Of a DNA stretch of 64,000 nucleotides, positions 1 through 64,000 are shown piece by piece. A program made the translations under genes and the position numbers. Position 1 is the stretch's first letter. Each line of letters starts with the position of its first letter. The DNA is from Marinomonas communis (lineage in GTDB: Bacteria; Pseudomonadota; Gammaproteobacteria; Pseudomonadales; Marinomonadaceae). The stretch lies in NCBI RefSeq assembly GCF_004363305.1, contig NZ_SNZA01000001.1, forward strand, positions 957,228-1,021,227. The letters run 5' to 3'. The notes under the pieces are model-generated. The model ran no database searches and was not told the DNA's origin. It saw only the letters and a list, made by a program, of their open reading frames with translations.

Positions 1-676
1 CGTCTTCATCCGCCACCTGGTCGATGCTCACGGTGAAGCCTGCTGTCTCGCCTTCCGTCACGTTGGTTTGGTCCGCCGCGATGCTCACCACTGGCGTTAT
101 GGTGGTTGTCGTATCATCAGTACTTGCAGCAGCTACTGCTGGCGTTTCTTCTTCACTAGTAAATAACGCTGAATCATCTTCTTCAGATGCAGCGCTGGTG
201 TCGTAGCCGTAAGTAGGAGTGGCCTGTTGTCCGCTTCGTTGGATATCAGCAGTGGTGTCTGTGCCACCACCTTCTTCAGCGGTTTCACCGGCAGCAGGAG
301 CTTCTTGGTTAAGCGTAGGGTCTTGTCCCGCCAAGATAGCTTGTTGCAGAGCATCAAGTTCAGATGTGCCATCGGATACAAAGGCTTCTTCTTCACTTTC
401 GTCAGCATCCGCGAGGCCAAATACTTCATCGTCAATTGAAGTCGGTACGCTGTCAGCAAACAATAAGTCTGTGCCATCCGTAAATGTAATAGTGATAGTA
501 CCACCAGCGATTGAAACTAACTCTTCGCCTGGATAAATTGGGTCGCCAATTCTCAGCACTCGATCTTGACCATCAATAGAGGTTGCTCGAACGAAACCGT
601 CCTCTGGACCGCCGATCTGGGTCACAAAGCCAACTGGTTCACCGAGTGTTACGAAAGTTTGTTGATTGTCGCTCAT
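1..676 (-). CDS. LapA-type large adhesin, N-terminal retention module (partial)
   Basis: This is the first 225 residues of a surface adhesin; the gene runs off the left edge. I translated it from the ATG at 674-676. Residues 1-100 have the acidic retention-module pattern of LapA-like proteins, starting MSDNQQTFVTLGEPVG. Residues 108-130 contain the conserved helix LQQAILAGQDPT followed by APAAG, the usual context of the di-alanine site cut by the periplasmic protease LapG; cleavage is predicted between A128 and A129. After about residue 190 an immunoglobulin-like or Calx-beta-like repeat begins. In LapA systems the module holds the adhesin in the outer membrane until LapG, controlled by the c-di-GMP receptor LapD, releases it. 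LapD, LapG and the type I secretion genes are not in this window. The identification rests on family pattern recognition. Confidence 0.8.
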   Translation of the reverse strand, partial: MSDNQQTFVTLGEPVGFVTQIGGPEDGFVRATSIDGQDRVLRIGDPIYPGEELVSIAGGTITITFTDGTDLLFADSVPTSIDDEVFGLADADESEEEAFVSDGTSELDALQQAILAGQDPTLNQEAPAAGETAEEGGGTDTTADIQRSGQQATPTYGYDTSAASEEDDSALFTSEEETPAVAAASTDDTTTTITPVVSIAADQTNVTEGETAGFTVSIDQVADED

Positions 677-738
677 GGTAAAATCCCTACTTAAATTTAC
701 GCTTATTCCAAAGCTAGTACCTTTCTGCAAAGTTATCT

Positions 739-756
739 ATTGTACCAAGGTACAAT
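739..756. promoter_or_regulatory. 18-bp perfect palindrome, putative operator
   Basis: ATTGTACC and GGTACAAT flank a central AA in the 210-bp gap between the divergent adhesin and SulP genes. A perfect 8-bp dyad with a short centre is typical of a dimeric repressor site. It lies 63 bp upstream of the adhesin start and 131 bp upstream of the SulP start. The regulator is unknown. Confidence 0.45.
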
Positions 757-886
757 TATGCTAATTTCGATCAAATTGCGTTCACAATTATGTCTCTTTA
801 TAATGTGACGCTTCATTTAGCAGCGTATGGCATGCAATGTGTCGCATTAACTCAGCTGCATTTTCTCTATCGAATAAAGGGTGTCC

Positions 887-2371
887 ATGACTGATACATT
901 AAAAAGAGAGTGGTTCTCGAACATACGTGGTGACGTATTGTCCGGTACCGTGGTGGCGTTAGCTTTGATACCAGAAGCGATTGCCTTTTCGATCATTGCA
1001 GGGGTTGATCCGAAAGTTGGCCTGTACGCATCGTTCTGTATTGCGGTAATTATTTCGTTCTTAGGTGGGCGCCCAGGGATGATTTCTGCTGCCACAGGCG
1101 CCATGGCTCTGTTAATGGTGACTTTAGTTAAGGAGCATGGTTTAGAGTATTTACTCGCAGCCAGCCTTTTATGCGGTGTTTTCCAAATTATCGCGGGCTA
1201 TCTCAAGCTCGGTAGTTTAATGAGATTTGTGTCGCGCTCGGTTGTCACAGGCTTCGTTAATGCTCTGGCAATACTAATCTTTATGGCACAACTGCCTGAG
1301 CTAACCAATGTCACTTGGCATGTTTATGCGATGACAGCTGCAGGGCTGGGTATCATTTACTTATTTCCTTACCTACCTGTTATCGGCAAATCTTTACCAA
1401 GCCCATTGGTATGTATTGTAGTGCTAACGGCTTTCTCTCTTGCGGTTGGTTTAGACATACGCACCGTGGGCGATATGGGTGAGCTGCCAGATTCTTTGCC
1501 TATCTTCCTTCTACCAGATGTTCCTCTTAATTTAGAGACACTGATGATTATTTTGCCTTACTCGCTGGGTCTTGCAGTTGTCGGCTTACTGGAATCTATG
1601 ATGACCGCCACTATCGTCGATGAATTAACTGATACCACCAGTGATCGTAACCGTGAGTGTAAAGGTCAAGGTGTTGCCAACATCGGCGCTAGTTTGATGG
1701 GTGGCATGGCTGGTTGTGCCATGATTGGACAATCTGTTATCAACGTTAAGTCCGGCGGCCGTTGTCGTTTATCCACCTTTATAGCTGGTGTCTTATTGCT
1801 CATCATGGTGGTTTTCCTAGACGACCTGATTGGCCAGATCCCAATGGCGGCATTGGTTGCAGTGATGATCATGGTTTCTATTGGCACTTTCTCTTGGGAA
1901 TCGGTTATTAATCTTAAACATCATCCAATGTCGACTAATATTGTCATGCTTGCCACCGTAGCCATTGTTGTCGCTACTCATAACCTTGCATTAGGCGTAT
2001 TCGCTGGCGTTTTACTTGCCTCATTATTCTTTGCTAACAAGATTGGCCGTTTCATGGTGGTAAAAAACGAGCACTCTGCCGAGCACACAACTTACAAAGT
2101 CGTCGGCCAAGTATTTTTTGCATCATCAGAGCAGTTTAATCAGTCATTTGATTTCAAAGAAGTTGTGCCGAACGTGACCATTGACCTGTCTCAAGCTCAT
2201 TTCTGGGATATCACCGCGGTGTCAGCCCTAGATAAAGTCGTGATTAAATTCCGTCGCGAGGGAGCAAATGTTGATGTGATCGGGATGAACGAAGCAACCG
2301 CAACAGTGGTTGACAAATTTGGCGTACACAACAAACCTGAAGAAGCCGAAAAGCTTTTAAATGGCCATTAA
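887..2371 (+). CDS. SulP family inorganic anion transporter with STAS domain
   Basis: This is a 494-residue inner-membrane SulP permease. Residues 1 to about 390 are hydrophobic membrane segments, including the family-type start with [18 protein letters not shown] near the N-terminus. Residues from about 400 form a STAS domain, with [20 protein letters not shown] matching the STAS core. SulP proteins of this size carry sulfate, bicarbonate (BicA type) or other anions; the sequence alone does not decide the substrate. The ATG at 887 is preferred over the GTG at 881, because AAAGG at 876-880 sits six bases before the ATG and would touch the GTG. A tandem universal stress protein gene follows 11 bp downstream, a common pairing, so they are probably co-transcribed. 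Confidence 0.85.
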
Positions 2372-2382
2372 GGAGAGGTTGT

Positions 2383-3228
2383 ATGAAACAGATCATTGCT
2401 TGCATTGATGGATCACCTTTAACTGAGCAAGTGCTTAATGCCACTGAATGGCTTGCAAAGAAAACTGAAGCGCCCGTTACCTTGCTTCACGCACTAGAGA
2501 AAGCAAACTCTCAAACTCATGATTTATCAGGCACCATTGGCTTCAGTAGCCGCGAACATTTGCTGTCAGAGCTAACTGAGCTTGATGAAAAACGCGCTAA
2601 ACTTGCATTGGAACACGGCCGCCTACTTCTTGACGGTGCACAAGCACATTTGCAACAAAATGGCGTAAGCGCGACACCACTTCAAAGACACGGCGATTTC
2701 GTTGCTACTCTTAGCGATCTCGAGCAAGACGCACGGGCATTTATCGTCGGCAAACAAGGCACTGAGCATTGTCAGCAACATGTGATTGGCTCTAACCTTG
2801 AGCATGCTGCTCGCACACTATCACAACCTATTTTGGTCATTCCAAGTGAGTTCTCGGCACCCAGCTCTTTCATGGTTGCATTCGATGGGCGAGAAACTTC
2901 TATCAAAGCGCTTGAGAAAATAGCTAACAGCCCTTTACTTAAGGATATTCCATGCCATCTGGTTATGGTTAAGCGTGATAAAAGTGGCCAACAAGAAACC
3001 CTAGATAAAGCAAAGTCCAAGCTAGTTGATCTGGGCTTTAATGTAACGGGGCATTTGATCGAGGGTGAAAACATTCAATCTACGCTGCTGTCATTTCAAC
3101 AACAGCATAAGATTGATCTCATTGCTATGGGGGCTTACGCCCATTCCAAAGTTAGGCAGTTTTTTGTGGGAAGCAACACCACTAAAATGCTAACGGAAAG
3201 TACAGTACCCGTACTTATTCTGCGTTAG
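2383..3228 (+). CDS. Tandem-domain universal stress protein
   Basis: This is a 281-residue cytosolic protein made of two Usp domains in tandem (about residues 1-155 and 160-281). The first domain starts MKQIIACIDGS and ends with the nucleotide-binding pattern GKQG, nine residues, GSN. The second ends with GAYA, nine residues, GSN, so its second glycine is replaced by alanine. UspE-like tandem proteins act in stress adaptation and often bind ATP. The gene follows the SulP gene with AAGGAGAGG as a strong ribosome binding site, which suggests a role coupled to the transporter. Its last 14 bp overlap the convergent acetyltransferase/peptidase gene. Confidence 0.85.
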   Translation: MKQIIACIDGSPLTEQVLNATEWLAKKTEAPVTLLHALEKANSQTHDLSGTIGFSSREHLLSELTELDEKRAKLALEHGRLLLDGAQAHLQQNGVSATPLQRHGDFVATLSDLEQDARAFIVGKQGTEHCQQHVIGSNLEHAARTLSQPILVIPSEFSAPSSFMVAFDGRETSIKALEKIANSPLLKDIPCHLVMVKRDKSGQQETLDKAKSKLVDLGFNVTGHLIEGENIQSTLLSFQQQHKIDLIAMGAYAHSKVRQFFVGSNTTKMLTESTVPVLILR

Positions 3229-4327
3229 CTTTTGAAACTAAGACCGCCGCTCGCAACTGCGAGCGGCCAAACTTACTCATTTTCTCAAAGTCAGTAATCA
3301 ACAAAGGCACATACTGACATTCAACTAAGGCTACATCTTCCTCAAAATCTGGATCATGCACATATATATGCTGCTCATCATAACCAGTCACCACTACCCA
3401 ATGTGGAGCTTTCTTGCCATCAAAACGATAAGTACTAATTAAGACAATTACCCATTGTCCCCCATCCACCGCCTGCTTTAAATCCAATATCGTCATAGGC
3501 TGACCATGGACTTGCACACCTTCTGCAGCACTCTCTTTCAAGAACTTATTATGACAAGCGGCAAGCACTGTCTTCTTAAGTTCATCACGAACACCATCTA
3601 AGAACAACGGCTGATCATCATTCAACCAGACTTCAGCATCAAATCCGCGTCGCTTTGCGGCCAGCGCAAGCCCTGTTGGGTGACATCCGCCATGACCACT
3701 GGTCATGTAAATCGTCGTGGCTTCACGCCAAACATCCAATTCATGCTCTAGGGACACATCTGCGCTTTCGTCATTCGCCGCACACACCATCAACAACGAT
3801 GCTGGACCACAGGTAAACGGCGTACGCTGACCGACGTAAGGCACTTGTAGCAACTTACTTTTATCATCAAACGCACGAATACGTTTATGCATCCGCACAG
3901 CATTACTGGTGTCTTCATAATAGTTTTGATAACTACCAAAGGTTCGGTAACCAAGCTTTTTATAAAGCGCGATTGCCGCTTCGTTCCATTCACTGACCTC
4001 AAGGCGCAAAGAAATACAGCCGTGCTTCGCAGCATGCTTTTCGGATTGAGTTAGCAGCAACGAACCTACACCTTTGCCACGGGCATTTTTTGACACTGCC
4101 AAAGAATACAAACGAGCATGAGCGCGCCCTTTGAAGAAATGTACCAATGCATAACCTTGCAACGCTTCATTCTCAAAAGCCACCAACATGACAGACGTCT
4201 CCGCTTTAATGGCATGCCGCAAACTGCGACGACTCATGCGATCCCCTTGGAACGCCTCTTTTTCAAGCATGTCTAGCGCTCCTAAATCAGAAAGCTGTGC
4301 GATACGAACGTCAATGTTTGATGCCAT
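3215..4327 (-). CDS. GNAT acetyltransferase fused to C39-like peptidase
   Basis: This is a 370-residue two-domain protein. Residues 1-150 are a GNAT N-acetyltransferase with the acetyl-CoA loop RGKGVG at 83-88 and the RimI-like EVSEWNEAAIALYKKLGY stretch. Residues 160-370 resemble a C39-like papain-fold peptidase, with candidate catalytic Cys173 in FTCGPAS, His309 in APHWVVV and Asp325 in VHDPD. C39 peptidases usually cut double-glycine leaders of secreted peptides, but here no ABC exporter or precursor peptide lies nearby. The divergent neighbour is a RimK-like ATP-grasp ligase starting 178 bp away. Joint action on a peptide or protein end (acetylation, hydrolysis, amino-acid ligation) is an inference. 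The substrate is unknown. Confidence 0.8.
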   Translation of the reverse strand: MASNIDVRIAQLSDLGALDMLEKEAFQGDRMSRRSLRHAIKAETSVMLVAFENEALQGYALVHFFKGRAHARLYSLAVSKNARGKGVGSLLLTQSEKHAAKHGCISLRLEVSEWNEAAIALYKKLGYRTFGSYQNYYEDTSNAVRMHKRIRAFDDKSKLLQVPYVGQRTPFTCGPASLLMVCAANDESADVSLEHELDVWREATTIYMTSGHGGCHPTGLALAAKRRGFDAEVWLNDDQPLFLDGVRDELKKTVLAACHNKFLKESAAEGVQVHGQPMTILDLKQAVDGGQWVIVLISTYRFDGKKAPHWVVVTGYDEQHIYVHDPDFEEDVALVECQYVPLLITDFEKMSKFGRSQLRAAVLVSKANAE

Positions 4328-4505
4328 AAAAAGGCCCTCTGAGCCTTAACCAAGACAATAATAATGAAGCGGATTCTAGGGCAACGGCCTATTGAAAATA
4401 TAGTCCTAAATATGCTTAAAATTTGAATAATTGACTACTATTAGAAAAGCAAAAAAGAGCGCATTATCCGCGCATATCAACAAGCCTATAGAAGGACTTT
4501 TCTGC

Positions 4506-5972
4506 ATGGCACAAACTTACATCGTGGTCGATCAATTAAAAGACTGGTCAGCATTTCTTCCAAGCGATCACGTCATCACCTTCCCTCAATATCTTTCCCT
4601 TACGACGAAGGCGAACGACCGCACGCGTATTATTAACTTGTGTAAGAGCAGCCGTTATTTATCTGACGGATACTACTGCTCTTTGCTTGCAGAAAGCCGT
4701 GGCCACAATGTCATGCCATCTGTTCGTACTTTGAATGACCTAAATAAGAAGGCTCTTTACGACATTGAATTATCCCAATGGCTACCTGCTTTGGCTGAGA
4801 AGCTTGGCACACCCGCTGAACCTACCACTATTAAAGGCCACGCGGTATTTGGTAACACTTTACGCCCAGAGCTAAAGGAATTTGCACGTAAGCTGTTTGA
4901 GAAATTCCCGTCTCCTGTCATTGAGTTCACCTTAAGCTTTAAAAAGCAATGGCAAGTGAAATCTTTAAAGGCAACCTCACATCAAGTATTGGACGATGCA
5001 GAAGAAACCTTGTTTGCCGAAGCACTAGATGGCTTTAGCAATAAAGTATGGAGCAAAGCGCGTAAAAGCCGCAGCATTAAGTTTGATTTAGCGATGCTGG
5101 TAAACCCAGAAGAAGAACTGCCACCAAGTGATAAACAAGCCCTTAAAAAGTTTGTACAAGCAGGAAAGCAACTGGGTATCCAAGTAGACATCATTGGTCC
5201 AAAGGACATCGTACGCTTGCCAGAGTACGATGGTCTGTTTATTCGCGAAACAACTAACATTGACCACCATACTTACCAATTTGCCAAGAAAGCCGAAGCC
5301 TATGGCTTAGTGGTAATGGATGATCCACAGTCGATCATGCGTTGTACTAACAAAGTATACTTAGCGGACTTGTTCAATACACACAAAGTACCAAGCCCGA
5401 AAACACGCATTATCCATAAAGGTGAAAGCAATATTGAAGACACCTTGGAGCAGCACATTAGCTACCCTATGGTGGTTAAGATTCCTGACGGCGCGTTTTC
5501 AAAAGGTGTGTTAAAAGCCCAAGATCGTGCGGAATTGACCAATTGTCTAGATGAGTTATTTAAGAAGTCGAGTTTATTGCTGGTACAAGAATACTTGTAC
5601 ACCGAATTCGATTGGCGTATTGGCATTTTGAACAACAAGCCGATCTTTGCTTGTCGTTACTACATGGTTAAAAATCATTGGCAGATTTACCAACACGGCG
5701 AATCAAAAAGTGAAAGCGGTGGCTTTGATACATTGCCAACGTTCGAAGTACCGCGTCGTGTCCTACAAGCTGCGATCGCCGCAACCAAACCGATTGGTAA
5801 CGGTTTATACGGTGTCGACATAAAAGAAGTAAAAGGTCGCGGCTATGTGATTGAAGTGAATGACAACCCTAGTATCGATCGTGGTGTCGAAGACAAATAC
5901 TTAGGTGACGAGCTGTACATGCAAATCATGTCAGAATTCCTTCGTCGTATGCAGCAAAAGACCACAAATTAA
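4506..5972 (+). CDS. RimK family ATP-grasp ligase with N-terminal extension
   Basis: This is a 488-residue protein. The N-terminal ~230 residues form a separate domain (MAQTYIVVDQLKDW start) found in long RimK-like proteins. Residues 250-485 are an ATP-grasp fold: nucleotide-binding lysine in MVVKIPDG near 323-328, QEYL near 361-364, and the metal-binding end VIEVNDNPSIDRG near 448-460. ATP-grasp enzymes of this class join a carboxylate to an amine through an acyl phosphate, for example adding glutamate to a protein or peptide end. E. coli RimK is only about 300 residues, so this is not an orthologue. The ATG at 4506 was chosen because GAAGGA lies nine bases upstream; an upstream TTG at 4431 in frame has no such site. 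It is divergent from the acetyltransferase/peptidase gene. Confidence 0.8.
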   Translation: MAQTYIVVDQLKDWSAFLPSDHVITFPQYLSLTTKANDRTRIINLCKSSRYLSDGYYCSLLAESRGHNVMPSVRTLNDLNKKALYDIELSQWLPALAEKLGTPAEPTTIKGHAVFGNTLRPELKEFARKLFEKFPSPVIEFTLSFKKQWQVKSLKATSHQVLDDAEETLFAEALDGFSNKVWSKARKSRSIKFDLAMLVNPEEELPPSDKQALKKFVQAGKQLGIQVDIIGPKDIVRLPEYDGLFIRETTNIDHHTYQFAKKAEAYGLVVMDDPQSIMRCTNKVYLADLFNTHKVPSPKTRIIHKGESNIEDTLEQHISYPMVVKIPDGAFSKGVLKAQDRAELTNCLDELFKKSSLLLVQEYLYTEFDWRIGILNNKPIFACRYYMVKNHWQIYQHGESKSESGGFDTLPTFEVPRRVLQAAIAATKPIGNGLYGVDIKEVKGRGYVIEVNDNPSIDRGVEDKYLGDELYMQIMSEFLRRMQQKTTN

Positions 5973-5990
5973 TACCGTATTAAGTCTCTG

Positions 5991-6020
5991 ATTCATGGTC
6001 CGTAGTCACGGGCCATGAAT
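5991..6020 (+). terminator. Hairpin after the RimK-like gene
   Basis: A 13-bp stem (ATTCATGGTCCGT with ACGGGCCATGAAT, one G-U pair) encloses a four-base loop 18 bp after the stop codon. The T-rich stretch comes only about 27 bases later, so termination efficiency is uncertain. Confidence 0.5.
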
Positions 6021-6166
6021 GACTTAAAATACCTTCCTCCATTTTTTGATCATGAAGTGCTGAGTTTTTCGCACGTTAATTCCTTCTGAGTTCCATAAAA
6101 TCCTCTAAAAGTCGCGAAGTGGTTTACATATTCACTTCTCATTTGCATACATCGAGGGTTTTTTTA

Positions 6167-6994
6167 ATGCCACAACACATTGCCTTTATCGGTGCAGGAA
6201 ACATGTCAAGCGCACTGTACGGCGGACTCATTCACTCCGGCTATTCTGCAACGGATATCACCGCAACCTCACCTGAGCCTCAGATTTTAGAAGCACAGCA
6301 GAAAAAATATGGTATTCACACCACCACAGACAACTTACTCGCGGCAACTAAGGCTGATGTACTGGTGTTGGCTGTCAAACCTCAGATTTTAAAACATGTC
6401 TGCATTGAAATCGCGTCAGTAATCCAAAACAGAAAAACACCACCTCTGATTATTTCCATTGCAGCAGGTGTTGATTGTTCCGCAATACAAACTTGGCTCA
6501 AAACAAACGTAGCTATTGTACGTTGCATGCCTAATACACCGGCCCTCATTGGTGTGGGTGCATCAGGTCTATATGCCAACCACCAAGTTACTAGCCAACA
6601 AAAAAGCTTAGCTGAAACCCTATTCAAAGCAGTTGGCATGGTTGAGTGGGTGGACGACGAAGACTTACTAAATGCTGTCACTGCGGTATCCGGCAGCGCA
6701 CCAGCTTACTTCTTTTTAATGCTTGAAGCGATGCAGCAAACCGCCATGAAACAAGGACTCTCAAGCGAAGCTGCACGCAACCTAGCTCAGCAAACAGCAT
6801 TAGGTGCGGCAAAAATGGCCACTGAAAGCCCCCTTTCGCTATCAACCTTGATGCAGAACGTCATGTCTCCACAAGGCTCCACCGAGCAAGCCATTTTCTC
6901 CCTGCAAGGTGACCACTTTAGCCAGATCATTGAACGCGCAATGAACGCCTGCATGGAACGAGCTCAAACCATGCAAAACGAGTTTGGGGTGTAG
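6167..6994 (+). CDS. proC: Pyrroline-5-carboxylate reductase
   Basis: This 275-residue enzyme catalyses the last step of proline synthesis, NAD(P)H-dependent reduction of 1-pyrroline-5-carboxylate. It begins with the Rossmann motif IAFIGAGNMSSALYGGL and carries the C-terminal family signature around VSGSAPAYFFLMLEAM. The ATG at 6167 fits because CGAGGG lies about nine bases before it and the Rossmann strand begins at residue 5; the frame extends upstream to a GTG at 6119 without a ribosome binding site. Length is normal for the family. In this osmolyte-aware marine genome proline may serve as a solute as well as an amino acid. It stands alone, followed by a hairpin before the TRAP operon. Confidence 0.95.
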   Translation: MPQHIAFIGAGNMSSALYGGLIHSGYSATDITATSPEPQILEAQQKKYGIHTTTDNLLAATKADVLVLAVKPQILKHVCIEIASVIQNRKTPPLIISIAAGVDCSAIQTWLKTNVAIVRCMPNTPALIGVGASGLYANHQVTSQQKSLAETLFKAVGMVEWVDDEDLLNAVTAVSGSAPAYFFLMLEAMQQTAMKQGLSSEAARNLAQQTALGAAKMATESPLSLSTLMQNVMSPQGSTEQAIFSLQGDHFSQIIERAMNACMERAQTMQNEFGV

Positions 6995-7008
6995 TCCCCA
7001 CCCCAGCA

Positions 7009-7031
7009 AGGTGCTCAGGGATGCAGCACCT
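7009..7031 (+). terminator. Hairpin between proC and the TRAP operon
   Basis: AGGTGCT and AGCACCT form a 7-bp stem 15 bases after the proC stop, followed by an AT-rich stretch. A second dyad (GGGG/CCCC) overlaps the proC stop codon. The pair probably reduces read-through into the transporter genes. Confidence 0.45.
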
Positions 7032-7073
7032 ATTTATAAAAGGATGTCCCAATTGAATGACAAAGGAACCAAG

Positions 7074-8126
7074 ATGAAATTAAAAAAAGTATTCGGTCTT
7101 GCAACAGGTCTATTGGCCGCAACCCTTTCCACCCAAACCCTGGCGGAAAACAACTGGCGTATGGCGACACCTTGGTCAGGTGGACCTTGGCTAGAACGTG
7201 ATGCACAAGGCTTTGTGGATCATGTAAATACCCTAAGTAATGGCGGTTTCAACATTAAGCTATTCCCTGGCGGCACCCTTGGTAGCGCTCTTAAAGTCAC
7301 TGACTCTGTACAGTCCGGCGTCGCTCAAATCAGCCATAACTACATCAACTATGACTATGGCATGGACCCAACCACAGCATTGCTAGCAGGTCATTCAAGT
7401 GGCTTAACTCCTGAAGAATTCATGCTATGGATGTACCAAGGTGGCGGCGTAGAATTGTATGAACAATACCGTCTTGAGCAGTTCAATGTTGTTGCATTTC
7501 CTTGTTCCATCTTGGGTACAGAGATTTTCCTACATTCCAACAAAGCCGTTCGTACATTGGAAGACTTCAAAGGCCTTCGACTACGCACCTCTGGTGCTTG
7601 GGCTGAAATTGCTTCGCGCCTAGGTGCGTCAACAGTCGTAATGGCAGGCAGTGAGATCTACAGCGCTCTAGAACGCGGTGTCATTGACGCAGCCGAATGG
7701 GGAAGCCCTGAAATGAACAAGCCAACAGGCTTCCAAGAAGTAGCCAAGTACGTGATCTTCCCTGGCATTCATCAATCTGGTGGTGTCTTAGAGTGTGAAG
7801 TCAACAAACGCGCTTGGGACAAGCTTTCTGAACAAGAGCAAAACCTACTTCGCCAAGCTGGTAAGTTGTCAGTCTTTGACTCTTGGTTAGCGGCTTCATA
7901 TGCAGACCTAGATGCCTTCGAAGAGTTGAAAGAAGGTAACAATGAGCTAGTCGAACTGCACCCTAGCTTCATCAGCGCAGTTCTAAAAGAAACGAAAGCT
8001 TGGGAAGACGGCCACGCAGAAGCCAATGAATGGTTTGCAAAAGTCTTAACCTCTCAACGAGCATTCAAGGAAAAAATCAAAAGCTGGCCTGAATACCGTC
8101 TACAAATCGGTAAAACCGAAAGCTAA
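7074..8126 (+). CDS. TRAP transporter solute-binding protein (DctP family)
   Basis: This is a 350-residue periplasmic binding protein of a tripartite ATP-independent transporter. Residues 1-25 are a classic signal peptide with cleavage after TLA. The mature part carries the DctP-family fold, including RTSGAWAEI and the segment ALERGVIDAAEWGSP that holds the conserved ligand region. The segment following it resembles TakP-like binders of alpha-keto acids, but the ligand cannot be fixed from sequence. The ATG at 7074 was chosen over the upstream GTG/ATG options because AAAGGAACC precedes it and the signal peptide starts there. The small and large membrane subunits follow after two hairpins, which fits higher expression of this subunit. 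Confidence 0.9.
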   Translation: MKLKKVFGLATGLLAATLSTQTLAENNWRMATPWSGGPWLERDAQGFVDHVNTLSNGGFNIKLFPGGTLGSALKVTDSVQSGVAQISHNYINYDYGMDPTTALLAGHSSGLTPEEFMLWMYQGGGVELYEQYRLEQFNVVAFPCSILGTEIFLHSNKAVRTLEDFKGLRLRTSGAWAEIASRLGASTVVMAGSEIYSALERGVIDAAEWGSPEMNKPTGFQEVAKYVIFPGIHQSGGVLECEVNKRAWDKLSEQEQNLLRQAGKLSVFDSWLAASYADLDAFEELKEGNNELVELHPSFISAVLKETKAWEDGHAEANEWFAKVLTSQRAFKEKIKSWPEYRLQIGKTES

Positions 8127-8137
8127 GTCGTTATCAA

Positions 8138-8194
8138 TTTCTGTCCCTAGCTGACAGAAAGACACCTACAGCAGAAGCCTAAGAGCTTCTGCTG
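8138..8194 (+). terminator. Two consecutive hairpins after the TRAP binding-protein gene
   Basis: The first has 8-bp arms TTTCTGTC/GACAGAAA (8138-8160). The second has perfect 10-bp arms CAGCAGAAGC/GCTTCTGCTG with a 6-base loop (8169-8194) and is followed after eight bases by TTTTTT. The pair sits between the dctP- and dctQ-type genes. It is best explained as partial termination or as 3' stabilisation of the binding-protein mRNA. Confidence 0.6.
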
Positions 8195-8223
8195 TCCATC
8201 CATTTTTTACATTGAAAGCAACT

Positions 8224-8724
8224 ATGAGACTCATCCACTTTCTCGATGGGGTAACACGCCTTTTTGGTGCGTTGGCAGCCCTATTGATTCTGCCTTTGAC
8301 GTTTGCACTGGTCTATGAAGTATTCAGCCGCTACGTATTAAATCAACCCACTCTCTGGGCTTATGAAATCAGCTATATGGTAATGGGCGCATTGTTTATG
8401 CTAGGGATGGCCAATGCGTTACGTTTGAAGCAACACGTCAGCGTTGACATTGTCACTCTACACCTGTCTGTGAAAACCATCGCTTATCTGCGTACTGTAT
8501 TTTACCTAGCACTGATCCCTCTAATGTTCTGGCTCACATGGGAACTCGCCCACTACACCTATGAAGCTTTTGCACGCCACGAGCGCTCGGGCCGCTCGGC
8601 CTGGAACCCGGTGATGTGGCCGGTATACACCTCTTGGTTCATTGGCTTTTTGCTTCTGGCCCTACAACTCATTTCCGAACTACTTAAAAACCTATTGATC
8701 ATCACCACTGGAAAGGAGCACTAA
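8224..8724 (+). CDS. TRAP transporter small permease (DctQ family)
   Basis: This is a 166-residue inner-membrane protein with four hydrophobic segments. It carries the DctQ-type region around FSRYVLNQPTLWAYEISYM, typical of small TRAP subunits. It joins the large permease to form the membrane complex that moves an organic acid with Na+. The ATG at 8224 gives the usual length; an in-frame TTG at 8212 is a weaker choice. The stop lies three bases before the large-subunit start, so the two are translationally linked. Its expression probably depends on read-through of the hairpins upstream. Confidence 0.92.
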   Translation: MRLIHFLDGVTRLFGALAALLILPLTFALVYEVFSRYVLNQPTLWAYEISYMVMGALFMLGMANALRLKQHVSVDIVTLHLSVKTIAYLRTVFYLALIPLMFWLTWELAHYTYEAFARHERSGRSAWNPVMWPVYTSWFIGFLLLALQLISELLKNLLIITTGKEH

Positions 8725-8727
8725 CCC

Positions 8728-10053
8728 ATGGGCGAATACTTATCTTTACTCATGTTTCCAGCGCTGATTGCTCTGATTTTCTTAGGGTTGCAGATTTCGT
8801 TTGCGATGATGCTGAGCGCAGCAGCATTCGGCTACCTTGTTTTTGAAGATGTGGTCGCCTATCAATTACTGTCGAAAATTGAAGAAACCGCTTCCAATTC
8901 AGTATTAGCCGCCGTTCCCTTGTTTATCTTTATGGGCGCCATGCTAGAAAAGTCAGGCATAGCAGAGCGCCTATTTCACGCGATCCATTTATGGACTCGC
9001 CGCCTACCTGGTGGAATCGGTGTTGGAACAATCTTACTAGGTACCATCTTTGCTGCCGCAAGTGGCGTAGTTGGGGCAACGGAAGCCGTAATTGGGTTAT
9101 TGGCAATTCCAATCATGCTTAAGCACCAATATGACAAGCGCTTGTTATCCGGTGTCATTTGCGCAAGCGGCTCTTTAGGGACCGCCATCCCGCCGTCCAT
9201 TACAGTTATCGTTTTAGGACCTGTTGCGGGGGTTTCTGTTGGGCAATTGTTTAACGGGCTACTGCTTCCTGGCTTGTTGATGGCTGGGTTGTTTATTCTG
9301 TATGTAATTTTAGTCGCTACTCTAAAACCGAGCCTAGCACCCTCAGGCCACGAAGAGGCTGAGGCCGTACCTTTATCTGAAAAGCTAAAAGTCACCGTAA
9401 CAGCACTATTGCCTGCCGCAGCGCTAATATTCACTGTACTGGGCACGATTTTGTTAGGCTTAGCGACACCGACCGAGGCATCAGCCTGCGGTGCTGTAGG
9501 CGCTGTGCTGCTGTCCATTTTATATCGCAGCTGCTCACTACCCGTTTTATGGGAATCCGTGCTACGCACCGTCAATATCTCTGCCATGATCTTAATGATC
9601 GTCATGGCCGGAAATATGTTTGCAGGGATTTTCTTTGCAACAGGTGGTATGGGAACCGTGCAATCCTTGCTAATGGACTCAGGGCTAAATCGCTATGCAG
9701 TGCTAGCCATGATCTTATTGATTGCTTTCATTGCCGGCTTTCTTTTAGACATGATGTCTGTTGTGTTGATCATCATTCCAGTGGCGATGCCGATCGTAAG
9801 GCTTTTAGGCTTTGATGAAATTTGGTTCTGTGTGGCTTTCCTAGTCATTCTACAAACCAGTTACTTAACACCGCCATTAGCGCCATCCATTTTCTATCTA
9901 CGAGCGATTTCACCACCAAGCATCACCTTGAAACATATGTATGCAGGTGTCATCCCCTTTATCGTAATACAGATAATGGTTTTGACAGCGGTACTGGCGA
10001 TACCAGAACTTGCTACTTGGTTACCTGAAAAGCTAACCAAAACTACATGGTAG
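8728..10053 (+). CDS. TRAP transporter large permease (DctM family)
   Basis: This is a 441-residue inner-membrane protein with about 12 hydrophobic segments, the catalytic subunit of the TRAP transporter. It has the family region GGIGVGTILLGTIFAAASGVVGATEAVIGLLAIPIM in the first half and a second repeat rich in GATEASACG-like turns. The GATEA segment near the Na+/substrate region is conserved. It follows the small subunit by three bases with AAAGGAG before the start. No gene for substrate metabolism sits next to the operon, so the solute is unknown; an organic or keto acid is the family's usual cargo. Confidence 0.93.
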   Translation: MGEYLSLLMFPALIALIFLGLQISFAMMLSAAAFGYLVFEDVVAYQLLSKIEETASNSVLAAVPLFIFMGAMLEKSGIAERLFHAIHLWTRRLPGGIGVGTILLGTIFAAASGVVGATEAVIGLLAIPIMLKHQYDKRLLSGVICASGSLGTAIPPSITVIVLGPVAGVSVGQLFNGLLLPGLLMAGLFILYVILVATLKPSLAPSGHEEAEAVPLSEKLKVTVTALLPAAALIFTVLGTILLGLATPTEASACGAVGAVLLSILYRSCSLPVLWESVLRTVNISAMILMIVMAGNMFAGIFFATGGMGTVQSLLMDSGLNRYAVLAMILLIAFIAGFLLDMMSVVLIIIPVAMPIVRLLGFDEIWFCVAFLVILQTSYLTPPLAPSIFYLRAISPPSITLKHMYAGVIPFIVIQIMVLTAVLAIPELATWLPEKLTKTTW

Positions 10054-10111
10054 TAGCTGACCGTTTGTACAGACTTTCATAGAAAAGTAAATAGAAATCA
10101 TTATTGAAAAT

Positions 10112-10131
10112 GTGCCTCAGAAATGAGGCAC
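10112..10131 (+). terminator. Hairpin after the TRAP operon
   Basis: GTGCCTCA and TGAGGCAC enclose a GAAA tetraloop 58 bases after the large-permease stop. The tail is CTATTCG rather than a T-run, so it may be a weak or factor-assisted terminator. Confidence 0.5.
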
Positions 10132-10150
10132 TATTCGAAAAACGCAAATT

Positions 10151-10170
10151 AATTGAATACCAATTCAATT
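10151..10170. promoter_or_regulatory. Inverted repeat upstream of the AraC-type regulator
   Basis: AATTGAAT and ATTCAATT form perfect 8-bp arms around ACCA, 40 bp before the regulator start codon. It could be an operator for autoregulation or for a promoter element. The function is an inference. Confidence 0.35.
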
Positions 10171-10210
10171 TAGGGAAAAATCTTCTATAACAAACATAAC
10201 AAGAACGCCT

Positions 10211-10954
10211 ATGCAAATTCGAGATGTCCTTTTACCCAACCATTGCCACGCACACAGTCACGACTTTCATCAGATCATTTTTCACGTCAATGATGAGGCT
10301 CTGTTCGATATCAGCGGCATTAGAGAAACCATGAATGCACAACGTGGTTGCATCATCCCTACGACAGAAAAACATTGCTATAAAGGCTTAGGGGATAGTC
10401 GACAGGTGATCATTGACCTCCCCATTTTGGCTTTCCATACTCGGGTTGATTCCCTATTTGATAGTCCATGTTATTTCGAGGCGGATCGTAACTTAGTACA
10501 ACTAGTACGATGCATTCAAAGCGAAGAAAGTTATTTTAACCATTTCCCTGAGGCATATTTAAACATTTCAATGGGCTTGATGGCCTCTTTGTACTGTCGA
10601 ATCGTAGGAGAAAAGCCAGATACAAAGTTTTACAATCGACTTAATATCCCTAATATTGAGAGCTTTGTTGAACACCATCTTGCAGACAAAATAAGCGTCG
10701 CACAGCTTGCAGATATGAATCACATGAGTCGTGGACATTTCAATGAGCTGTTCATCAAACAGACCGGCGTCTCACCCTATCAATTCATTTTGAAAAAGCG
10801 TCTAGAGGTCGCTCATGAACTGATCGTTACGACAAGAAAACCATTGTCATTGATTGCGGAGCAAGTTGGTTTTAGTTCGCAAAGTGCTTTAACACACGCC
10901 TTTGCCAAGCACTTTGGTTACGCTCCAAGACAACTCAGACAGGTCAGTTGTTAG
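10211..10954 (+). CDS. AraC family transcriptional regulator
   Basis: This is a 247-residue regulator. The first 140 residues form a cupin-like sensor domain with His-rich start (HCHAHSHDFHQIIFHV). Residues 150-247 carry the two helix-turn-helix motifs of the AraC/XylS family: ISVAQLADMNHMSRGHFNELF and then PLSLIAEQVGFSSQSALTHAFAKHFG. It lies 157 bp after the TRAP operon on the same strand, behind a hairpin, so it probably has its own promoter. It may control the TRAP genes, but the sequence does not prove it. Its stop codon overlaps the end of the convergent binding-protein gene by four bases. Confidence 0.9.
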   Translation: MQIRDVLLPNHCHAHSHDFHQIIFHVNDEALFDISGIRETMNAQRGCIIPTTEKHCYKGLGDSRQVIIDLPILAFHTRVDSLFDSPCYFEADRNLVQLVRCIQSEESYFNHFPEAYLNISMGLMASLYCRIVGEKPDTKFYNRLNIPNIESFVEHHLADKISVAQLADMNHMSRGHFNELFIKQTGVSPYQFILKKRLEVAHELIVTTRKPLSLIAEQVGFSSQSALTHAFAKHFGYAPRQLRQVSC

Positions 10955-12006
10955 TCATCACTGCTAAGCTCTAGAGCAAGCTCCCAGTTCTTGATAAAAC
11001 GACGCTGCTTTACTAAATCACGTCCCACTAGCAGCTGTTGGTCTAAATCTACCGTTCGAATCGTTCTGGTCGGCCCGATGGGCATGGCAAAATGTGGTTC
11101 GTATTCAGATGCACGAATCGGGTATAGCAATTCTTCACTGGTCATCAGTGACTGGCCTTCATCAGATAATAGGAAATCAATAAAAAGGCCGGCATCTAAG
11201 GCATTTGGTGCGTGCTTTGGAATAACCGCTGTACGCATAAGCATCAGGGTGTAATCCTTGGGAATAATCATCTCAATATTTGAGTCATTAGCGGCACGCT
11301 GCGCTGCATAAGACCCTAACAAGTTGTAGCCGACCACTAATTTGCCGTTGGCAACATCGTCAATAATATCACTGGAACAGCAATAAGTTTTCACCCCATG
11401 ACTACCGAAGGCTTCTAACATTCGCCCCCAAGTAGCATCCGCTTGCCTCGCATCTTGGCTGGCCAAAAGATAACCCACCCCACTCTTGCGGATGTCATAA
11501 GTCCCCATACGACCAGATACATCCTCATCGTTTTGGCGGATGTAACTGAGCAATGCTTGGCGATCTTGAGGCATTTCTATATTTGCAAACGCCTTCTTAT
11601 TCACCATCATGACAACAGGCTCATAAGAGAAAGCAAACACTTCACTGCGCCATTTCGCATTACTTGGCAGTCGTTCAGTTTCATCAGAGCGATAAGGCTG
11701 CGTAAAGCCATCATTCACTAGCTTTAACTGTAGATCCATGGCACTACTAATCACTAAGCTGGCGCTTGGCTGAGCAGACTCGGAGACCGTTAAGTAATAA
11801 AGTTCAAGCGTATTAACGTCTACATAGCCAATACGAATGTCTGGGTGGCGTGCAACAAAGCGCTCTAATAAAGGCCTAAACGAACTCATGTCTAAAGTAG
11901 AGTTAATATACAACACCCTTTGCGCAGTGGAAGCGCCAAACCAAATCGGTTCCGCATGCAATACCGATGCTAATAGACAACTAAACCATACGATAAATCG
12001 TTTCAT
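10951..12006 (-). CDS. Periplasmic binding protein, probable sensor accessory (PgtC/AfuA-like)
   Basis: This is a 351-residue protein with a signal peptide (MKRFIVWFSCLLASVLHA) and a type 2 periplasmic-binding fold similar to iron(III)/AfuA-like binding proteins, with FAFSYEPVVMMVNKKAF in the hinge region. No ABC permease or ATPase gene lies nearby. Its start touches the stop of the sensor kinase gene, so the response regulator, kinase and this protein form one operon. The arrangement resembles PgtA-PgtB-PgtC, where a binding-protein-like subunit signals ligand to the kinase. I infer a sensory role rather than transport. The ligand is unknown; a carboxylate is likely from context. Confidence 0.75.
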   Translation of the reverse strand: MKRFIVWFSCLLASVLHAEPIWFGASTAQRVLYINSTLDMSSFRPLLERFVARHPDIRIGYVDVNTLELYYLTVSESAQPSASLVISSAMDLQLKLVNDGFTQPYRSDETERLPSNAKWRSEVFAFSYEPVVMMVNKKAFANIEMPQDRQALLSYIRQNDEDVSGRMGTYDIRKSGVGYLLASQDARQADATWGRMLEAFGSHGVKTYCCSSDIIDDVANGKLVVGYNLLGSYAAQRAANDSNIEMIIPKDYTLMLMRTAVIPKHAPNALDAGLFIDFLLSDEGQSLMTSEELLYPIRASEYEPHFAMPIGPTRTIRTVDLDQQLLVGRDLVKQRRFIKNWELALELSSDD

Positions 12007-13463
12007 TAGCTATCCTCTCGAAACTTAAAAGCAGGAAAATCAACCGTCACCACGGTGCCATGGGGATGATTATCAGACAAAGTAATCTCAGCCTGATGGT
12101 ATTTAGTAATGTCTTTGACCAACGATAAACCAACGCCTGTGCCTGCAATGTCATAACGGCCACGATAAAAACGTTCGAACACGCGCTGCTTATCAACATC
12201 ACTAATCCCTACCCCCTGATCAATAACCTCAACGCGGTAAATCTTTGGCATAGGAGTAATGCGAATCACCACTTCTTTTTGTTCGATGCCATTTTCTAAC
12301 ACACTGTAACGAACCGCGTTTTCTATTAGATTCTGCATCATTTGCTCGATTGCAACGGTGTCCCCAACAATGATGGCTTCTTCCAGTTCACTCTCAAAAC
12401 AAAGCATGACGCCTTTGCGCAAAGCGGTTAAAGCTTGAGCTCGACAAGACTCACGGATAGGCTGAACCAGATCAATTAAGCCCATTGGCTGAGATTGCAG
12501 TCGATGGCTAATCGTCGCTTGATTTAAGAGAAAACTCACCGTATCACTCAGCGCTTCACACTGTTCAATGATCTTTTCCAGAGCTTGGCGCTGCTGCTCA
12601 GGTTTACCGATATCACGTGCGTTTTCCGCCAACGCCTTAAGGCTAGCTATTGGTGTACGCAATTGGTGTGCGGCATTTCCTGTATAGTTTTCTAACTCTT
12701 CCAGGTTGCTTTGCAAACGCAACATGAAATCATTAATAACTACTTTTAAGTGGTAGGTCTCTCTTGGCGTTTTCAATGTAAGTGGCGTCAGATCCCCTGG
12801 GGTTCGAGACTCTAAAACTTGCTCAATTCGATGCAGTGGACGCAACACAATCTGACTGCCAATCACAATCAAAGCAATCGATACCAACGCCACCAGAGTA
12901 ATCAGTTCAACGGCCCTCTGGGTAATAGAAGCCGCCATTTCTTCCCTAGATAAACGCGTGTGCGCAAGCACCGTTCGCACGGTACCACTAGCATCTGGCT
13001 CGGTGATATAACGTTCTAACCAAGCAAAACGCAACACTTCACCAGAATACGTTCGATCAAAAAACTGGATAGTGCCATACTCGACGGGTAAAGCAGGTGA
13101 GGAATCTAAATTAAAGTAACCCGTAATAAAGCCTTGGGAGGAGCTTTCAACCTTGTAGAAAACTCGGTCGTCACTTGCCTGAGCTAGCGTGGCAAAGGCA
13201 GACCAAGGAATATCAATGGTGATCTCCCCTTCAATCTGGCCGACATTTTCATCCATTTGCAATAAAGCACTACGCAACAAACGATCATAAGAAATATCAG
13301 CCAAGCGTTCGCTGTAATCAAATACCAATTTAATCGCTAATAATGCGATCAAGATAATCGTGAACGCACCAACAACAATAAATCGCCCTCTTAACGAAGG
13401 CGAATGCCGATAATCATGCTGACGCTCATACGCGTTTAACGGACGTAGAGATCTCCGCCACAT
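12006..13463 (-). CDS. TctE-type sensor histidine kinase
   Basis: This is a 485-residue inner-membrane kinase. A membrane segment at about 28-49, a periplasmic sensor region (about 50-180) and a second segment (about 187-207) are followed by a linker and HisKA domain with phospho-acceptor His266 in NAAHQLRTP. The ATPase domain has the N box NLIENAVRYS (about 378-387), DQGVGI (415-420) and GTGVGLSLV (441-449). It is the partner of the overlapping response regulator: the first 38 bp overlap that gene's end. The pair belongs to the TctD/TctE group that controls tricarboxylate uptake, consistent with the tct genes upstream. The start at 13463 is the only obvious one before the first membrane segment. 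Confidence 0.9.
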   Translation of the reverse strand: MWRRSLRPLNAYERQHDYRHSPSLRGRFIVVGAFTIILIALLAIKLVFDYSERLADISYDRLLRSALLQMDENVGQIEGEITIDIPWSAFATLAQASDDRVFYKVESSSQGFITGYFNLDSSPALPVEYGTIQFFDRTYSGEVLRFAWLERYITEPDASGTVRTVLAHTRLSREEMAASITQRAVELITLVALVSIALIVIGSQIVLRPLHRIEQVLESRTPGDLTPLTLKTPRETYHLKVVINDFMLRLQSNLEELENYTGNAAHQLRTPIASLKALAENARDIGKPEQQRQALEKIIEQCEALSDTVSFLLNQATISHRLQSQPMGLIDLVQPIRESCRAQALTALRKGVMLCFESELEEAIIVGDTVAIEQMMQNLIENAVRYSVLENGIEQKEVVIRITPMPKIYRVEVIDQGVGISDVDKQRVFERFYRGRYDIAGTGVGLSLVKDITKYHQAEITLSDNHPHGTVVTVDFPAFKFREDS

Positions 13464-14109
13464 AGCCTATGCCTCGCAATGTGCTAATCACCAAGTCACT
13501 TCCTGATAGCTTTTTTCGCAGCCTTGCTACATACAGCTCAATAGCATTCGGCCCGGGCGTCTCATCAAAGTTAAAAAGGTGCTCCGTGATTTCATCTTTA
13601 CTTAGCACTCGACCTAAATGCCCTAAGAAGATTTCTAATAAACGAAATTCTCTGTTTGTAATCGCACGAACTTCTTTGTCCACCATGACCTGTCGACTAT
13701 CGCGATCAACAGTGATATTGCCATGCTCGGTAATGTTGGAAGCATAGCCCTGTTTGCGTCTTAGCAAAGCGCGGCAGCGAGCCTCCAGCTCACCAAAATC
13801 AAAAGGTTTCGTTAAATAGTCATCTGCCCCGGCATCAAGAAGACGAATCCGATCATCTACTTGGTCTCGTGCCGTTAAGATCAACACTGGCGTAGCGTCT
13901 TCACGTTGTCGTAAAGCTTGTAATATCTGCAAACCAGATACATTTGGTAGATTCAAATCAAGAATAATGAGATCCACCGACTGATAACGCAAAAATTCGT
14001 TTGCTTGTTTACCATCCTGAATCAAATCTGCGCCATGCCCCAAACTGGACAATCGATCGCATATTGCCTGCCCTAATACTTCGGTATCTTCAACCACTAA
14101 AATACGCAT
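13426..14109 (-). CDS. TctD-type OmpR family response regulator
   Basis: This is a 227-residue two-component response regulator. The receiver domain has the acidic pair E7/D8, phospho-acceptor Asp51 in IILDLNLP and Lys101 in DDYLTKPF. Residues about 125-225 are the winged-helix OmpR-type DNA-binding domain (NREFRLLEIFLGHLGRVLSKDEI). It is expected to activate the tripartite tricarboxylate genes; a pair of direct repeats upstream of tctC is a candidate target. The gene lies 91 bp after tctA with a hairpin in between, and overlaps the kinase gene, so regulator and kinase are translationally coupled. Confidence 0.92.
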   Translation of the reverse strand: MRILVVEDTEVLGQAICDRLSSLGHGADLIQDGKQANEFLRYQSVDLIILDLNLPNVSGLQILQALRQREDATPVLILTARDQVDDRIRLLDAGADDYLTKPFDFGELEARCRALLRRKQGYASNITEHGNITVDRDSRQVMVDKEVRAITNREFRLLEIFLGHLGRVLSKDEITEHLFNFDETPGPNAIELYVARLRKKLSGSDLVISTLRGIGYVAEISTSVKRV

Positions 14110-14134
14110 ACGAGCTCCATAAGGCCAAAATGAA

Positions 14135-14167
14135 ACAAGTCCGGATGATCAACTCAACCGGACTTGT
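14135..14167 (-). terminator. Hairpin between tctA and the response regulator gene
   Basis: ACAAGTCCGG and CCGGACTTGT form a perfect 10-bp stem with a 13-base loop. On the minus strand it is followed by TTTCATTTT. It may end most tctCBA transcripts, with some read-through to the regulator. Confidence 0.55.
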
Positions 14168-14200
14168 GGTCAAATATTGCTATCAGAGTGTAGCAAAGTA

Positions 14201-15718
14201 TTATGCAGCTGAACTATCCTTCGAACGCTTCATTTTCGAGCGAAGAACTTTACCAAATACCATTGGTAGAATCAGTCCAGCAAGCGCCACCACCCACAGA
14301 CCAATACTCAAGCCACTGCTCCAAAGTACCGTCCAGTCACCGTCAGATAGAACAAGCGCGTGACGAAGGTTCTTCTCCATTTCAGGGCCAAGCAACATAC
14401 CTAGGATAACTGGTACTAGTGGAATTTCCACTTTACGTAGTACGTAGCCCATGATGCCGAAGCCAACCATGAAGTATAAATCGATCGCACTACCCGTGAT
14501 TGAGAAGATACCTACCGAAGCGATCAGTGTAACGATCGGCATTAGGTACTTAGGTGGAATGCTCAGTAACTTAACGAACACACCCACCATTGGGATGTTA
14601 AGCAGTAGCAATACTAAGTTACCTACGAATAATGCAGCAATAACACCCCAAACTAAATCTGGGCTTTGCTGGAACAACATAGGACCTGGGTTTACGTTTA
14701 GAGAGATCAGCATGGCAAGCAATACCGCTGTAGTACCACTACCTGGCACACCTAGGGTTAGCATTGGAACAAGTGCACCGGATGCAGCTCCGTTGTTACC
14801 CGCTTCTGGTGCCGCAACACCGCGTGGGTCACCCTTACCAAATTCCCCCGTGTCAGATACTTTTTTCTCAAGTGTGTAACTAACGAAGCTACCCAAGGAA
14901 GCACCCGCACCAGGCAATACGCCTGAAACGAAACCTAAAAGCGCACCACGTAACGACGCTGGCAATACAAACAGAATGTCTTTAGCGGTTAGTTTTAGCT
15001 TGTTGAGCGCCACTTGCTTAAGGCCGTCACCTGCGTGTTGCTCTAGGAAGAAGAACAGTTCAGAGATGGCAAACAAACCAACAATCGCGATAAGGAAGTC
15101 GATACCTTCGAAAAGGTGCAAGCTGTTGTAAGTGAAGCGCTGTACGCCAGATGAAATATCGATACCAACGGTTGCAATCATTAGACCTAGCGCTGCAGCG
15201 ATCAGTGTCTTGAATTGGTTTTTACCGGTTATACCACCCAGTGTTGCAAATGCTAACGCAAACAATGCGAAGTATTCTGCAGGGCCAAATTTCAAAGCAA
15301 ATTTTGCTAGAATCGGCGCTAAAATAACCAGACCGATTGTTGCAATAAAGCTACCAATAAACGATGCAATAGCAGACGTCGCTAATGCCTCTGCGGCCTT
15401 ACCTTTGACGGCCATCGGGTAACCGTCTAGACAAGTCATCATCGCCGGCTCATCACCAGGGATGTTTAGTAGGATCGATGAAATACGACCGCCATACATG
15501 GCCCCTGCATACACAGAGGTCAAAAGAATCAAAGAAGAAGTAGGAGACAGACCCAAGCTAAACGCCAGTGGAATCAAAATCGCCACACCGTTTGCAGGAC
15601 CTAATCCTGGCAGCGCACCAATCAAGGTACCTAAAATAGCACCGATCAATGCGAACATAATGCTTTCTGGTGACAACGCCACCGCAAAGCCTTGCATTAA
15701 TAGTTCAATCGTACCCAT
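14201..15718 (-). CDS. tctA: Tripartite tricarboxylate transporter large permease
   Basis: This is a 505-residue inner-membrane protein with about 12 hydrophobic segments, the large subunit of a tripartite tricarboxylate (TTT) transporter. The TctA signatures are visible: ALPGLGPANGVAILIPLAFSL near residues 34-54 and VSGVLPGAGASLGSFVSYTLE near 265-285, the two glycine/proline-rich repeats of the substrate site. It starts three bases after tctB. Salmonella TctA moves citrate with Na+; homologues carry other carboxylates, so substrate is open. The gene set follows the order tctC-tctB-tctA. Confidence 0.94.
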   Translation of the reverse strand: MGTIELLMQGFAVALSPESIMFALIGAILGTLIGALPGLGPANGVAILIPLAFSLGLSPTSSLILLTSVYAGAMYGGRISSILLNIPGDEPAMMTCLDGYPMAVKGKAAEALATSAIASFIGSFIATIGLVILAPILAKFALKFGPAEYFALFALAFATLGGITGKNQFKTLIAAALGLMIATVGIDISSGVQRFTYNSLHLFEGIDFLIAIVGLFAISELFFFLEQHAGDGLKQVALNKLKLTAKDILFVLPASLRGALLGFVSGVLPGAGASLGSFVSYTLEKKVSDTGEFGKGDPRGVAAPEAGNNGAASGALVPMLTLGVPGSGTTAVLLAMLISLNVNPGPMLFQQSPDLVWGVIAALFVGNLVLLLLNIPMVGVFVKLLSIPPKYLMPIVTLIASVGIFSITGSAIDLYFMVGFGIMGYVLRKVEIPLVPVILGMLLGPEMEKNLRHALVLSDGDWTVLWSSGLSIGLWVVALAGLILPMVFGKVLRSKMKRSKDSSAA

Positions 15719-15721
15719 AAC

Positions 15722-16162
15722 TTACAGCCCCAAAATACCTGAAGGTAACGCCAACTCGAGCACACGCGTAAACAACACGTAGATCACAACTGATGTAATA
15801 GCACCGGTTAGCAAACTTTTTCCTGGGGTTGCCCCCATACGCCAACATAGGAATGCCACAGCAGGAGTTGCCGATAAAACAAAGCCTACGTACTCAAGGC
15901 CAAAGGCGAATAACACCAATACTAAACACACTATGCCAAGCTCAATTAGCATTGAAACGGCAGGCCATTTAGCATCTTCGTCTGGCTTAACGATCATGTA
16001 GATAGAGCCAATCGCCAAAATAATAGACAGTAGAATCGGGAATGTTTCAGGCCCTACAGATTCCTGACCACCAAAAGGTATAGGAAACTTAGTCGCTTCA
16101 TAACCGTAGGTAACGGCTAAAATAAGCAATAGAACCCCAAACACACGGTCGGTAATACGCAT
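15722..16162 (-). CDS. tctB: Tripartite tricarboxylate transporter small permease
   Basis: This is a 146-residue protein with four hydrophobic segments, the small TctB subunit. It begins MRITDRVFGVLLLILAVTYGYEA and has the family's loop GPETFPILLSIILAI after the first helix. It partners with the large permease that starts three bases downstream. Expression probably depends on passing the hairpin after tctC, which would keep the membrane subunits below the binding protein. Confidence 0.9.
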   Translation of the reverse strand: MRITDRVFGVLLLILAVTYGYEATKFPIPFGGQESVGPETFPILLSIILAIGSIYMIVKPDEDAKWPAVSMLIELGIVCLVLVLFAFGLEYVGFVLSATPAVAFLCWRMGATPGKSLLTGAITSVVIYVLFTRVLELALPSGILGL

Positions 16163-16194
16163 GTATCTGCTCCAACAATAACAAGGAAAAAACA

Positions 16195-16215
16195 GAGGGG
16201 GAGCGGGTCCCCCTC
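16195..16215 (-). terminator. Hairpin with T-run after tctC
   Basis: GAGGGGG and CCCCCTC arms with a 7-base loop lie 14 bases past the tctC stop. On the minus strand the stem is followed by TGTTTTTT, a typical intrinsic terminator. As tctB starts 33 bases further on, it likely acts as a partial terminator. Confidence 0.7.
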
Positions 16216-16229
16216 AAGATCGGATCTAA

Positions 16230-17222
16230 TTAGCGAATTAGACCGATATCTTTAGATAGGATTTGGATATCAAGAGTTTGGTTCTTAACGAATTGAGTGA
16301 ACTCTTCACCTGATTTTTTGAAAGGCATCAGGCCGTTCTTAACCATCACGTCTTTCCATTCTTGAGTTTGGTATAGCTCATCCACTGTGTTGACCCACCA
16401 GTCGTAAGAGTCTTGACTCGCTTCGCCTGGTACGTAGAAACCACGCCAGTTTGGCGCAACGGAACTAATACCCTGCTCCATCGCAGTTGGGATTTGGTCG
16501 AATGGCTCAGGAAGACGCTCTTCAGATAGAACCGCTAGAACACGAAGGTCGCCAGAGTCCATGAAGCCTTTTACTTCTGAGATATCACCTGTAAATGCAT
16601 CAACGTGGCCGCCTACTACTTGAACAAGGGCTTCAGAACCACCGCTAAACGCTAGGTAACGAATTTTTGGAAGGTTTTCTACTTGAGCTTCTTTTGCAGT
16701 GATTAGGACTTTCAAATGATCCCAGCCACCCGATGCACTACCACCAGCAAACTTCACAGAACCTTGATCTTTTTTCAAGGCGTCCATCATTTGGCTCAAA
16801 GAAGTGTATTTTGAATCTTTACCTACAGCGATAACACCGTAGTCTGCACCCAGCGTGCCCACCCATTTAACTTGGTCAGCATTCATGCCTGGGAATTGGC
16901 CTTGAGCAAGGCGAGTTGTTGTAGCCGTACTTGCTGCAACAATTAGGGCTTCATCTTTTGCACGTTTGCTTACAGTGTGCGCGAAAGCAACACCACCACC
17001 AGCACCTGCCATGTTGACAGTTTGAACGTTACCTTTGATGTAGTCTAGATCGGTCAATACCTTACCAACACTACGACATGTGAAGTCCCAACCACCACCA
17101 GGGTTTGCTGGCGCAATACATTCCGCACTGCGTGATTGTTCGAAAGCTTGCGCTTGACCTGCGATCGCTAACGCCGCAGCACCTGAAACTAGAACAGACT
17201 TCATTGACATGGTCTTAAGCAT
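16230..17222 (-). CDS. tctC: Tripartite tricarboxylate transporter binding protein
   Basis: This is a 330-residue periplasmic binding protein with a signal peptide that ends near GQAQA (residue ~26). The mature start SAECIAPANPGGGWDFTCR is the typical TctC ligand loop, in which backbone and water contacts hold a carboxylate. It delivers its ligand to the TctA/TctB membrane complex and is first in the operon. A direct repeat CCTGTCAC twice and a 14-bp palindrome lie upstream and are candidate operator sites. TctC-family genes are very numerous and ligands vary, so citrate is not proven. Confidence 0.92.
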   Translation of the reverse strand: MLKTMSMKSVLVSGAAALAIAGQAQAFEQSRSAECIAPANPGGGWDFTCRSVGKVLTDLDYIKGNVQTVNMAGAGGGVAFAHTVSKRAKDEALIVAASTATTTRLAQGQFPGMNADQVKWVGTLGADYGVIAVGKDSKYTSLSQMMDALKKDQGSVKFAGGSASGGWDHLKVLITAKEAQVENLPKIRYLAFSGGSEALVQVVGGHVDAFTGDISEVKGFMDSGDLRVLAVLSEERLPEPFDQIPTAMEQGISSVAPNWRGFYVPGEASQDSYDWWVNTVDELYQTQEWKDVMVKNGLMPFKKSGEEFTQFVKNQTLDIQILSKDIGLIR

Positions 17223-17281
17223 GACTTTATCTCCTGCTTTTATTGTTTTTGTACTTAGATAAAAGATGTATTAGAACATCC

Positions 17282-17295
17282 ATGTTGAACAACAT
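17282..17295. promoter_or_regulatory. Palindrome in the tctC promoter region
   Basis: ATGTTG and CAACAT flank AA, 60 bp upstream of tctC and close to the region where a minus-strand promoter should lie. It may be a second operator next to the direct repeats. No regulator can be assigned. Confidence 0.35.
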
Positions 17296-17305
17296 ACTCC
17301 GCTAA

Positions 17306-17324
17306 CCTGTCACAACCCTGTCAC
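17306..17324 (-). promoter_or_regulatory. Direct repeats upstream of tctC, candidate OmpR-family regulator site
   Basis: CCTGTCAC occurs twice, 11 bp apart start to start, about 85-102 bp upstream of tctC. One-turn spacing of direct repeats is the hallmark of OmpR-family sites. Read on the plus strand the pattern CTGTCAC, four bases, CTGTCAC resembles a Pho box, but the only nearby transcription start on that side is on the minus strand. I favour the adjacent TctD-type regulator as the ligand. Confidence 0.45.
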
Positions 17325-17440
17325 GAGCGAAGTTTTTGTACAAAATGTGTAAAAAATACGTTTATCCATGATTTTGATTTAAATCGCCCAACGAGTGACT
17401 AAAGCACTTTCGAAACACTGATTCAGCTTAGACCAAAAAT

Positions 17441-17477
17441 AAAAAAATCCCTGTTTTTTTATTAAAAACAGGGATTT
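17441..17477 (-). terminator. Intrinsic terminator after the aminotransferase gene
   Basis: AAATCCCTGTTTTT and AAAAACAGGGATTT pair in a 14-bp stem 40 bases after the stop codon. On the minus strand a run of T follows (A-run at 17441-17447 on plus). This is a strong rho-independent terminator separating the gene from the tct promoter region. Confidence 0.85.
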
Positions 17478-17516
17478 CGGTGACAATAATATCTAGAAAG
17501 CTGATTGCGCTAACTG

Positions 17517-18746
17517 TTACGCCACGTCTTGATGAATCATTCTAGGCGTTTTCTGTAAGTAAGCTTCCATTTCTGCCATGCCATTAGGCTGATCTACTTT
17601 TACACCAAGGTCACGCATGGTGCTGCCAAATGCATGAAGTGTTCTAAACAAGTTGTGTTCACGACACTGCTCGCCCATCTGTCCAATACGAACAATCGGC
17701 TGCCCAAATGAGCCGGCAATTTCAACACGATAAGTGGCCGAAATATGGTCGCAGATCTGTTTTGCTGACAATCCTTCGGGAATGCTGATGCCAACAACTG
17801 AGTTTAATCGAGCAGGAGGCTCTATAAACAATTCAAGTCCCATACCTTGAATGCCAGCCTGCAATGCCTGTGAACAGCGTAAGTGACGTGCAAAACGTTG
17901 CTCAAGAGTCTCTTCACAAACCAGCTTCAACGCTTCATGCAAAGCCATAATCCCAGACACTGGCGCTGTATAGTGATAGCCATCACGATGCCAGAAATTT
18001 TCTGCTAAACGAACATCAAAACACCAATGTGTCAGTGGTGTTGTGCGGTTTTCAATGGCACGCCAAGCATCATCAGAAAAAGCAACCAGCGACACCCCTG
18101 GAATAGACGAAAGACCTTTTTGACCACCTGTAATCACGCAGTCAACATTCCACTCATCCATTTTCAATGGCATGGTACTAAGAGTACATACGGCATCAAC
18201 CACCACTAAACAACCATACTCTTTAGCAATCTTCGCAATGTCTTTTAGTGTGTAGTTGCATACGGTATTGGATGTTTCACCCTGCACCATACTGATTACT
18301 TTTGGGCGCACTTGTTCGATTGCTTTACGAACACGGTCTGGATCCGCTGCTTCATGCACTGGAATATGTAACTCATGAACATCCGCACCAATACGAGTTG
18401 CCATTTCAGCCATTCGGTGACTAAAGAAGCCATTGTTCAAACACAAGATTTTTTCACCAGGTTGCAACAAGTTCACCGCAGACATTTCCATGGCGGCGGA
18501 GGCAGGTCCCGCGACACCAAGCACCCACTTGGATTCCGTTTGAAACACGTAACGAGCCATGCTTTTAACTTGGTTAATAACTTTGGCCATGGTCGGGCCT
18601 AGGTGATTAATCACAACTGAATTGGCTTTGGCAACGCGCTCAGGAATAGGCACTGGTCCGGCGCCCATCATTAATAGAGGTTCCTGTGGAAGAATATCGT
18701 CTAAGGATTGAAGTTGTGGACGGGGAATACCCGTTGAAGAGTCCAT
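17517..18746 (-). CDS. PLP-dependent aminotransferase, alanine/serine-glyoxylate (PucG-like) family
   Basis: This is a 409-residue class V, fold type I aminotransferase. The PLP lysine is Lys210 in ITGGQKGLSSIPG and the pyridine-binding aspartate is Asp184 in LVVVDAV. The start LLMMGAGPVPIPERV and GVAGPASAAMEMS match the alanine/serine-glyoxylate and ureidoglycine-glyoxylate (PucG) group. It would transfer an amino group to glyoxylate or pyruvate from a donor that is not clear here. No purine-breakdown gene is nearby, so the PucG role is not supported by context. It is a single-gene unit: a terminator follows, and the promoter lies in the 676-bp gap shared with the divergent glucosylglycerate cluster. 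Confidence 0.82.
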   Translation of the reverse strand: MDSSTGIPRPQLQSLDDILPQEPLLMMGAGPVPIPERVAKANSVVINHLGPTMAKVINQVKSMARYVFQTESKWVLGVAGPASAAMEMSAVNLLQPGEKILCLNNGFFSHRMAEMATRIGADVHELHIPVHEAADPDRVRKAIEQVRPKVISMVQGETSNTVCNYTLKDIAKIAKEYGCLVVVDAVCTLSTMPLKMDEWNVDCVITGGQKGLSSIPGVSLVAFSDDAWRAIENRTTPLTHWCFDVRLAENFWHRDGYHYTAPVSGIMALHEALKLVCEETLEQRFARHLRCSQALQAGIQGMGLELFIEPPARLNSVVGISIPEGLSAKQICDHISATYRVEIAGSFGQPIVRIGQMGEQCREHNLFRTLHAFGSTMRDLGVKVDQPNGMAEMEAYLQKTPRMIHQDVA

Positions 18747-19066
18747 TATGACCTGCCTTTTAATGTGAAAAATATGAAAAATCCTTCTCGACTACCTTAG
18801 AGAGCAAATATCGAATTTCACTTTTTTTTAGAGTAAAACTCGGAATATTTCGCTTTTCCAAAATAATCCTCTGAAATAATACTGCAAACAGTTCATCTTT
18901 AAGAGTATAGATTTTGAAAAGAGTCGAATAACCCAAAACTAGACAACAGAGCCATACAAGTCACCAGTAATGCTTTGAAAAGGCAGCATTATTTACTTCG
19001 AAGCGTTTTCACCAGTGGCGTTAATGAGTGAAAAAATGATTGTTCTACAAACTGGCATGTCACTTT

Positions 19067-19110
19067 TACACCATTGTGCAGACACGCCTTAAGCGAACCA
19101 AATTGGTGCA
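19067..19110 (+). promoter_or_regulatory. NtrC-like enhancer site upstream of the glucosylglycerate operon
   Basis: At 19094-19110 CGAACCA, three bases, TGGTGCA matches the E. coli NtrC dyad TGCACCA-N3-TGGTGCA at 12 of 14 positions, including the complete right arm. A further half-site TACACCA (19067-19073, six of seven) and TTGTGCA (19074-19080) lie just upstream. The distance to the predicted transcription start (about 240 bp) is acceptable for an enhancer. This is a motif match, not proof. Confidence 0.5.
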
Positions 19111-19314
19111 AACACACACGATTTCCTTTGTTATCTCTAAATAGTTTTCAGCACAAAAGCCTCACAACTCTGGCGGCAAAACATTCGTCTTTATGCCACT
19201 AAAGATTCATACCTTATTCTTTACTATACCCTTTGAACACTGGGCCTTTCACTGTCACAAATCTGTGTTGCTGAAGGGATAAACTGATCGTCAAATTGTT
19301 TTTAATTCATGCTC

Positions 19315-19330
19315 TGGCAAGCATATTGCT
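19315..19330 (+). promoter_or_regulatory. Sigma-54 (RpoN) promoter of the glucosylglycerate operon
   Basis: TGGCAAG, four bases, TTGCT has exactly ten bases between the GG and GC dinucleotides, the strict spacing of the -24/-12 consensus TGGCACG-N4-TTGCW. It matches at all but one of the conserved positions. The start of transcription would be near 19341, leaving an ~80-base leader before the GTG start with its AGGAGG site. Confidence 0.65.
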
Positions 19331-19422
19331 TTCACTGTTATGTCAGTCGGTTTCGCCATGACACGGTGAATGTCCCAAAACAGGTCAGAGGTACATTGAC
19401 TGGTATTTGCAAAGGAGGAAAG

Positions 19423-20283
19423 GTGACGCGCTTCATTGAAGTTAACGCCACCGAATGTATGACGACCACTTTATTAGTCTTTACAGATTTAGATGGCACG
19501 TTACTTGATCATTATAGCTATGACTTTTCTGCGGCCAGTGACGCTCTAAACAGTTTAAAAACGCTAGGTATTCCTTGCGTCTTAAACACCAGCAAGACTT
19601 ACGCAGAGCTTTTAGAACTTCGTGGTGCATTGCGCCATAAAGATCCGTTTATTGTAGAGAACGGAGCAGCTGTTTATCTGCCCGTAAACAGCCGCTTCGA
19701 CTCTACCCCTGAATGGACGCAACGTGGTGACTATTGGGTAAAGGCATTTGGTCCAGACCGCCAACAGCTGATCGCAACCGCAAAAACTATGAAGTCACGC
19801 TTTGATTTCGTTGGATACCATGAACTTACCGTTGAGCAGTTGATGGAACACACCGGTCTCGATGCGCACACCGCCACACTCTCCATGGAGCGAGAGTTCA
19901 CTGAACCCTTAATCTGGAACGACTCAAATAATGCTTTGGCTGAATTTCGAGGCCTGATGGCTGAGAAAGGCATCAAAGTTCAGAAAGGCGGACGCTTTGT
20001 CCATCTTATGGGACAAAACTGCGACAAAGCAGTTGCTATGAAATGGCTTACCGAACGTTATCAAAACAATACGTCTGATGTCGTCAAGAGCATTGCCTTA
20101 GGTGATGGAGAAAACGACGTTGAGATGATAAGCAAAGCCAACATTCCTGTGGTAGTACGCTCGCCAGTTCACGTACCGCCAGAAATACCCAACCGAAATG
20201 ACGTATGGATTACCGACTCATATGGCCCAAAAGGTTGGAGCGAAGCGATTAACCAAGCGCTGACAAACGAAGGATTTATTTAA
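19423..20283 (+). CDS. HAD phosphatase, glucosyl-/mannosyl-3-phosphoglycerate phosphatase
   Basis: This is a 286-residue HAD-IIB phosphatase of the mannosyl-3-phosphoglycerate phosphatase family. Motif I is FTDLDGTLL with nucleophile Asp22 and acid Asp24, and motif IV is GDGENDVEMI. With the GT81 synthase next to it, the likely step is removal of phosphate from glucosyl-3-phosphoglycerate to give the osmolyte glucosylglycerate. The GTG at 19423 was chosen because AGGAGG lies four bases before it; the ATG at 19459, just before motif I, has no ribosome binding site but remains possible. It is first in a three-gene operon driven by a sigma-54-type promoter. Confidence 0.82.
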   Translation: MTRFIEVNATECMTTTLLVFTDLDGTLLDHYSYDFSAASDALNSLKTLGIPCVLNTSKTYAELLELRGALRHKDPFIVENGAAVYLPVNSRFDSTPEWTQRGDYWVKAFGPDRQQLIATAKTMKSRFDFVGYHELTVEQLMEHTGLDAHTATLSMEREFTEPLIWNDSNNALAEFRGLMAEKGIKVQKGGRFVHLMGQNCDKAVAMKWLTERYQNNTSDVVKSIALGDGENDVEMISKANIPVVVRSPVHVPPEIPNRNDVWITDSYGPKGWSEAINQALTNEGFI

Positions 20284-20286
20284 TTT

Positions 20287-20312
20287 TTCGGTAGGCAAAC
20301 AGCCCTACCGAA
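20287..20312 (+). terminator. Hairpin between phosphatase and synthase genes
   Basis: TTCGGTAGG and CCTACCGAA form a 9-bp stem with an 8-base loop in the 60-bp gap. No T-run follows, so it is more likely an mRNA processing or stabilising element than a terminator. Confidence 0.4.
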
Positions 20313-20343
20313 CAAGCATGAACCATGCTAAAGGAGACAAACA

Positions 20344-21570
20344 ATGGGTGATTTTTACCAAAACGGCATACTAACAACACTGCATAATTTGTCACAGCGT
20401 CCTCTCGAAGAGATGGAGAATGAGCTGTGTGAATTCGCTAAAAAACGCCCAATGGCCTTGATCTTGCCTTGCTTGTATTCCGAGCTTGAAACAGAGGCGA
20501 TGCCTAATATCATTCGCCATCTTAAGCAAGTACCTTACCCGATTGAGATCATCATCGGTCTTGATCGTGCCACCGAAGAACAATACAAACACGCTTTAGA
20601 ATTCTTTTCCGAACTGCCACAGAAGCATAAAGTGCTGTGGAATGATGGCCCTCGCTTGCGTGCTATTGATGAGATTCTTAAAGGTGAAAAACTATCGCCG
20701 AATGATCCTGGCAAAGGACGTAATGTATGGTTCTGCATGGGCTATGCCCTCACATCGTCAAACGCTGATGCTGTGGCCATGCACGACTGTGACATCGTCA
20801 CTTATGACCGCAGTTTGCTCGCTCGCTTGATCTACCCTGTTGCAAACCCTAACTTCAACTACGAATTCTGTAAGGGCTTTTATGCCCGCACAGCAAACGG
20901 AAAAATGAACGGTCGTGTAAGCCGACTGCTGGTAACACCATTGCTCTACTCGCTCAAGAAGGTTTTAGGTCATTTAGACTACCTAGATTACTTAGACAGC
21001 TACCGCTACTCACTAGCAGGCGAGTTTTCGTTCCGCCGCGATGTGATGACAGATTTACGTATTCCGAGTGATTGGGGATTAGAGATTGGTGTGCTATCAG
21101 AAATGTATCGCAACTACTCTACCAACCGTTTATGTCAGGTAGACATTGCCGATGCGTACGATCACAAGCACCAAGATTTATCTGCGGATAACGACGATGG
21201 TGGCTTATCAAAAATGTCGATCGATATTACCAAAGCGATCTTCCGTAAGTTGGCGACCAACGGCATCGTGTTTAATCAAGAAACCTTCCGCACCATCAAA
21301 GCCACCTATTATCGAGTCGCATTAGATTTCATCGAAACTTACCGTAATGACGCGGAAATTAATGGTTTGAAACTGGATGTGCACTCCGAAGAACGAGCCG
21401 TAGAGCTGTTTGCTAGCAACATCATGAAAGCTGGCAACATGTATTTAGAAAACCCTATGGAAGCACCGTTTATTCCAAGCTGGAACCGTGTAGCCAGCGC
21501 TTTCCCAGGTGTAATGCAACAACTTGAAGAAGCGGTGGCACAAGACATGCAGGAATACGGGCCGAAATAG
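20344..21570 (+). CDS. gpgS: GT81-type glucosyl-3-phosphoglycerate synthase
   Basis: This is a 408-residue cytosolic glycosyltransferase with a GT-A fold. The metal-binding DxD-type motif is Asp148/Asp150 in AMHDCDIVTY, and DGPRLRAIDEIL plus GKGRNVWFCMGYAL are the nucleotide-sugar and acceptor segments seen in GpgS proteins. It would join glucose from an NDP-glucose to 3-phosphoglycerate. Length fits the family. It is flanked by the phosphatase (60 bp before) and a GH13_18 phosphorylase (64 bp after), so the operon covers synthesis and breakdown of glucosylglycerate. The symbol rests on family and context. Confidence 0.82.
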   Translation: MGDFYQNGILTTLHNLSQRPLEEMENELCEFAKKRPMALILPCLYSELETEAMPNIIRHLKQVPYPIEIIIGLDRATEEQYKHALEFFSELPQKHKVLWNDGPRLRAIDEILKGEKLSPNDPGKGRNVWFCMGYALTSSNADAVAMHDCDIVTYDRSLLARLIYPVANPNFNYEFCKGFYARTANGKMNGRVSRLLVTPLLYSLKKVLGHLDYLDYLDSYRYSLAGEFSFRRDVMTDLRIPSDWGLEIGVLSEMYRNYSTNRLCQVDIADAYDHKHQDLSADNDDGGLSKMSIDITKAIFRKLATNGIVFNQETFRTIKATYYRVALDFIETYRNDAEINGLKLDVHSEERAVELFASNIMKAGNMYLENPMEAPFIPSWNRVASAFPGVMQQLEEAVAQDMQEYGPK

Positions 21571-21634
21571 CCCGTAATATCCAGCACCACTTACCGTTCC
21601 ACTTCATGCACGACGATTTATAAGGTAGATATTC

Positions 21635-23389
21635 ATGGATGCAGCGCCCCTTTCACATTTAGAGCAGCGATTAATTGGCCATTTACAAGTTCTGTATCCA
21701 CATTTAGATGCAGGGGAAATGGCGAGAAACTGCTTAGCCACTTTTGGCTTAGATCCCAAAACAGAATCCCCACAGCCTCACAGAAACATCTGGGATCAGT
21801 CGGATATCATGCTGATCACCTATGCCGACACCCTTCGCCGTGAGAATGAACCACCCATCAATACGCTGCATCATTTCGTCAAAACAGAGCTAGCCCAATG
21901 CATCTCGACTGTTCACCTGTTGCCATTTTTTCCATACAGCTCGGATGATGGATTTAGTGTGATGGATTACACCTCCGTTAATCCATCCGCTGGTAAGTGG
22001 CGTGATATCTCGGCTTTAGCGCAAGATTTCAAAGTGATGGGGGATCTGGTGATCAACCACTGTTCCAGCCGAAGTATGTGGTTTGAAAATTTCAAAGCTG
22101 GCGTTGAACCAGGAGCCAGTTATTTTTATGAGGCCGATCCTAACGCTGACTTGAGCAATGTGGTACGGCCTAGAACCTCTCCGCTTCTGCGCGAGGTTCA
22201 AACCAAGAACGGCACCAAATACGTGTGGTGTACCTTTAGTCATGACCAAGTTGATCTGAATTTCGAAAATCCTAAGGTGTTGATGGAGTTCTTGCGCATT
22301 ATCCGTCTCTACTTAGAAAAAGGCATTCGCTGGTTTAGATTGGATGCAGTCGCTTTCCTTTGGAAGAGCCCTGGTACACCCAGTATCAACCTACCCAATA
22401 CCCATGAAATGATTCGCTTACTGCGTTTGATGATCGAGCATTATGCTCCAGACGCGGTCATTATTACCGAAACCAATATCCCTAACCGAGAAAACTTAAC
22501 CTACTTTGGTAACGCCAACGAAGCACACTTAATTTATAACTTCTCATTGCCACCACTGTTGATTAACACCTTGGTATCTGGAAACTGCGAGCATTTAAAG
22601 AACTGGCTAATGCGTATGCCGCCAGCTCAGCAAGGTACGACTTACTTAAACTTTGTCGCATCCCATGATGGCGTTGGCTTGCGCCCTACTGAAGGTCTAC
22701 TAAGCGAATGGGAGCTGGACAATCTCATCAGTACCATGAAGCGCTTTGGCGGAAAGATTAGCTCAAGAACAACACTGACGGGGGAAGCGAAGCCGTACGA
22801 AATCAATATCAGTTTATGGGATGCCTTAAGTGGTTCCGTAAGCAAAGGACCTGACCAATGGCAGTTTGCTCGTTTTATGTGTGCAGCGGCCATACAGTTG
22901 GCGCTTGAAGGGTTACCCGCGTTTTATATTCATTCATTGTTCGGTACTGAAAACGACTATGCGCGAGTCGACAATACTGGCCAATTCCGTTCTATCAACC
23001 GACACATATGGGATATGGACGATTTAGAACACAAACTTAATACGCCATCACACCATCAAAAAGTGTTTCAGGCATTACGCAACCTGATCCAAATAAGACG
23101 TGCTCAACCAGCTTTTCATCCTAATGCGACGCAGTATGTCCTACACACGGGTAACAAGCTGTTCGCATTTTGGCGCCAAAGCTTGGATCGTCGCCAAAGC
23201 CTGTTTGCGATCTATAACATTACCGATGAGCCACAAAGCTTTAATCTAGCTGAGCTAAACTTAATCGCGACTGACGATTGGACAGACTTAGTCACTGATC
23301 AGAAATACGAGGACAGGCTTGCTCAAGTTACCTTGATGCCTTACCAGTTCTTATGGCTAGCCAATAAGAAAAGTAAGGCTAAACAATAA
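21635..23389 (+). CDS. GH13_18 phosphorylase, probably glucosylglycerate phosphorylase
   Basis: This is a 584-residue GH13 subfamily 18 (sucrose phosphorylase-like) enzyme. The catalytic set is visible: nucleophile Asp237 in RWFRLDAVAF, acid/base Glu279 in IITETN, and Asp345 in VASHDG. Relatives cleave sucrose, sucrose 6F-phosphate, glucosylglycerol or glucosylglycerate with phosphate, giving glucose 1-phosphate. Sitting after a glucosylglycerate synthase and phosphatase, glucosylglycerate is the likeliest substrate (E. coli YcjM is an example of that activity). It would reclaim the osmolyte as glucose 1-phosphate and glycerate. The alternative is sucrose phosphorylase. Confidence 0.8.
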   Translation: MDAAPLSHLEQRLIGHLQVLYPHLDAGEMARNCLATFGLDPKTESPQPHRNIWDQSDIMLITYADTLRRENEPPINTLHHFVKTELAQCISTVHLLPFFPYSSDDGFSVMDYTSVNPSAGKWRDISALAQDFKVMGDLVINHCSSRSMWFENFKAGVEPGASYFYEADPNADLSNVVRPRTSPLLREVQTKNGTKYVWCTFSHDQVDLNFENPKVLMEFLRIIRLYLEKGIRWFRLDAVAFLWKSPGTPSINLPNTHEMIRLLRLMIEHYAPDAVIITETNIPNRENLTYFGNANEAHLIYNFSLPPLLINTLVSGNCEHLKNWLMRMPPAQQGTTYLNFVASHDGVGLRPTEGLLSEWELDNLISTMKRFGGKISSRTTLTGEAKPYEINISLWDALSGSVSKGPDQWQFARFMCAAAIQLALEGLPAFYIHSLFGTENDYARVDNTGQFRSINRHIWDMDDLEHKLNTPSHHQKVFQALRNLIQIRRAQPAFHPNATQYVLHTGNKLFAFWRQSLDRRQSLFAIYNITDEPQSFNLAELNLIATDDWTDLVTDQKYEDRLAQVTLMPYQFLWLANKKSKAKQ

Positions 23390-23404
23390 ATTAGCCTTAC
23401 TTTT
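23369..23404. terminator. Bidirectional terminator at the end of the glucosylglycerate operon
   Basis: AAAAGTAAGGCTAA and TTAGCCTTACTTTT make a 14-bp stem with an 8-base loop spanning the stop codon of the phosphorylase gene. T/A tails at both ends let it serve this operon and the convergent ABC transporter gene. Confidence 0.8.
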
Positions 23405-23409
23405 ATTGA

Positions 23410-25278
23410 TTACTTAGCCGCGCTCAGCGCGGCTTCAACATCGTCGATGTCTTCAGCAATAAACCCACCACTTTGATGTGACCAGAGTTTGGCGTAAATA
23501 CCGCCTTGTTGGATCAGTTCGCTATGCGAGCCTTGCTCAACAATTGCGCCTTTATCCAGCACAATCAAGCGATCCATCGCGGCAATGGTAGAAAGTCGAT
23601 GGGCAATTGCGATCACCGTTTTTCCTTCCATCAAACGATACAAGCTATGTTGGATGGCTGCCTCAACTTCCGAGTCCAGCGCCGAAGTGGCCTCGTCCAG
23701 TACCAATATCGGCGCATTTTTAAGCAGCACACGCGCAATGGCAATACGCTGTCTTTGACCACCTGACAGTTTAATACCACGCTCACCAACCATGGCATCG
23801 TAACCGGTATTGCCATAAGGGTCAGTTAGCCCGAGGATAAACTCATGTGCTTCAGCACGCTTCGCTGCAGAGATCATCTCTTCTTCCGTGGCATCAGGGC
23901 GACCGTACATCAAGTTATCACGCACCGTGCGATGAAGCAGCGACGTGTCTTGAGTTACCATGCCGATACCCGCTCTCAATGATTCTTGTTGAACATCACT
24001 GATCACTTGACCGTCAATTTTAATGGCCCCTTGTTCGACATCGTGAAAACGCATAAGCAAATTTACGATAGTCGATTTACCAGCACCTGAGCGCCCTACT
24101 AAGCCCACTTTTTCACCTGGCTTAATATGAAGGTCTAACGCATCAATGACAGAAATATCTTCCTTACCATAATGAAACGCGACTTGATCAAAATGAATGT
24201 CTCCATTCGAAATCGACAGCGGTTTTGCACCATCTTTGTCCTGAATCGTGAGCGGTTTTGAAAGCGTTCCCATACCATCTGCAACCATGCCGATGTTTTC
24301 AAACAAGGCGCTAACTTCCCACATGATCCACTGTGACATGCCGTTCAACCGCAAAGCTAAACTCACTGCAATGGCGATGGCGCCAACACTGATGGCACTG
24401 CCTAACCAGAGGCCAATGGCAACTGCGGCAATCACGAATGCCAAAAGATAGTTTAAGCTCTGAACACAGACATTTAGCCCCGTTACCATGCGCATCTGCT
24501 TATGCACCGTTGCAAGAAACCCATTCATGGACTCCTTTGCATAAGACAGCTCACGTTGATTATGGGCGAATAGCTTGACGGTAGATATGTTTGTGTAGCT
24601 ATCCACTATTCGTCCTGTCATGGTGGACCTAGCGTCAGCTTGCTCTTCTGATATACGGCGCAAGCGAGGTACAAAATACAACTGAATAGCAATATAACCT
24701 GCCAACCAGCCCAACATTGGCAGCACCAAGCGATAATCCGCTTGAGCAATCAAAACCAGCATGGAAATGAAGTACACCAAAATGTACATCAGCACATCGA
24801 GTAACTTCATCACCGTTTCTCGAATGGCTAACGATGTTTGCATCACCTTTGTCGCGACTCGGCCGGCAAAATCATCTTGAAAAAAAGATACGCTTTGGCG
24901 CAATACAAAACGGTGCGCTAACCAGCGAATTCGCATTGGGTAATTACCCAACAAGGTTTGATGAACAATGGCCGAATGTAAAAAGGTGACCAATGGCATA
25001 GCAATCAGCACCATCAATGACATGGCAATCAAACGCCCAGATTCTTCGCTTAAAAACGTTTCAGGGTTTTTAGTCACCAACCAATCAACCAACTGCCCCA
25101 TAAAACTAAATAATGTCACTTCTAATATGGCTGCAATGGCCGTCAACAAAGACATCAGTAATAAGGGGATTTCAGCCCCTTTGGAGTAGTAGCGACAAAA
25201 CGCAAACAGGGTCTTTGGCGCTTGTTGGGGGTCAACCTCAGGGTAGGCGTTTAGCCACCGTTCAAAAAATTTCAACAT
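23410..25278 (-). CDS. ABC transporter, fused permease-ATPase (exporter type)
   Basis: This is a 622-residue half-size ABC exporter. About six membrane segments fill residues 30-340 (ABC transmembrane type 1 domain). The ATPase domain after ~360 has Walker A GRSGAGKST, signature LSGGQRQRIAIARVLLK and Walker B ILVLDEATSALD, followed by the H-loop AIAHRLSTI. It probably works as a homodimer exporting a lipid, drug or peptide; the cargo cannot be told. The ATG at 25278 is preferred to a TTG at 25296 in the same frame. It is a single gene between a terminator and an MFS transporter that reads away from it. Confidence 0.9.
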   Translation of the reverse strand: MLKFFERWLNAYPEVDPQQAPKTLFAFCRYYSKGAEIPLLLMSLLTAIAAILEVTLFSFMGQLVDWLVTKNPETFLSEESGRLIAMSLMVLIAMPLVTFLHSAIVHQTLLGNYPMRIRWLAHRFVLRQSVSFFQDDFAGRVATKVMQTSLAIRETVMKLLDVLMYILVYFISMLVLIAQADYRLVLPMLGWLAGYIAIQLYFVPRLRRISEEQADARSTMTGRIVDSYTNISTVKLFAHNQRELSYAKESMNGFLATVHKQMRMVTGLNVCVQSLNYLLAFVIAAVAIGLWLGSAISVGAIAIAVSLALRLNGMSQWIMWEVSALFENIGMVADGMGTLSKPLTIQDKDGAKPLSISNGDIHFDQVAFHYGKEDISVIDALDLHIKPGEKVGLVGRSGAGKSTIVNLLMRFHDVEQGAIKIDGQVISDVQQESLRAGIGMVTQDTSLLHRTVRDNLMYGRPDATEEEMISAAKRAEAHEFILGLTDPYGNTGYDAMVGERGIKLSGGQRQRIAIARVLLKNAPILVLDEATSALDSEVEAAIQHSLYRLMEGKTVIAIAHRLSTIAAMDRLIVLDKGAIVEQGSHSELIQQGGIYAKLWSHQSGGFIAEDIDDVEAALSAAK

Positions 25279-25474
25279 AGGTTCTACTATAATCAATCTA
25301 GATCAAAAAAATGACGTCAAGTGAACCATATAAATGCGTAGAGCACTATCGCACATTTTGACTGGTCGTTTAATTAAGAAGTCTTTCCTTAATTGCAGGT
25401 ATGCGTACTAATAAGACAATCTTATAATTGACATAATCAACTAATTAACATTTACATCTTTTAAATGGAGATCT

Positions 25475-26677
25475 ATGCAACTCACGCTTCCTATCATTCT
25501 CGTCCTAGGGCTGCTATCAGGCATTACCCCTCTGGCCATTGATGCTTATTTACCAAGCTTCCCTAGTGTGGCCCACGACTTAAACCAAGACATTAGCCAC
25601 ATTCAACTGACTCTCAGCGTGTACTTGCTGGTATTTGCTATTTTTCAAATGGTTTATGGCCCAATATCGGACGCGATTGGACGTCGAAAAGTAGTGGTTA
25701 CCGGCCTGATCATTTTTAGCCTCGGCAGCCTTGCCTGTGCAATAGCAGGCACTTATGAATGGCTTTTGAGTGGGCGCGTCATTCAAGCCATCGGCGGTGC
25801 CGCCGTTGCGGTAACGATCCCTGCTCTAGTAAAAGATAACCTAAGTACCAACCAGTTTGCCAAAGCGATGTCGATGGTCATGCTGGTTATGGCGCTGGCG
25901 CCATTGGTTGCACCGATTCTTGGGGGAGCCATTTTGGTTGTATTCAATTGGCATGCGATCTTTATTTTCTTAATGCTGCTTGCCATTTTAGCCATTGTGC
26001 TTTTCTTAAAAACCATCCCTGAAACACTGCCATCAGAACAGCGTACACCACTGTCGTTTAAAACAGCCATGAGCAACTATTACAAACTGACTCGTCAACC
26101 CATCATCATGGGCTACATCATGGCAGGCTCATTGCACTTTGCAGGTTTGATGTGTTTTGTGACTGGTGCATCCTTCGTATACATCAAAGTCTATGGCGTT
26201 GACGAAGGACTCTTTGGCTTCTTATTTGGTCTTAACGTCATCACGATGATGTTAGCAACCACCATAAATGGTCGTTTTGTTGAGCGTTTAGGGATCGACA
26301 CATTGATACGATACGCTATGACTGTGCTAATGCTAGATGTCATTGCATTGATTTCAATGAGCTTCATGGAGCAACCACCGTTGCCTGCATTAATCCTCGG
26401 GATGATGTTCTTCACTGGCCCAATTGGTATTTTGGGAAGTGGTTTCATGGGTGGTGCTATGCGACGTGCGGGATCGTTAAACGGTAGTGTTGCAGCCCTT
26501 GCTGGTACGATTCGTTTTTCATTAGGGGCATTAAGTGGTGTCGTTTTAAGTGTGCTTCACAATGGTACTTTTGTGCCAATGTTAGGTATTATGGCTTTTT
26601 GTGGACTGACGACATACATTATTTATCGCATCGTTCGTCATTTTGAACAGCTGTCCCCTATTAGCGAAAAACACTAA
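25475..26677 (+). CDS. Bcr/CflA family MFS efflux transporter
   Basis: This is a 400-residue inner-membrane protein with twelve hydrophobic segments. The loop between segments 2 and 3, VYGPISDAIGRRKVVVTGL, is the MFS signature, and the first segment (LSGITPLAIDAYLPSFP) is typical of Bcr/CflA drug-proton antiporters. Its likely role is export of a toxic compound such as bicyclomycin or chloramphenicol. A TTGACA at 25428-25433 with 17-bp spacing to TTTACA gives a weak candidate promoter. It is followed after 14 bp by the HopJ-family gene, so the two are probably co-transcribed. Confidence 0.9.
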   Translation: MQLTLPIILVLGLLSGITPLAIDAYLPSFPSVAHDLNQDISHIQLTLSVYLLVFAIFQMVYGPISDAIGRRKVVVTGLIIFSLGSLACAIAGTYEWLLSGRVIQAIGGAAVAVTIPALVKDNLSTNQFAKAMSMVMLVMALAPLVAPILGGAILVVFNWHAIFIFLMLLAILAIVLFLKTIPETLPSEQRTPLSFKTAMSNYYKLTRQPIIMGYIMAGSLHFAGLMCFVTGASFVYIKVYGVDEGLFGFLFGLNVITMMLATTINGRFVERLGIDTLIRYAMTVLMLDVIALISMSFMEQPPLPALILGMMFFTGPIGILGSGFMGGAMRRAGSLNGSVAALAGTIRFSLGALSGVVLSVLHNGTFVPMLGIMAFCGLTTYIIYRIVRHFEQLSPISEKH

Positions 26678-26691
26678 GTAAGAGTATTAGC

Positions 26692-27039
26692 ATGTTAACA
26701 ACGACTACGTTATTAGAAAAACTATCTTCAGCACCTGAAACTGTCACTTTTCAAGACTCTATTGGTGTTATTGACAGTGAGTATGAATTTACACCAACCG
26801 CTTTCAAAAACGGTGATCAGGTCAATCAAGCCAACGAAAATAACGGATCTTGCAAAATCTTTTACTTCGCTCAGACACATCAAATTGACCAGGACCGTGT
26901 CCTTAACTTATTTGGTGATTTTTACCGTAAAGACGTTTTAGAGAATCCAGAAGGAACAGATCACCAAAACATTCGCCAGTTCATTATTCATGGCTGGTCA
27001 GGCATCTCATTCGAGGGCCAAGCCTTAAAAGCTAACTGA
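26692..27039 (+). CDS. HopJ type III effector family protein
   Basis: This is a 115-residue protein with the conserved beginning and middle of the HopJ family (VTFQDSIGVIDSEYEFTPTAF; CKIFYFAQTHQ; LFGDFYRKDVLENPEGTDHQNIR). The family was named for a Pseudomonas effector, but most members occur in free-living gammaproteobacteria without type III secretion, so effector activity is not implied. Its function is not known. It follows the MFS gene by 14 bp and is closed by a terminator. No signal peptide or membrane segment is visible. Confidence 0.82.
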   Translation: MLTTTTLLEKLSSAPETVTFQDSIGVIDSEYEFTPTAFKNGDQVNQANENNGSCKIFYFAQTHQIDQDRVLNLFGDFYRKDVLENPEGTDHQNIRQFIIHGWSGISFEGQALKAN

Positions 27040-27045
27040 TTCGAG

Positions 27046-27068
27046 AGGGCGAGTGATCGCCCTTTTTT
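27046..27068 (+). terminator. Intrinsic terminator after the HopJ-family gene
   Basis: AGGGCGA and TCGCCCT flank a GTGA loop and are followed by TTTTT seven bases after the stop codon. It is a standard rho-independent terminator. Confidence 0.85.
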
Positions 27069-27139
27069 AATCCATTCGGTGAACTTTAAACGTAACTAAT
27101 ATTCTAAGTTTGTTGAATACGACGAAGGTGTAAGCGCTT

Positions 27140-27964
27140 ATGGATCTAGTGGTTTTTGATTTAGATGGTACATTGTTAAACAAGCAACAACGCTTGTCTG
27201 CCACCACCATCGATACACTTGAAAAGATGAAGCATGCAGGCATTGCTTACACCTTAGCGACCGGGAGAACGCATCTCGCGGCACAACCCTGTATCGAGGG
27301 GCACAACTTCCCACTATGGCAAATCTATAAAAACGGTGTCGAATGGTGGCACCCCGAGCAGCAGGTTTATCGTCACAATGGCTTGCTGGACCACCTGACC
27401 ATTCGTGCCACCCTTGATGACTTTGCAGAACAAGGCGTTATGCCCTTTGTGTTTTGCCTAGATGCTCAAGGCCAACAACAAGTGTTTTACCCTGATGCGT
27501 TAGATAAGTATGGCAAAATGGTTCTTGAAGAGCTGTCAGGGCATGATAACTTGACCCAACACGACCTATCAGAGCTTACGCCTGATACCCGCATCATTAA
27601 CATCAGCGCTCTGGGGCACCCATCCCCATTAAAACAACTTGTAGAACGCTGTTCTAATTACGATGACTTAGTTGCCTACTGTGGTGGTGGCATTTATCAC
27701 CCCGAAACACATTGGATCGACATACATCACAACAGCACCTGTAAAGGTTCTGCAATCATACAGCTGATGGAAGAACTCAATGCTACGAATCTTATTGTCT
27801 TCGGTGATGGCGACAATGATTTGACCATGTTTGACATGGCAAACGAAGCGTACGCCACGGACAATGCACCGGATTATATCAAGCAAAAAGCAACGGCTAC
27901 GGTCGGACATCATGATGCCGACGGGGTCGCTTTATTCCTTAGGGAACGGTTTAATTTATCCTAG
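27140..27964 (+). CDS. Cof-type HAD-IIB phosphatase
   Basis: This is a 274-residue HAD superfamily hydrolase of the Cof/YidA type. Motif I is VVFDLDGTLL at residues 4-13 and motif IV is GDGDNDLTMF; the cap of the IIB type lies between. Relatives dephosphorylate sugar phosphates, FMN or pyridoxal phosphate with broad range, so no single substrate can be given. It stands alone, with AAGGTG before the start. No operon partner is clear. Confidence 0.85.
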   Translation: MDLVVFDLDGTLLNKQQRLSATTIDTLEKMKHAGIAYTLATGRTHLAAQPCIEGHNFPLWQIYKNGVEWWHPEQQVYRHNGLLDHLTIRATLDDFAEQGVMPFVFCLDAQGQQQVFYPDALDKYGKMVLEELSGHDNLTQHDLSELTPDTRIINISALGHPSPLKQLVERCSNYDDLVAYCGGGIYHPETHWIDIHHNSTCKGSAIIQLMEELNATNLIVFGDGDNDLTMFDMANEAYATDNAPDYIKQKATATVGHHDADGVALFLRERFNLS

Positions 27965-28074
27965 TGGGATACGAATTTGCGCGGCAATGTTACGAATTTG
28001 CAACAAAACACTCTTTACGAAGAGAAAATATTCGCCCATAGTAGAGTCATAACGTAAACAAGTGGAGAAAGATT

Positions 28075-28236
28075 ATGTTTGAATTTGCCCTATTTATCGC
28101 TGCCGTTGCGGGTGCGTTCTGGATGGCACATTCCCTAATCAGCACTGTATCTACACCTTCGATGAAAGCTCAACCGATCAAGATTGAGCAAGAGAAGCAA
28201 CTTAAACAACGTCCTCGCGATCGTTTTCCACGCTAG
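28075..28236 (+). CDS. Small single-span membrane protein (53 aa)
   Basis: This short gene has GGAGAAAG seven bases before its ATG. It codes for MFEFALFIAAVAGAFWMAHS as a hydrophobic N-terminal segment and a basic, Lys/Arg/Gln-rich tail of about 25 residues ending RPRDRFPR. I do not recognise a family. It lies 110 bp after the HAD gene and reads toward the convergent TyrR-like gene. The coding case rests on the ribosome binding site, a single hydrophobic helix and positive C-terminal charge. Confidence 0.6.
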   Translation: MFEFALFIAAVAGAFWMAHSLISTVSTPSMKAQPIKIEQEKQLKQRPRDRFPR

Positions 28237-28243
28237 ACCTTAG

Positions 28244-28269
28244 TCGCCATCTTAATGTTCAGATGGCGA
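28244..28269. terminator. Hairpin between the small membrane protein and TyrR-like genes
   Basis: TCGCCATCT and AGATGGCGA form a 9-bp stem with an 8-base loop eight bases after the small gene's stop codon. No T-run follows. It is in the right place to serve both convergent genes. Confidence 0.5.
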
Positions 28270-28277
28270 TATACCTG

Positions 28278-29768
28278 CTAAACGATGCCATACTCTTTCA
28301 GTTTATTTGCAATGGAGCTGTGGCTTACATTTAAAAACTTAGCCAATTTCCGTGTACTTGGGTATTGTGGATAGAGCTTCCTCAATACCTGAGCCTCATA
28401 GGCTTTGACTGTTTTATCAAGCGAACCGTCAATCAAAGCAATTGGCATGGTTTCCCCTACCTCTAATGGCAGATCACTGGTTTCGATTTGCATACCGCTC
28501 GCGATATGTCTTGCTTGGTAAAGACAAGATTCAAGCTCTTTTAAGTTACCTGGCCAGTGATGCATTTTCAGCAATGCCATGGCGTCTTCAGATAACGAAA
28601 TTGGGGACTCACCCGAACGTTCACCAGCATCCGCTAAGATTTCGCGCGACAAACCAACCAAATCATCCTTGCGCTCACGCAAAGGCGGCACATGCAGCTG
28701 GTAGCTACTTAGCATGAAATAAAGCTCATCCCGAAGATGATCCTGCTCTCTTAAACTCTCATCACTTAGTCTCGATAATCCAATCACTCGACAAGGCGCT
28801 TGTGTTTGATACAAACGACTTGGCTGCTCTTTTAACCAATCAATTAACAAGCCTTGGCAGGAGTCAGACATACGCTCAACATCGTCAATGGCTAACCAAC
28901 CGCCTTGTTCCAGATACTCTGTCAGCGTTTCAGAAGTTAATGCAGCGCCACCTACGTAGCGTATAGCAGATTCGAACTCCAAGTTTTGCTGCTGCCAAGC
29001 GTGAAAGATAGCGTCCAGCAACCGCTTCTTGCCCACCGCAAACTCCCCTGTCATCAACATGGGGCTGTCTATCGAAACATAAGCATGAGCAAACGTTAAG
29101 CATCGTTTCATGGCCACACTTCGACATACGCTTGGCTCCATAAACCCTTGCAAGGCATGCTCTGCATCTGGGGCTTTGCGCAAACTGGAAGCCTGCCTTC
29201 CTAACCTTTGTGCAGAACGAATATAAATCACACCACCGGCACAAACATTTATAGCGTTTTCATTTGTCACGAAGTAAGGCTGCATTTCCAGCAGCATAAG
29301 CTGGCCATTCAGACGAACCCGCTTCGTCACACCATGCTGAAAAGTTTGCCAATCCAGTCGTTCAAAATTAATACTAGGGATAAACTGACTCAGTGGCTGC
29401 CCAAACATCTGAGCCAAAGAGCTCGACACATCTTCCGCGGCCTGTTGCGTTGCCATGGTGATAATGCCTTTTAAATCTACTGCAACGACACCATCTGGCA
29501 GTGCTTCAAGCAGAGTATGTAACACGTGCTGTTCGCGCTCTGAGGGTGTGTATTGCACAGTTTTCACATCTGCCACACCGCGCAAACGACGGATATCCGC
29601 TAACAGTTGAGTCAATTGCTTAAATTCAATGTCATCAAACCCTACATACAAGCAGCCAACTCGACTGTTGACCTCTACTCGACGCATATCGATATGATAA
29701 GGCACCAACAGATCGAGTATTTCCATCGCCATCCCGACTCGATCTTCACACCTAACTTCTAAACGCAT
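28278..29768 (-). CDS. TyrR-like transcriptional regulator with degenerate AAA+ domain
   Basis: This is a 496-residue protein that aligns end to end with TyrR: an ACT domain (MRLEVRCEDRVGMAMEILDLLV start), a PAS domain (ALPDGVVAVDLKGIITMA), a central AAA+ domain and a C-terminal helix-turn-helix (PSTRKLAKFLNVSHSSIANKLKEYGIV). TyrR regulates aromatic amino acid genes. The AAA+ part is worn: Walker A reads GEFAVGKKR instead of the GxTGTGK consensus, Walker B reads LAIDDVE instead of LLDEI, and about twenty residues of the loop region are shortened. ATP-driven remodelling is therefore doubtful. It is divergent from a LysR-type gene and shares a dyad-containing promoter region with it. Confidence 0.85.
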   Translation of the reverse strand: MRLEVRCEDRVGMAMEILDLLVPYHIDMRRVEVNSRVGCLYVGFDDIEFKQLTQLLADIRRLRGVADVKTVQYTPSEREQHVLHTLLEALPDGVVAVDLKGIITMATQQAAEDVSSSLAQMFGQPLSQFIPSINFERLDWQTFQHGVTKRVRLNGQLMLLEMQPYFVTNENAINVCAGGVIYIRSAQRLGRQASSLRKAPDAEHALQGFMEPSVCRSVAMKRCLTFAHAYVSIDSPMLMTGEFAVGKKRLLDAIFHAWQQQNLEFESAIRYVGGAALTSETLTEYLEQGGWLAIDDVERMSDSCQGLLIDWLKEQPSRLYQTQAPCRVIGLSRLSDESLREQDHLRDELYFMLSSYQLHVPPLRERKDDLVGLSREILADAGERSGESPISLSEDAMALLKMHHWPGNLKELESCLYQARHIASGMQIETSDLPLEVGETMPIALIDGSLDKTVKAYEAQVLRKLYPQYPSTRKLAKFLNVSHSSIANKLKEYGIV

Positions 29769-29830
29769 ATTAGCCTCAGTTTAGTTTCACATGATGATCT
29801 CATTTTGGATGATCGATGCATGCGACATTG

Positions 29831-29850
29831 GTCATAGTGCAGCCTATGAC
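29831..29850. promoter_or_regulatory. Inverted repeat between divergent TyrR-like and LysR-type genes
   Basis: GTCATAG and CTATGAC are perfect 7-bp arms around TGCAGC. It lies 62 bp upstream of the TyrR-like start and 65 bp upstream of the LysR start. The 6-base centre recalls TyrR boxes and the ATAG/CTAT core recalls LysR sites, so either protein could be the ligand. Confidence 0.45.
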
Positions 29851-29914
29851 AAGTTCTATTCATTAGAAAAATACAGTATCATGCGTGACCATTACTAGTC
29901 GAAATGGTCCCCCT

Positions 29915-30868
29915 ATGCAGCTCGATAAAATCGACCTCAACTTACTGCGTTATTTAGATTCTTTACTTCGTGAGCAAAACGTTACTCATGCTGCCAACCA
30001 ACTTGGCATCACACAACCCGCCATGAGTAATGGCTTACGCCGACTTAGGGACTTATTTCACGACCCACTTTTGGTTCGAACCAGCGATGGCATGATGCCA
30101 ACCGCGTTAGCAATCCAATTGCAACCTCGAGTACGCAGCATTTTACAGTCTGTCGATGAAGTACTGCATTTGGGACACAACTTTGACGCGGAATCCAGCG
30201 CTCGTGTTTTTCGCATTATGGCCAGTGACTATGCTGAAGCGACACTTATCCCACCACTCATGCAAAAGCTCCAACGTGAAGCGCCTAACGTCATCATGGA
30301 TGTAATGAACCCAAGTGACGTAAGCTTTCATGATGTAGAGAAAGGCAAAGTAGATATTGTCATTAACCGTTTCGACACACTGCCACAATCTTTCCACCAA
30401 AAATCTGTTTGGGTAGACCGATTCTCATGCTTGGTGCCAAATGATGATCGCTTTGACGAAGTCATGAGCCTAGAAGACTATCTGGAAGCTCAGCACGTTT
30501 GGGTAAGCAAAACAGGTTTTGGCGTTGGCGTTGGTATCCAACCAGAAGAAGTTCAAAAGCTCGGTTGGGTCGATTCAACATTGGCTGAATTAGGCCATAA
30601 GCGAAACATACGCTTGTTTACCCGTAGCTACAATGTTGCCATGCGTTCAACGGAACAACTCGGGCTGGTAGCCACGCTGCCTTCGTTAGCGACACGTTTG
30701 ATGCTAGATAGCCCTAGCGTTAAAGTCGTAGAGCCACCTTTTGAAATCCCACCGATCGAGCTAAAAATGCTATGGAGCCCATTGCTACAGCATGATCCCG
30801 GCCATATTTGGCTCCGCTCAACCATCGCAGGCTGTGCTAAAACGATCGCAGAAAACGCAGATCTTTAA
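29915..30868 (+). CDS. LysR family transcriptional regulator
   Basis: This is a 317-residue LysR-type regulator. Residues 5-65 form the helix-turn-helix (LDSLLREQNVTHAANQLGITQPAMSNGLRRLRDLFHDPLLVR), and the rest is the periplasmic-binding-like effector domain. The ATG at 29915 gives the family's usual beginning MQLDKIDLNLLRYL; an upstream in-frame GTG at 29885 is less likely. Its nearest neighbour is the divergent TyrR-like gene, with a 146-bp gap holding a dyad. No target operon is obvious. Confidence 0.9.
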   Translation: MQLDKIDLNLLRYLDSLLREQNVTHAANQLGITQPAMSNGLRRLRDLFHDPLLVRTSDGMMPTALAIQLQPRVRSILQSVDEVLHLGHNFDAESSARVFRIMASDYAEATLIPPLMQKLQREAPNVIMDVMNPSDVSFHDVEKGKVDIVINRFDTLPQSFHQKSVWVDRFSCLVPNDDRFDEVMSLEDYLEAQHVWVSKTGFGVGVGIQPEEVQKLGWVDSTLAELGHKRNIRLFTRSYNVAMRSTEQLGLVATLPSLATRLMLDSPSVKVVEPPFEIPPIELKMLWSPLLQHDPGHIWLRSTIAGCAKTIAENADL

Positions 30869-30875
30869 CCATGCT

Positions 30876-30905
30876 AAGGCGCTAATTAATCTGGCGCCTT
30901 TTTTG
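30876..30905. terminator. Terminator between LysR-type gene and carbonic anhydrase gene
   Basis: AAGGCGC and GCGCCTT form a 7-bp stem with an 11-base loop followed by TTTTTTG on the plus strand. It ends the LysR-type gene, and the convergent can gene ends six bases beyond it. Confidence 0.75.
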
Positions 30906-30910
30906 TATTC

Positions 30911-31546
30911 CTACGGCACAGCATTTAAACGAAGGTGAGCTTCATCTTCGTCAGCAATGGTGACATTCAAATCGGTAATGTGGCCATTTTTAATGCTATA
31001 ACACCAACCATGAACCGTTAATTCCTGACCGCGTTTCCAAGCATTGCGCACTATGCTGGTTTGGCAAACGTTGGCGACTTGCTCGATAACATTTAGCTCG
31101 CACATGCGGTCAAAGCGTGCGCCGCCATCTCGAATATCATCAACTTCCGACTTATGAATACGGTATACATCTTTAATATGACGCAGCCAGTTATCAATTA
31201 AACCGTATTCCTGAGTTTCCATCGCTGCTTTGATACCACCACAGCCATAATGGCCAACCACCATAATGTGCTTCACTTGCAACACATCTACAGCATACTG
31301 AATAACCGATAAGCAGTTTAGATCGGTATGGACCACAACGTTAGCGATGTTTCTATGGACGAACACTTCCCCCGGTAACAGATCCACTATCTGATTGGCC
31401 GGTACACGACTATCAGCACAGCCTATCCACAAATAGTCAGGCTTTTGCTGCTCTGACAATTTATCAAAGAACTCCGGATCCTCAGCGTTTACTTTGGCAG
31501 CCCAAAGGCGGTTTTTATCAAACAATGCCTCTAACTTATTTGGCAT
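30911..31546 (-). CDS. can: Beta-class carbonic anhydrase
   Basis: This 211-residue enzyme interconverts CO2 and bicarbonate in the cytosol. The zinc ligands of the beta class are visible: Cys43 and Asp45 with Arg47 in WIGCADSRVPA, and His99 and Cys102 in VVGHYGCGG. Length matches E. coli Can. Its start overlaps the end of rlmA by 11 bp, so both genes are transcribed together on the minus strand. A role in supplying bicarbonate for biosynthesis, perhaps with the SulP transporter elsewhere in the window, is a speculation. Confidence 0.95.
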   Translation of the reverse strand: MPNKLEALFDKNRLWAAKVNAEDPEFFDKLSEQQKPDYLWIGCADSRVPANQIVDLLPGEVFVHRNIANVVVHTDLNCLSVIQYAVDVLQVKHIMVVGHYGCGGIKAAMETQEYGLIDNWLRHIKDVYRIHKSEVDDIRDGGARFDRMCELNVIEQVANVCQTSIVRNAWKRGQELTVHGWCYSIKNGHITDLNVTIADEDEAHLRLNAVP

Positions 31547-32390
31547 GACTCTTTCCTTGCTTTTGATACCAGCGCAACTTTATGTCCGCGGTTAAATCGA
31601 TTTGCTGTAATGCCTGGGCAGCTTTGCGCCCTTCATAAGGCGCTTTATGGATATGCGGTGTCATGCTGAGAAGTTGCCCAATGTCTTCTTGAGTAGACAA
31701 TGAGAAACTAAAGCGATGATTCTTTTCCTGCACCAAGTCGAACCCTTCTATCCCCTCTGCAAAGGTCGCGCGATACGGTTTGATCTCAGGGTACAACACC
31801 TGACGAAGCTCAATTAAGTGATCAGCCCCCGATTCAATCAACAGCAAATAACCGGCATCATTTAACACACGATGAAACTCTTCAAAAACAGGGAAACCGA
31901 ATGCACAGATAAGCCAATCAAAGCGTCCTGAGGTCACAGGCACATGAGCATTACTGCCAACAATCCAGTCAATGGTTTTACTGCGTTTACTGGCATCGGT
32001 GATCGCCCATTTGGAAATATCTAAACCGACAGCCGAGACGTCACGAGTAGCTGAAAGCTTCTCAGTAAGTTGACGTAGATAATGACCTTCACCACACCCC
32101 GCGTCCAAAACATCTAAACTGTTAGCTGATGCGAGTGAATCAGGTAAAGAAGCAAGAACCGCTTCAATAACTGGATCATAATAGCCGTTAGACAAAAAGG
32201 CCCTACGGGAAGCGACCATCTCTTTGCTATCGCCTGGATCTTTAGAGTGCTTTTTTTGCACGGGCAGTAGGTTAACGTAACCAGTTTTAGCGATATCAAA
32301 AGAATGCCCATGCGCACATACCAAAGTACGCTCTTGACGCTGCAAAGCAGATTGATCAAGCGGGCAGCATAAATTTTCTAGATTAGACAC
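31536..32390 (-). CDS. rlmA: 23S rRNA guanine-N1 methyltransferase (RlmA)
   Basis: This 284-residue enzyme methylates G745 of 23S rRNA. The N-terminus has the zinc-binding part CCPLDQ ... VCAHGHSFDIAKTGYVNLLPVQ, then the SAM-binding motif VLDAGCGEGHYLRQL. In E. coli RlmA the first finger is CPLC; here the second Cys of that pair is Asp (CPLD), while Cys25 and His29 are kept, so zinc binding may be altered. The conserved HSKDPGDSKEMVASRRAFL follows the finger. It overlaps the can gene. The identification is firm. Confidence 0.92.
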   Translation of the reverse strand: MSNLENLCCPLDQSALQRQERTLVCAHGHSFDIAKTGYVNLLPVQKKHSKDPGDSKEMVASRRAFLSNGYYDPVIEAVLASLPDSLASANSLDVLDAGCGEGHYLRQLTEKLSATRDVSAVGLDISKWAITDASKRSKTIDWIVGSNAHVPVTSGRFDWLICAFGFPVFEEFHRVLNDAGYLLLIESGADHLIELRQVLYPEIKPYRATFAEGIEGFDLVQEKNHRFSFSLSTQEDIGQLLSMTPHIHKAPYEGRKAAQALQQIDLTADIKLRWYQKQGKSHAK

Positions 32391-32511
32391 TCAGGCTCCG
32401 AAGTGAAGACGAAAGGACAATGACTGAATGGGCTGAATGTTAACAAAAAGTGAGGCAAAAAGGAGTTTTAAGATATGACTTTAACAGGATTAAATCAGAC
32501 CTTTTGATCTT

Positions 32512-34512
32512 TTAGGCGTTCACCACTTCCGCTTTACCAAACGCGCCTAGGTAACGTTCAAAATCATCACTACACATAGGCTTAGCAAACAAGTACCCTT
32601 GAACCTCTTGGCACTCATAATCGGTCAGCAAATTCATTTGGTTGCGGCTTTCAACGCCCTCGGCGATGACTTTAAGGTTTAAGCTTTGCGCCATCGCAAT
32701 AGTGGCTTTAACAATGGCATCATCATCACCATCGATACCCAAATCCTTGATGAAAGAGCGATCAATCTTGAGCGCTTGAATGGGAAACTTTTTCAAGTAA
32801 GCCAGAGATGAATAGCCTGTTCCAAAATCATCGATGGAAAGGGTCACCCCCATTTCACGGAAATCATGAAGTTTTTGAATGGTACCGTGAGCGTCTGACA
32901 TCAACATGCTCTCGGTTAACTCAAGTTCAAGATATTGCGGATCTATACCAGTGTCCGCCAGAATCTGCTTCACAACTTCCACTAGATTAGGTTGCAAGAA
33001 CTGACGGCCTGACAAGTTCACCGACAGGTTAATGGGTGGAAGCCCTTGATCCTGCCATAACTTTAGCTGTTCACATGCACGTCGAATGACCCACTCACCC
33101 AGCGGCAGAATCAGGCCACTTTCTTCTGCGATTGGAATAAACTGATCCGGCGGTATCATGCCTTTCTCAGGGTGATGCCAGCGAATCAGCGCCTCCGCGC
33201 CAACGGTTGCCTCATCCATGGAGCGTACTTTTGGCTGATAATACAGCTCAAATTGCCCCTCTTCTATCGCTTTACGCAAGCCCCCACCAAGCGTTAAATA
33301 GGCGCTGAAGCCTTCGCTCATAGACTCTTGATACACCAAATAGCCATTGTGTGCGCTGGCTTTAGAACGGTACATGGCCGCATCAGCATTCTTTAGCAAG
33401 GTATCAATGTCTTCGCCATGACAAGGGTAGCAAGCAACTCCGATACTGGTAGTGATCAACATCTCCATATCCGACACAGGATAAGGCTCAGCACCTGTAG
33501 CATTGATTAATGCAGCAATGTCTTCCAACTCTTTAGTATCTTTGACATGCTCCATCACAACGACAAATTCGTCACCACCTAGACGATATAGGCAAGAGCG
33601 AGAGGGAATGGTGGTCTTTATTCTATTGGCCACTTCTTGTAGCAGCTGATCACCAACCCGATGACCGAACGTATCATTGACGACTTTAAAGCCATCTAAG
33701 TCCAGATACATAACACCAAACTTTCGGTCACGTTTCTCAGCGGTATTCTTGGCTTTCTCAAGCTGTTGGTACAACAGATTGCGGTTGGGAAGACTGGTTA
33801 GACAATCGTAGTTCTGAAGGCGGTACAGCTTCACTTCGAAATCGCGCAGCTCTTGGATGTCCTGCGCAAACACATCGATGTTACCGTTTTCAGGATTAAC
33901 GTGTGCTTCAAGTTCAAACCAGCGAATTCCATTGGTAGTAGAGAGTAAAATCTCTTGATGGACTACCCCCTTACTATTGACTCGTTCAACAAAGTGTTTG
34001 GCCGCACTATGAACAGCAAACAATTCTCGAATGTGGGCAATATTTGGAAACAATGCATGTGCCCGCTGACTCAGAAAAGACTTTTCCCCAGTCGCAGTAA
34101 ATGACATCAAAATAAGAGAATTTAGGCGCTCAGGAATACTTTTATTACCATAGGACCGAGGCATCGCTTGGGACACCCCAGAAGGACATGGCATGGCTTC
34201 AACGGAGAAGCCTAATGCATCCGTTCCTAAGGAAATCGCAGTCGCCGTACAGCGATATAAAACCTGCCTAACATCGCGAAGCAACCAATGAAAGCTCAGT
34301 GGTTCACCTTCGTTGGCTTGGGCTAAAAAATGAGTTAAGTCTGACTTTAACTCACCATCTATGTAAGTCAGTCCATCTCGGCTCACACCAAGAGCGCCTG
34401 CAAAACATTGTTTTGCAGTACGGTTACTCCATGACACAGTTCCTTGTGTGATATCTATTACCCAAGCCGCTTTCTTTTGGCTTGGCACTAAGAACTCAAC
34501 AATGTCAGTCAT
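32512..34512 (-). CDS. PAS-GGDEF-EAL cyclic-di-GMP protein
   Basis: This is a 666-residue cytosolic signalling protein. Residues 1-220 hold two PAS-like regions. The GGDEF domain has the intact motif GGDEF at 312-316, with no I-site pattern obvious near it. The EAL domain begins near 415 with EAL at 440-442, and keeps ELTESMLM and DDFGTGYSSLAYL, so it looks able to break c-di-GMP. Such dual proteins often work mainly as phosphodiesterases, with GTP sensing by GGDEF. c-di-GMP controls LapA-type adhesins, one of which starts at the left edge of the window. It is a single-gene unit. Confidence 0.92.
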   Translation of the reverse strand: MTDIVEFLVPSQKKAAWVIDITQGTVSWSNRTAKQCFAGALGVSRDGLTYIDGELKSDLTHFLAQANEGEPLSFHWLLRDVRQVLYRCTATAISLGTDALGFSVEAMPCPSGVSQAMPRSYGNKSIPERLNSLILMSFTATGEKSFLSQRAHALFPNIAHIRELFAVHSAAKHFVERVNSKGVVHQEILLSTTNGIRWFELEAHVNPENGNIDVFAQDIQELRDFEVKLYRLQNYDCLTSLPNRNLLYQQLEKAKNTAEKRDRKFGVMYLDLDGFKVVNDTFGHRVGDQLLQEVANRIKTTIPSRSCLYRLGGDEFVVVMEHVKDTKELEDIAALINATGAEPYPVSDMEMLITTSIGVACYPCHGEDIDTLLKNADAAMYRSKASAHNGYLVYQESMSEGFSAYLTLGGGLRKAIEEGQFELYYQPKVRSMDEATVGAEALIRWHHPEKGMIPPDQFIPIAEESGLILPLGEWVIRRACEQLKLWQDQGLPPINLSVNLSGRQFLQPNLVEVVKQILADTGIDPQYLELELTESMLMSDAHGTIQKLHDFREMGVTLSIDDFGTGYSSLAYLKKFPIQALKIDRSFIKDLGIDGDDDAIVKATIAMAQSLNLKVIAEGVESRNQMNLLTDYECQEVQGYLFAKPMCSDDFERYLGAFGKAEVVNA

Positions 34513-34575
34513 TTAATACATCAAAAACGTGAGAGACTACTGGCAGACTTGAGCGAGGCTCATTTTCTACAATAA

Positions 34576-35433
34576 TTACCAGTCATCAGGACAAACAAAA
34601 AGCCAAAAGGTATCAGAATTAGGCGGCCTAAAAGTACTAGAACAAGAATACAAAACAGGTCGATTATCATGAACAAAGCGCTCAGATAACTCAAGTAACA
34701 GTTCGTTATTTATTTGTTTTTTATTCGGTTTATCTATATTTGGGGTGATCCAATAAGGTTTAGAAGCCTCGCTCAGAGCGCTTAGATACGGCGCAGCCAA
34801 TGTTAAATCGGAAAGCCTAAGCCAACCACCTCGCCAATGAGAATGCGCAAAAAATTCGCAAGAGGCATTCTTCATAAAATAAAAATGCCGCCCATAAACC
34901 AACAAATTAGGCACGACATGATCACCACCACTTACACATCTTAACCATTCTTTACCCTCAGATACAGTAAGAATTTTTAATTGATGTTCGCGAGCATGAT
35001 TTGTTTTCTTTTGTAGGCTGTCATTTTTATTGGGCCCGATCCAAGTCCCATTAGGTTCATCATAGAAACCAAGATAAAACTTTAAAGCAATCTCAAATTG
35101 ATACGTTATGCCCTCACTTTCAGCCAGCAAATCCACCTCGCCAAAGGTCTTACCACCAACATGAATCTGCTGATGCTCAGCCAAAATATTCAGGGTAGTA
35201 AAATGCCTGACCACAAATGAGAAAAGTTGCTCGAAATAAGTCCCTAGAAAATGAGACTTTGCGGACGCCATATGCTGTAGCAAAATTTGCGGGTTTGCCT
35301 GTAAATCAGCAAAAACATCAGACCAATCAGAGCGAAGGAATTGTGCTAAAGGTGTATCTAAGACAAAACTCTCACATTCTGATAGTAGCCATTCGACATC
35401 AGCAAGCAGCTGTTCCGCAGGGTGACAAATCAT
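34576..35433 (-). CDS. DUF1853 family protein
   Basis: This is a 285-residue protein of the DUF1853 family, which has no known role. It carries the family's central block (GGKTFGEVDLLAESEGITYQFEIALKFYLG) with an E-x-D...E-x-x-x-K spacing like that of restriction-type nuclease folds; a catalytic role is speculation. Its start overlaps the YqcC gene by four bases, so the two are translationally coupled. A hydrophobic signal is absent, so it is cytosolic. Confidence 0.78.
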   Translation of the reverse strand: MICHPAEQLLADVEWLLSECESFVLDTPLAQFLRSDWSDVFADLQANPQILLQHMASAKSHFLGTYFEQLFSFVVRHFTTLNILAEHQQIHVGGKTFGEVDLLAESEGITYQFEIALKFYLGFYDEPNGTWIGPNKNDSLQKKTNHAREHQLKILTVSEGKEWLRCVSGGDHVVPNLLVYGRHFYFMKNASCEFFAHSHWRGGWLRLSDLTLAAPYLSALSEASKPYWITPNIDKPNKKQINNELLLELSERFVHDNRPVLYSCSSTFRPPNSDTFWLFVCPDDW

Positions 35434-35777
35434 GACTTGGAGCTACTACTTAAGAAACGGTCCAGCGCATCCGTGATCAACACAAGTTGCTTGATATGGT
35501 TTTGCTCTAGACCACGAAAAGCCTCTTCGACCATAGGGGAAATATGACAACGACTTGGCAGTGGCTCCTGATGTTCAATCATTATTTTGAATCGTTCTAT
35601 CAACACATAACGCAACCATTGCTCGAAAGTCATTGTATCAATACAGAATGGCTGCTCTGATGCAAAGGCTTCACTAGACGGTTTGTCGATTTCCCAGACA
35701 TGAGCGGACTGCATCGCCATCTGCAGCTCTAAAATTAAGTCCGCTAGTTCTGAATAGTGTTGGATCGATTGAGACAA
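35430..35777 (-). CDS. yqcC: YqcC family protein (DUF446)
   Basis: This is a 115-residue protein of the YqcC/DUF446 family. It has the conserved core PFCIDTMTFEQWLRYVLIERFKIMIEHQEPLP, matching the PFFMDTMEPLEWLQWVLIPRM region of E. coli YqcC. Function is unknown; in many relatives the gene lies next to truC. Here it overlaps DUF1853 downstream. It is divergent from the DUF3549 gene 67 bp away. Confidence 0.82.
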   Translation of the reverse strand: MSQSIQHYSELADLILELQMAMQSAHVWEIDKPSSEAFASEQPFCIDTMTFEQWLRYVLIERFKIMIEHQEPLPSRCHISPMVEEAFRGLEQNHIKQLVLITDALDRFLSSSSKS

Positions 35778-35844
35778 CTGATTTCTCTCCTAAAAAACGG
35801 TATGATGCAGCCATTTAAGCTACTTTGGAACGGCCATACTCGCC

Positions 35845-36912
35845 ATGCAAAACATTGAATCTCTTAGCGACCTGTTCGATGCCGTAGGTTGCAAAGCCAC
35901 ATTCTACGATGTTGGACGCTATATTACTAAAATCACACCGCAACAAGTTGTGCAGTTCGATAAAAAACAACAGATTTACCCCTACAGTTTTCGTAAACAA
36001 GCATGGCTTGCTTGTGTTCTCACACAGAGTTCCGGTGACAACAGCGCAACCAACCAAGTCATTTGGTTTTTACGCTTGCCACTAGATGAATCCGGTTGCC
36101 TCAACCTCGGAACTCGTGATCACTTTATCAAAACCATCGTTGACAAGATCATGCACAAGGGCACAGAACAAGGCGTTCAAGAGGCCCTGGAAGATAACCC
36201 GTATGCTTTCCAACCAGATCAAGATCGCCTTGCAAGCTTTCACGCGATACTGGCAAGAGACCTAAAACAACCCGCATCAGAATACCTAGATGCCGTTCTT
36301 ACGTACTTACGTAACGCAAACGCTTCATTGGGCGATGACTGGCAGAATTTAGGGGTTCAAGGTTTAGCGGACTTGGCAGCCCGAAATGAAAAGGCTGGGT
36401 ACGAGAAAGAAGTGATTAGAGCGCTCTGTTCAGCACCTGACGACGTGCGCTTTCCTCTGTGTCATGCGCTAGAGCATCATCTACCAAGCAGTGCGGTAGT
36501 AAAAGCCGTAAGCAACGAAATGACTGACTCTAGTGCGACACCAGCCAGTGCCTCTCACCTGATCAGAGCCATTGCGCGAAGCGACTTCCCTAACGATCTA
36601 TTTATCCCGCTTTTCACTATGCTCGGTGATATTACGGATTGCAGCGACGAGCAATTGGAATTGATTGCCGCCTTGGTTTCAAAATGCCCCCATTGGCTAA
36701 CAGCCCAAGGGCAGTTGTTACGAATTATTCTAGAGAAACTGGCTCACCGAGACGATGCACAGCTTGGCTTTAAACACATCGTTGCTGAGCTGACACAACA
36801 ACCCGAGACACGCCAGGCATGTTGGAATATTCTGCGCTCACCTCACGCCAGTGCAGCACTTCAAAAAGCCGTTGCCGATTTATTTACTCCAAGCACTCAA
36901 ACACTACAATGA
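35845..36912 (+). CDS. DUF3549 family protein
   Basis: This is a 355-residue protein that I assign to DUF3549 from its start (SDLFDAVGCKATFYDVGRYITKI) and length. The N-terminal half is mixed; the C-terminal half (after ~210) is helical, with repeated short alanine/leucine-rich units. Function is unknown. It is divergent from the yqcC-DUF1853 pair, sharing a 67-bp promoter gap, which hints at a common housekeeping role. No membrane segment or signal is visible. Confidence 0.75.
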   Translation: MQNIESLSDLFDAVGCKATFYDVGRYITKITPQQVVQFDKKQQIYPYSFRKQAWLACVLTQSSGDNSATNQVIWFLRLPLDESGCLNLGTRDHFIKTIVDKIMHKGTEQGVQEALEDNPYAFQPDQDRLASFHAILARDLKQPASEYLDAVLTYLRNANASLGDDWQNLGVQGLADLAARNEKAGYEKEVIRALCSAPDDVRFPLCHALEHHLPSSAVVKAVSNEMTDSSATPASASHLIRAIARSDFPNDLFIPLFTMLGDITDCSDEQLELIAALVSKCPHWLTAQGQLLRIILEKLAHRDDAQLGFKHIVAELTQQPETRQACWNILRSPHASAALQKAVADLFTPSTQTLQ

Positions 36913-36931
36913 CCAAATGACGTTGCCATGT

Positions 36932-37192
36932 TTAATGGCGGACGTGCTTTGGCTCAACCAATGAGCGCATTTCCTTACGATGCTGTTTGAATTCTTCACT
37001 CAGCTCGTAAGTACCCTCGCGGGTATGCTTTAAGGCCCCTCGACTAACCAAAGCCTCTAAGGTTTTTGATAACACCTTCTGGCGGCGTTTTCCTTTGACA
37101 AAGAAATACTGATCGCCAACTTGTATGAGCTCGAAACCGGTTTCCAGAAACCCAACACAAAGGTTTTGGGTTGGTGTAAGTTTTAATTTCAT
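36932..37192 (-). CDS. Hypothetical protein, possible winged-helix fold
   Basis: This is an 86-residue protein. The ATG at 37192 with GAGGGTG before it is chosen over an in-frame TTG at 37210. Residues 30-60 contain KGKRRQKVLSKTLEALVSRGALKH, a pattern that looks like a short winged-helix recognition region, followed by a strand TREGTYELSEEF. I do not recognise a family, so DNA binding is a guess. It is convergent with DUF3549 and lies 121 bp downstream of the purU region on the same strand. Confidence 0.6.
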   Translation of the reverse strand: MKLKLTPTQNLCVGFLETGFELIQVGDQYFFVKGKRRQKVLSKTLEALVSRGALKHTREGTYELSEEFKQHRKEMRSLVEPKHVRH

Positions 37193-37269
37193 CGCGTCAC
37201 CCTCAACCAAAAGAATAGATTGACTCAGGTAACTATAGTAAAAAAATGAAATAACTGAATGTTATTGAA

Positions 37270-37308
37270 GGGAAAGAGTAACCAGTTTCACCCTAGTTAC
37301 CCTTTTTT
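37270..37308 (-). terminator. Weak hairpin after purU
   Basis: GTAAC-CAG and CTAG-GTTAC segments can pair as an imperfect stem five bases after the purU stop. On the minus strand it is followed by CTCTTTCCC. It is a plausible weak terminator. Confidence 0.35.
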
Positions 37309-37313
37309 GCAGT

Positions 37314-38171
37314 TTATTGAGCAAAGACGACCGTCTTATTACCGTGAACCAAGACACGGTCCTCAATGTGGTATCGCAGGCCACGAGACAATACTAATTT
37401 CTCGATATCTTTACCAAGGCGAACCATGTCCGTTGCCGAGTGGCTATGACGAACACGGATCACATCTTGCTCAATGATCGGACCAGCATCCAGATCAGCG
37501 GTCACGTAATGACATGTTGCACCGATCAGCTTCACCCCACGCACGGCTGCCTGATGATAAGGCTTAGCACCGATAAACGATGGTAAGAAGCTGTGGTGGA
37601 TATTGATCACGCGATGACGATACTTCTCACACAGGTATTCAGGGAAGATCTGCATATAACGCGCCAGCACAATGGTGTCAGCACCCGAGTCATCAATGGT
37701 CTTTTCAATAGCCTGGAAAGCCGGCATTTTGTCTTCTTTCGGGACATTAATGCAGTGGTAAGGAATGTTGTACCACTCAACCATTGATCGCAGATCTTCA
37801 TGGTTGGCAATGACACCAACGATGTCACAGTGCAACTCGCCAGTGTGCCAGCGGTGTAGTAGGTCATTTAGACAGTGAGACTCTTTCGTCGCCATTAACA
37901 TGACTTTAGGCTTTTCTTCACTGCTATTAATGAACCAATCCATTTCGAACTTAGCAGCAATGTCTGCGAACTCTTTACGGAAGGTCTCAATATCAACGCT
38001 CATGGATTCAGCATCGATAACATGACGCATGAAAAACCATTTCTGCTCCGCGTCAGTGTGGTGGTTAGCTTCAACAATAGAGCCATTGCGCTCATTCAGA
38101 TATTGGCTAACCGCTGCGACGATACCTACGCGATCAGGACAGCTGATCACCAAACGATATGTTTTACTCAT
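37314..38171 (-). CDS. purU: Formyltetrahydrofolate deformylase
   Basis: This 285-residue enzyme hydrolyses 10-formyl-tetrahydrofolate to formate and tetrahydrofolate, balancing one-carbon pools. Residues 1-80 are an ACT domain (YRLVISCPDRVGIVAAVSQYL), the sensor of methionine/glycine in E. coli. Residues 85-285 are the formyl-transferase fold with NIHHSFLPSFIGAKPYHQA and the downstream ITGATCHYV-like segment (LIGATCHYVTADLDAGPII). Length and order match PurU. It is a single gene. Confidence 0.95.
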   Translation of the reverse strand: MSKTYRLVISCPDRVGIVAAVSQYLNERNGSIVEANHHTDAEQKWFFMRHVIDAESMSVDIETFRKEFADIAAKFEMDWFINSSEEKPKVMLMATKESHCLNDLLHRWHTGELHCDIVGVIANHEDLRSMVEWYNIPYHCINVPKEDKMPAFQAIEKTIDDSGADTIVLARYMQIFPEYLCEKYRHRVINIHHSFLPSFIGAKPYHQAAVRGVKLIGATCHYVTADLDAGPIIEQDVIRVRHSHSATDMVRLGKDIEKLVLSRGLRYHIEDRVLVHGNKTVVFAQ

Positions 38172-38259
38172 AATCTCTATTTACTTCTATGGAATCAAAA
38201 TCTCAACCAAACGGTCAATTTGATTGAGATTATACTGAATTTATGGGGCAGAATTCTAA

Positions 38260-40431
38260 CTATGATTTATGTCGCAAAATCCAACATTGGTGGATTTTTT
38301 GATTTCGCTCAAAATCAGGATCCAACGATTGACGGGTGATATTCTCCACCTCGTAGCGCTCGCTTATCTCGGCATCCAGCTCAAATCGACGGTAGTTGTT
38401 TGAGAAAATCAGCTCACCTTTTGCATGCAAGCGTGCCATTGCTAAATCGATCAAATCGACATGGTCACGCTGAATATCTAACACACCCGCCATTTTTTTA
38501 GAGTTTGAAAAAGTCGGTGGATCCATGAAAATCAGATCGAACTCACCATCAGCCTGACGCAACCATTCGAAACAATCTGCACGAACAACTTGGTGATCTC
38601 GCTCAGAAAACTCATTTAACTCCAAGTTACGACGAGCCCACTCCGTGTAAGTGTTCGACATATCTACACTTAACGTGCTCTTAGCGCCACCTTGTCCAGC
38701 GTGAACAGAACCCGAAGCGGTGTAACAGAACAAGTTCAGGAATCGAACACCGTTTGCCTTTTCTTGAATCAACTTACGTACAGGTCTGTGATCCAAGAAC
38801 AGTCCGGTGTCTAGGTAATCCTTAAGGTTCACGATAAAATCACAACCGTGTTCTTCGACCACCATTTCGTGTTGCTGTTGATCGACTTTCTCATATTGCT
38901 GCTTGCCAGACTGACGTAAACGTTGCTTCACCACCACGTTTGTCTCTGGAATATTCAATGCCGAAGGAATCGCTGCTACCACGTCAAACAAGCGCTGCTG
39001 CGCCTTGGTTTCGTCTACGCTTTTAGGTGCTTGATACTCCTGAACATGAGCCCAATCGTTGTAGATATCAATCGCCACTGCGTATTCTGGCATGTCGGCA
39101 TCGTAAACACGGTAACAAGCGATGTTTTCGCGCTCTACCCACTTACGCAGTTTCTTTTGGTTCTTTTGTAAACGGTTAACCACCATTTGCGCACCTGAGG
39201 ACAACCCCACCTGCTCGCGACTACCCGCTTTAATATGATTGTCGCTGATTGGGAAACGGTAGGCTCGACACTCTAATCCACCGTTTAAAACGCGCGAACT
39301 TTTTTCTGGGCGAATTGGGATTTGTCGAGCAAGGTTTTCGCTGCTGGTAAGCAGCATCATTTCACCTTCCAAAGCATGCTCGATAGCCCAATCTCCAAGC
39401 TGGCGATACAAGGACACCAACGCCATTTCATCACCTAAACGCTCACCGTAAGGTGGGTTCACCATGACCAGTGTTGGCTGTTGTTGCCACTCAAATTCAT
39501 GCTGCTGGAATGCAGACAAGCTAACAGTTACCACATTCGATAGCCCTGCTCGCTTGATGTTTTCGCGCGCCGCAGCAATCGCTTTTTGCTCGCGATCCGT
39601 ACCTTGGAAGCTAACCGTTAAGTCTTGCGGCTGCAGTCGCTCATTCTTAGCAAAGTCATTCAACTGTTGCCACAGACGATGATCGTGCTGCTTCCAACCC
39701 TTAAACCCCCAATATTGACGGCGTAAACCTGGGGCAATGTTCAATGAAATCAAAGCGGCTTCCACCAAAAAGGTGGCCGACCCACACATTGGGTCAACCA
39801 ACTGCTGGAAGCGTGTATCTTTCCCCCAACCCGCACGCATTAGCAGACCTGCCGCTAAGTTCTCTTTCAAAGGCGCCATCGCACCCTGCTGGCGGTAGCC
39901 ACGACGGTGCAAGCTTTCTCCTGTCATATCCAAGCTCAACACGGCCTGATCACGCTTGATTTTTAGAGCAATACGCAAATCTGGATTCTGTTTTTCAACG
40001 CTTGGACGACGGCCAGTTTTGTTAGAGAAATAGTCGGCAATTGCATCTTTTGTTCTCACAGCACCAAATTGCGTATTACGGATCGCATGGTTGGTTCCAT
40101 GGCAATCGATCGCAATGGTATTGTCTGCGTGCATATGATCAGACCAGTTAATGGCCGCGACGGCTTGGTAAAGTTCATCCGCTGAGCCGACCTTGAAGGT
40201 TGCCAATGGCATCATGATACGTGTTGCTACACGTGACCATAAACACGCAAGGTACATGCCGCGCAAATCCGTCGATAACTTAACCTGCGCTTCACCTAGT
40301 CGAGTCTCAGTCAGACCTAAGTCATGCAACTCTTTTTCAAGAATATTTTCCAAGCCAATTGGGCAGGTCAATTCAAGCGCTATGTTTTGTGTCAATGAGT
40401 CACTCGTGGTGGACTCTGGGTTATGTGTCAT
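38260..40431 (-). CDS. rlmKL: Bifunctional 23S rRNA methyltransferase RlmKL
   Basis: This 723-residue enzyme makes m2G2445 and m7G2069 in 23S rRNA. The N-terminal part is a THUMP domain followed by the RlmL methyltransferase with NPPYGERLGDE. The C-terminal part is the RlmK methyltransferase, with the SAM motif FLNLFCYTASGSVHA and FMDPPTFSNSK. The fused form is usual in gammaproteobacteria. It is a single minus-strand gene, divergent from rmf. Confidence 0.95.
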   Translation of the reverse strand: MTHNPESTTSDSLTQNIALELTCPIGLENILEKELHDLGLTETRLGEAQVKLSTDLRGMYLACLWSRVATRIMMPLATFKVGSADELYQAVAAINWSDHMHADNTIAIDCHGTNHAIRNTQFGAVRTKDAIADYFSNKTGRRPSVEKQNPDLRIALKIKRDQAVLSLDMTGESLHRRGYRQQGAMAPLKENLAAGLLMRAGWGKDTRFQQLVDPMCGSATFLVEAALISLNIAPGLRRQYWGFKGWKQHDHRLWQQLNDFAKNERLQPQDLTVSFQGTDREQKAIAAARENIKRAGLSNVVTVSLSAFQQHEFEWQQQPTLVMVNPPYGERLGDEMALVSLYRQLGDWAIEHALEGEMMLLTSSENLARQIPIRPEKSSRVLNGGLECRAYRFPISDNHIKAGSREQVGLSSGAQMVVNRLQKNQKKLRKWVERENIACYRVYDADMPEYAVAIDIYNDWAHVQEYQAPKSVDETKAQQRLFDVVAAIPSALNIPETNVVVKQRLRQSGKQQYEKVDQQQHEMVVEEHGCDFIVNLKDYLDTGLFLDHRPVRKLIQEKANGVRFLNLFCYTASGSVHAGQGGAKSTLSVDMSNTYTEWARRNLELNEFSERDHQVVRADCFEWLRQADGEFDLIFMDPPTFSNSKKMAGVLDIQRDHVDLIDLAMARLHAKGELIFSNNYRRFELDAEISERYEVENITRQSLDPDFERNQKIHQCWILRHKS

Positions 40432-40555
40432 GTTTATTACTTTTTGATGAATTTTTAAATTTCATTAGAGCAAAGTGTTTTTAGACAAACAGTCTGCTCT
40501 CTACTATTAATTAAAGTTCACTTACGTAAAAAAGAGAACTGAGAGGAACGTATTT

Positions 40556-40765
40556 ATGAAGAAACAAAAACGAGATCTTCATCAAAGAGCGTATGTACGC
40601 GGTTATCGAGCAGGCATGGCTGGCCGTTCGAAAGCCCTTTCAGAGCAATGTCACGCGTCCGCTCGCCCTGATTGGTTAGCAGGGTGGCGCGAAGGTCGCA
40701 CAGACATGTGGGATGGTCTCACCCCGGTTGATGGCACGTATAAAGCGGCCGGTTTTTCTCAGTAA
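40556..40765 (+). CDS. rmf: Ribosome modulation factor
   Basis: This 69-residue basic protein binds 30S subunits and makes 70S ribosomes dimerise into inactive 100S particles when growth stops. The family core QRAYVRGYRAGMAGRSKALSEQC and the C-terminal WLAGWREGRTDMWDGL are intact. GAGAGGA lies nine bases before the ATG. Expression in relatives rises with ppGpp in stationary phase. The gene sits alone between the divergent rlmKL and convergent pyrD genes. Confidence 0.95.
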   Translation: MKKQKRDLHQRAYVRGYRAGMAGRSKALSEQCHASARPDWLAGWREGRTDMWDGLTPVDGTYKAAGFSQ

Positions 40766-40775
40766 CTTTCTTTTG

Positions 40776-40804
40776 AAAAAGGCCTGTCTCTGACAGGCCT
40801 TTTT
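40776..40804. terminator. Bidirectional terminator between rmf and pyrD
   Basis: AAAAAGGCCTGTC and GACAGGCCTTTTT form a 13-bp stem with a TCT loop. A- and T-runs at both ends let it work for rmf (plus) and pyrD (minus). Confidence 0.9.
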
Positions 40805-40807
40805 CGT

Positions 40808-41848
40808 TTACTTACCTAAGCGGTTTTCTCGAATAAAGGCATCTGTTGCTGTGACAGCTTCCTGTACCAACTCAGGGCCACGGTAAATGAAGCCAGAATA
40901 GATTTGTACCAATTTCGCACCAGCTTGCAGCTTCTCAACGGCATCGGCTCCAGACAAAATGCCCCCCACTCCAATGACTGGCAATGTGTCTTTCAAGTGA
41001 TCACACAATACACTCACAACATGAGTCGAAGCATCTTTGACTGGTGCACCACTTAGACCACCCGCTTCGTCGGCATGCTTATGACCCGCAACCGCCTCAC
41101 GAGATAGTGTGGTATTCGTTGCGATGATCGCATCTACTTGCTGCTCGACTAAGGTGTCAGCCACCATTTTGATTTCATCGTCTGTCATGTCTGGTGCAAT
41201 TTTAACGGCCAGAGGAACTTGGCGACCATTTTCTTCTGCATAGCGTTTTTTCGCTTCCACAAGAGGTGAAATCAACTCAGCAAGGCTTTCACCAAACTGC
41301 AGAGAACGAAGCCCTGGCGTATTTGGCGAACTGATGTTAGCCGTAATGTAGTCAGCATAAGGAATAACTTCCTCCAAGCATGCCAAGTAATCCGCTGCGG
41401 CATCCTCAACAGAAGTCGTTAGGTTCTTACCAATATTCACGCCTAACACACCTTTATAAGCGTGTTTACGGATACGCGCCACCATGTGCTCAACACCTTT
41501 GTTATTGAACCCCATACGGTTAATAATGGCTTCGTGTTCCGGCAAACGGAACAAGCGTGGTTTCGGATTACCTGATTGACCTTTCGGCGTCACAGTACCC
41601 ACTTCTACAAAACCAAAACCCAATGCACCGAGCGCTTCAAACGCTTCAGCATTTTTGTCTAAACCCGCGGCCAAACCAACAGCATTCGGAAAATCAATTC
41701 CCATCACATTTACAGACGTTGCCGCCTGCTGTCGAGCATACAATGATGTCAAACCTAAACGGCTGGATGCTCCTAACATATCAAGAGACAGTTCATGAGA
41801 CACTTCAGGGTCTAATTTAAACAGCAATGAGCGTGCTAAGTTATACAT
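40808..41848 (-). CDS. pyrD: Dihydroorotate dehydrogenase (quinone), class 2
   Basis: This 346-residue membrane-associated flavoenzyme oxidises dihydroorotate to orotate with quinone in pyrimidine synthesis. The N-terminal amphipathic stretch ([22 protein letters not shown]) anchors it to the membrane. The core has [11 protein letters not shown] with the class-2 catalytic serine, and the FMN phosphate site [27 protein letters not shown]. The ATG at 41848 gives the usual length; the frame extends to 41944 without a ribosome binding site. It lies 34 bp after the DUF2835 gene. Confidence 0.95.
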
Positions 41849-41882
41849 ATAGTTCAGCCTTGGTTTAGTCGGTATGGGGGAT

Positions 41883-42104
41883 TTATAGTATTTTGTTGAT
41901 ATTGACGAGCTTTCTATTCTCATCAAATTCAACTTCAAAGGCACCGTACACGCCTTTGTGTGTCACAAATCGCTGGAAAGACAGCAATGGCAGTTGAATC
42001 ATCCGGCCGTCTCGACTTTTTGCCACCAAGTATTTAACAGATCCTTGATACATTTCCTTATACTTATGAGCGGGCAAACTTACGTCGATGGTTACTTTGG
42101 CCAT
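41883..42104 (-). CDS. DUF2835 family protein
   Basis: This 73-residue protein matches the DUF2835 family, with [21 protein letters not shown] and [21 protein letters not shown]. It has a beta-rich pattern and no cysteines. Function is unknown. It lies just upstream of pyrD on the same strand and may be in its operon. It is divergent from the moxR operon. Confidence 0.8.
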
Positions 42105-42230
42105 ATTCTACCTTAACTATGTCACCTCTTAATTAACTATCCTTAAGAAGTGGTTTTATCTTGCTTACGATGCTGGTTATTATATTGTCTTGACGGAGAA
42201 TTTGACAGCAGTATAAGGGCATACCAAGGT

Positions 42231-43193
42231 ATGGAAGCAGTAATTGAACGTCTGAGAACACAGTTAAATCATACCGTAGTGGGTCAATCAGCATTAGTTG
42301 ATGATCTACTGATCGCATTAATAGCAAAAGGTCATGTGCTATTAGAGGGGCCACCTGGCATCGCGAAAACCACTGCAGCGAAATCGTTAGCCCAAGCTAT
42401 TAAGGCCAGCTTCCAACGAATCCAGTTTACACCAGACCTTTTACCAGGGGATGTCACTGGATCGGATGTATACCAACAGCACAGCGGTAAGTTCGAATTC
42501 ACGCCTGGCCCTATTATGCATGACATTGTCTTAGCCGATGAAATTAACCGTGCGCCGGCGAAAGTCCAGTCAGCTTTACTGGAAGCTATGGGCGAGCGCC
42601 AAGTGACCGTTGGCCAGACAACATACCCGTTATCGAAGCAGTTCTTCGTCATCGCCACTCAAAACCCTATCGAGCAAGAAGGCACCTACCCTTTACCGGA
42701 AGCGCAACTAGACCGCTTTATTATGAAGCTTTTAGTAGATTACCCTGATGCGGAAACAGAGCGACAAGTCCTTCAGTTGGTTCGCGAACAAGACAAACAG
42801 TCTGCACCTGCATCAACTTCCTCGATCAGTTTAGATGACATAAAAGATCTTCAGCAGCAGGCACTTAATGTGTACATGGCTGACGCCGTAGAGCAATACA
42901 TTATTCACCTTGTGATGGCGACCCGACAGCCTACGCAATATTTTGAAGATGATGGTCAAATGGCGGCTCTCATTGACTTTGGCGTCAGTCCACGAGCGAC
43001 TCTGGCTTTAGATCGTTGTGCTAGAGCTCACGCAATTCTTGGCGGTAGAGACTACGTCACTCCGGACGATGTGCGAGCCATCGTACACAATGTCTTCCGG
43101 CACCGACTGATTCCATCGTTCCAAGCCGTTGCCCAAAACCTGTCAACAGAGCAGTTGATCAATATGATCTTGGCCAAAGTACCTGTGCTGTAG
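42231..43193 (+). CDS. MoxR family AAA+ ATPase
   Basis: This is a 320-residue MoxR-type AAA+ ATPase. Walker A is LEGPPGIAKTTAAK and Walker B is LADEINRAP, followed by the sensor-1 region FFVIATQNPIEQEGTYPLPEAQLDRF. MoxR proteins act as chaperones that remodel or insert cofactors into von Willebrand factor A (VWA) domain partners. The ATG at 42231 is the family's normal beginning. It opens a six-gene operon with DUF58, DUF4381 and Bat proteins; every junction overlaps or lies within four bases. Confidence 0.93.
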   Translation: MEAVIERLRTQLNHTVVGQSALVDDLLIALIAKGHVLLEGPPGIAKTTAAKSLAQAIKASFQRIQFTPDLLPGDVTGSDVYQQHSGKFEFTPGPIMHDIVLADEINRAPAKVQSALLEAMGERQVTVGQTTYPLSKQFFVIATQNPIEQEGTYPLPEAQLDRFIMKLLVDYPDAETERQVLQLVREQDKQSAPASTSSISLDDIKDLQQQALNVYMADAVEQYIIHLVMATRQPTQYFEDDGQMAALIDFGVSPRATLALDRCARAHAILGGRDYVTPDDVRAIVHNVFRHRLIPSFQAVAQNLSTEQLINMILAKVPVL

Positions 43194-43196
43194 CCT

Positions 43197-44090
43197 ATGG
43201 ACACTGTACTTATTCCGACTTCACCTGAACTGACAGAAAGTGATATTCAGCTGCTAAGCGGTTATGCCAAACAACTTGGAAAAGCGCGTTCTTTACCAAG
43301 AAAAGCAGTGCGAAGCGGACAAAATCTAAGCAAAAAGAAAGGTCACGGTATCGAACTACAGGAGGTTAGACCTTATGTAGCAAGCGATGAAGTTCGTCAT
43401 ATGGATTGGCGTGTCACCGCTCGCACAGGCACACCACATACTCGGGTTTACACAGAAGACATGGAGCATCGCACCTGTATCATCTGCAACCTATCTAAAG
43501 ACGCGTACTTTGGCACGCAAACTACCTTTATTAGCTCGCGCTTAGTTCAAATTGCCGCACTGATCGGCTGGCGTCATTACCAGCTACGTAACCCTTTAGG
43601 CATGATCACAAGTGTCGGTCATGACGCAGAAGTGATTCCAACCATCACAAACTGGCAGGCTTGGTCTGAGCATCTCGCTTCGCTAACGCAGATCATTAAT
43701 CGCCCATACGGCAAAGCGAGCTTTTCAATGCCAAACCAGCTTAAGCTAAAGGGCACAAACGTCCTCATTCTTAGCGATCAGCTAGAGATAGATGATATCA
43801 ATCGAGCCCGATTAGCTCGTCTAGCTCAGCACAATCGCGTGCACTGGGTTTCTTTGGAAGACACTAATACCTTCTTAATTCCTGACGGTGTGTATCAATT
43901 TAACTCCCAAGATACTACGCAACAGATAAGCCAAGCCAATCGTGATATCGCACAACAGCGTTATCTTGAGCAGGAAAGTCACCACCAAAAATTACTCTCA
44001 AGCATCGGTATTACTAAGCTGACATTTAGTGTTAACGACTCTCCTGTTAGCCTAGTTAAAACACTTCTCAGTATGGGGGTTGTACATTAA
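43197..44090 (+). CDS. DUF58 domain protein of the MoxR/Bat operon
   Basis: This is a 297-residue protein with a DUF58 domain. The conserved block is VRPYVASDEVRHMDWRVTARTGTPHTRVYTEDMEHR at about residues 55-95. The family occurs beside MoxR and VWA genes and is thought to be a client or adaptor of the AAA+ ATPase. No membrane segment is seen. The stop codon overlaps the next gene's start (TAATG). Confidence 0.88.
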   Translation: MDTVLIPTSPELTESDIQLLSGYAKQLGKARSLPRKAVRSGQNLSKKKGHGIELQEVRPYVASDEVRHMDWRVTARTGTPHTRVYTEDMEHRTCIICNLSKDAYFGTQTTFISSRLVQIAALIGWRHYQLRNPLGMITSVGHDAEVIPTITNWQAWSEHLASLTQIINRPYGKASFSMPNQLKLKGTNVLILSDQLEIDDINRARLARLAQHNRVHWVSLEDTNTFLIPDGVYQFNSQDTTQQISQANRDIAQQRYLEQESHHQKLLSSIGITKLTFSVNDSPVSLVKTLLSMGVVH

Positions 44091-44557
44091 TGCAAGCCCC
44101 CATAGAACTACCAAATAAAGCCTATCTCCTACCCAATGCCATTCCAAACTGGCCGCCTGCCTGGTGGTTTTGGCTGGCACTTTTTGCTCTCTTTATGATC
44201 TTGGCCTTGATGGTATTTTTAGGCATTCGGCATCACCAACAACGCGCCTATCGTAGAGAAGCCATTCAGCAACTCCAAGATTGGCATGAATTGAGTGATC
44301 AAGAGCTTGCTGAGCACTGTCTATTACTGATCAGACGTTGCCTTAAAACCGAAGGACACAATACTTTAATCAGTTTACCCACAGCAAAACTACTGCCTTT
44401 TTTAGACAGTCAGATTCGTAGCCGAAAATACGCATTCCAACATTTGTCTGAAGAGCTTATTGAGCTCCCCTATCGCCCAGCTGGGCAATTAAGCGTGGAA
44501 AAGAGACAAAACCTGATCGCCACCACAAAGTTTTGGATAAGGAGGCACCGTGCTTGA
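44090..44557 (+). CDS. DUF4381 domain protein
   Basis: This 155-residue protein has one N-terminal membrane segment (WWFWLALFALFMILALMVFLGI), then a soluble helical domain rich in basic and leucine residues. It belongs to the DUF4381 family that sits between DUF58 and BatA genes. It likely anchors part of the complex to the inner membrane. It overlaps BatA at the stop. Confidence 0.85.
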   Translation: MQAPIELPNKAYLLPNAIPNWPPAWWFWLALFALFMILALMVFLGIRHHQQRAYRREAIQQLQDWHELSDQELAEHCLLLIRRCLKTEGHNTLISLPTAKLLPFLDSQIRSRKYAFQHLSEELIELPYRPAGQLSVEKRQNLIATTKFWIRRHRA

Positions 44558-45542
44558 GCTGCAATGGCCATGGGCCTTGGTTTTATTACCGCTGCCTATT
44601 CTGATGCGATTGTTTAGTAAACGCCAATACACAGGCCAAACAACCCATTGGCGCTTCAGTGAGCTGTATCAAAAAGATCGTTACAACCAGACAGGCACCA
44701 GTTCATTAAGTACTTGGTTGCTCCACTTAACATGGATCACCCTGACACTGGCACTTAGCCGTCCAACATGGCTTGGGGAGCCTTCTTATATCCCTCCAAC
44801 TGGTCGTGATCTTATGGTTGCCTTGGATTTATCCGGCAGCATGCAAATTTCTGATATGACCCTAAATGACCAACCTGCTGACCGTTTAAACGCCGCAAAA
44901 GAAGTATTATCGCAATTCATCCAAGCTCGCCAAGGAGATCGACTGGGACTGATTGTGTTTGGCAGCAAGGCTTATCTTCAAGCGCCGCTAAGCTTTGACT
45001 TGATGACCATCGATCAGTTAGTTCAAGAAACACAAATAGGCCTCGCGGGTGAGCAAACCGCTATTGGCGATGCCATTGGGCTTGGGATCAAGCGCCTGCA
45101 GGATAAACCAGCGGATCAGAGAGTTTTGATCTTAATGACCGATGGCGCCAACACAGCGGGAAGAGTCAGCCCTCTTCAAGCAGCCAATTTTGCCGCCAAA
45201 CAAGGTGTTACCATTCACACCATTGGCATTGGTGCAGAACAAATGGTCGTACAGGGATTTTTCGGACCTAAAGTCGTCAACCCTTCTAGCGACTTGGACG
45301 AACCCTTGCTAACCAATATTGCAGAACTGACGGGCGGACAATATTTCCGCGCACGAAGCACCCAAGAATTAAAAGCCGTCTATCAAATCCTTGAGCAACT
45401 TGAACCCACGCCTTCTGAAGAGGTATTCCAACGCCCCAAAACAACGCTGTTTCATTGGCTGGGGATGTTGTCGTTGATTTTATTAGGGCTCAGCATCCTA
45501 AGTAGCGGGCGCTTATCTTTGCGTGATCGGAGAGCATCATGA
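44550..45542 (+). CDS. VWA domain protein, BatA-type
   Basis: This 330-residue inner-membrane protein has two membrane segments at the N-terminus (about residues 5-20 and 52-68), one at the C-terminus (about 298-318) and a VWA domain between. The MIDAS motif is VALDLSGSMQISD, with the third acidic site in LMTDGAN. It starts at a GTG with AAGGAGG before it, overlapping the previous gene. BatA proteins form a periplasmic complex linked to envelope stress or oxygen tolerance, as shown for Bacteroides. This is the family role, not tested here. Confidence 0.88.
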   Translation: MLELQWPWALVLLPLPILMRLFSKRQYTGQTTHWRFSELYQKDRYNQTGTSSLSTWLLHLTWITLTLALSRPTWLGEPSYIPPTGRDLMVALDLSGSMQISDMTLNDQPADRLNAAKEVLSQFIQARQGDRLGLIVFGSKAYLQAPLSFDLMTIDQLVQETQIGLAGEQTAIGDAIGLGIKRLQDKPADQRVLILMTDGANTAGRVSPLQAANFAAKQGVTIHTIGIGAEQMVVQGFFGPKVVNPSSDLDEPLLTNIAELTGGQYFRARSTQELKAVYQILEQLEPTPSEEVFQRPKTTLFHWLGMLSLILLGLSILSSGRLSLRDRRAS

Positions 45543-47239
45543 CACTTTTTGATGTGCTCCATTTTAACCGACCTATCTGGTTGCTGCTGATCCCCATCGT
45601 TTGTTTTGGCTATTTGTTATTTAGTCTACAACCCCAGTCGTCATTGCTTAAACGCAAGGTGGCGGCTCACCTGCTTCCTTTTCTGACAGAAAGCATTCCT
45701 TCCGCTAAATACATTAATTGGCTTGGTCTTTTCGCCGTCAGCTGCTTTGTTATTGGTATTTCGGGCATTAGCTTTTCTAAAACCAACTCAGAGCTTTATG
45801 TCGCTCAGAACAAAACGGTCTTTATTGTTGATCAATCGCTCTCCATGTACGCTACAGATGTTCGTCCCAACCGCTTAACGCGAAGCAAACAAATTATCAG
45901 AGACATTTTACAAGCTGATATCGAAGGCGAGATTGCTTTGATTGCATTTGCCGGGGACGCCTACACGATCAGCCCTTTCACCCAAGACAAACAAACACTG
46001 ATTCACTTCCTAGTCGCACTCGACCCCTTAATCATGCCTCTCTACGGTAGCCACTTGAAATCAGGGATAGAGCAAGCACTTGAATTAGTGAGCAATGATG
46101 CCAATAAGCCTCGACACTTTATTATTTTGACGGACGACTTAGCCAACGAGGACGAAGCTGCGCTTCAAGAGGCAAATAAACTTGGCGTTCAACTGGATGT
46201 GATCGCTGTTGGAACGCCTGAAGGTGGAACCATGCAATTGCCAGAAGGCCAAATCCTCAAACACAACGGCATAACAGCACTCGCAAAAACACCAATCACA
46301 GCCATCGAGCAGGCAACAGAGGCTGCCAATGGTCGCTTCTACCAACATACAATCGATGATACTGATCTGCAGAGCCTTCTTGATACCCAATCGACAAACT
46401 CTGCCAAACGCTCAAACCTGTCAGGACAAACATGGCAAGAGCAAGGTCATTACTTTGCCATTCCCTTAGTGCTTTGGCTATTGTGGCAATTCCGACAAGG
46501 CTGGCTGTGCCTTATGCTGCTATTTATTATGTCTAGCCCGCCTTCTAGCTACGCCTCCCCATTGGAATGGTTTAAAACACCCGATCAAAAAGGCCAGCAG
46601 GCATTTGATCAAGGCCGCTGGGATGAAGCCGCTAAGCTATTTGAGCAGCCGCTCTGGAAGGCCGCCAGTCAATATGCAAATCAGGATTATCCGCAAACTG
46701 TTGAAACATTGCAGAACGTCGCCACCACTGCCAGCGACTATTACAACCTAGGCAACGCATTGGCTTTGAGTAATGATTTAGAGGGCGCTAAAACGGCCTA
46801 TGAAACGTCTCTCTCTTTGCGCTCGGACTTTCCAGAAGCAAAAGAAAACCTTGACTATATCAAACAGCAGTTGAAAAAGACGTCTCCTCAAGAGCAGTCT
46901 GATAATTCAAGTCAGCAAAGCAACAATGAGGGTCAAACACAGCAGAGCGAACAGAATGGAGCATCCAAGAACGCCGATTCAGAAACAAACAATAGCCAGC
47001 AAAAACAAGACAACTCTCAGCAAAAACAGGATAATAGTCCGGTGACGGATACCTCAAATGAAGAGCAAAATGCCCTCCTTAACGAAAGGCAAATCGAGCA
47101 ACAACAAGCGCTCGACCAATGGCTCCGTCAGATTCAAGATGATCCTGGGGACCTGATAAAACGCAAACTTTGGTACTTACATCAGGAACGTCGTCACGAA
47201 AATCGCTTTAATCAAGAAGAAGGGCAACAGCCATGGTAG
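45539..47239 (+). CDS. VWA-TPR protein, BatB-type
   Basis: This 566-residue protein has an N-terminal membrane segment, a VWA domain with the MIDAS VDQSLSMYA (Ser-x-Ser but no Gly), a second membrane segment near 310-330, and a TPR region (SDYYNLGNALALSNDLEGAKTAYETSLSL). The tail (about 440-520) is rich in Gln, Asn and Ser with a repeated SQQKQDN unit. In other bacteria BatB and BatC are separate; here they are fused into one. It overlaps BatA by four and BatD by seven bases. Confidence 0.88.
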   Translation: MTLFDVLHFNRPIWLLLIPIVCFGYLLFSLQPQSSLLKRKVAAHLLPFLTESIPSAKYINWLGLFAVSCFVIGISGISFSKTNSELYVAQNKTVFIVDQSLSMYATDVRPNRLTRSKQIIRDILQADIEGEIALIAFAGDAYTISPFTQDKQTLIHFLVALDPLIMPLYGSHLKSGIEQALELVSNDANKPRHFIILTDDLANEDEAALQEANKLGVQLDVIAVGTPEGGTMQLPEGQILKHNGITALAKTPITAIEQATEAANGRFYQHTIDDTDLQSLLDTQSTNSAKRSNLSGQTWQEQGHYFAIPLVLWLLWQFRQGWLCLMLLFIMSSPPSSYASPLEWFKTPDQKGQQAFDQGRWDEAAKLFEQPLWKAASQYANQDYPQTVETLQNVATTASDYYNLGNALALSNDLEGAKTAYETSLSLRSDFPEAKENLDYIKQQLKKTSPQEQSDNSSQQSNNEGQTQQSEQNGASKNADSETNNSQQKQDNSQQKQDNSPVTDTSNEEQNALLNERQIEQQQALDQWLRQIQDDPGDLIKRKLWYLHQERRHENRFNQEEGQQPW

Positions 47240-49059
47240 CCAACCTTTACATTTTGCCAAGATATATTTTCTCAATGTTATGTATGCTCTTGGCCGTGGC
47301 CTACTCTGGTCTTTCACTTGCCGATCAAGTAACCGCTGCCCTAGACAAAAATACCGTTACTGAAAACGAAGTCGTACAACTGACGATTCGCACCGACTTC
47401 GCCAATACAGGGAACGGCCCAGATTTATCCTCTCTAAAACGTGACTTTGACATTGTCAGTCAAAGCCAGAACAGTCAGTTCAGCTTCAACCTAGGCACCA
47501 ATCAAGCTCTCAATTTCTGGGTAGTGACTCTAATCCCTAAAGCAGTGGGGAACTTCCAAATTCCGCCAATCAAGGTGGGAGATCAACAATCTGAGGCCCT
47601 ATACATTGAAGTCAAACCAGCCAAGCAGATGACCGACAAACTTGGCAATCCGCTGGTGATGCTAAAGTTCCAAAGCAACATCACAGAACCTTATGTGCAG
47701 CAACAGGTGCTACTAACACTAGAACTCTATACCGCTGTCACATTACAAAGCGCTAATCTGTCCACTCCGAATCATCCCAACCTTTTGATGGAACGCTTGT
47801 CTGATGATCAAATGCGCTATGAGGAAATCAACGGCACATCGTATCAAGTTCTCACTCGTGAATACGTTGCCTTCCCACAGCGTAGCGGCCCACTTGAGTT
47901 AACGAATCAAAGTGTCGAAGCCATGGTTAGCACTCAACGTGGTGCACGCAAAGTAAATATCAAAAGTACGCCGATTTCATTGAATGTTTTGCCCATTCCG
48001 GCCTCTTATGGCAATAGCAATTGGCTACCCACTGATGCGGTTGCGGTTCGATCCGTCCTCTCTAATAGTGTTAGCAATCCGCGTATTGGGGATACTTTAT
48101 TTTGGGAGATCGATATCACAGCACAAGGTGTCTTAGGGGAGCAGCTACCCACTCTGAGCTATCCCAGCAATAGAGCCTATAAGTTATATCCTTCTTCCCC
48201 GACATATGAAACGAATAAGGGCATTAATGGTGTCACGGGGCGCGCCTCCATGCGCATAGAGGTTGTGCCTACTCAATCAGGGCCATTAACACTGCCGGAA
48301 GTGCAAGTAACCTATTGGGACCCCATTGCTAGACAAGTAAAAACTGCGACAGCCAATGCTGCTGTAGTGGATGTTGCACCTCTGCCCAACAGCGGGACTT
48401 CTTCGGAGTCAAACTCTTCGGCACTGCCTTCTGGGCCAATAGCATCGCCACAAGATATCCCCCCACAAAGCACTTCTGTGGCACCGATCTCACTTGCTAA
48501 GGCCAAACCTAAAGCACAACCAACACCCGAAGAAAATAATGACTCACCAGCCCCCATAGAGGTAGAGGTCACCACACCTTCTGATTCACCATCATGGGCG
48601 ATCATGGTTGCTGGAATACTCATGCTATTGGGTGGCACTGGTATTGTTGTCTGGATACTACTAAAACGACGAAAGTCAGGGGCGTCAGACAGCAACAGTG
48701 ACGTTCCGACCCTTCAGGAGTTTGCCCCTTTGTCATCTGGTAATGAAGACGCTGCGTATGAACAACTTTTATCAGGATGTCGACGCAGCGATTTGAGCAC
48801 GTTACGACTAAATTTATTAGAGTGGGCTAGACACCGCTGGGGAGACAATGCAATCCGAGGTATTGATGATATCAAACGGTTAACAGACACCCCTCACTTA
48901 ACACAATTATTAATGGAAGCAGAGTTGGTCATGTATTCACCTTCAGCATCGACTCAGTGGAATGGCGATGCGCTAGCAGACGCGCTAGAAGAATACGTTA
49001 CGGGCCACACCAAGCCGTCTCAAGCTAGTCAGCTTAAAACTCTGTATCCTAATTTTTAG
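47233..49059 (+). CDS. BatD family periplasmic protein
   Basis: This 608-residue protein begins with a signal segment (about 8-28), followed by Ig-like beta-rich domains with the BatD pattern (DKNTVTENEVVQLTIRTDF). A membrane segment follows near 455-480 and a cytosolic tail after it, with a proline-rich linker before the segment. It completes the Bat complex and would present its bulk to the periplasm. It is the last gene of the operon; a Dyp peroxidase starts 19 bp later. Confidence 0.85.
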   Translation: MVANLYILPRYIFSMLCMLLAVAYSGLSLADQVTAALDKNTVTENEVVQLTIRTDFANTGNGPDLSSLKRDFDIVSQSQNSQFSFNLGTNQALNFWVVTLIPKAVGNFQIPPIKVGDQQSEALYIEVKPAKQMTDKLGNPLVMLKFQSNITEPYVQQQVLLTLELYTAVTLQSANLSTPNHPNLLMERLSDDQMRYEEINGTSYQVLTREYVAFPQRSGPLELTNQSVEAMVSTQRGARKVNIKSTPISLNVLPIPASYGNSNWLPTDAVAVRSVLSNSVSNPRIGDTLFWEIDITAQGVLGEQLPTLSYPSNRAYKLYPSSPTYETNKGINGVTGRASMRIEVVPTQSGPLTLPEVQVTYWDPIARQVKTATANAAVVDVAPLPNSGTSSESNSSALPSGPIASPQDIPPQSTSVAPISLAKAKPKAQPTPEENNDSPAPIEVEVTTPSDSPSWAIMVAGILMLLGGTGIVVWILLKRRKSGASDSNSDVPTLQEFAPLSSGNEDAAYEQLLSGCRRSDLSTLRLNLLEWARHRWGDNAIRGIDDIKRLTDTPHLTQLLMEAELVMYSPSASTQWNGDALADALEEYVTGHTKPSQASQLKTLYPNF

Positions 49060-49078
49060 CCTAAGGAGCTTTTACACT

Positions 49079-50002
49079 ATGACGCAGGCACACCAAACTG
49101 GCATCACTGCTGAAGCATCCAGCGATGCGTCCTTTATTGCCCTTGATGCAGTTGCTGGTCAAGAAACAAATCTCAGAAAAGCATTAGCGGCCTTCCCTGA
49201 CCTGATTGAATCGATCCAGAAACAATTTCCGGATACCGAGCTTCATGCCGCTATCGGCTTTTCTATACACAGCTTCGAACGCATCACAAAACACGCAGCA
49301 CCTCGAGAGTTAACACAGTTTCCGTCCCTGACCGGCCCACTGCTGAGTGTGCAAGACCAAGCGTTCGACATGATGTGGCATATCCGCTCGAACCGACGGG
49401 ATGCAACCCATCAACTATCACTCGCGCTTTACAAAGCTGTTAAAAACTTTGTCACCTTAAAAGACAGCGTTGACTGCTTCAAGTATTTAGATAATCGTGA
49501 CTTTACGGGATTTGTTGATGGCACTGAAAACCCTCAAGGAGAGGACCGAGCTTCAGTAGCACTGGTTGCAGACGACGAATTACAGTACCGAGGCGGCTCA
49601 TACTTTAACTACATGAAATTTGTTCACGACTTAGCCAAATGGGAGCAGCAAGACCTTAAAGTACAAGAGGATACCTACGGTCGTACCAAATACGATAACG
49701 AAGAATATGCAGGCGCAGACAAATCCCCTCACGCACATACTAAACGTACGTCATTGAAGGATGCCGATGGTAAATCTATGGAGCTGCTAAGACAGAGCAT
49801 GCCATTTGGCGACCTAAATGAGCAAGGTCTTATTTTCGCAAGCTACTCGAAAACCCCTATCATTTTTAACCTAATGCTCAAGAGCATGATCGAAGGGGAT
49901 GAAGAGGGTCACGTAGACCATTTAATGAAGTACACCTCCGCGACACATGGTAGTGCCTTCTTTATGCCTCCAATTAGCTTTTTCAAAGGCTTAGACGCTT
50001 AA
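49079..50002 (+). CDS. Dyp-type heme peroxidase
   Basis: This 307-residue enzyme is a dye-decolorising peroxidase using heme and H2O2. The family motif GFVDGTENP (residues about 143-151) contains the catalytic Asp, and the proximal heme histidine lies in the later HTKRTSL region. No Tat or Sec signal is visible, so it is probably cytosolic or carried in an encapsulin; no encapsulin gene is nearby. It has AAGGAG before its start and lies 19 bp after the Bat operon, so it may be the operon's last gene and link it to oxidative stress. Confidence 0.92.
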   Translation: MTQAHQTGITAEASSDASFIALDAVAGQETNLRKALAAFPDLIESIQKQFPDTELHAAIGFSIHSFERITKHAAPRELTQFPSLTGPLLSVQDQAFDMMWHIRSNRRDATHQLSLALYKAVKNFVTLKDSVDCFKYLDNRDFTGFVDGTENPQGEDRASVALVADDELQYRGGSYFNYMKFVHDLAKWEQQDLKVQEDTYGRTKYDNEEYAGADKSPHAHTKRTSLKDADGKSMELLRQSMPFGDLNEQGLIFASYSKTPIIFNLMLKSMIEGDEEGHVDHLMKYTSATHGSAFFMPPISFFKGLDA

Positions 50003-50040
50003 CAAACACCTAGCAAGTTAGAAGACCACTGCGGAAGATA

Positions 50041-50071
50041 AAAAAAGACCACACAATGTGTGGTCTTTTTT
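50041..50071. terminator. Bidirectional terminator between the Dyp peroxidase and ppiD genes
   Basis: AAAAAAGACCACAC and GTGTGGTCTTTTTT form a 14-bp stem with an AAT loop. It serves both convergent genes. Confidence 0.9.
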
Positions 50072-50086
50072 TCGTAACGCTAGATT

Positions 50087-51916
50087 CTAATTACGAACAA
50101 TTTCAGCGGAATTCTTCAACAGATTCTGCTGCGCACGTAACGTCATAGACGCTAAAGTCTGAGATAAGTAGTTTTCATAAATATCTCTTTGCGCATCATC
50201 GACTGTTTGGTCGCCTAGGCTGACTTCAGTTAAGCGAATCGCAACCACATCACCATTTGCCGCTGTCTCCACTCCAGTCGAGGCTTTGCCATCGATTGGG
50301 TGAGGCAAACCGAAAGCTAAGCTAGTCACTTCGTCTTGACCACGCTCAGCGCTGCTGACAGAAGTCCAATCACCAGCCCCTGTTTCCAGTGCTTGCTTAG
50401 CTAATTGATTTAATTCCTCAAGCGCTTTCTCTTGAACGACAATAGAAGTAATAGCGTCTTTCGCTTCTTCAAACGTTTGCTTTGCTTCGGCTTTGTGATC
50501 ATTCTTATGAATCACCACAACCTGCTCATCGCTAAGCTCGATTAAATCACTGTTATGACCATCTTCCAAAACCGTCGGGCTGTAAGCCGCTGCAATAACC
50601 GCTGGCGCAGAGGTAATATCATCCGTACCACCATCACGACCAAAGTAATCCGATGTCAGTACAGCAAGACCGTATTCTTTAGCAATCGCAGACAAGTCGT
50701 CGCTCGCATAAGCCAGATCTGTAATCGTTTCATGGGCACCAAGCAAAGTATCTTTCGCTTTTTGTGCAACTAGATCAGACATTAACTCATCACGCATATC
50801 CGCTAAGGAAGGTGCTTCTGTCTCGCTAACGCTCTTAAGCTCAACTAAGTGGTAACCGAACTCAGTTTTTACTTCTTCAACGGTACCTGGCTCCATAGCA
50901 AACAGAGTGTTTTCAAATGGCTCAACCATAATGCCGCGTGAAATAAAGCCTAAATCACCGCCTGATTCTTTCGACCCTAGGTCATCGGAGTACTCTGCCG
51001 CCAAATCCGCAAAGGAAGCGCCATCATCAAGCTTAGCTTTGATCTCTGCAATGCGCGCCTGAGCTTCATCATCAGAACGAGACGAAGTATCCACTAAGAT
51101 ATGCGCTGCTTCACGCTCTTCACCTTGGAAACTCGCAACACGCGCTTGATAAGCGTCATTCAACTCTGCATCAGACACCTCAACTTGGTCCTGAAGGTCA
51201 GCCGCTGACACAACAACATAATCAATCTTTACTTGCTCCGGCGTCACAAAGTTCGCTTGGTGCTCATCGTAGTAAGCTTGTAGCGCATCATCTTCTACCG
51301 TAACTTGCTCGGTTTGATCTGCTAGTGAGTAGCGAATGAAGTCATAGCTACGCTTCTGATTTTGTAGGGCAACGATGTTTTCTACCTGGCTAGGTAAAAC
51401 AAACTCAGAACCTGCTAAAGCATTGCGAGTTTGCTGAATCAATACGTCCTGCTTAATACGCTCTTTAAATGCTAATGGTGTAAAACCAAGTGAGCGAATA
51501 AAGTTTAAATACTTGTTTTGATCAAACTGACCATCGGTTTGAAATTGCTCAGCTTGCAATAGGTAGGCATCAACTTGTGCATCTGACACACCTAGATTTA
51601 GCTGTTCAGCTTGATTCATCATGACAGTACGTTGGATCAACTCATCCAATGCACGTCGCTGCAGGGCGTTTTCTTCCAGCATTGCCGGATCAATTTGACC
51701 GCCCATCATTGAAATCAACTGACGACGTTGTGTCTCAGCAGACTGCAACAATTGCATACGAGAAATTTCTTTACCATCTACTTCTGCAACGGTATCTGTT
51801 GAAGTAAAGCTTTGTACCAATGCTTCAACACCGAATAGAGCAAAAGTCACAATCACTACACCAATAATGACCTTAACGATAATGCCTTGTGACTTATCTC
51901 TGATATCCTGGAGCAT
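50087..51916 (-). CDS. ppiD: Periplasmic folding chaperone PpiD
   Basis: This 609-residue protein is anchored in the inner membrane by one N-terminal segment (VKVIIGVVIVTFALFGVEALV) and faces the periplasm, where it helps outer-membrane and secreted proteins fold. A SurA-like N-terminal region comes first, then one parvulin domain at about 260-350 (REAAHILVDTSSRSDDEA and GDLGFISRG). Length matches PpiD. It is the last gene of the tig-clpPX-lon-hupB block, in its usual order, with a tRNA-Asp gene between hupB and ppiD. Confidence 0.95.
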   Translation of the reverse strand: MLQDIRDKSQGIIVKVIIGVVIVTFALFGVEALVQSFTSTDTVAEVDGKEISRMQLLQSAETQRRQLISMMGGQIDPAMLEENALQRRALDELIQRTVMMNQAEQLNLGVSDAQVDAYLLQAEQFQTDGQFDQNKYLNFIRSLGFTPLAFKERIKQDVLIQQTRNALAGSEFVLPSQVENIVALQNQKRSYDFIRYSLADQTEQVTVEDDALQAYYDEHQANFVTPEQVKIDYVVVSAADLQDQVEVSDAELNDAYQARVASFQGEEREAAHILVDTSSRSDDEAQARIAEIKAKLDDGASFADLAAEYSDDLGSKESGGDLGFISRGIMVEPFENTLFAMEPGTVEEVKTEFGYHLVELKSVSETEAPSLADMRDELMSDLVAQKAKDTLLGAHETITDLAYASDDLSAIAKEYGLAVLTSDYFGRDGGTDDITSAPAVIAAAYSPTVLEDGHNSDLIELSDEQVVVIHKNDHKAEAKQTFEEAKDAITSIVVQEKALEELNQLAKQALETGAGDWTSVSSAERGQDEVTSLAFGLPHPIDGKASTGVETAANGDVVAIRLTEVSLGDQTVDDAQRDIYENYLSQTLASMTLRAQQNLLKNSAEIVRN

Positions 51917-51993
51917 CTTGCCTCCACCTTAAAAACTATTATCTGTAAAACAAAAAAGGTGCATTCCGCTGGGAACACACCTCTTTGCTCTAA

Positions 51994-52070
51994 TGGCGGA
52001 ACGGACGGGACTCGAACCCGCGACCCCCTGCGTGACAGGCAGGTATTCTAACCAACTGAACTACCGCTCC
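51994..52070 (-). tRNA. tRNA-Asp (GTC)
   Basis: A 77-base cloverleaf including an encoded CCA. Acceptor arm begins GGAGCGG and ends CCGTTCC-GCCA; the anticodon loop reads CTGTCAC with anticodon GTC. T-arm carries GGTTCGAGTCC. It lies between hupB and ppiD. Confidence 0.97.
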
Positions 52071-52077
52071 AAATACA

Positions 52078-52350
52078 TTAGTTCACCGCGTCTTTAAGGC
52101 CTTTACCTGCTTTAAAGCTAGGTACCTTAGCAGCACTGATCTGGATTTCTTCACCAGTTTGAGGGTTACGACCAGTACGTGCCGCACGCTCTTTTACTGA
52201 AAAAGTACCAAAACCAACTAAAGTTACTTGGTCGCCTTTTGCTAGTGCTTCTTCGATTGCAGTCAAAGTCGCATCTAGTGCATTACTTGCAGCAGCTTTA
52301 GACAAGTCTGCGGACGTGGCAATAGCATCAATCAATTCTGATTTATTCAC
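52078..52350 (-). CDS. hupB: DNA-binding protein HU-beta
   Basis: This 90-residue protein is a bacterial histone-like HU subunit that bends and compacts DNA. It has the HU signature [28 protein letters not shown] with the proline intercalating site in RNPQTG. It is in the classic lon-hupB-ppiD neighbourhood, which distinguishes it from hupA. The stop lies seven bases before the tRNA-Asp gene. Confidence 0.95.
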
Positions 52351-52449
52351 GTTCTACCCCTTTCAGTATTATCGTGGTTCCTTAGTTTTTTAATTCGACC
52401 AAAAGTAGCGGTCGGATCAAGATGAGCATTTATACAAGGCTATCTTAGG

Positions 52450-52465
52450 CCCTGTCAACACAGGG
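52450..52465 (-). terminator. Hairpin after lon
   Basis: CCCTGT and ACAGGG enclose CAAC seven bases after the lon stop codon. No T-run is seen, so it may stabilise the mRNA end or terminate weakly. Confidence 0.4.
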
Positions 52466-52471
52466 TTTGAA

Positions 52472-54865
52472 CTAATGATGACTCACAGATTCTTGTTCAT
52501 CAACAGTTTTTTCCTTTCCTGACACAGTTTCTTCACTTTTTGGTGAAGGAACGTACTCTAATGCCACATCTAGCACCTCATCAATCCATTTAACCGGCAC
52601 GATTTCTAGATCCGCTTTAATGTTGTCAGGTATTTCTTTCAGATCTCGAGTATTTTCCTGAGGAATTAATACCGTTTTAATACCACCACGGTGAGCCGCT
52701 AGAAGCTTCTCTTTGAGGCCACCTATAGGTAACACCTCACCACGCAGCGTAATCTCGCCTGTCATGGCCACAGAGGCTTTCACAGGCACCTTAGCAAGCA
52801 CCGATACGATAGCAGTACACATCGCAATACCAGCGCTTGGACCATCTTTTGGCGTAGCCCCCTCAGGCACGTGTAAATGCAGGTCCACTTTTTCATGGAA
52901 ATCGTCATCGATTCCTAGGCCGACTGCACGGCTTCGAACAACGGTTAAAGCCGCTTGAATCGACTCTTGCATGACATCACCCAGAGAGCCTGTTTTCACA
53001 TGACGCCCCTTACCTGGCACACCAGCTGCTTCAATGGTGAGCAATTCACCACCCACAGATGTCCAAGCCAAACCTGTAACTTGGCCAATCTGGTTATTTT
53101 CTTCCGCTTTACCGTAACTAAATTTACGAACACCACAGTACTCTTCCAAGTTCTCTGATGTTACTTTTACGGCATCCTTACTCTTCTTAAGGGCTTGCTC
53201 CTTCACCACACGACGACATACTTTACTGATCTCGCGCTCAAGTCCACGCACACCAGCCTCTTTCGTGTAGTAACGCACAACATCCATCAGCGCCTCATCA
53301 GAGACTTCAATTTCAGAGTCTTTCAGACCACTCTGCTTCATTTGCTTTGGCAGCAAATAACGCTTAGCAATATTAAGCTTTTCGTCTTCTGTGTAACCTG
53401 GAATACGAATGATTTCCATACGGTCCAGTAAAGGTCCAGGGATATTCATACTATTGGACGTACAAATAAACATCACATCCGAAAGATCGTAATCGACTTC
53501 TAGGTAGTGATCACTGAAGGTATGGTTTTGTTCTGGATCTAACACCTCAAGCAAGGCTGATGCTGGATCACCACGTTGATCCATACCCATTTTGTCGATT
53601 TCATCTAACAAGAAAAGCGGGTTCTTTACTTTTACTTTTGCAAGCTTTTGAAGCAACTTGCCCGGCATAGAACCTATGTAAGTTCGGCGGTGACCACGAA
53701 TCTCAGATTCATCACGTACACCACCTAATGCCATACGAACATATTTACGGTTTACCGCACGAGCAATCGATTGACCAAGGGATGTCTTACCAACACCTGG
53801 AGGCCCTACCAGACACAACACAGGCCCCTTCACCTTTTTCACACGCTGCTGTACAGCAAGGAACTCCAAGATTCGATCTTTTACATCCTGAAGACCATAG
53901 TGATCCTCATTCAGAACCTTCTCGGCGTACACCAGGTCGTTACGAACCTTAGAACGTTTCGCCCATGGCAAAGACACTAACCAATCAATGTAACCGCGCA
54001 CCACCGTTGCTTCAGCGGACATAGGAGACATCATTTTGAGCTTTTTCAGCTCACCTTCAGCTTTCTCAGTCGCCTCAGGAGACATTTTCGCTTCAGTAAT
54101 TTTTTCTTGCAGCAAATCCAACTCATTGCTGCCTTCATCCATATCACCCAGCTCTTTCTGAATCGCCTTCATTTGCTCATTCAGATAGTACTCACGCTGA
54201 CTTTTCTCCATCTGTTTTTTGACACGACTACGGATGTTCTTCTCAAGGTGAGCAATATCAAGCTCCCCATCCATCAGCCCCATCAGATGCTCACCACGTT
54301 CAACTAGAGAGTTCAACTCCAATGCACGCTGCTTATCTTCAAGCTTCAGACTCATATGACCGGCAATAGAGTCGATCAATTTAGATAAATCATCTATAGA
54401 CTTAAGAGACGTTACCACTTCACTTGGAATACGCTTACTTCCGGCAACATACTCATCAAGCTGCTTAATCAATGCATTGCGGATTGCAGGGTATTCTGAC
54501 TCATCATCTTCGGCTTCAGGAGCTTCTTCAATCGTCGCCGAAACCCACTCATCACCTTCCTCAAGATCTTGCAATGAAGCGCGGTACTGACCTTCCACTA
54601 ACACCTTAACCGTGCCATCAGGAAGGCGTAGCAGTTGAATAACTTTGGCAACGGTACCGATTGTGTATAAATCGTCACGTTTTGGATCATCTTTTGAAGC
54701 ATCTTGTTGGGCAACAAGAAAAACCAGCTTGTCGCCATCCATTGCAGACTCTAGTGCTGCAATAGATTTCTTACGACCAACAAATAGCGGCAACACCATG
54801 TGCGGATACACGACAACGTCGCGCAAAGGCAGCATAGGTAAAAATTTAGAATCTGATTCGGACAT
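52472..54865 (-). CDS. lon: ATP-dependent protease Lon
   Basis: This 797-residue protease degrades misfolded and regulatory proteins. Order: N-terminal substrate-binding domain (LPMLPLRDVVVYPHMVLPL), AAA+ domain with Walker A GPPGVGKTS and Walker B LLDEIDKM, then a peptidase domain with the serine-lysine dyad in PKDGPSAGIAM and EKLLAAHRGG. The ATG at 54865 has GGAAG at good distance; a TTG 12 bases upstream is not used. A sigma-32-like promoter lies at 54930-54958. Confidence 0.97.
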   Translation of the reverse strand: MSESDSKFLPMLPLRDVVVYPHMVLPLFVGRKKSIAALESAMDGDKLVFLVAQQDASKDDPKRDDLYTIGTVAKVIQLLRLPDGTVKVLVEGQYRASLQDLEEGDEWVSATIEEAPEAEDDESEYPAIRNALIKQLDEYVAGSKRIPSEVVTSLKSIDDLSKLIDSIAGHMSLKLEDKQRALELNSLVERGEHLMGLMDGELDIAHLEKNIRSRVKKQMEKSQREYYLNEQMKAIQKELGDMDEGSNELDLLQEKITEAKMSPEATEKAEGELKKLKMMSPMSAEATVVRGYIDWLVSLPWAKRSKVRNDLVYAEKVLNEDHYGLQDVKDRILEFLAVQQRVKKVKGPVLCLVGPPGVGKTSLGQSIARAVNRKYVRMALGGVRDESEIRGHRRTYIGSMPGKLLQKLAKVKVKNPLFLLDEIDKMGMDQRGDPASALLEVLDPEQNHTFSDHYLEVDYDLSDVMFICTSNSMNIPGPLLDRMEIIRIPGYTEDEKLNIAKRYLLPKQMKQSGLKDSEIEVSDEALMDVVRYYTKEAGVRGLEREISKVCRRVVKEQALKKSKDAVKVTSENLEEYCGVRKFSYGKAEENNQIGQVTGLAWTSVGGELLTIEAAGVPGKGRHVKTGSLGDVMQESIQAALTVVRSRAVGLGIDDDFHEKVDLHLHVPEGATPKDGPSAGIAMCTAIVSVLAKVPVKASVAMTGEITLRGEVLPIGGLKEKLLAAHRGGIKTVLIPQENTRDLKEIPDNIKADLEIVPVKWIDEVLDVALEYVPSPKSEETVSGKEKTVDEQESVSHH

Positions 54866-54929
54866 AATTTCTTCCAACTGAACATCAACGAACTTTGCAT
54901 CGATGTGTGACTTAACTGATATAAATAAG

Positions 54930-54958
54930 AGATAGGGTCAACGAGCTGAAATTGCAAG
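54930..54958 (-). promoter_or_regulatory. Sigma-32-like heat-shock promoter of lon
   Basis: On the minus strand CTTGCAA, 14 bases, CCCTATCT matches the sigma-32 consensus CTTGAAA-N(13-16)-CCCCATNT with two mismatches. Transcription would start near 54920, about 55 bases before the lon ATG. Lon is a known member of the heat-shock regulon in gammaproteobacteria. Confidence 0.65.
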
Positions 54959-55006
54959 CGCAATAAAGAAGGGAATTAAAAGAAAAACAAAAGTTTAGGA
55001 GAGAAT

Positions 55007-55034
55007 TTCGCTTGGGCTGAACAGCCCAAGCGAA
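55007..55034 (-). terminator. Terminator after clpX
   Basis: TTCGCTTGGGCTG and CAGCCCAAGCGAA form a 13-bp stem 14 bases after the clpX stop. The following minus-strand bases are ATTCTCTCC, a weak T-tract. It separates clpPX from lon. Confidence 0.7.
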
Positions 55035-55047
55035 GAACGGATAAAAT

Positions 55048-56331
55048 CTAACCGTTTGAAGCGTCTTTCTGCTCGCTCTCTAATACCATTAGAGGTGCAG
55101 AATCACCACGAATAGATGACGCATCCATTACTACTTTTGCCACATCAGTGCGATTAGGCAATTCATACATACAATCCAGTAAAGAAGACTCTAGAATGCT
55201 ACGCAAACCACGAGCACCCGTCTTACGCTCTAAAGCTAAGTGAGCGGCTTCGCGTAAAGACTCCTCAGTGAATTCAAGTTCAACACCTTCTAGTTCAAAC
55301 AGGTGCTGGTACTGCTTAGTCAAAGCATTCTTAGGCTGGCTTAGAATCGTCATTAAGGCTTCTTCGTCCAGCTCTGAAAGGGTTGCCACAACGGGCAAAC
55401 GACCAACAAACTCTGGAATCAAACCAAATTTAACTAAGTCTTCTGTTTCAACATCATGAATAGACTCAGAGAAAGAACGATTTTCTTCTTTGCTCTTAAC
55501 CGTTGCCTTAAAGCCGATACTGCTTTTCTCAGTACGATCACTGATCACACGCTCAAGGCCAGCAAAGGCACCACCACAAATAAACAGAATGTTCGAAGTG
55601 TCCACTTGAACAAACTCTTGTTGAGGGTGCTTACGTCCACCTTGCGGAGGAACTGATGCAACAGTACCTTCGATCAGTTTCAACAGCGCCTGCTGTACAC
55701 CTTCACCAGATACGTCACGAGTGATGGACGGGTTATCAGATTTACGAGAAATCTTATCGATTTCATCAATGTAAACGATACCTCGCTGCGCCTTATCGAC
55801 GTCGTAATCACAGTTCTGCAGCAGTTTCTGTATGATATTCTCGACGTCTTCACCAACATAACCTGCTTCAGTCAATGTTGTTGCATCGGCAATTGTGAAT
55901 GGCACATCCAAAACACGAGCAAGGGTCTGTGCTAACAGCGTTTTACCGCTACCAGTTGGACCAATCAAAAGAATATTACTCTTGCCAAGCTCAATATCTT
56001 TGTTCGCTAAACCTTGATGACGCAAACGCTTGTAATGGTTATAAACCGCAACCGCCAAGACCTTTTTAGCTCGATCTTGTCCAATTACATAATCATCTAA
56101 CGCTGCAGCAAGTTTTGAAGGTGTCGGCAACTCATCTTTCGCTTCCGCTTCACCTTCACCCTGCATCAATTCTTGCGTAATGATGTTGTTGCAAAGGTCA
56201 ACACATTCATTACAGATATATACCGAAGGGCCAGCAATTAGCTTCTTAACCTCATCCTGACTCTTTCCACAGAAAGAACAGTACAGCAAGCGATCAGAAT
56301 GCTCACCTCGGCTGTATTTATCATCAGACAT
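55048..56331 (-). CDS. clpX: ATP-dependent protease unfoldase ClpX
   Basis: This 427-residue AAA+ unfoldase feeds tagged proteins to ClpP. The N-terminal zinc-binding domain has the four cysteines of CSFCGKSQ ... [10 protein letters not shown]. Walker A is IGPTGSGKT and Walker B is [11 protein letters not shown]; the IGF-type ClpP loop lies later as IGFKA. The order tig-clpP-clpX is canonical, with 15 bp between clpP and clpX. A terminator follows. Confidence 0.97.
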
Positions 56332-56346
56332 TAAAGTCCACCCTTT

Positions 56347-56979
56347 TTATACTTCGCGTTTTTCTAAAATATCGTCAATCAGACCGTATTCTTTAGCCAA
56401 CTGCGGACTCATAAAATTATCACGATCTGTATCTTGCGCAACTTTCTCAATCGGCTGACCTGAGTGATGAGCAATGATTTCGTTCAAACGATGCTTAATA
56501 CCTAGAATTTCGCGAGTGTGAATTTCGATATCAGAAGCCTGACCTTGGTAACCACCTAAAGGCTGGTGAATCATGACACGAGAGTTAGGCAAACAGTAAC
56601 GCTTACCTTCCGCTCCAGCCGTTAGCAACAACGCTCCCATGCTGGCAGCTTGACCGATACACATGGTGCTCACATCAGGCTTAATAAACTGCATAGTATC
56701 ATAAATTGACATGCCTGCTGTCACAGAGCCGCCAGGAGAGTTGATGTACAAATGGATATCCTTATCAGGGTTCTCTGACTCTAAGAATAGCAACTGCGCA
56801 ACAACAAGGTTGGCCATGTGATCTTCTACCTGTCCCACTAAGAAGATGACACGCTCTTTCAGCAAACGAGAGTAAATATCAAAAGAACGTTCGCCACGAG
56901 CTGTCTGCTCAATAACCATTGGGACTAGGCCATTACTTGTAATCGCGACTGGACCAGTTGTAGGGGTCATTAAATTCAT
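56347..56979 (-). CDS. clpP: ClpP protease proteolytic subunit
   Basis: This 210-residue serine protease forms the 14-subunit chamber of ClpXP. The catalytic Ser113 is in GQAASMGA, His138 in [10 protein letters not shown], and the aspartate lies in QDTDRD (183-187). A short N-terminal propeptide is expected. It is upstream of clpX and downstream of tig, separated by a terminator from tig. Length is normal. Confidence 0.97.
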
Positions 56980-57000
56980 ATTCTATTCCTTAAAACGAAA

Positions 57001-57030
57001 AGGCCGGTATAGCTTACGCTATACCGGCCT
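57001..57030 (-). terminator. Terminator between tig and clpP
   Basis: AGGCCGGTATAGC and GCTATACCGGCCT form a perfect 13-bp stem with a TTAC loop. On the minus strand TTTTCGTTTT follows. It ends the tig mRNA, so clpPX relies on its own promoter or on read-through. Confidence 0.8.
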
Positions 57031-57050
57031 ATTAGAATTATAAGCTATGC

Positions 57051-58385
57051 TTATGCTTCTTCAGTCTCTTCTGCTTCAGCAGCTTGAGCTTCTGGCTTGA
57101 TAGCGTCTTCGTAACTTAGAGCTACTTCAGTAATTTGTGCGCTTTCTAGCAGTTTATCAACAACTTGCTCTTCAAGTACAGCAGATTGAACTTGAGCTAG
57201 TTGCTCTTTGTTGTTTAAGTAGAATTCAACTACTTGTTGTGGCTCTTGGTAAGCTTGCGCCATATCTTCCAAGAATGCACGTACACGATCATCTTCTACT
57301 TTAAGTTCGTTCTTCTGGATCACTTCAGAGATCAAAAGACCGATCTTCGCGCGCTTAGTCGCTTCTTCACTGAACAGTTCAGCTGGAAGTTGAGACGGAT
57401 CAAAACCTTCCATGTTGCCGAATTGACGTGCAGCTTGTTGACGTAGACCATTTACTTCTTGCTCTACCAAAGATGCAGGAACATCTACCGGGTTAAGTGC
57501 TAGAAGTTGATCGAATAGAGAGTTTTTAAGCTTAGCTTTTACTGCTTGGCTTAGTTCGCGCTCCATGTTTTTCTGAACTTCAGCACGTAGGCTTGCTAGG
57601 TCAGCAGTCTCTAGACCGAACTTAGAAGCAAACTCGTCATTTAGCTCAGGAAGTACTTGTTCAGCAACTTCGTGGGCAGTAATTTTGAATGATGCTTCTT
57701 TACCCGCTAGGTGCTCAGCTTGGTAGCTTTCTGGGAACGTTACAGTGATTGTACGCTCTTCGCCAGCTTTGATACCTACGATACCTTCTTCGAAGCCAGG
57801 GATCATTGAGTTAGAACCTAGAACCAGTTTGTGGCCTTGTGCTGCGCCACCTTCAAATGCTTCTTCACCTAAGAAACCTTCGAAGTCGATAGTTACTTGA
57901 TCGCCGTCTTTCGCTTCACGCTCAACTGCAGACCACTCAGCATTTTGCTTACGTAGTGTTTCAAGCATAGTATCAACGTCTGCTTCTGTTACATCAGCAA
58001 CAACGCGATTTACTTCAATTTTAGAAGCGTCTGCAAGTTCAATCGTTGGGTAAACTTCAACTTTTGCAACGAACTCTAGATCAGCGCCTTCAGCGATGTT
58101 CTTAGGTTCGATAGCAGGCATACCAGCTGGGTTAATTGATTCAGCTTGGATTGCCTCAACGTAAGCGTCACGCATAACTTGCTCAAGCGCTTCCATACGG
58201 ATGCTTTGACCGAAACGCTTTTTAACAACGCTAACTGGCACTTTACCTTTACGGAAACCATCGATACGTACTGTCTTAGCTGTTTTAGCTACTTCAGCGT
58301 TAACTTTATCATCAATACGTGCAGCAGGAACGCTAATAGTAAGAACGCGTTCGATTGGAGACGTTGTCTCTACAGAAACTTGCAT
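57051..58385 (-). CDS. tig: Trigger factor
   Basis: This 444-residue chaperone binds the ribosome exit and helps nascent chains fold. Order: ribosome-binding domain (signature GFRKGKVPVSVVKKRFG at about residues 43-59), peptidyl-prolyl isomerase FKBP-like domain (DGDQVTIDFEGFLG near 162), and C-terminal helices. Length is normal. It heads the tig-clpP-clpX-lon-hupB-ppiD block on the minus strand; a tRNA-Arg gene lies 108 bp upstream. Confidence 0.97.
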   Translation of the reverse strand: MQVSVETTSPIERVLTISVPAARIDDKVNAEVAKTAKTVRIDGFRKGKVPVSVVKKRFGQSIRMEALEQVMRDAYVEAIQAESINPAGMPAIEPKNIAEGADLEFVAKVEVYPTIELADASKIEVNRVVADVTEADVDTMLETLRKQNAEWSAVEREAKDGDQVTIDFEGFLGEEAFEGGAAQGHKLVLGSNSMIPGFEEGIVGIKAGEERTITVTFPESYQAEHLAGKEASFKITAHEVAEQVLPELNDEFASKFGLETADLASLRAEVQKNMERELSQAVKAKLKNSLFDQLLALNPVDVPASLVEQEVNGLRQQAARQFGNMEGFDPSQLPAELFSEEATKRAKIGLLISEVIQKNELKVEDDRVRAFLEDMAQAYQEPQQVVEFYLNNKEQLAQVQSAVLEEQVVDKLLESAQITEVALSYEDAIKPEAQAAEAEETEEA

Positions 58386-58493
58386 AAAACTTCCTCTTGG
58401 GAACGTGCTTTATTTGTTGACGCCGCCGCGAAGAATCACGACTTAACTTATAGCTCAGTCAACAAGACCAAAAATTTTATTAACGTAATGTAA

Positions 58494-58570
58494 TGGCACG
58501 CCTGGAGGGATTCGAACCCCCGACCATCCCCTTAGAAGGGGGATGCTCTATCCAACTGAGCTACAGGCGC
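58494..58570 (-). tRNA. tRNA-Arg (TCT)
   Basis: A 77-base cloverleaf with CCA encoded. Acceptor arm GCGCCTG...CAGGCGT-GCCA and anticodon loop CTTCTAA (anticodon TCT) are visible, with T-arm GGTTCGAATCC. It reads the AGA/AGG codons. It lies upstream of tig and downstream of a hairpin with a T-run. Confidence 0.97.
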
Positions 58571-58638
58571 AGATACTACATCACAAATAGTGACGCGCTA
58601 TTATATGGAAGGAATATCAATCGTCAACTCAAAGACAT

Positions 58639-58662
58639 AAAAAAGCCCAGCAAAGCTGGGCT
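58639..58662 (-). terminator. Orphan minus-strand intrinsic terminator upstream of tRNA-Arg
   Basis: AGCCCAGC and GCTGGGCT flank AAA, and on the minus strand TTTTTT follows at 58644-58639. It points to a transcript entering from the right, where only the divergent plus-strand gene exists. Confidence 0.75.
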
Positions 58663-58730
58663 AAAAGATAATATATGACTTTTCGTCACCAAGGAACCGA
58701 GAATATATCTAAGCTATACCCTAGTCACTC

Positions 58731-58786
58731 AACAGTACAAATATCACAAAAGGAACGAGAGTGATATTAGTCGCCTGCGTACTGTT
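58731..58786. ncRNA. Candidate structured small RNA segment
   Basis: AACAGTAC (58731-58738) pairs with GTACTGTT (58779-58786), and inside it ATATCAC (58741-58747) pairs with GTGATAT (58761-58767). This gives a two-part stem with a 13-base loop. With the orphan terminator downstream on the minus strand it may be part of a small RNA of about 150-200 bases. It could instead be a 5' leader of the yihY-like gene. No match to a known RNA family was recognised. Confidence 0.35.
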
Positions 58787-58912
58787 TTGCAACCAAAATG
58801 GATCACTTTTATTCCCCTTGCACTATAGATGTGCACTTACCACATTACTTACACATTAGATTGATTGAGCTTTTCTCGCTACAATCCTCTTAAGCTGTTT
58901 GAGGTAACAAGA

Positions 58913-59764
58913 ATGGAAACGAAAGCTGTTAAAAATGCCGCATTACAAAGCTATCAGCTATTAAGATTGGTTTGGAACAGAGCGCTGCGCTACCAGGTAT
59001 CTCTTAGAGCCGCACACTTAACCTTAGCAACGTTACTTGCCGCAGTCCCGATTATTACGATTGTATTTGGCATACTTCGCCTCACGCCTGCGATGGTTGC
59101 CATGCAAGATTCTCTCGTAGCGTATGTGGAAGCACATCTTGCCCCCGGCAGTAGTAGCACCGTAATCCCCTATTTATTATCGTTTTCAGAACAAACCAAA
59201 AACCTACCTGCCGCAGGCATTGCCACCTTGATACTGACAGCACTTCTTCTTCTCAATAGCTTTGAGGGCTCAGTACAAGCCATTTGGCAAATTAAGCAAC
59301 GAAGAAAAATCCGTGAAAGACTGCTTACCTATTGGGCTATTTTAACGCTCGGCCCCATCATGCTCGCAGTAGTAATGAGCTTATATGGCACGCTACTTTC
59401 CTATCAGTTAACAGGAAATTACATACCTAGTGTGCTGGAAGGACTGTTTGAGTTCAGTAGTTACGTGGTTTACTTTCTTCTGCTCTTTACGATTAATTTT
59501 TTAACTCCTAACAACGAGGTAAAAGTGAAATTAACTGCGATTTCAGCAATGCTTGGCGCGATCGCAATTGTTTTACTGAACTCTGTGTTTGCCAATTTCG
59601 CACAATTTTTTGCCAGCTATCAGATTGTTTACGGAGCCTTCGCCGCACTTCCTATTTTTCTAATTTGGCTGCAAGTTAGCTGGCTAATCATATTGCTAAC
59701 CGTCAGTCTTAACGCAACTTTGCATAAACTGGATCGCTATAAAGAGCATTCTAAGTTAGAATGA
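58913..59764 (+). CDS. YihY family inner membrane protein
   Basis: This 283-residue protein has about six hydrophobic segments typical of the YihY (UPF0761) family, formerly mis-annotated as RNase BN. The first segment follows a basic N-terminus and includes HLTLATLLAAVPIITIVFGIL. The family's role is unclear. The ATG at 58913 has GAGGT seven bases before it, whereas an earlier start at 58865 in frame has none. It is followed by the HPRT gene after 33 bp on the same strand. Confidence 0.85.
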   Translation: METKAVKNAALQSYQLLRLVWNRALRYQVSLRAAHLTLATLLAAVPIITIVFGILRLTPAMVAMQDSLVAYVEAHLAPGSSSTVIPYLLSFSEQTKNLPAAGIATLILTALLLLNSFEGSVQAIWQIKQRRKIRERLLTYWAILTLGPIMLAVVMSLYGTLLSYQLTGNYIPSVLEGLFEFSSYVVYFLLLFTINFLTPNNEVKVKLTAISAMLGAIAIVLLNSVFANFAQFFASYQIVYGAFAALPIFLIWLQVSWLIILLTVSLNATLHKLDRYKEHSKLE

Positions 59765-59797
59765 TCGGTCAAACTTTCCTATTACCTAAATATACCT

Positions 59798-60346
59798 ATG
59801 CATAATATCGACGAACTGAATTCCATTATGAACGAGGCGGATTGCCTAATTTCTGAGGCTGAACTGAATGACGCCCTAGATAAAATGGCAAAACAAATCA
59901 CCAACGACCTAGCAGACAAACTTCCTTTGGTTATCTGCGTCATGAATGGCGGTTTATTACCAACAGGCGCACTTATGCAGCGTTTGCAATTCCCACTTGA
60001 GCTAGATTACGTTCATGCTAGTCGCTACGGCATGGAGACAACTGGCAGCACTCTAAACTGGACTCGCTATCCGCAAGCAGACTTTAAGGGTCGCGATGTG
60101 CTCATCGTTGATGATATTTTTGATCAAGGACACACCTTAGAAGCTATCATCAAATGGTTTGAGGAAAACGGCGCGCAAAATGTTTACTCTGCAACGGTCG
60201 TTAACAAGCTACACAACCGTAAAGTTGATATGCGCCCAGACTACAATGGCCTAGACGTAGAAGACCGCTTCTTATTTGGTTACGGCATGGACTACCAAGG
60301 TTACTTCCGCAACTTACAAGGCATATACGCAGTAAAGGGTAAATAA
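59798..60346 (+). CDS. Hypoxanthine-guanine phosphoribosyltransferase
   Basis: This 182-residue enzyme salvages hypoxanthine and guanine with PRPP to give IMP and GMP. The PRPP loop is DVLIVDDIFDQGHTLEA (about 104-120), with the flexible loop SRYGMETTGSTLNW. Length fits the short HPRT of gammaproteobacteria that is distinct from E. coli Gpt. It lies 33 bp after the yihY-like gene and is closed by a strong terminator. Confidence 0.9.
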   Translation: MHNIDELNSIMNEADCLISEAELNDALDKMAKQITNDLADKLPLVICVMNGGLLPTGALMQRLQFPLELDYVHASRYGMETTGSTLNWTRYPQADFKGRDVLIVDDIFDQGHTLEAIIKWFEENGAQNVYSATVVNKLHNRKVDMRPDYNGLDVEDRFLFGYGMDYQGYFRNLQGIYAVKGK

Positions 60347-60373
60347 GAGACTCGAAGGCGTATCAAGAAGCAT

Positions 60374-60400
60374 AAAAAAAGGCGCCTAGCGCCTTTTTTT
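60374..60400. terminator. Bidirectional terminator between the HPRT and sthA genes
   Basis: AAAAAAAGGCGC and GCGCCTTTTTTT form a 12-bp stem with a CTA loop. It serves both convergent genes. Confidence 0.92.
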
Positions 60401-60417
60401 GTGGGTTTAACTCGACG

Positions 60418-61812
60418 TTAGAATACTCGGTTAAAGCCGTTCAATGCCGCAACACGATAAGCTTCAGCCATTGTTGGGTAGTTAAACGTAGTATTTAAGA
60501 AATACTTCAAAGTATTCAATTCACCTGGCTGCTTCATGATTGCCTGACCGATGTGAACGATCTCAGAAGCTTGGTCACCGAAGCAGTGAATACCAAGGAT
60601 CTCAAGTGTTTCTCGGTGGAACAGTAGCTTCAGCATACCCACCGCTTCACCAGTAATCTGAGCTCGAGCCGTATTCTTAAAGAATGCACGCCCAACTTCA
60701 TAAGGCACTTTTTCAGCCGTTAATTCCGCTTCAGTTTTACCTACTGATGAGATTTCAGGGATAGTGTAGATACCTGTCGGAACTTCTGAAATAAAGTGTC
60801 CACCTTCAAGACCTAACATGTTAGCCGCAACAGAACGACCTTGGTCGTAGGCAGCACTCGCTAAGCTTGGCCAACCGATCACATCTCCGGCCGCGTAGAC
60901 GTTCTCAACGGCCGTTTGATACGTATCATTAACAGCTAGCTGGCCACGAGAGTTCGTCTCAAGGCCAATATTTTCAAGACCAAGATTCTCTGTATTGCCA
61001 GAGCGACCGTTACAGAACAACAACGCATCAGCACGGATTTTCTTTCCAGACGCCATCGTCATCACTACATCACGATCAGAACCTTCGACTTTCTCAAATG
61101 TTTCGTTATGGCGAATCAAGATACCACCATCACGTAAGTGATAACTTAGCGCGTCTGTGATTTCATCATCCAAGAAGCTCAATAGTTTCTTGCCTGGGTT
61201 AATCAACTCAACTCTTACACCTAGACCACAGAAGATCGAGGCATATTCACAACCGATAACGCCCGCACCGTAGATAATCAAGGAACGTGGAGTATGGCTA
61301 AGCGTTAAAATACTATCAGAACAGTAAATACGTGGATTCGTGAAGTCGATGTTCGCAGGGTGATATGGTCGCGAGCCTGTCGCGATCACAACTTTCTCAG
61401 CCACTAGCTCTTCAGGACCTTTCTCGTAGGTGTTTACTTCAATAGTGTGTGCGTCTTTAAAACGACCGCGACCAAAAAATACATCGATACGGTTTCGAGC
61501 GTAGTATTCCGTACGACCTAGTACCTGCTTATCGATAACTTTGTTTGCATGCTCAAGCACTTTCGGAAAAGAGAACCAACGTGGCTCACCGATGTCTCGG
61601 AACATAGGGTTGGTGTTGAAAGCAATAATCTCTTTAACCGCATGACGCAGTGCTTTCGACGGAATAGTACCTAAGTGAGTACAGCTACCGCCGACTCGCG
61701 GACTAGCTTCAATGACTGCAACTCGCTTACCCGCTTTAGCTGCATTCATCGCAGCCCCCTCCCCAGCGGGACCGGTACCTAGTACCACGACATCATAATG
61801 TCTAGTCGTCAT
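60418..61812 (-). CDS. sthA: Soluble pyridine nucleotide transhydrogenase
   Basis: This 464-residue FAD enzyme moves hydride between NADPH and NAD+. The N-terminal FAD site [21 protein letters not shown] is followed by [13 protein letters not shown], which keeps Cys44 but has Thr49 where disulfide reductases have the second Cys; this is typical of SthA. The NAD(P) site [16 protein letters not shown] lies midway. It is the last gene of the minus-strand nqr/apbE/nqrM series, 18 bp after nqrM. Confidence 0.95.
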
Positions 61813-61830
61813 AAGATTTTACTACCTCAT

Positions 61831-62064
61831 CTATTTCGTTGCGTCATAAAACTGATCATCAGAGACCTTGGCTGCTTGTGCTTTCTTAGTTTCCTTTTCG
61901 CACTTCCCTTTATCACCGCCACAAATATCACAAGCCACTTCCATGCCCAGAGCGCTCATGCCGCCACAAGAACCAGAAATAGGCTTACGCCCCATCAGAA
62001 CACCCACTGCCATGGCTACTACCAAAGCAATCATTAATACAAATGCTAATACAATCGTTGTCAT
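61831..62064 (-). CDS. nqrM: Na+-NQR maturation protein NqrM
   Basis: This 77-residue protein is needed to assemble the Na+-NQR complex, probably by delivering iron to the Cys-ligated site in NqrD/NqrE. One N-terminal membrane segment is followed by a Cys-rich part (SCGGMSALGMEVACDICGGDKGKC) with the four cysteines of the family. It sits between apbE and sthA, its usual position. The stop of sthA and start are separated by 18 bp. Confidence 0.92.
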   Translation of the reverse strand: MTTIVLAFVLMIALVVAMAVGVLMGRKPISGSCGGMSALGMEVACDICGGDKGKCEKETKKAQAAKVSDDQFYDATK

Positions 62065-62081
62065 AGTTACCTCAATACAGC

Positions 62082-63098
62082 TTAATTAGAAAGATAAGGT
62101 TCAAATGCATCGGAGTATTGCTCCGCAAAACCAAAGTCTTCTTTCACTAACATATAGGCTGCAATATTGTTGTCTTGAGCAAATTTCAAGCCCGCTTCGG
62201 GACCTAACACCGTTATCGCAGTTGCCAAGCCGTCCGCGCGGGTTGCATTGGCATCAATTACCGTTACAGACACTAATCGATGTGTAATTGGCTTACCGGT
62301 TGTTGGATCAATCGTGTGCGAATAACGCACACCATTCTTTTCAAAATAGTTTCGATAGTCACCAGAAGTCGCAATCGCAATATCGTTTGCTTCGATAACA
62401 CGCTGAGCGACGTTATGACCGCCAGCAGGACTTTCCACCCCTACCAGCCAAGCACTACCATCAAGCTTAGTTCCTGAAACAGACAATTCGCCACCTACTT
62501 CAACAAGATAGTTTTGAATTCCCGCTTTTCTAAGCACTCGCGCCACTTCATCAACACCGTAACCCTTGGCAATAGAAGATAGATCGACATATACATTACG
62601 AGCCTTGGTTAATTCATTGTCTTCCAGGCGCACATAGTGATAACCAACTCTCTCTTTGGCTTCTGCGATATCAGTATCCGTTGGAACTTTATCTTCATGT
62701 TTACCTGGACCGAAACCCCATAAGTTAACCAATGGTCCAACAGTAACATCGTATTTCCCAGCGCTTAATTCACTGATTTTGAGCGCTTCACCCACCACAT
62801 ACGCCATGCCATCAGACACTGTCACAGTCGAACCAGCTGGCTGCTTGTTAAACAGTGACAACTCAGAGCTCGGGTCATAAGTGGACATCAACTTGTTCAC
62901 ATGAACCAAAACATCATCAACCAATGTTTTTAGCTCTTCTCGAGAAGGGGCATCGGCTGTCGTGGTGTATTTAATGGTATACGTTGTTCCCATCGTTGGA
63001 CCTGAAAAGCTTTCCAACTCTGGAGAAAAAGAAACTGCTTTAAAAAGAATGGTGGCAAGAACAATGGCCACTAAAGCCAGTAGAAATTTGTTTTTCAT
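62082..63098 (-). CDS. apbE: FAD:protein FMN transferase (ApbE)
   Basis: This 338-residue enzyme attaches FMN to threonine residues of NqrB and NqrC in the Na+-NQR complex. An N-terminal membrane segment or signal (LLALVAIVLATILFKAVSF) leads to the FAD-binding motif GPTMGTTYTIKY, then ATSGDYRNYFEKNGVRYSHTIDPTTGKPI in the transferase core. No lipobox Cys is seen in the first 30 residues, so it is probably membrane-anchored and not a lipoprotein. It follows nqrF by 74 bp with a terminator between them. Confidence 0.94.
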   Translation of the reverse strand: MKNKFLLALVAIVLATILFKAVSFSPELESFSGPTMGTTYTIKYTTTADAPSREELKTLVDDVLVHVNKLMSTYDPSSELSLFNKQPAGSTVTVSDGMAYVVGEALKISELSAGKYDVTVGPLVNLWGFGPGKHEDKVPTDTDIAEAKERVGYHYVRLEDNELTKARNVYVDLSSIAKGYGVDEVARVLRKAGIQNYLVEVGGELSVSGTKLDGSAWLVGVESPAGGHNVAQRVIEANDIAIATSGDYRNYFEKNGVRYSHTIDPTTGKPITHRLVSVTVIDANATRADGLATAITVLGPEAGLKFAQDNNIAAYMLVKEDFGFAEQYSDAFEPYLSN

Positions 63099-63133
63099 AG
63101 AGACCTAACGTCCTAACAGGGAAAGAAAAACAA

Positions 63134-63157
63134 AGACCCACCAGTTACGGTGGGTCT
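63134..63157 (-). terminator. Terminator after nqrF
   Basis: AGACCCACC and GGTGGGTCT form a 9-bp stem with a 6-base loop. On the minus strand TTTGTTTTTCTTT follows, a good intrinsic terminator. apbE-nqrM-sthA may thus have a separate promoter or use read-through. Confidence 0.85.
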
Positions 63158-63172
63158 GTGTTTTACTCAGTG

Positions 63173-64000
63173 CTAGCCACCAAAGTCATCAAGAAGAATG
63201 TTTTCCTTCTCAACGCCTAAGTCTTCTAGCATCTTGATTACAGACGCGTTCATCATTGGAGGTCCACACATGTAGAACTCACAATCTTCTGGCGCTGGGT
63301 GATCTTTCAGATAGTTTTCATACAACACGTTGTGAATGAAACCAGTCTTACCTTCCCAGTTATCTTCTGGTTGTGGATCAGATAGAGCTAGGTGCCACAC
63401 GAAGTTATCGTTCTCTTCTTGTAGCATGTCGTACTCTTCTGTGTAGAAAGCTTCACGCAAACTACGCGCACCGTACCAGAAAGACATCTTACGCTTAGAG
63501 TTCAGACGCTTAAGCTGGTCGAAAATGTGCGAACGCATAGGCGCCATACCCGCACCACCACCGATGAATACCATCTCAGCATCAGTATCCTTAGCGAAGA
63601 ACTCACCAAACGGACCGTATACCTTAATTTTATCACCTGGCTTCAAGCTGAATACGTAAGAAGACATTTGACCTGGTGGTACATCGTCTTTACCTGGTGG
63701 CGGTGAAGCGATACGAATGTTGAACTTAACAACACCTTTCTCTTCAGGGTAGTTCGCCATTGAGTAAGCACGAATAATGGTCTCATCAACCTTAGAAACA
63801 AATTTCCATAGGTTAAAGTGATCCCAATCACCACGATACTCTTCTTGAATATCAAAGTCTTTGTAGTTAACCGTATGTGGTGGCGCTTCAAGCTGCACAT
63901 AACCACCAGCACGGAAGTCTACGTTTTCACCTTCCGGTAGACGCAACGTCAACTCTTTAATGAAGGTCGCAACGTTCGGGTTAGACTCAACAGTACATTC
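63173..64000 (-). CDS. nqrF: Na+-translocating NADH:quinone reductase subunit F (C-terminal part)
   Basis: This is the C-terminal ~275 residues of NqrF, the NADH-oxidising subunit of the Na+ pump; the gene runs off the right edge. I checked that the frame stays open to base 64000. The FAD-binding RAYSMANYP, the NAD site [17 protein letters not shown] and the C-terminal [21 protein letters not shown] are present. The N-terminal membrane segment and [2Fe-2S] cluster domain are outside the window. nqrA-E presumably lie further to the right. Confidence 0.95.

Follow-up and report, generated by a model that had tools for sequence, protein, structure and literature searches.

A putative sigma-54 promoter and NtrC-type enhancer upstream of the glucosylglycerate operon in Marinomonas communis

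What signal switches on the glucosylglycerate genes of Marinomonas communis? Glucosylglycerate accumulates under nitrogen shortage in other bacteria, according to the accessible text of PMC11009771, PMC6608630 and PMC5924519, and the tie between this solute and nitrogen shortage in several bacteria, from which the original prediction for this locus started, is thus published. No description of a gammaproteobacterial glucosylglycerate switch was found in the searchable papers. Such a switch could explain how nitrogen-rich protectants are swapped for nitrogen-free glucosylglycerate. The stretch of DNA analysed here (64,000 nucleotides, hereafter the window) carries the following genes and start signal.

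19423..20283, + strand: gpgP, a HAD phosphatase gene with candidate starts at GTG 19423 and ATG 19462
20344..21570, + strand: gpgS, glucosyl-3-phosphoglycerate synthase gene
21635..23389, + strand: gene for a sucrose-phosphorylase-family enzyme
19412..19418, + strand: Shine-Dalgarno-like AAGGAGG, which fits GTG 19423 better than ATG 19462

The gpgP product falls into the TIGR01486-type family, i.e., the mannosyl-3-phosphoglycerate phosphatase family of HAD proteins, with 217.3 bits in the profile search (cut-off 164.75), and it scored 349.3 bits against the closest equivalog NF001218, below the cut-off of 362. GpgS matched NF040724 over residues 3-405 with 366.9 bits (below the cut-off of 700) and matched solved GpgS structures at the 1e-6 level, and the gpgS gene shares 99% identity with its counterpart in M. 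ostreistagni USM7. The third product scored 195.6 bits against TIGR03852, below the cut-off of 334.4, and also matches solved sucrose phosphorylases and glucosylglycerol phosphorylases; judged from its gene context, it is probably a glucosylglycerate phosphorylase. As described in the accessible text of PMC7178133, the true specificity of such phosphorylases was deduced from the genes next to them, which encode glycerate kinase, GpgS or GpgP. The operons of that study combine GpgS, GpgP and glucosylglycerate phosphorylase, which is the enzyme set of the window operon, and the glycerate kinase gene is a frequent neighbour there, as in the kinase-first operons of relatives described below; transcription control is not treated in the accessible text.

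The family searches agree with the phosphatase-synthase-phosphorylase order that had been read from the open reading frames, and the same order was found in all 80 named loci (one of which ends at a contig edge). Many gpg operons (L099-L107, L114-L116 and others) begin with a P-loop kinase gene placed before gpgP. Its product matches P-loop kinase families, always below cut-off, and no NCBIfam model names it above cut-off; perhaps it is a glycerate kinase. The GTG at 19423 may be the true start of gpgP or may open a short leader peptide. A side observation concerns L050, where the frame of GTG 19423 terminates at a TGA that overlaps the gpgP ATG (ATGA).

The first control signal upstream of this operon is a promoter element.

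19315..19330, + strand: sigma-54 -24/-12 element TGGCAAGCATATTGCT (TGGCAAG-N4-TTGCT), with a predicted transcription start at 19341

The GG (19316-19317) and GC (19328-19329) of TGGCAAGCATATTGCT are exactly ten bases apart, so the GG-N10-GC spacing claimed originally is read directly from the sequence, and counting from the C of the -12 GC predicts the very base, 19341, near which the start had been placed. Among the 12 specified bases of TGGCACG-N4-TTGCW the element has one mismatch. The window holds four matches to this pattern with at most one mismatch against 0.64 expected, a number that 0 of 100 shuffles reached; the other three lie at 19494 (inside gpgP), 26121 (inside a transporter ORF) and 41823, and the two within coding sequence (19494-19509 and 26121-26136) are probably chance matches. 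With a weight matrix entered by hand from general base preferences, TGGCAAGCATATTGCT scored 16.5 bits, and the site at 26121 (17.1 bits) was the sole one in the window above it. The match is not near chance, because 20 Markov sequences gave such scores just 0.05 times per strand per 64 kb. TGGCANG-N4-TTGCW occurs five times in the 3.85-Mb genome and its reversed pattern once, and the genome encodes RpoN (PF04552, 239.5 bits).

The element was then compared across gpg operons. From 258 candidate loci, a set that includes 100 and forty further loci taken from longer match listings, we removed 28 with short upstream sequence, 2 without an anchor and 16 with identical last 130 nt, which left 212 unique operon starts; 209 of these differ within the 60 nt before the start, and the sequences are related, so that the counts given here are not independent events. 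The best sigma-54 score was sought in about 300 nt before each operon start, with a threshold of 11 bits. With the proper spacer of 4, the threshold was reached at 117 of the 212 starts, as compared to 5, 6, 1, 10, 2 and 11 with the wrong spacers 1, 2, 3, 5, 6 and 7, to 4 on the reverse strand, and to 8 of 371 control ORFs from the named contigs, many of which may be operon-internal. All 31 Marinomonas promoters have a site of at least 13 bits when three divergent operons of the same genus are set apart, and sites of at least 11 bits precede 29/48 other named starts (including Maribrevibacterium L067 and other orders, e.g., Alteromonas and Vibrio) and 53/96 further starts of the same order, where the three divergent operons are counted. 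The original prediction had been staked on such conservation in relatives, which is what these counts show. For the remaining starts from other orders of the class (4/37 of at least 11 bits) there is no sigma-54 signal, because wrong spacers score alike (0-3).

All 12 specified bases of the element are invariant in the clade of the window, as seen in an alignment of seven sequences from the M. ostreistagni clade (the window, L050-L053, L080 and L081). In L052, L080 and L081 the spacing between the element and the projected start of gpgP changes by non-multiples of three, which indicates that this stretch is non-coding. The sigma-54 site also tracks the operon start, since it precedes the kinase gene where the kinase comes before gpgP. 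The site takes the form TGGCAAGAAAYCTGCW in Zhongshania, Spongiibacter and Neomelitea, where 49-89 nt separate it from the projected start of the kinase gene downstream, and five Alteromonas promoters carry a weaker type, TGGCAYARATGTTGTA, which scores 9.5-11.2 bits, lacks the C in the -12 GC and keeps a fixed position. An apparent lack of the site in Alteromonas, Zhongshania and Spongiibacter was rejected as an artefact of anchoring on gpgP, the site being located before the upstream kinase gene. Likewise, the sigma-54-like matches before gpgP in Hahella were set aside because by position they apparently lie within the kinase gene; the sites at the Hahella operon starts score 9.8-10.4 bits. 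Taken as sequence evidence, these comparisons make the predicted sigma-54 control of the gpg operon well supported. The three divergent same-genus operons (L036, L039 and L040) have a different site, TGGCACAGTAATTGTT, of 10.0 bits. It was also observed in these loci that gpgS is 68-70% identical and that TGGCACAGTAATTGTT precedes a possible small membrane-protein ORF.

A sigma-54 promoter raises the question of its activator, for which the window offers two further signals.

19094..19110, + strand: NtrC-type dyad CGAACCAAATTGGTGCA, a predicted enhancer matching 12 of 14 consensus positions
19076..19080, + strand: NtrC half-site GTGCA, some 30 nt ahead of the dyad

The match of 12/14 positions had been reported at the outset and the recount gave the same number, which by itself is near chance. 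CGAACCAAATTGGTGCA is the only 12/14 dyad in the window, against an expectation of 0.33, and at least one such dyad turns up in 30 of 100 shuffles; TGCACC-N5-GGTGCA with at most two mismatches occurs 99 times in the whole genome against 87 times for the reversed control. Because both counts sit near chance, the dyad alone is weak evidence, and its evidential weight is its position and its recurrence in relatives. At the aligned position, all seven clade sequences match at least 10/14 and 6 of 17 columns are invariant; five of the seven reach at least 12/14, that of L053 at a neighbouring position, and L052 and L080 have just 10/14. Columns 19076-19082, around the half-site, agree in 5 or 6 of the seven sequences. 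In the window, 204 nt lie between the end of the dyad and the -24 element, within the range of 202-241 nt found in Marinomonas; the gap is 64-153 nt in other genera. One could argue from the near-chance frequency of the dyad that both motifs are accidental and that the operon is read from an ordinary sigma-70 promoter. This is extremely improbable, given that the conservation beats the spacer, strand and gene controls and that no consensus sigma-70 promoter was found on the + strand between 18700 and 20000.

For the recurrence of the dyad, 147 promoters whose sigma-54 site scored 9.4 bits or more were taken, a threshold chosen after Alteromonas sites at 9.5 were known; 8 with less than 60 nt upstream were dropped, and the remaining 139 were searched up to 320 nt upstream of the sigma-54 site. 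Of these, 20 contain a dyad that matches 12/14 or more, whereas seven other spacers gave 0 or 1 and 400 permuted half-sites gave a mean of 0.08 and a maximum of 2. At 11/14 the number was 35, against a permutation mean of 1.3 and a maximum of 18 that came from a permutation resembling the consensus. The 104 promoters with at most 10/14 contain 46 exact GCACCA half-sites, against 16.2 (sd 8.3) for 59 permutations, none of which reached 46. In the 26 Marinomonas promoters of this group, 12 half-sites stand against 4.3, a number that 6 of the 59 permutations reached, and the excess is not significant. Starts without a detected sigma-54 site have dyads in 7/65 cases, so the sigma-54 and NtrC signals are not strictly coupled. 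As far as sequence comparison goes, a putative NtrC link is well supported as a property of the wider family of this operon.

Within the genus, dyads of at least 12/14 precede 5 of the 31 Marinomonas promoters, all from the M. ostreistagni clade, and neither the 25 Marinomonas promoters outside this clade nor L052 have a dyad above 10/14 within 320 nt, while their sigma-54 site is kept. The expected conservation of the dyad is thus seen at the level of the family and, within Marinomonas, in a minority of the promoters; nitrogen control is probable for the window and no more than a candidate for the genus. In the main Marinomonas group, further NtrC-like matches some 390 nt upstream of the element were not counted; they lie beyond 320 nt and, by eye, in an apparent coding part of a divergent gene. 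In the Marinomonas promoters without the dyad, weaker sites may be enough, more distant dyads may act, or a different activator may be used.

A different activator might also apply to the window itself: the sigma-54 promoter would be real and would respond to another enhancer-binding protein, e.g., one with an osmotic or carbon signal, and the window dyad would be a chance match or a relic. The sigma-54 site is indeed kept far more widely in Marinomonas than the dyad, and the genome encodes several more NtrC-family regulators that score below the NtrC cut-off. On the other hand, the dyad and the half-site are enriched family-wide at the correct place and spacer, and a tblastn search of the 80 named loci with the NtrC AAA domain detected no gene for an enhancer-binding protein next to the operon, the sole match being a weak partial one at 28524-28907 of the window (26.5% over 132 residues). 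The absence of an adjacent regulator gene points to a global activator, and we regard a non-NtrC activator as unlikely. It was further considered that the NtrC dyad might belong to the aminotransferase gene that diverges from the operon (17517-18746, - strand) instead of to gpgP, as this gene neighbours the gpg operon throughout the clade and starts about 350 nt from the dyad. No sigma-54-like site on the - strand between the two genes was among the top 25 matches listed, and gpg operons with an upstream dyad also occur in genera that lack the aminotransferase neighbour (e.g., L091, L095 and L098), which makes this assignment very unlikely.

NtrC itself is encoded in the genome, with one match above the cut-off of TIGR01818 (760.1 bits, cut-off 558.6). 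A sigma-54/NtrC switch that answers nitrogen shortage is in our judgement the best explanation for the gpg operon and a rather probable one. It builds on the two sequence signals in their order and distance, the conservation of the sigma-54 site, the enrichment of dyads in relatives and the presence of both the RpoN and NtrC genes. The gpgP-gpgS-phosphorylase operon would be transcribed from the promoter at 19315-19330, starting at 19341. Under nitrogen shortage, phosphorylated NtrC would bind the dyad at 19094-19110, aided by the weak half-site about 30 nt upstream, and would loop to the sigma-54 polymerase so that the promoter is opened; the cell would then make glucosylglycerate, a solute without nitrogen. 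A similar arrangement is found at glnA of the same genome, whose promoter, like the gpg promoter, combines a sigma-54 site (TGGCACAACTTGTGCT) with a dyad of 12/14 and, some 30 nt upstream of that dyad, a half-site. The two differ in the gap between dyad and -24 element (about 105 nt at glnA, 204 nt at the gpg promoter) and in their target, which is a nitrogen-assimilation enzyme at glnA and osmolyte synthesis at gpg. The nitrogen control first suggested for this operon is therefore probable for the window, being favoured by the kept sigma-54 site, the enriched dyads and the likeness to glnA, and weakened by the small number of dyads in Marinomonas.

Nitrogen may not be the only input, because a second promoter-like signal is located between the dyad and the sigma-54 element.

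19253..19270, + strand: Pho-box-like element CTGTCACAAATCTGTGTT
19281..19286, + strand: -10-like hexamer TAAACT, separated from the Pho-box-like element by exactly 10 nt

Promoters of the PhoB type consist of a Pho box, ten bases and a -10 hexamer. CTGTCACAAATCTGTGTT matches 15/18 positions of a Pho-box consensus, and the seven clade sequences agree fully in 13 of these 18 columns, as compared to 5 of 140 columns in 19111-19250; TAAACT matches TATAAT in 4/6 positions, with 3/6 columns invariant in the clade. The genome contains a PhoB gene, and a TGTCAT-N4-type block, equally spaced from a -10-like hexamer, scores best in 19 of the 25 other Marinomonas promoters, with a variant in Maribrevibacterium (table count). 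The stretch 19253-19286 is thus a possible second, phosphate-responsive promoter. Whether as the main or as the second promoter, a PhoB-type sigma-70 promoter would let phosphate control the operon, alone or together with nitrogen, and we consider this conceivable and rather doubtful. The pattern with at most three mismatches is common in the genome (103 against 61 for the control), its permutation test gave 7/32 promoters at 11/14 against a mean of 0.75 but a maximum of 19, and in other Marinomonas the block overlaps, by eye, the apparent start of the divergent gene.

The sigma-54/NtrC regulon is known mainly for nitrogen scavenging, and the sigma-54/NtrC mechanism favoured here would place an osmolyte operon in it. 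The conserved sigma-54 promoter and the NtrC dyads in many relatives offer a direct, testable mechanism for the switch, which predicts which marine genera should make the nitrogen switch and which should not. Tentatively, and with considerable doubt, the sigma-54/NtrC regulon might long have included glucosylglycerate synthesis throughout the order of Marinomonas and its close relatives, in kinase-first and phosphatase-first layouts alike; Marinomonas would then have added a PhoB-type promoter, so that the operon reads both nitrogen and phosphorus.

In the open-access literature, no paper tying gpg genes to sigma-54 or NtrC was found among the matches listed. The accessible text of open-access papers that contain both glucosylglycerate and NtrC draws no link between the two; in PMC3870243 and in three mycobacterial papers mentioning NtrC, glucosylglycerate appears solely in the reference lists, and the string 'regulat' is absent from a 2024 review. 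The gpg genes have been surveyed in 250 Marinobacter genomes (PMC10873239), and their control is not treated in the accessible text. According to the accessible text of PMC6608630, nitrogen-starved mycobacteria share the solute and the physiological trigger proposed here. Unlike the Marinomonas proposal, their nitrogen regulator is GlnR (PMC3612183, accessible text), with no NtrC/sigma-54, and their recovery uses a hydrolase (PMC6608630), whereas the window operon has a phosphorylase.

Other promoters of the M. communis genome give a mixed picture. At glnK there is a sigma-54 site of 10.9 bits and no dyad was found. At one ammonium-transporter gene, a site of 11.2 bits is immediately preceded by a half-site, but the 11/14 dyad of this gene lies downstream; no pair of sigma-54 site and dyad was found at the remaining ammonium-transporter and glutamine-synthetase-like genes. 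One of the five genomic TGGCANG-N4-TTGCW sites, TGGCAAGCTAATTGCT (L178), is near-identical to the gpg sigma-54 site and has GCACCAAA half-sites upstream. By eye, it precedes a gene for an amino-acid transporter binding protein-like product, which is a candidate second NtrC target.
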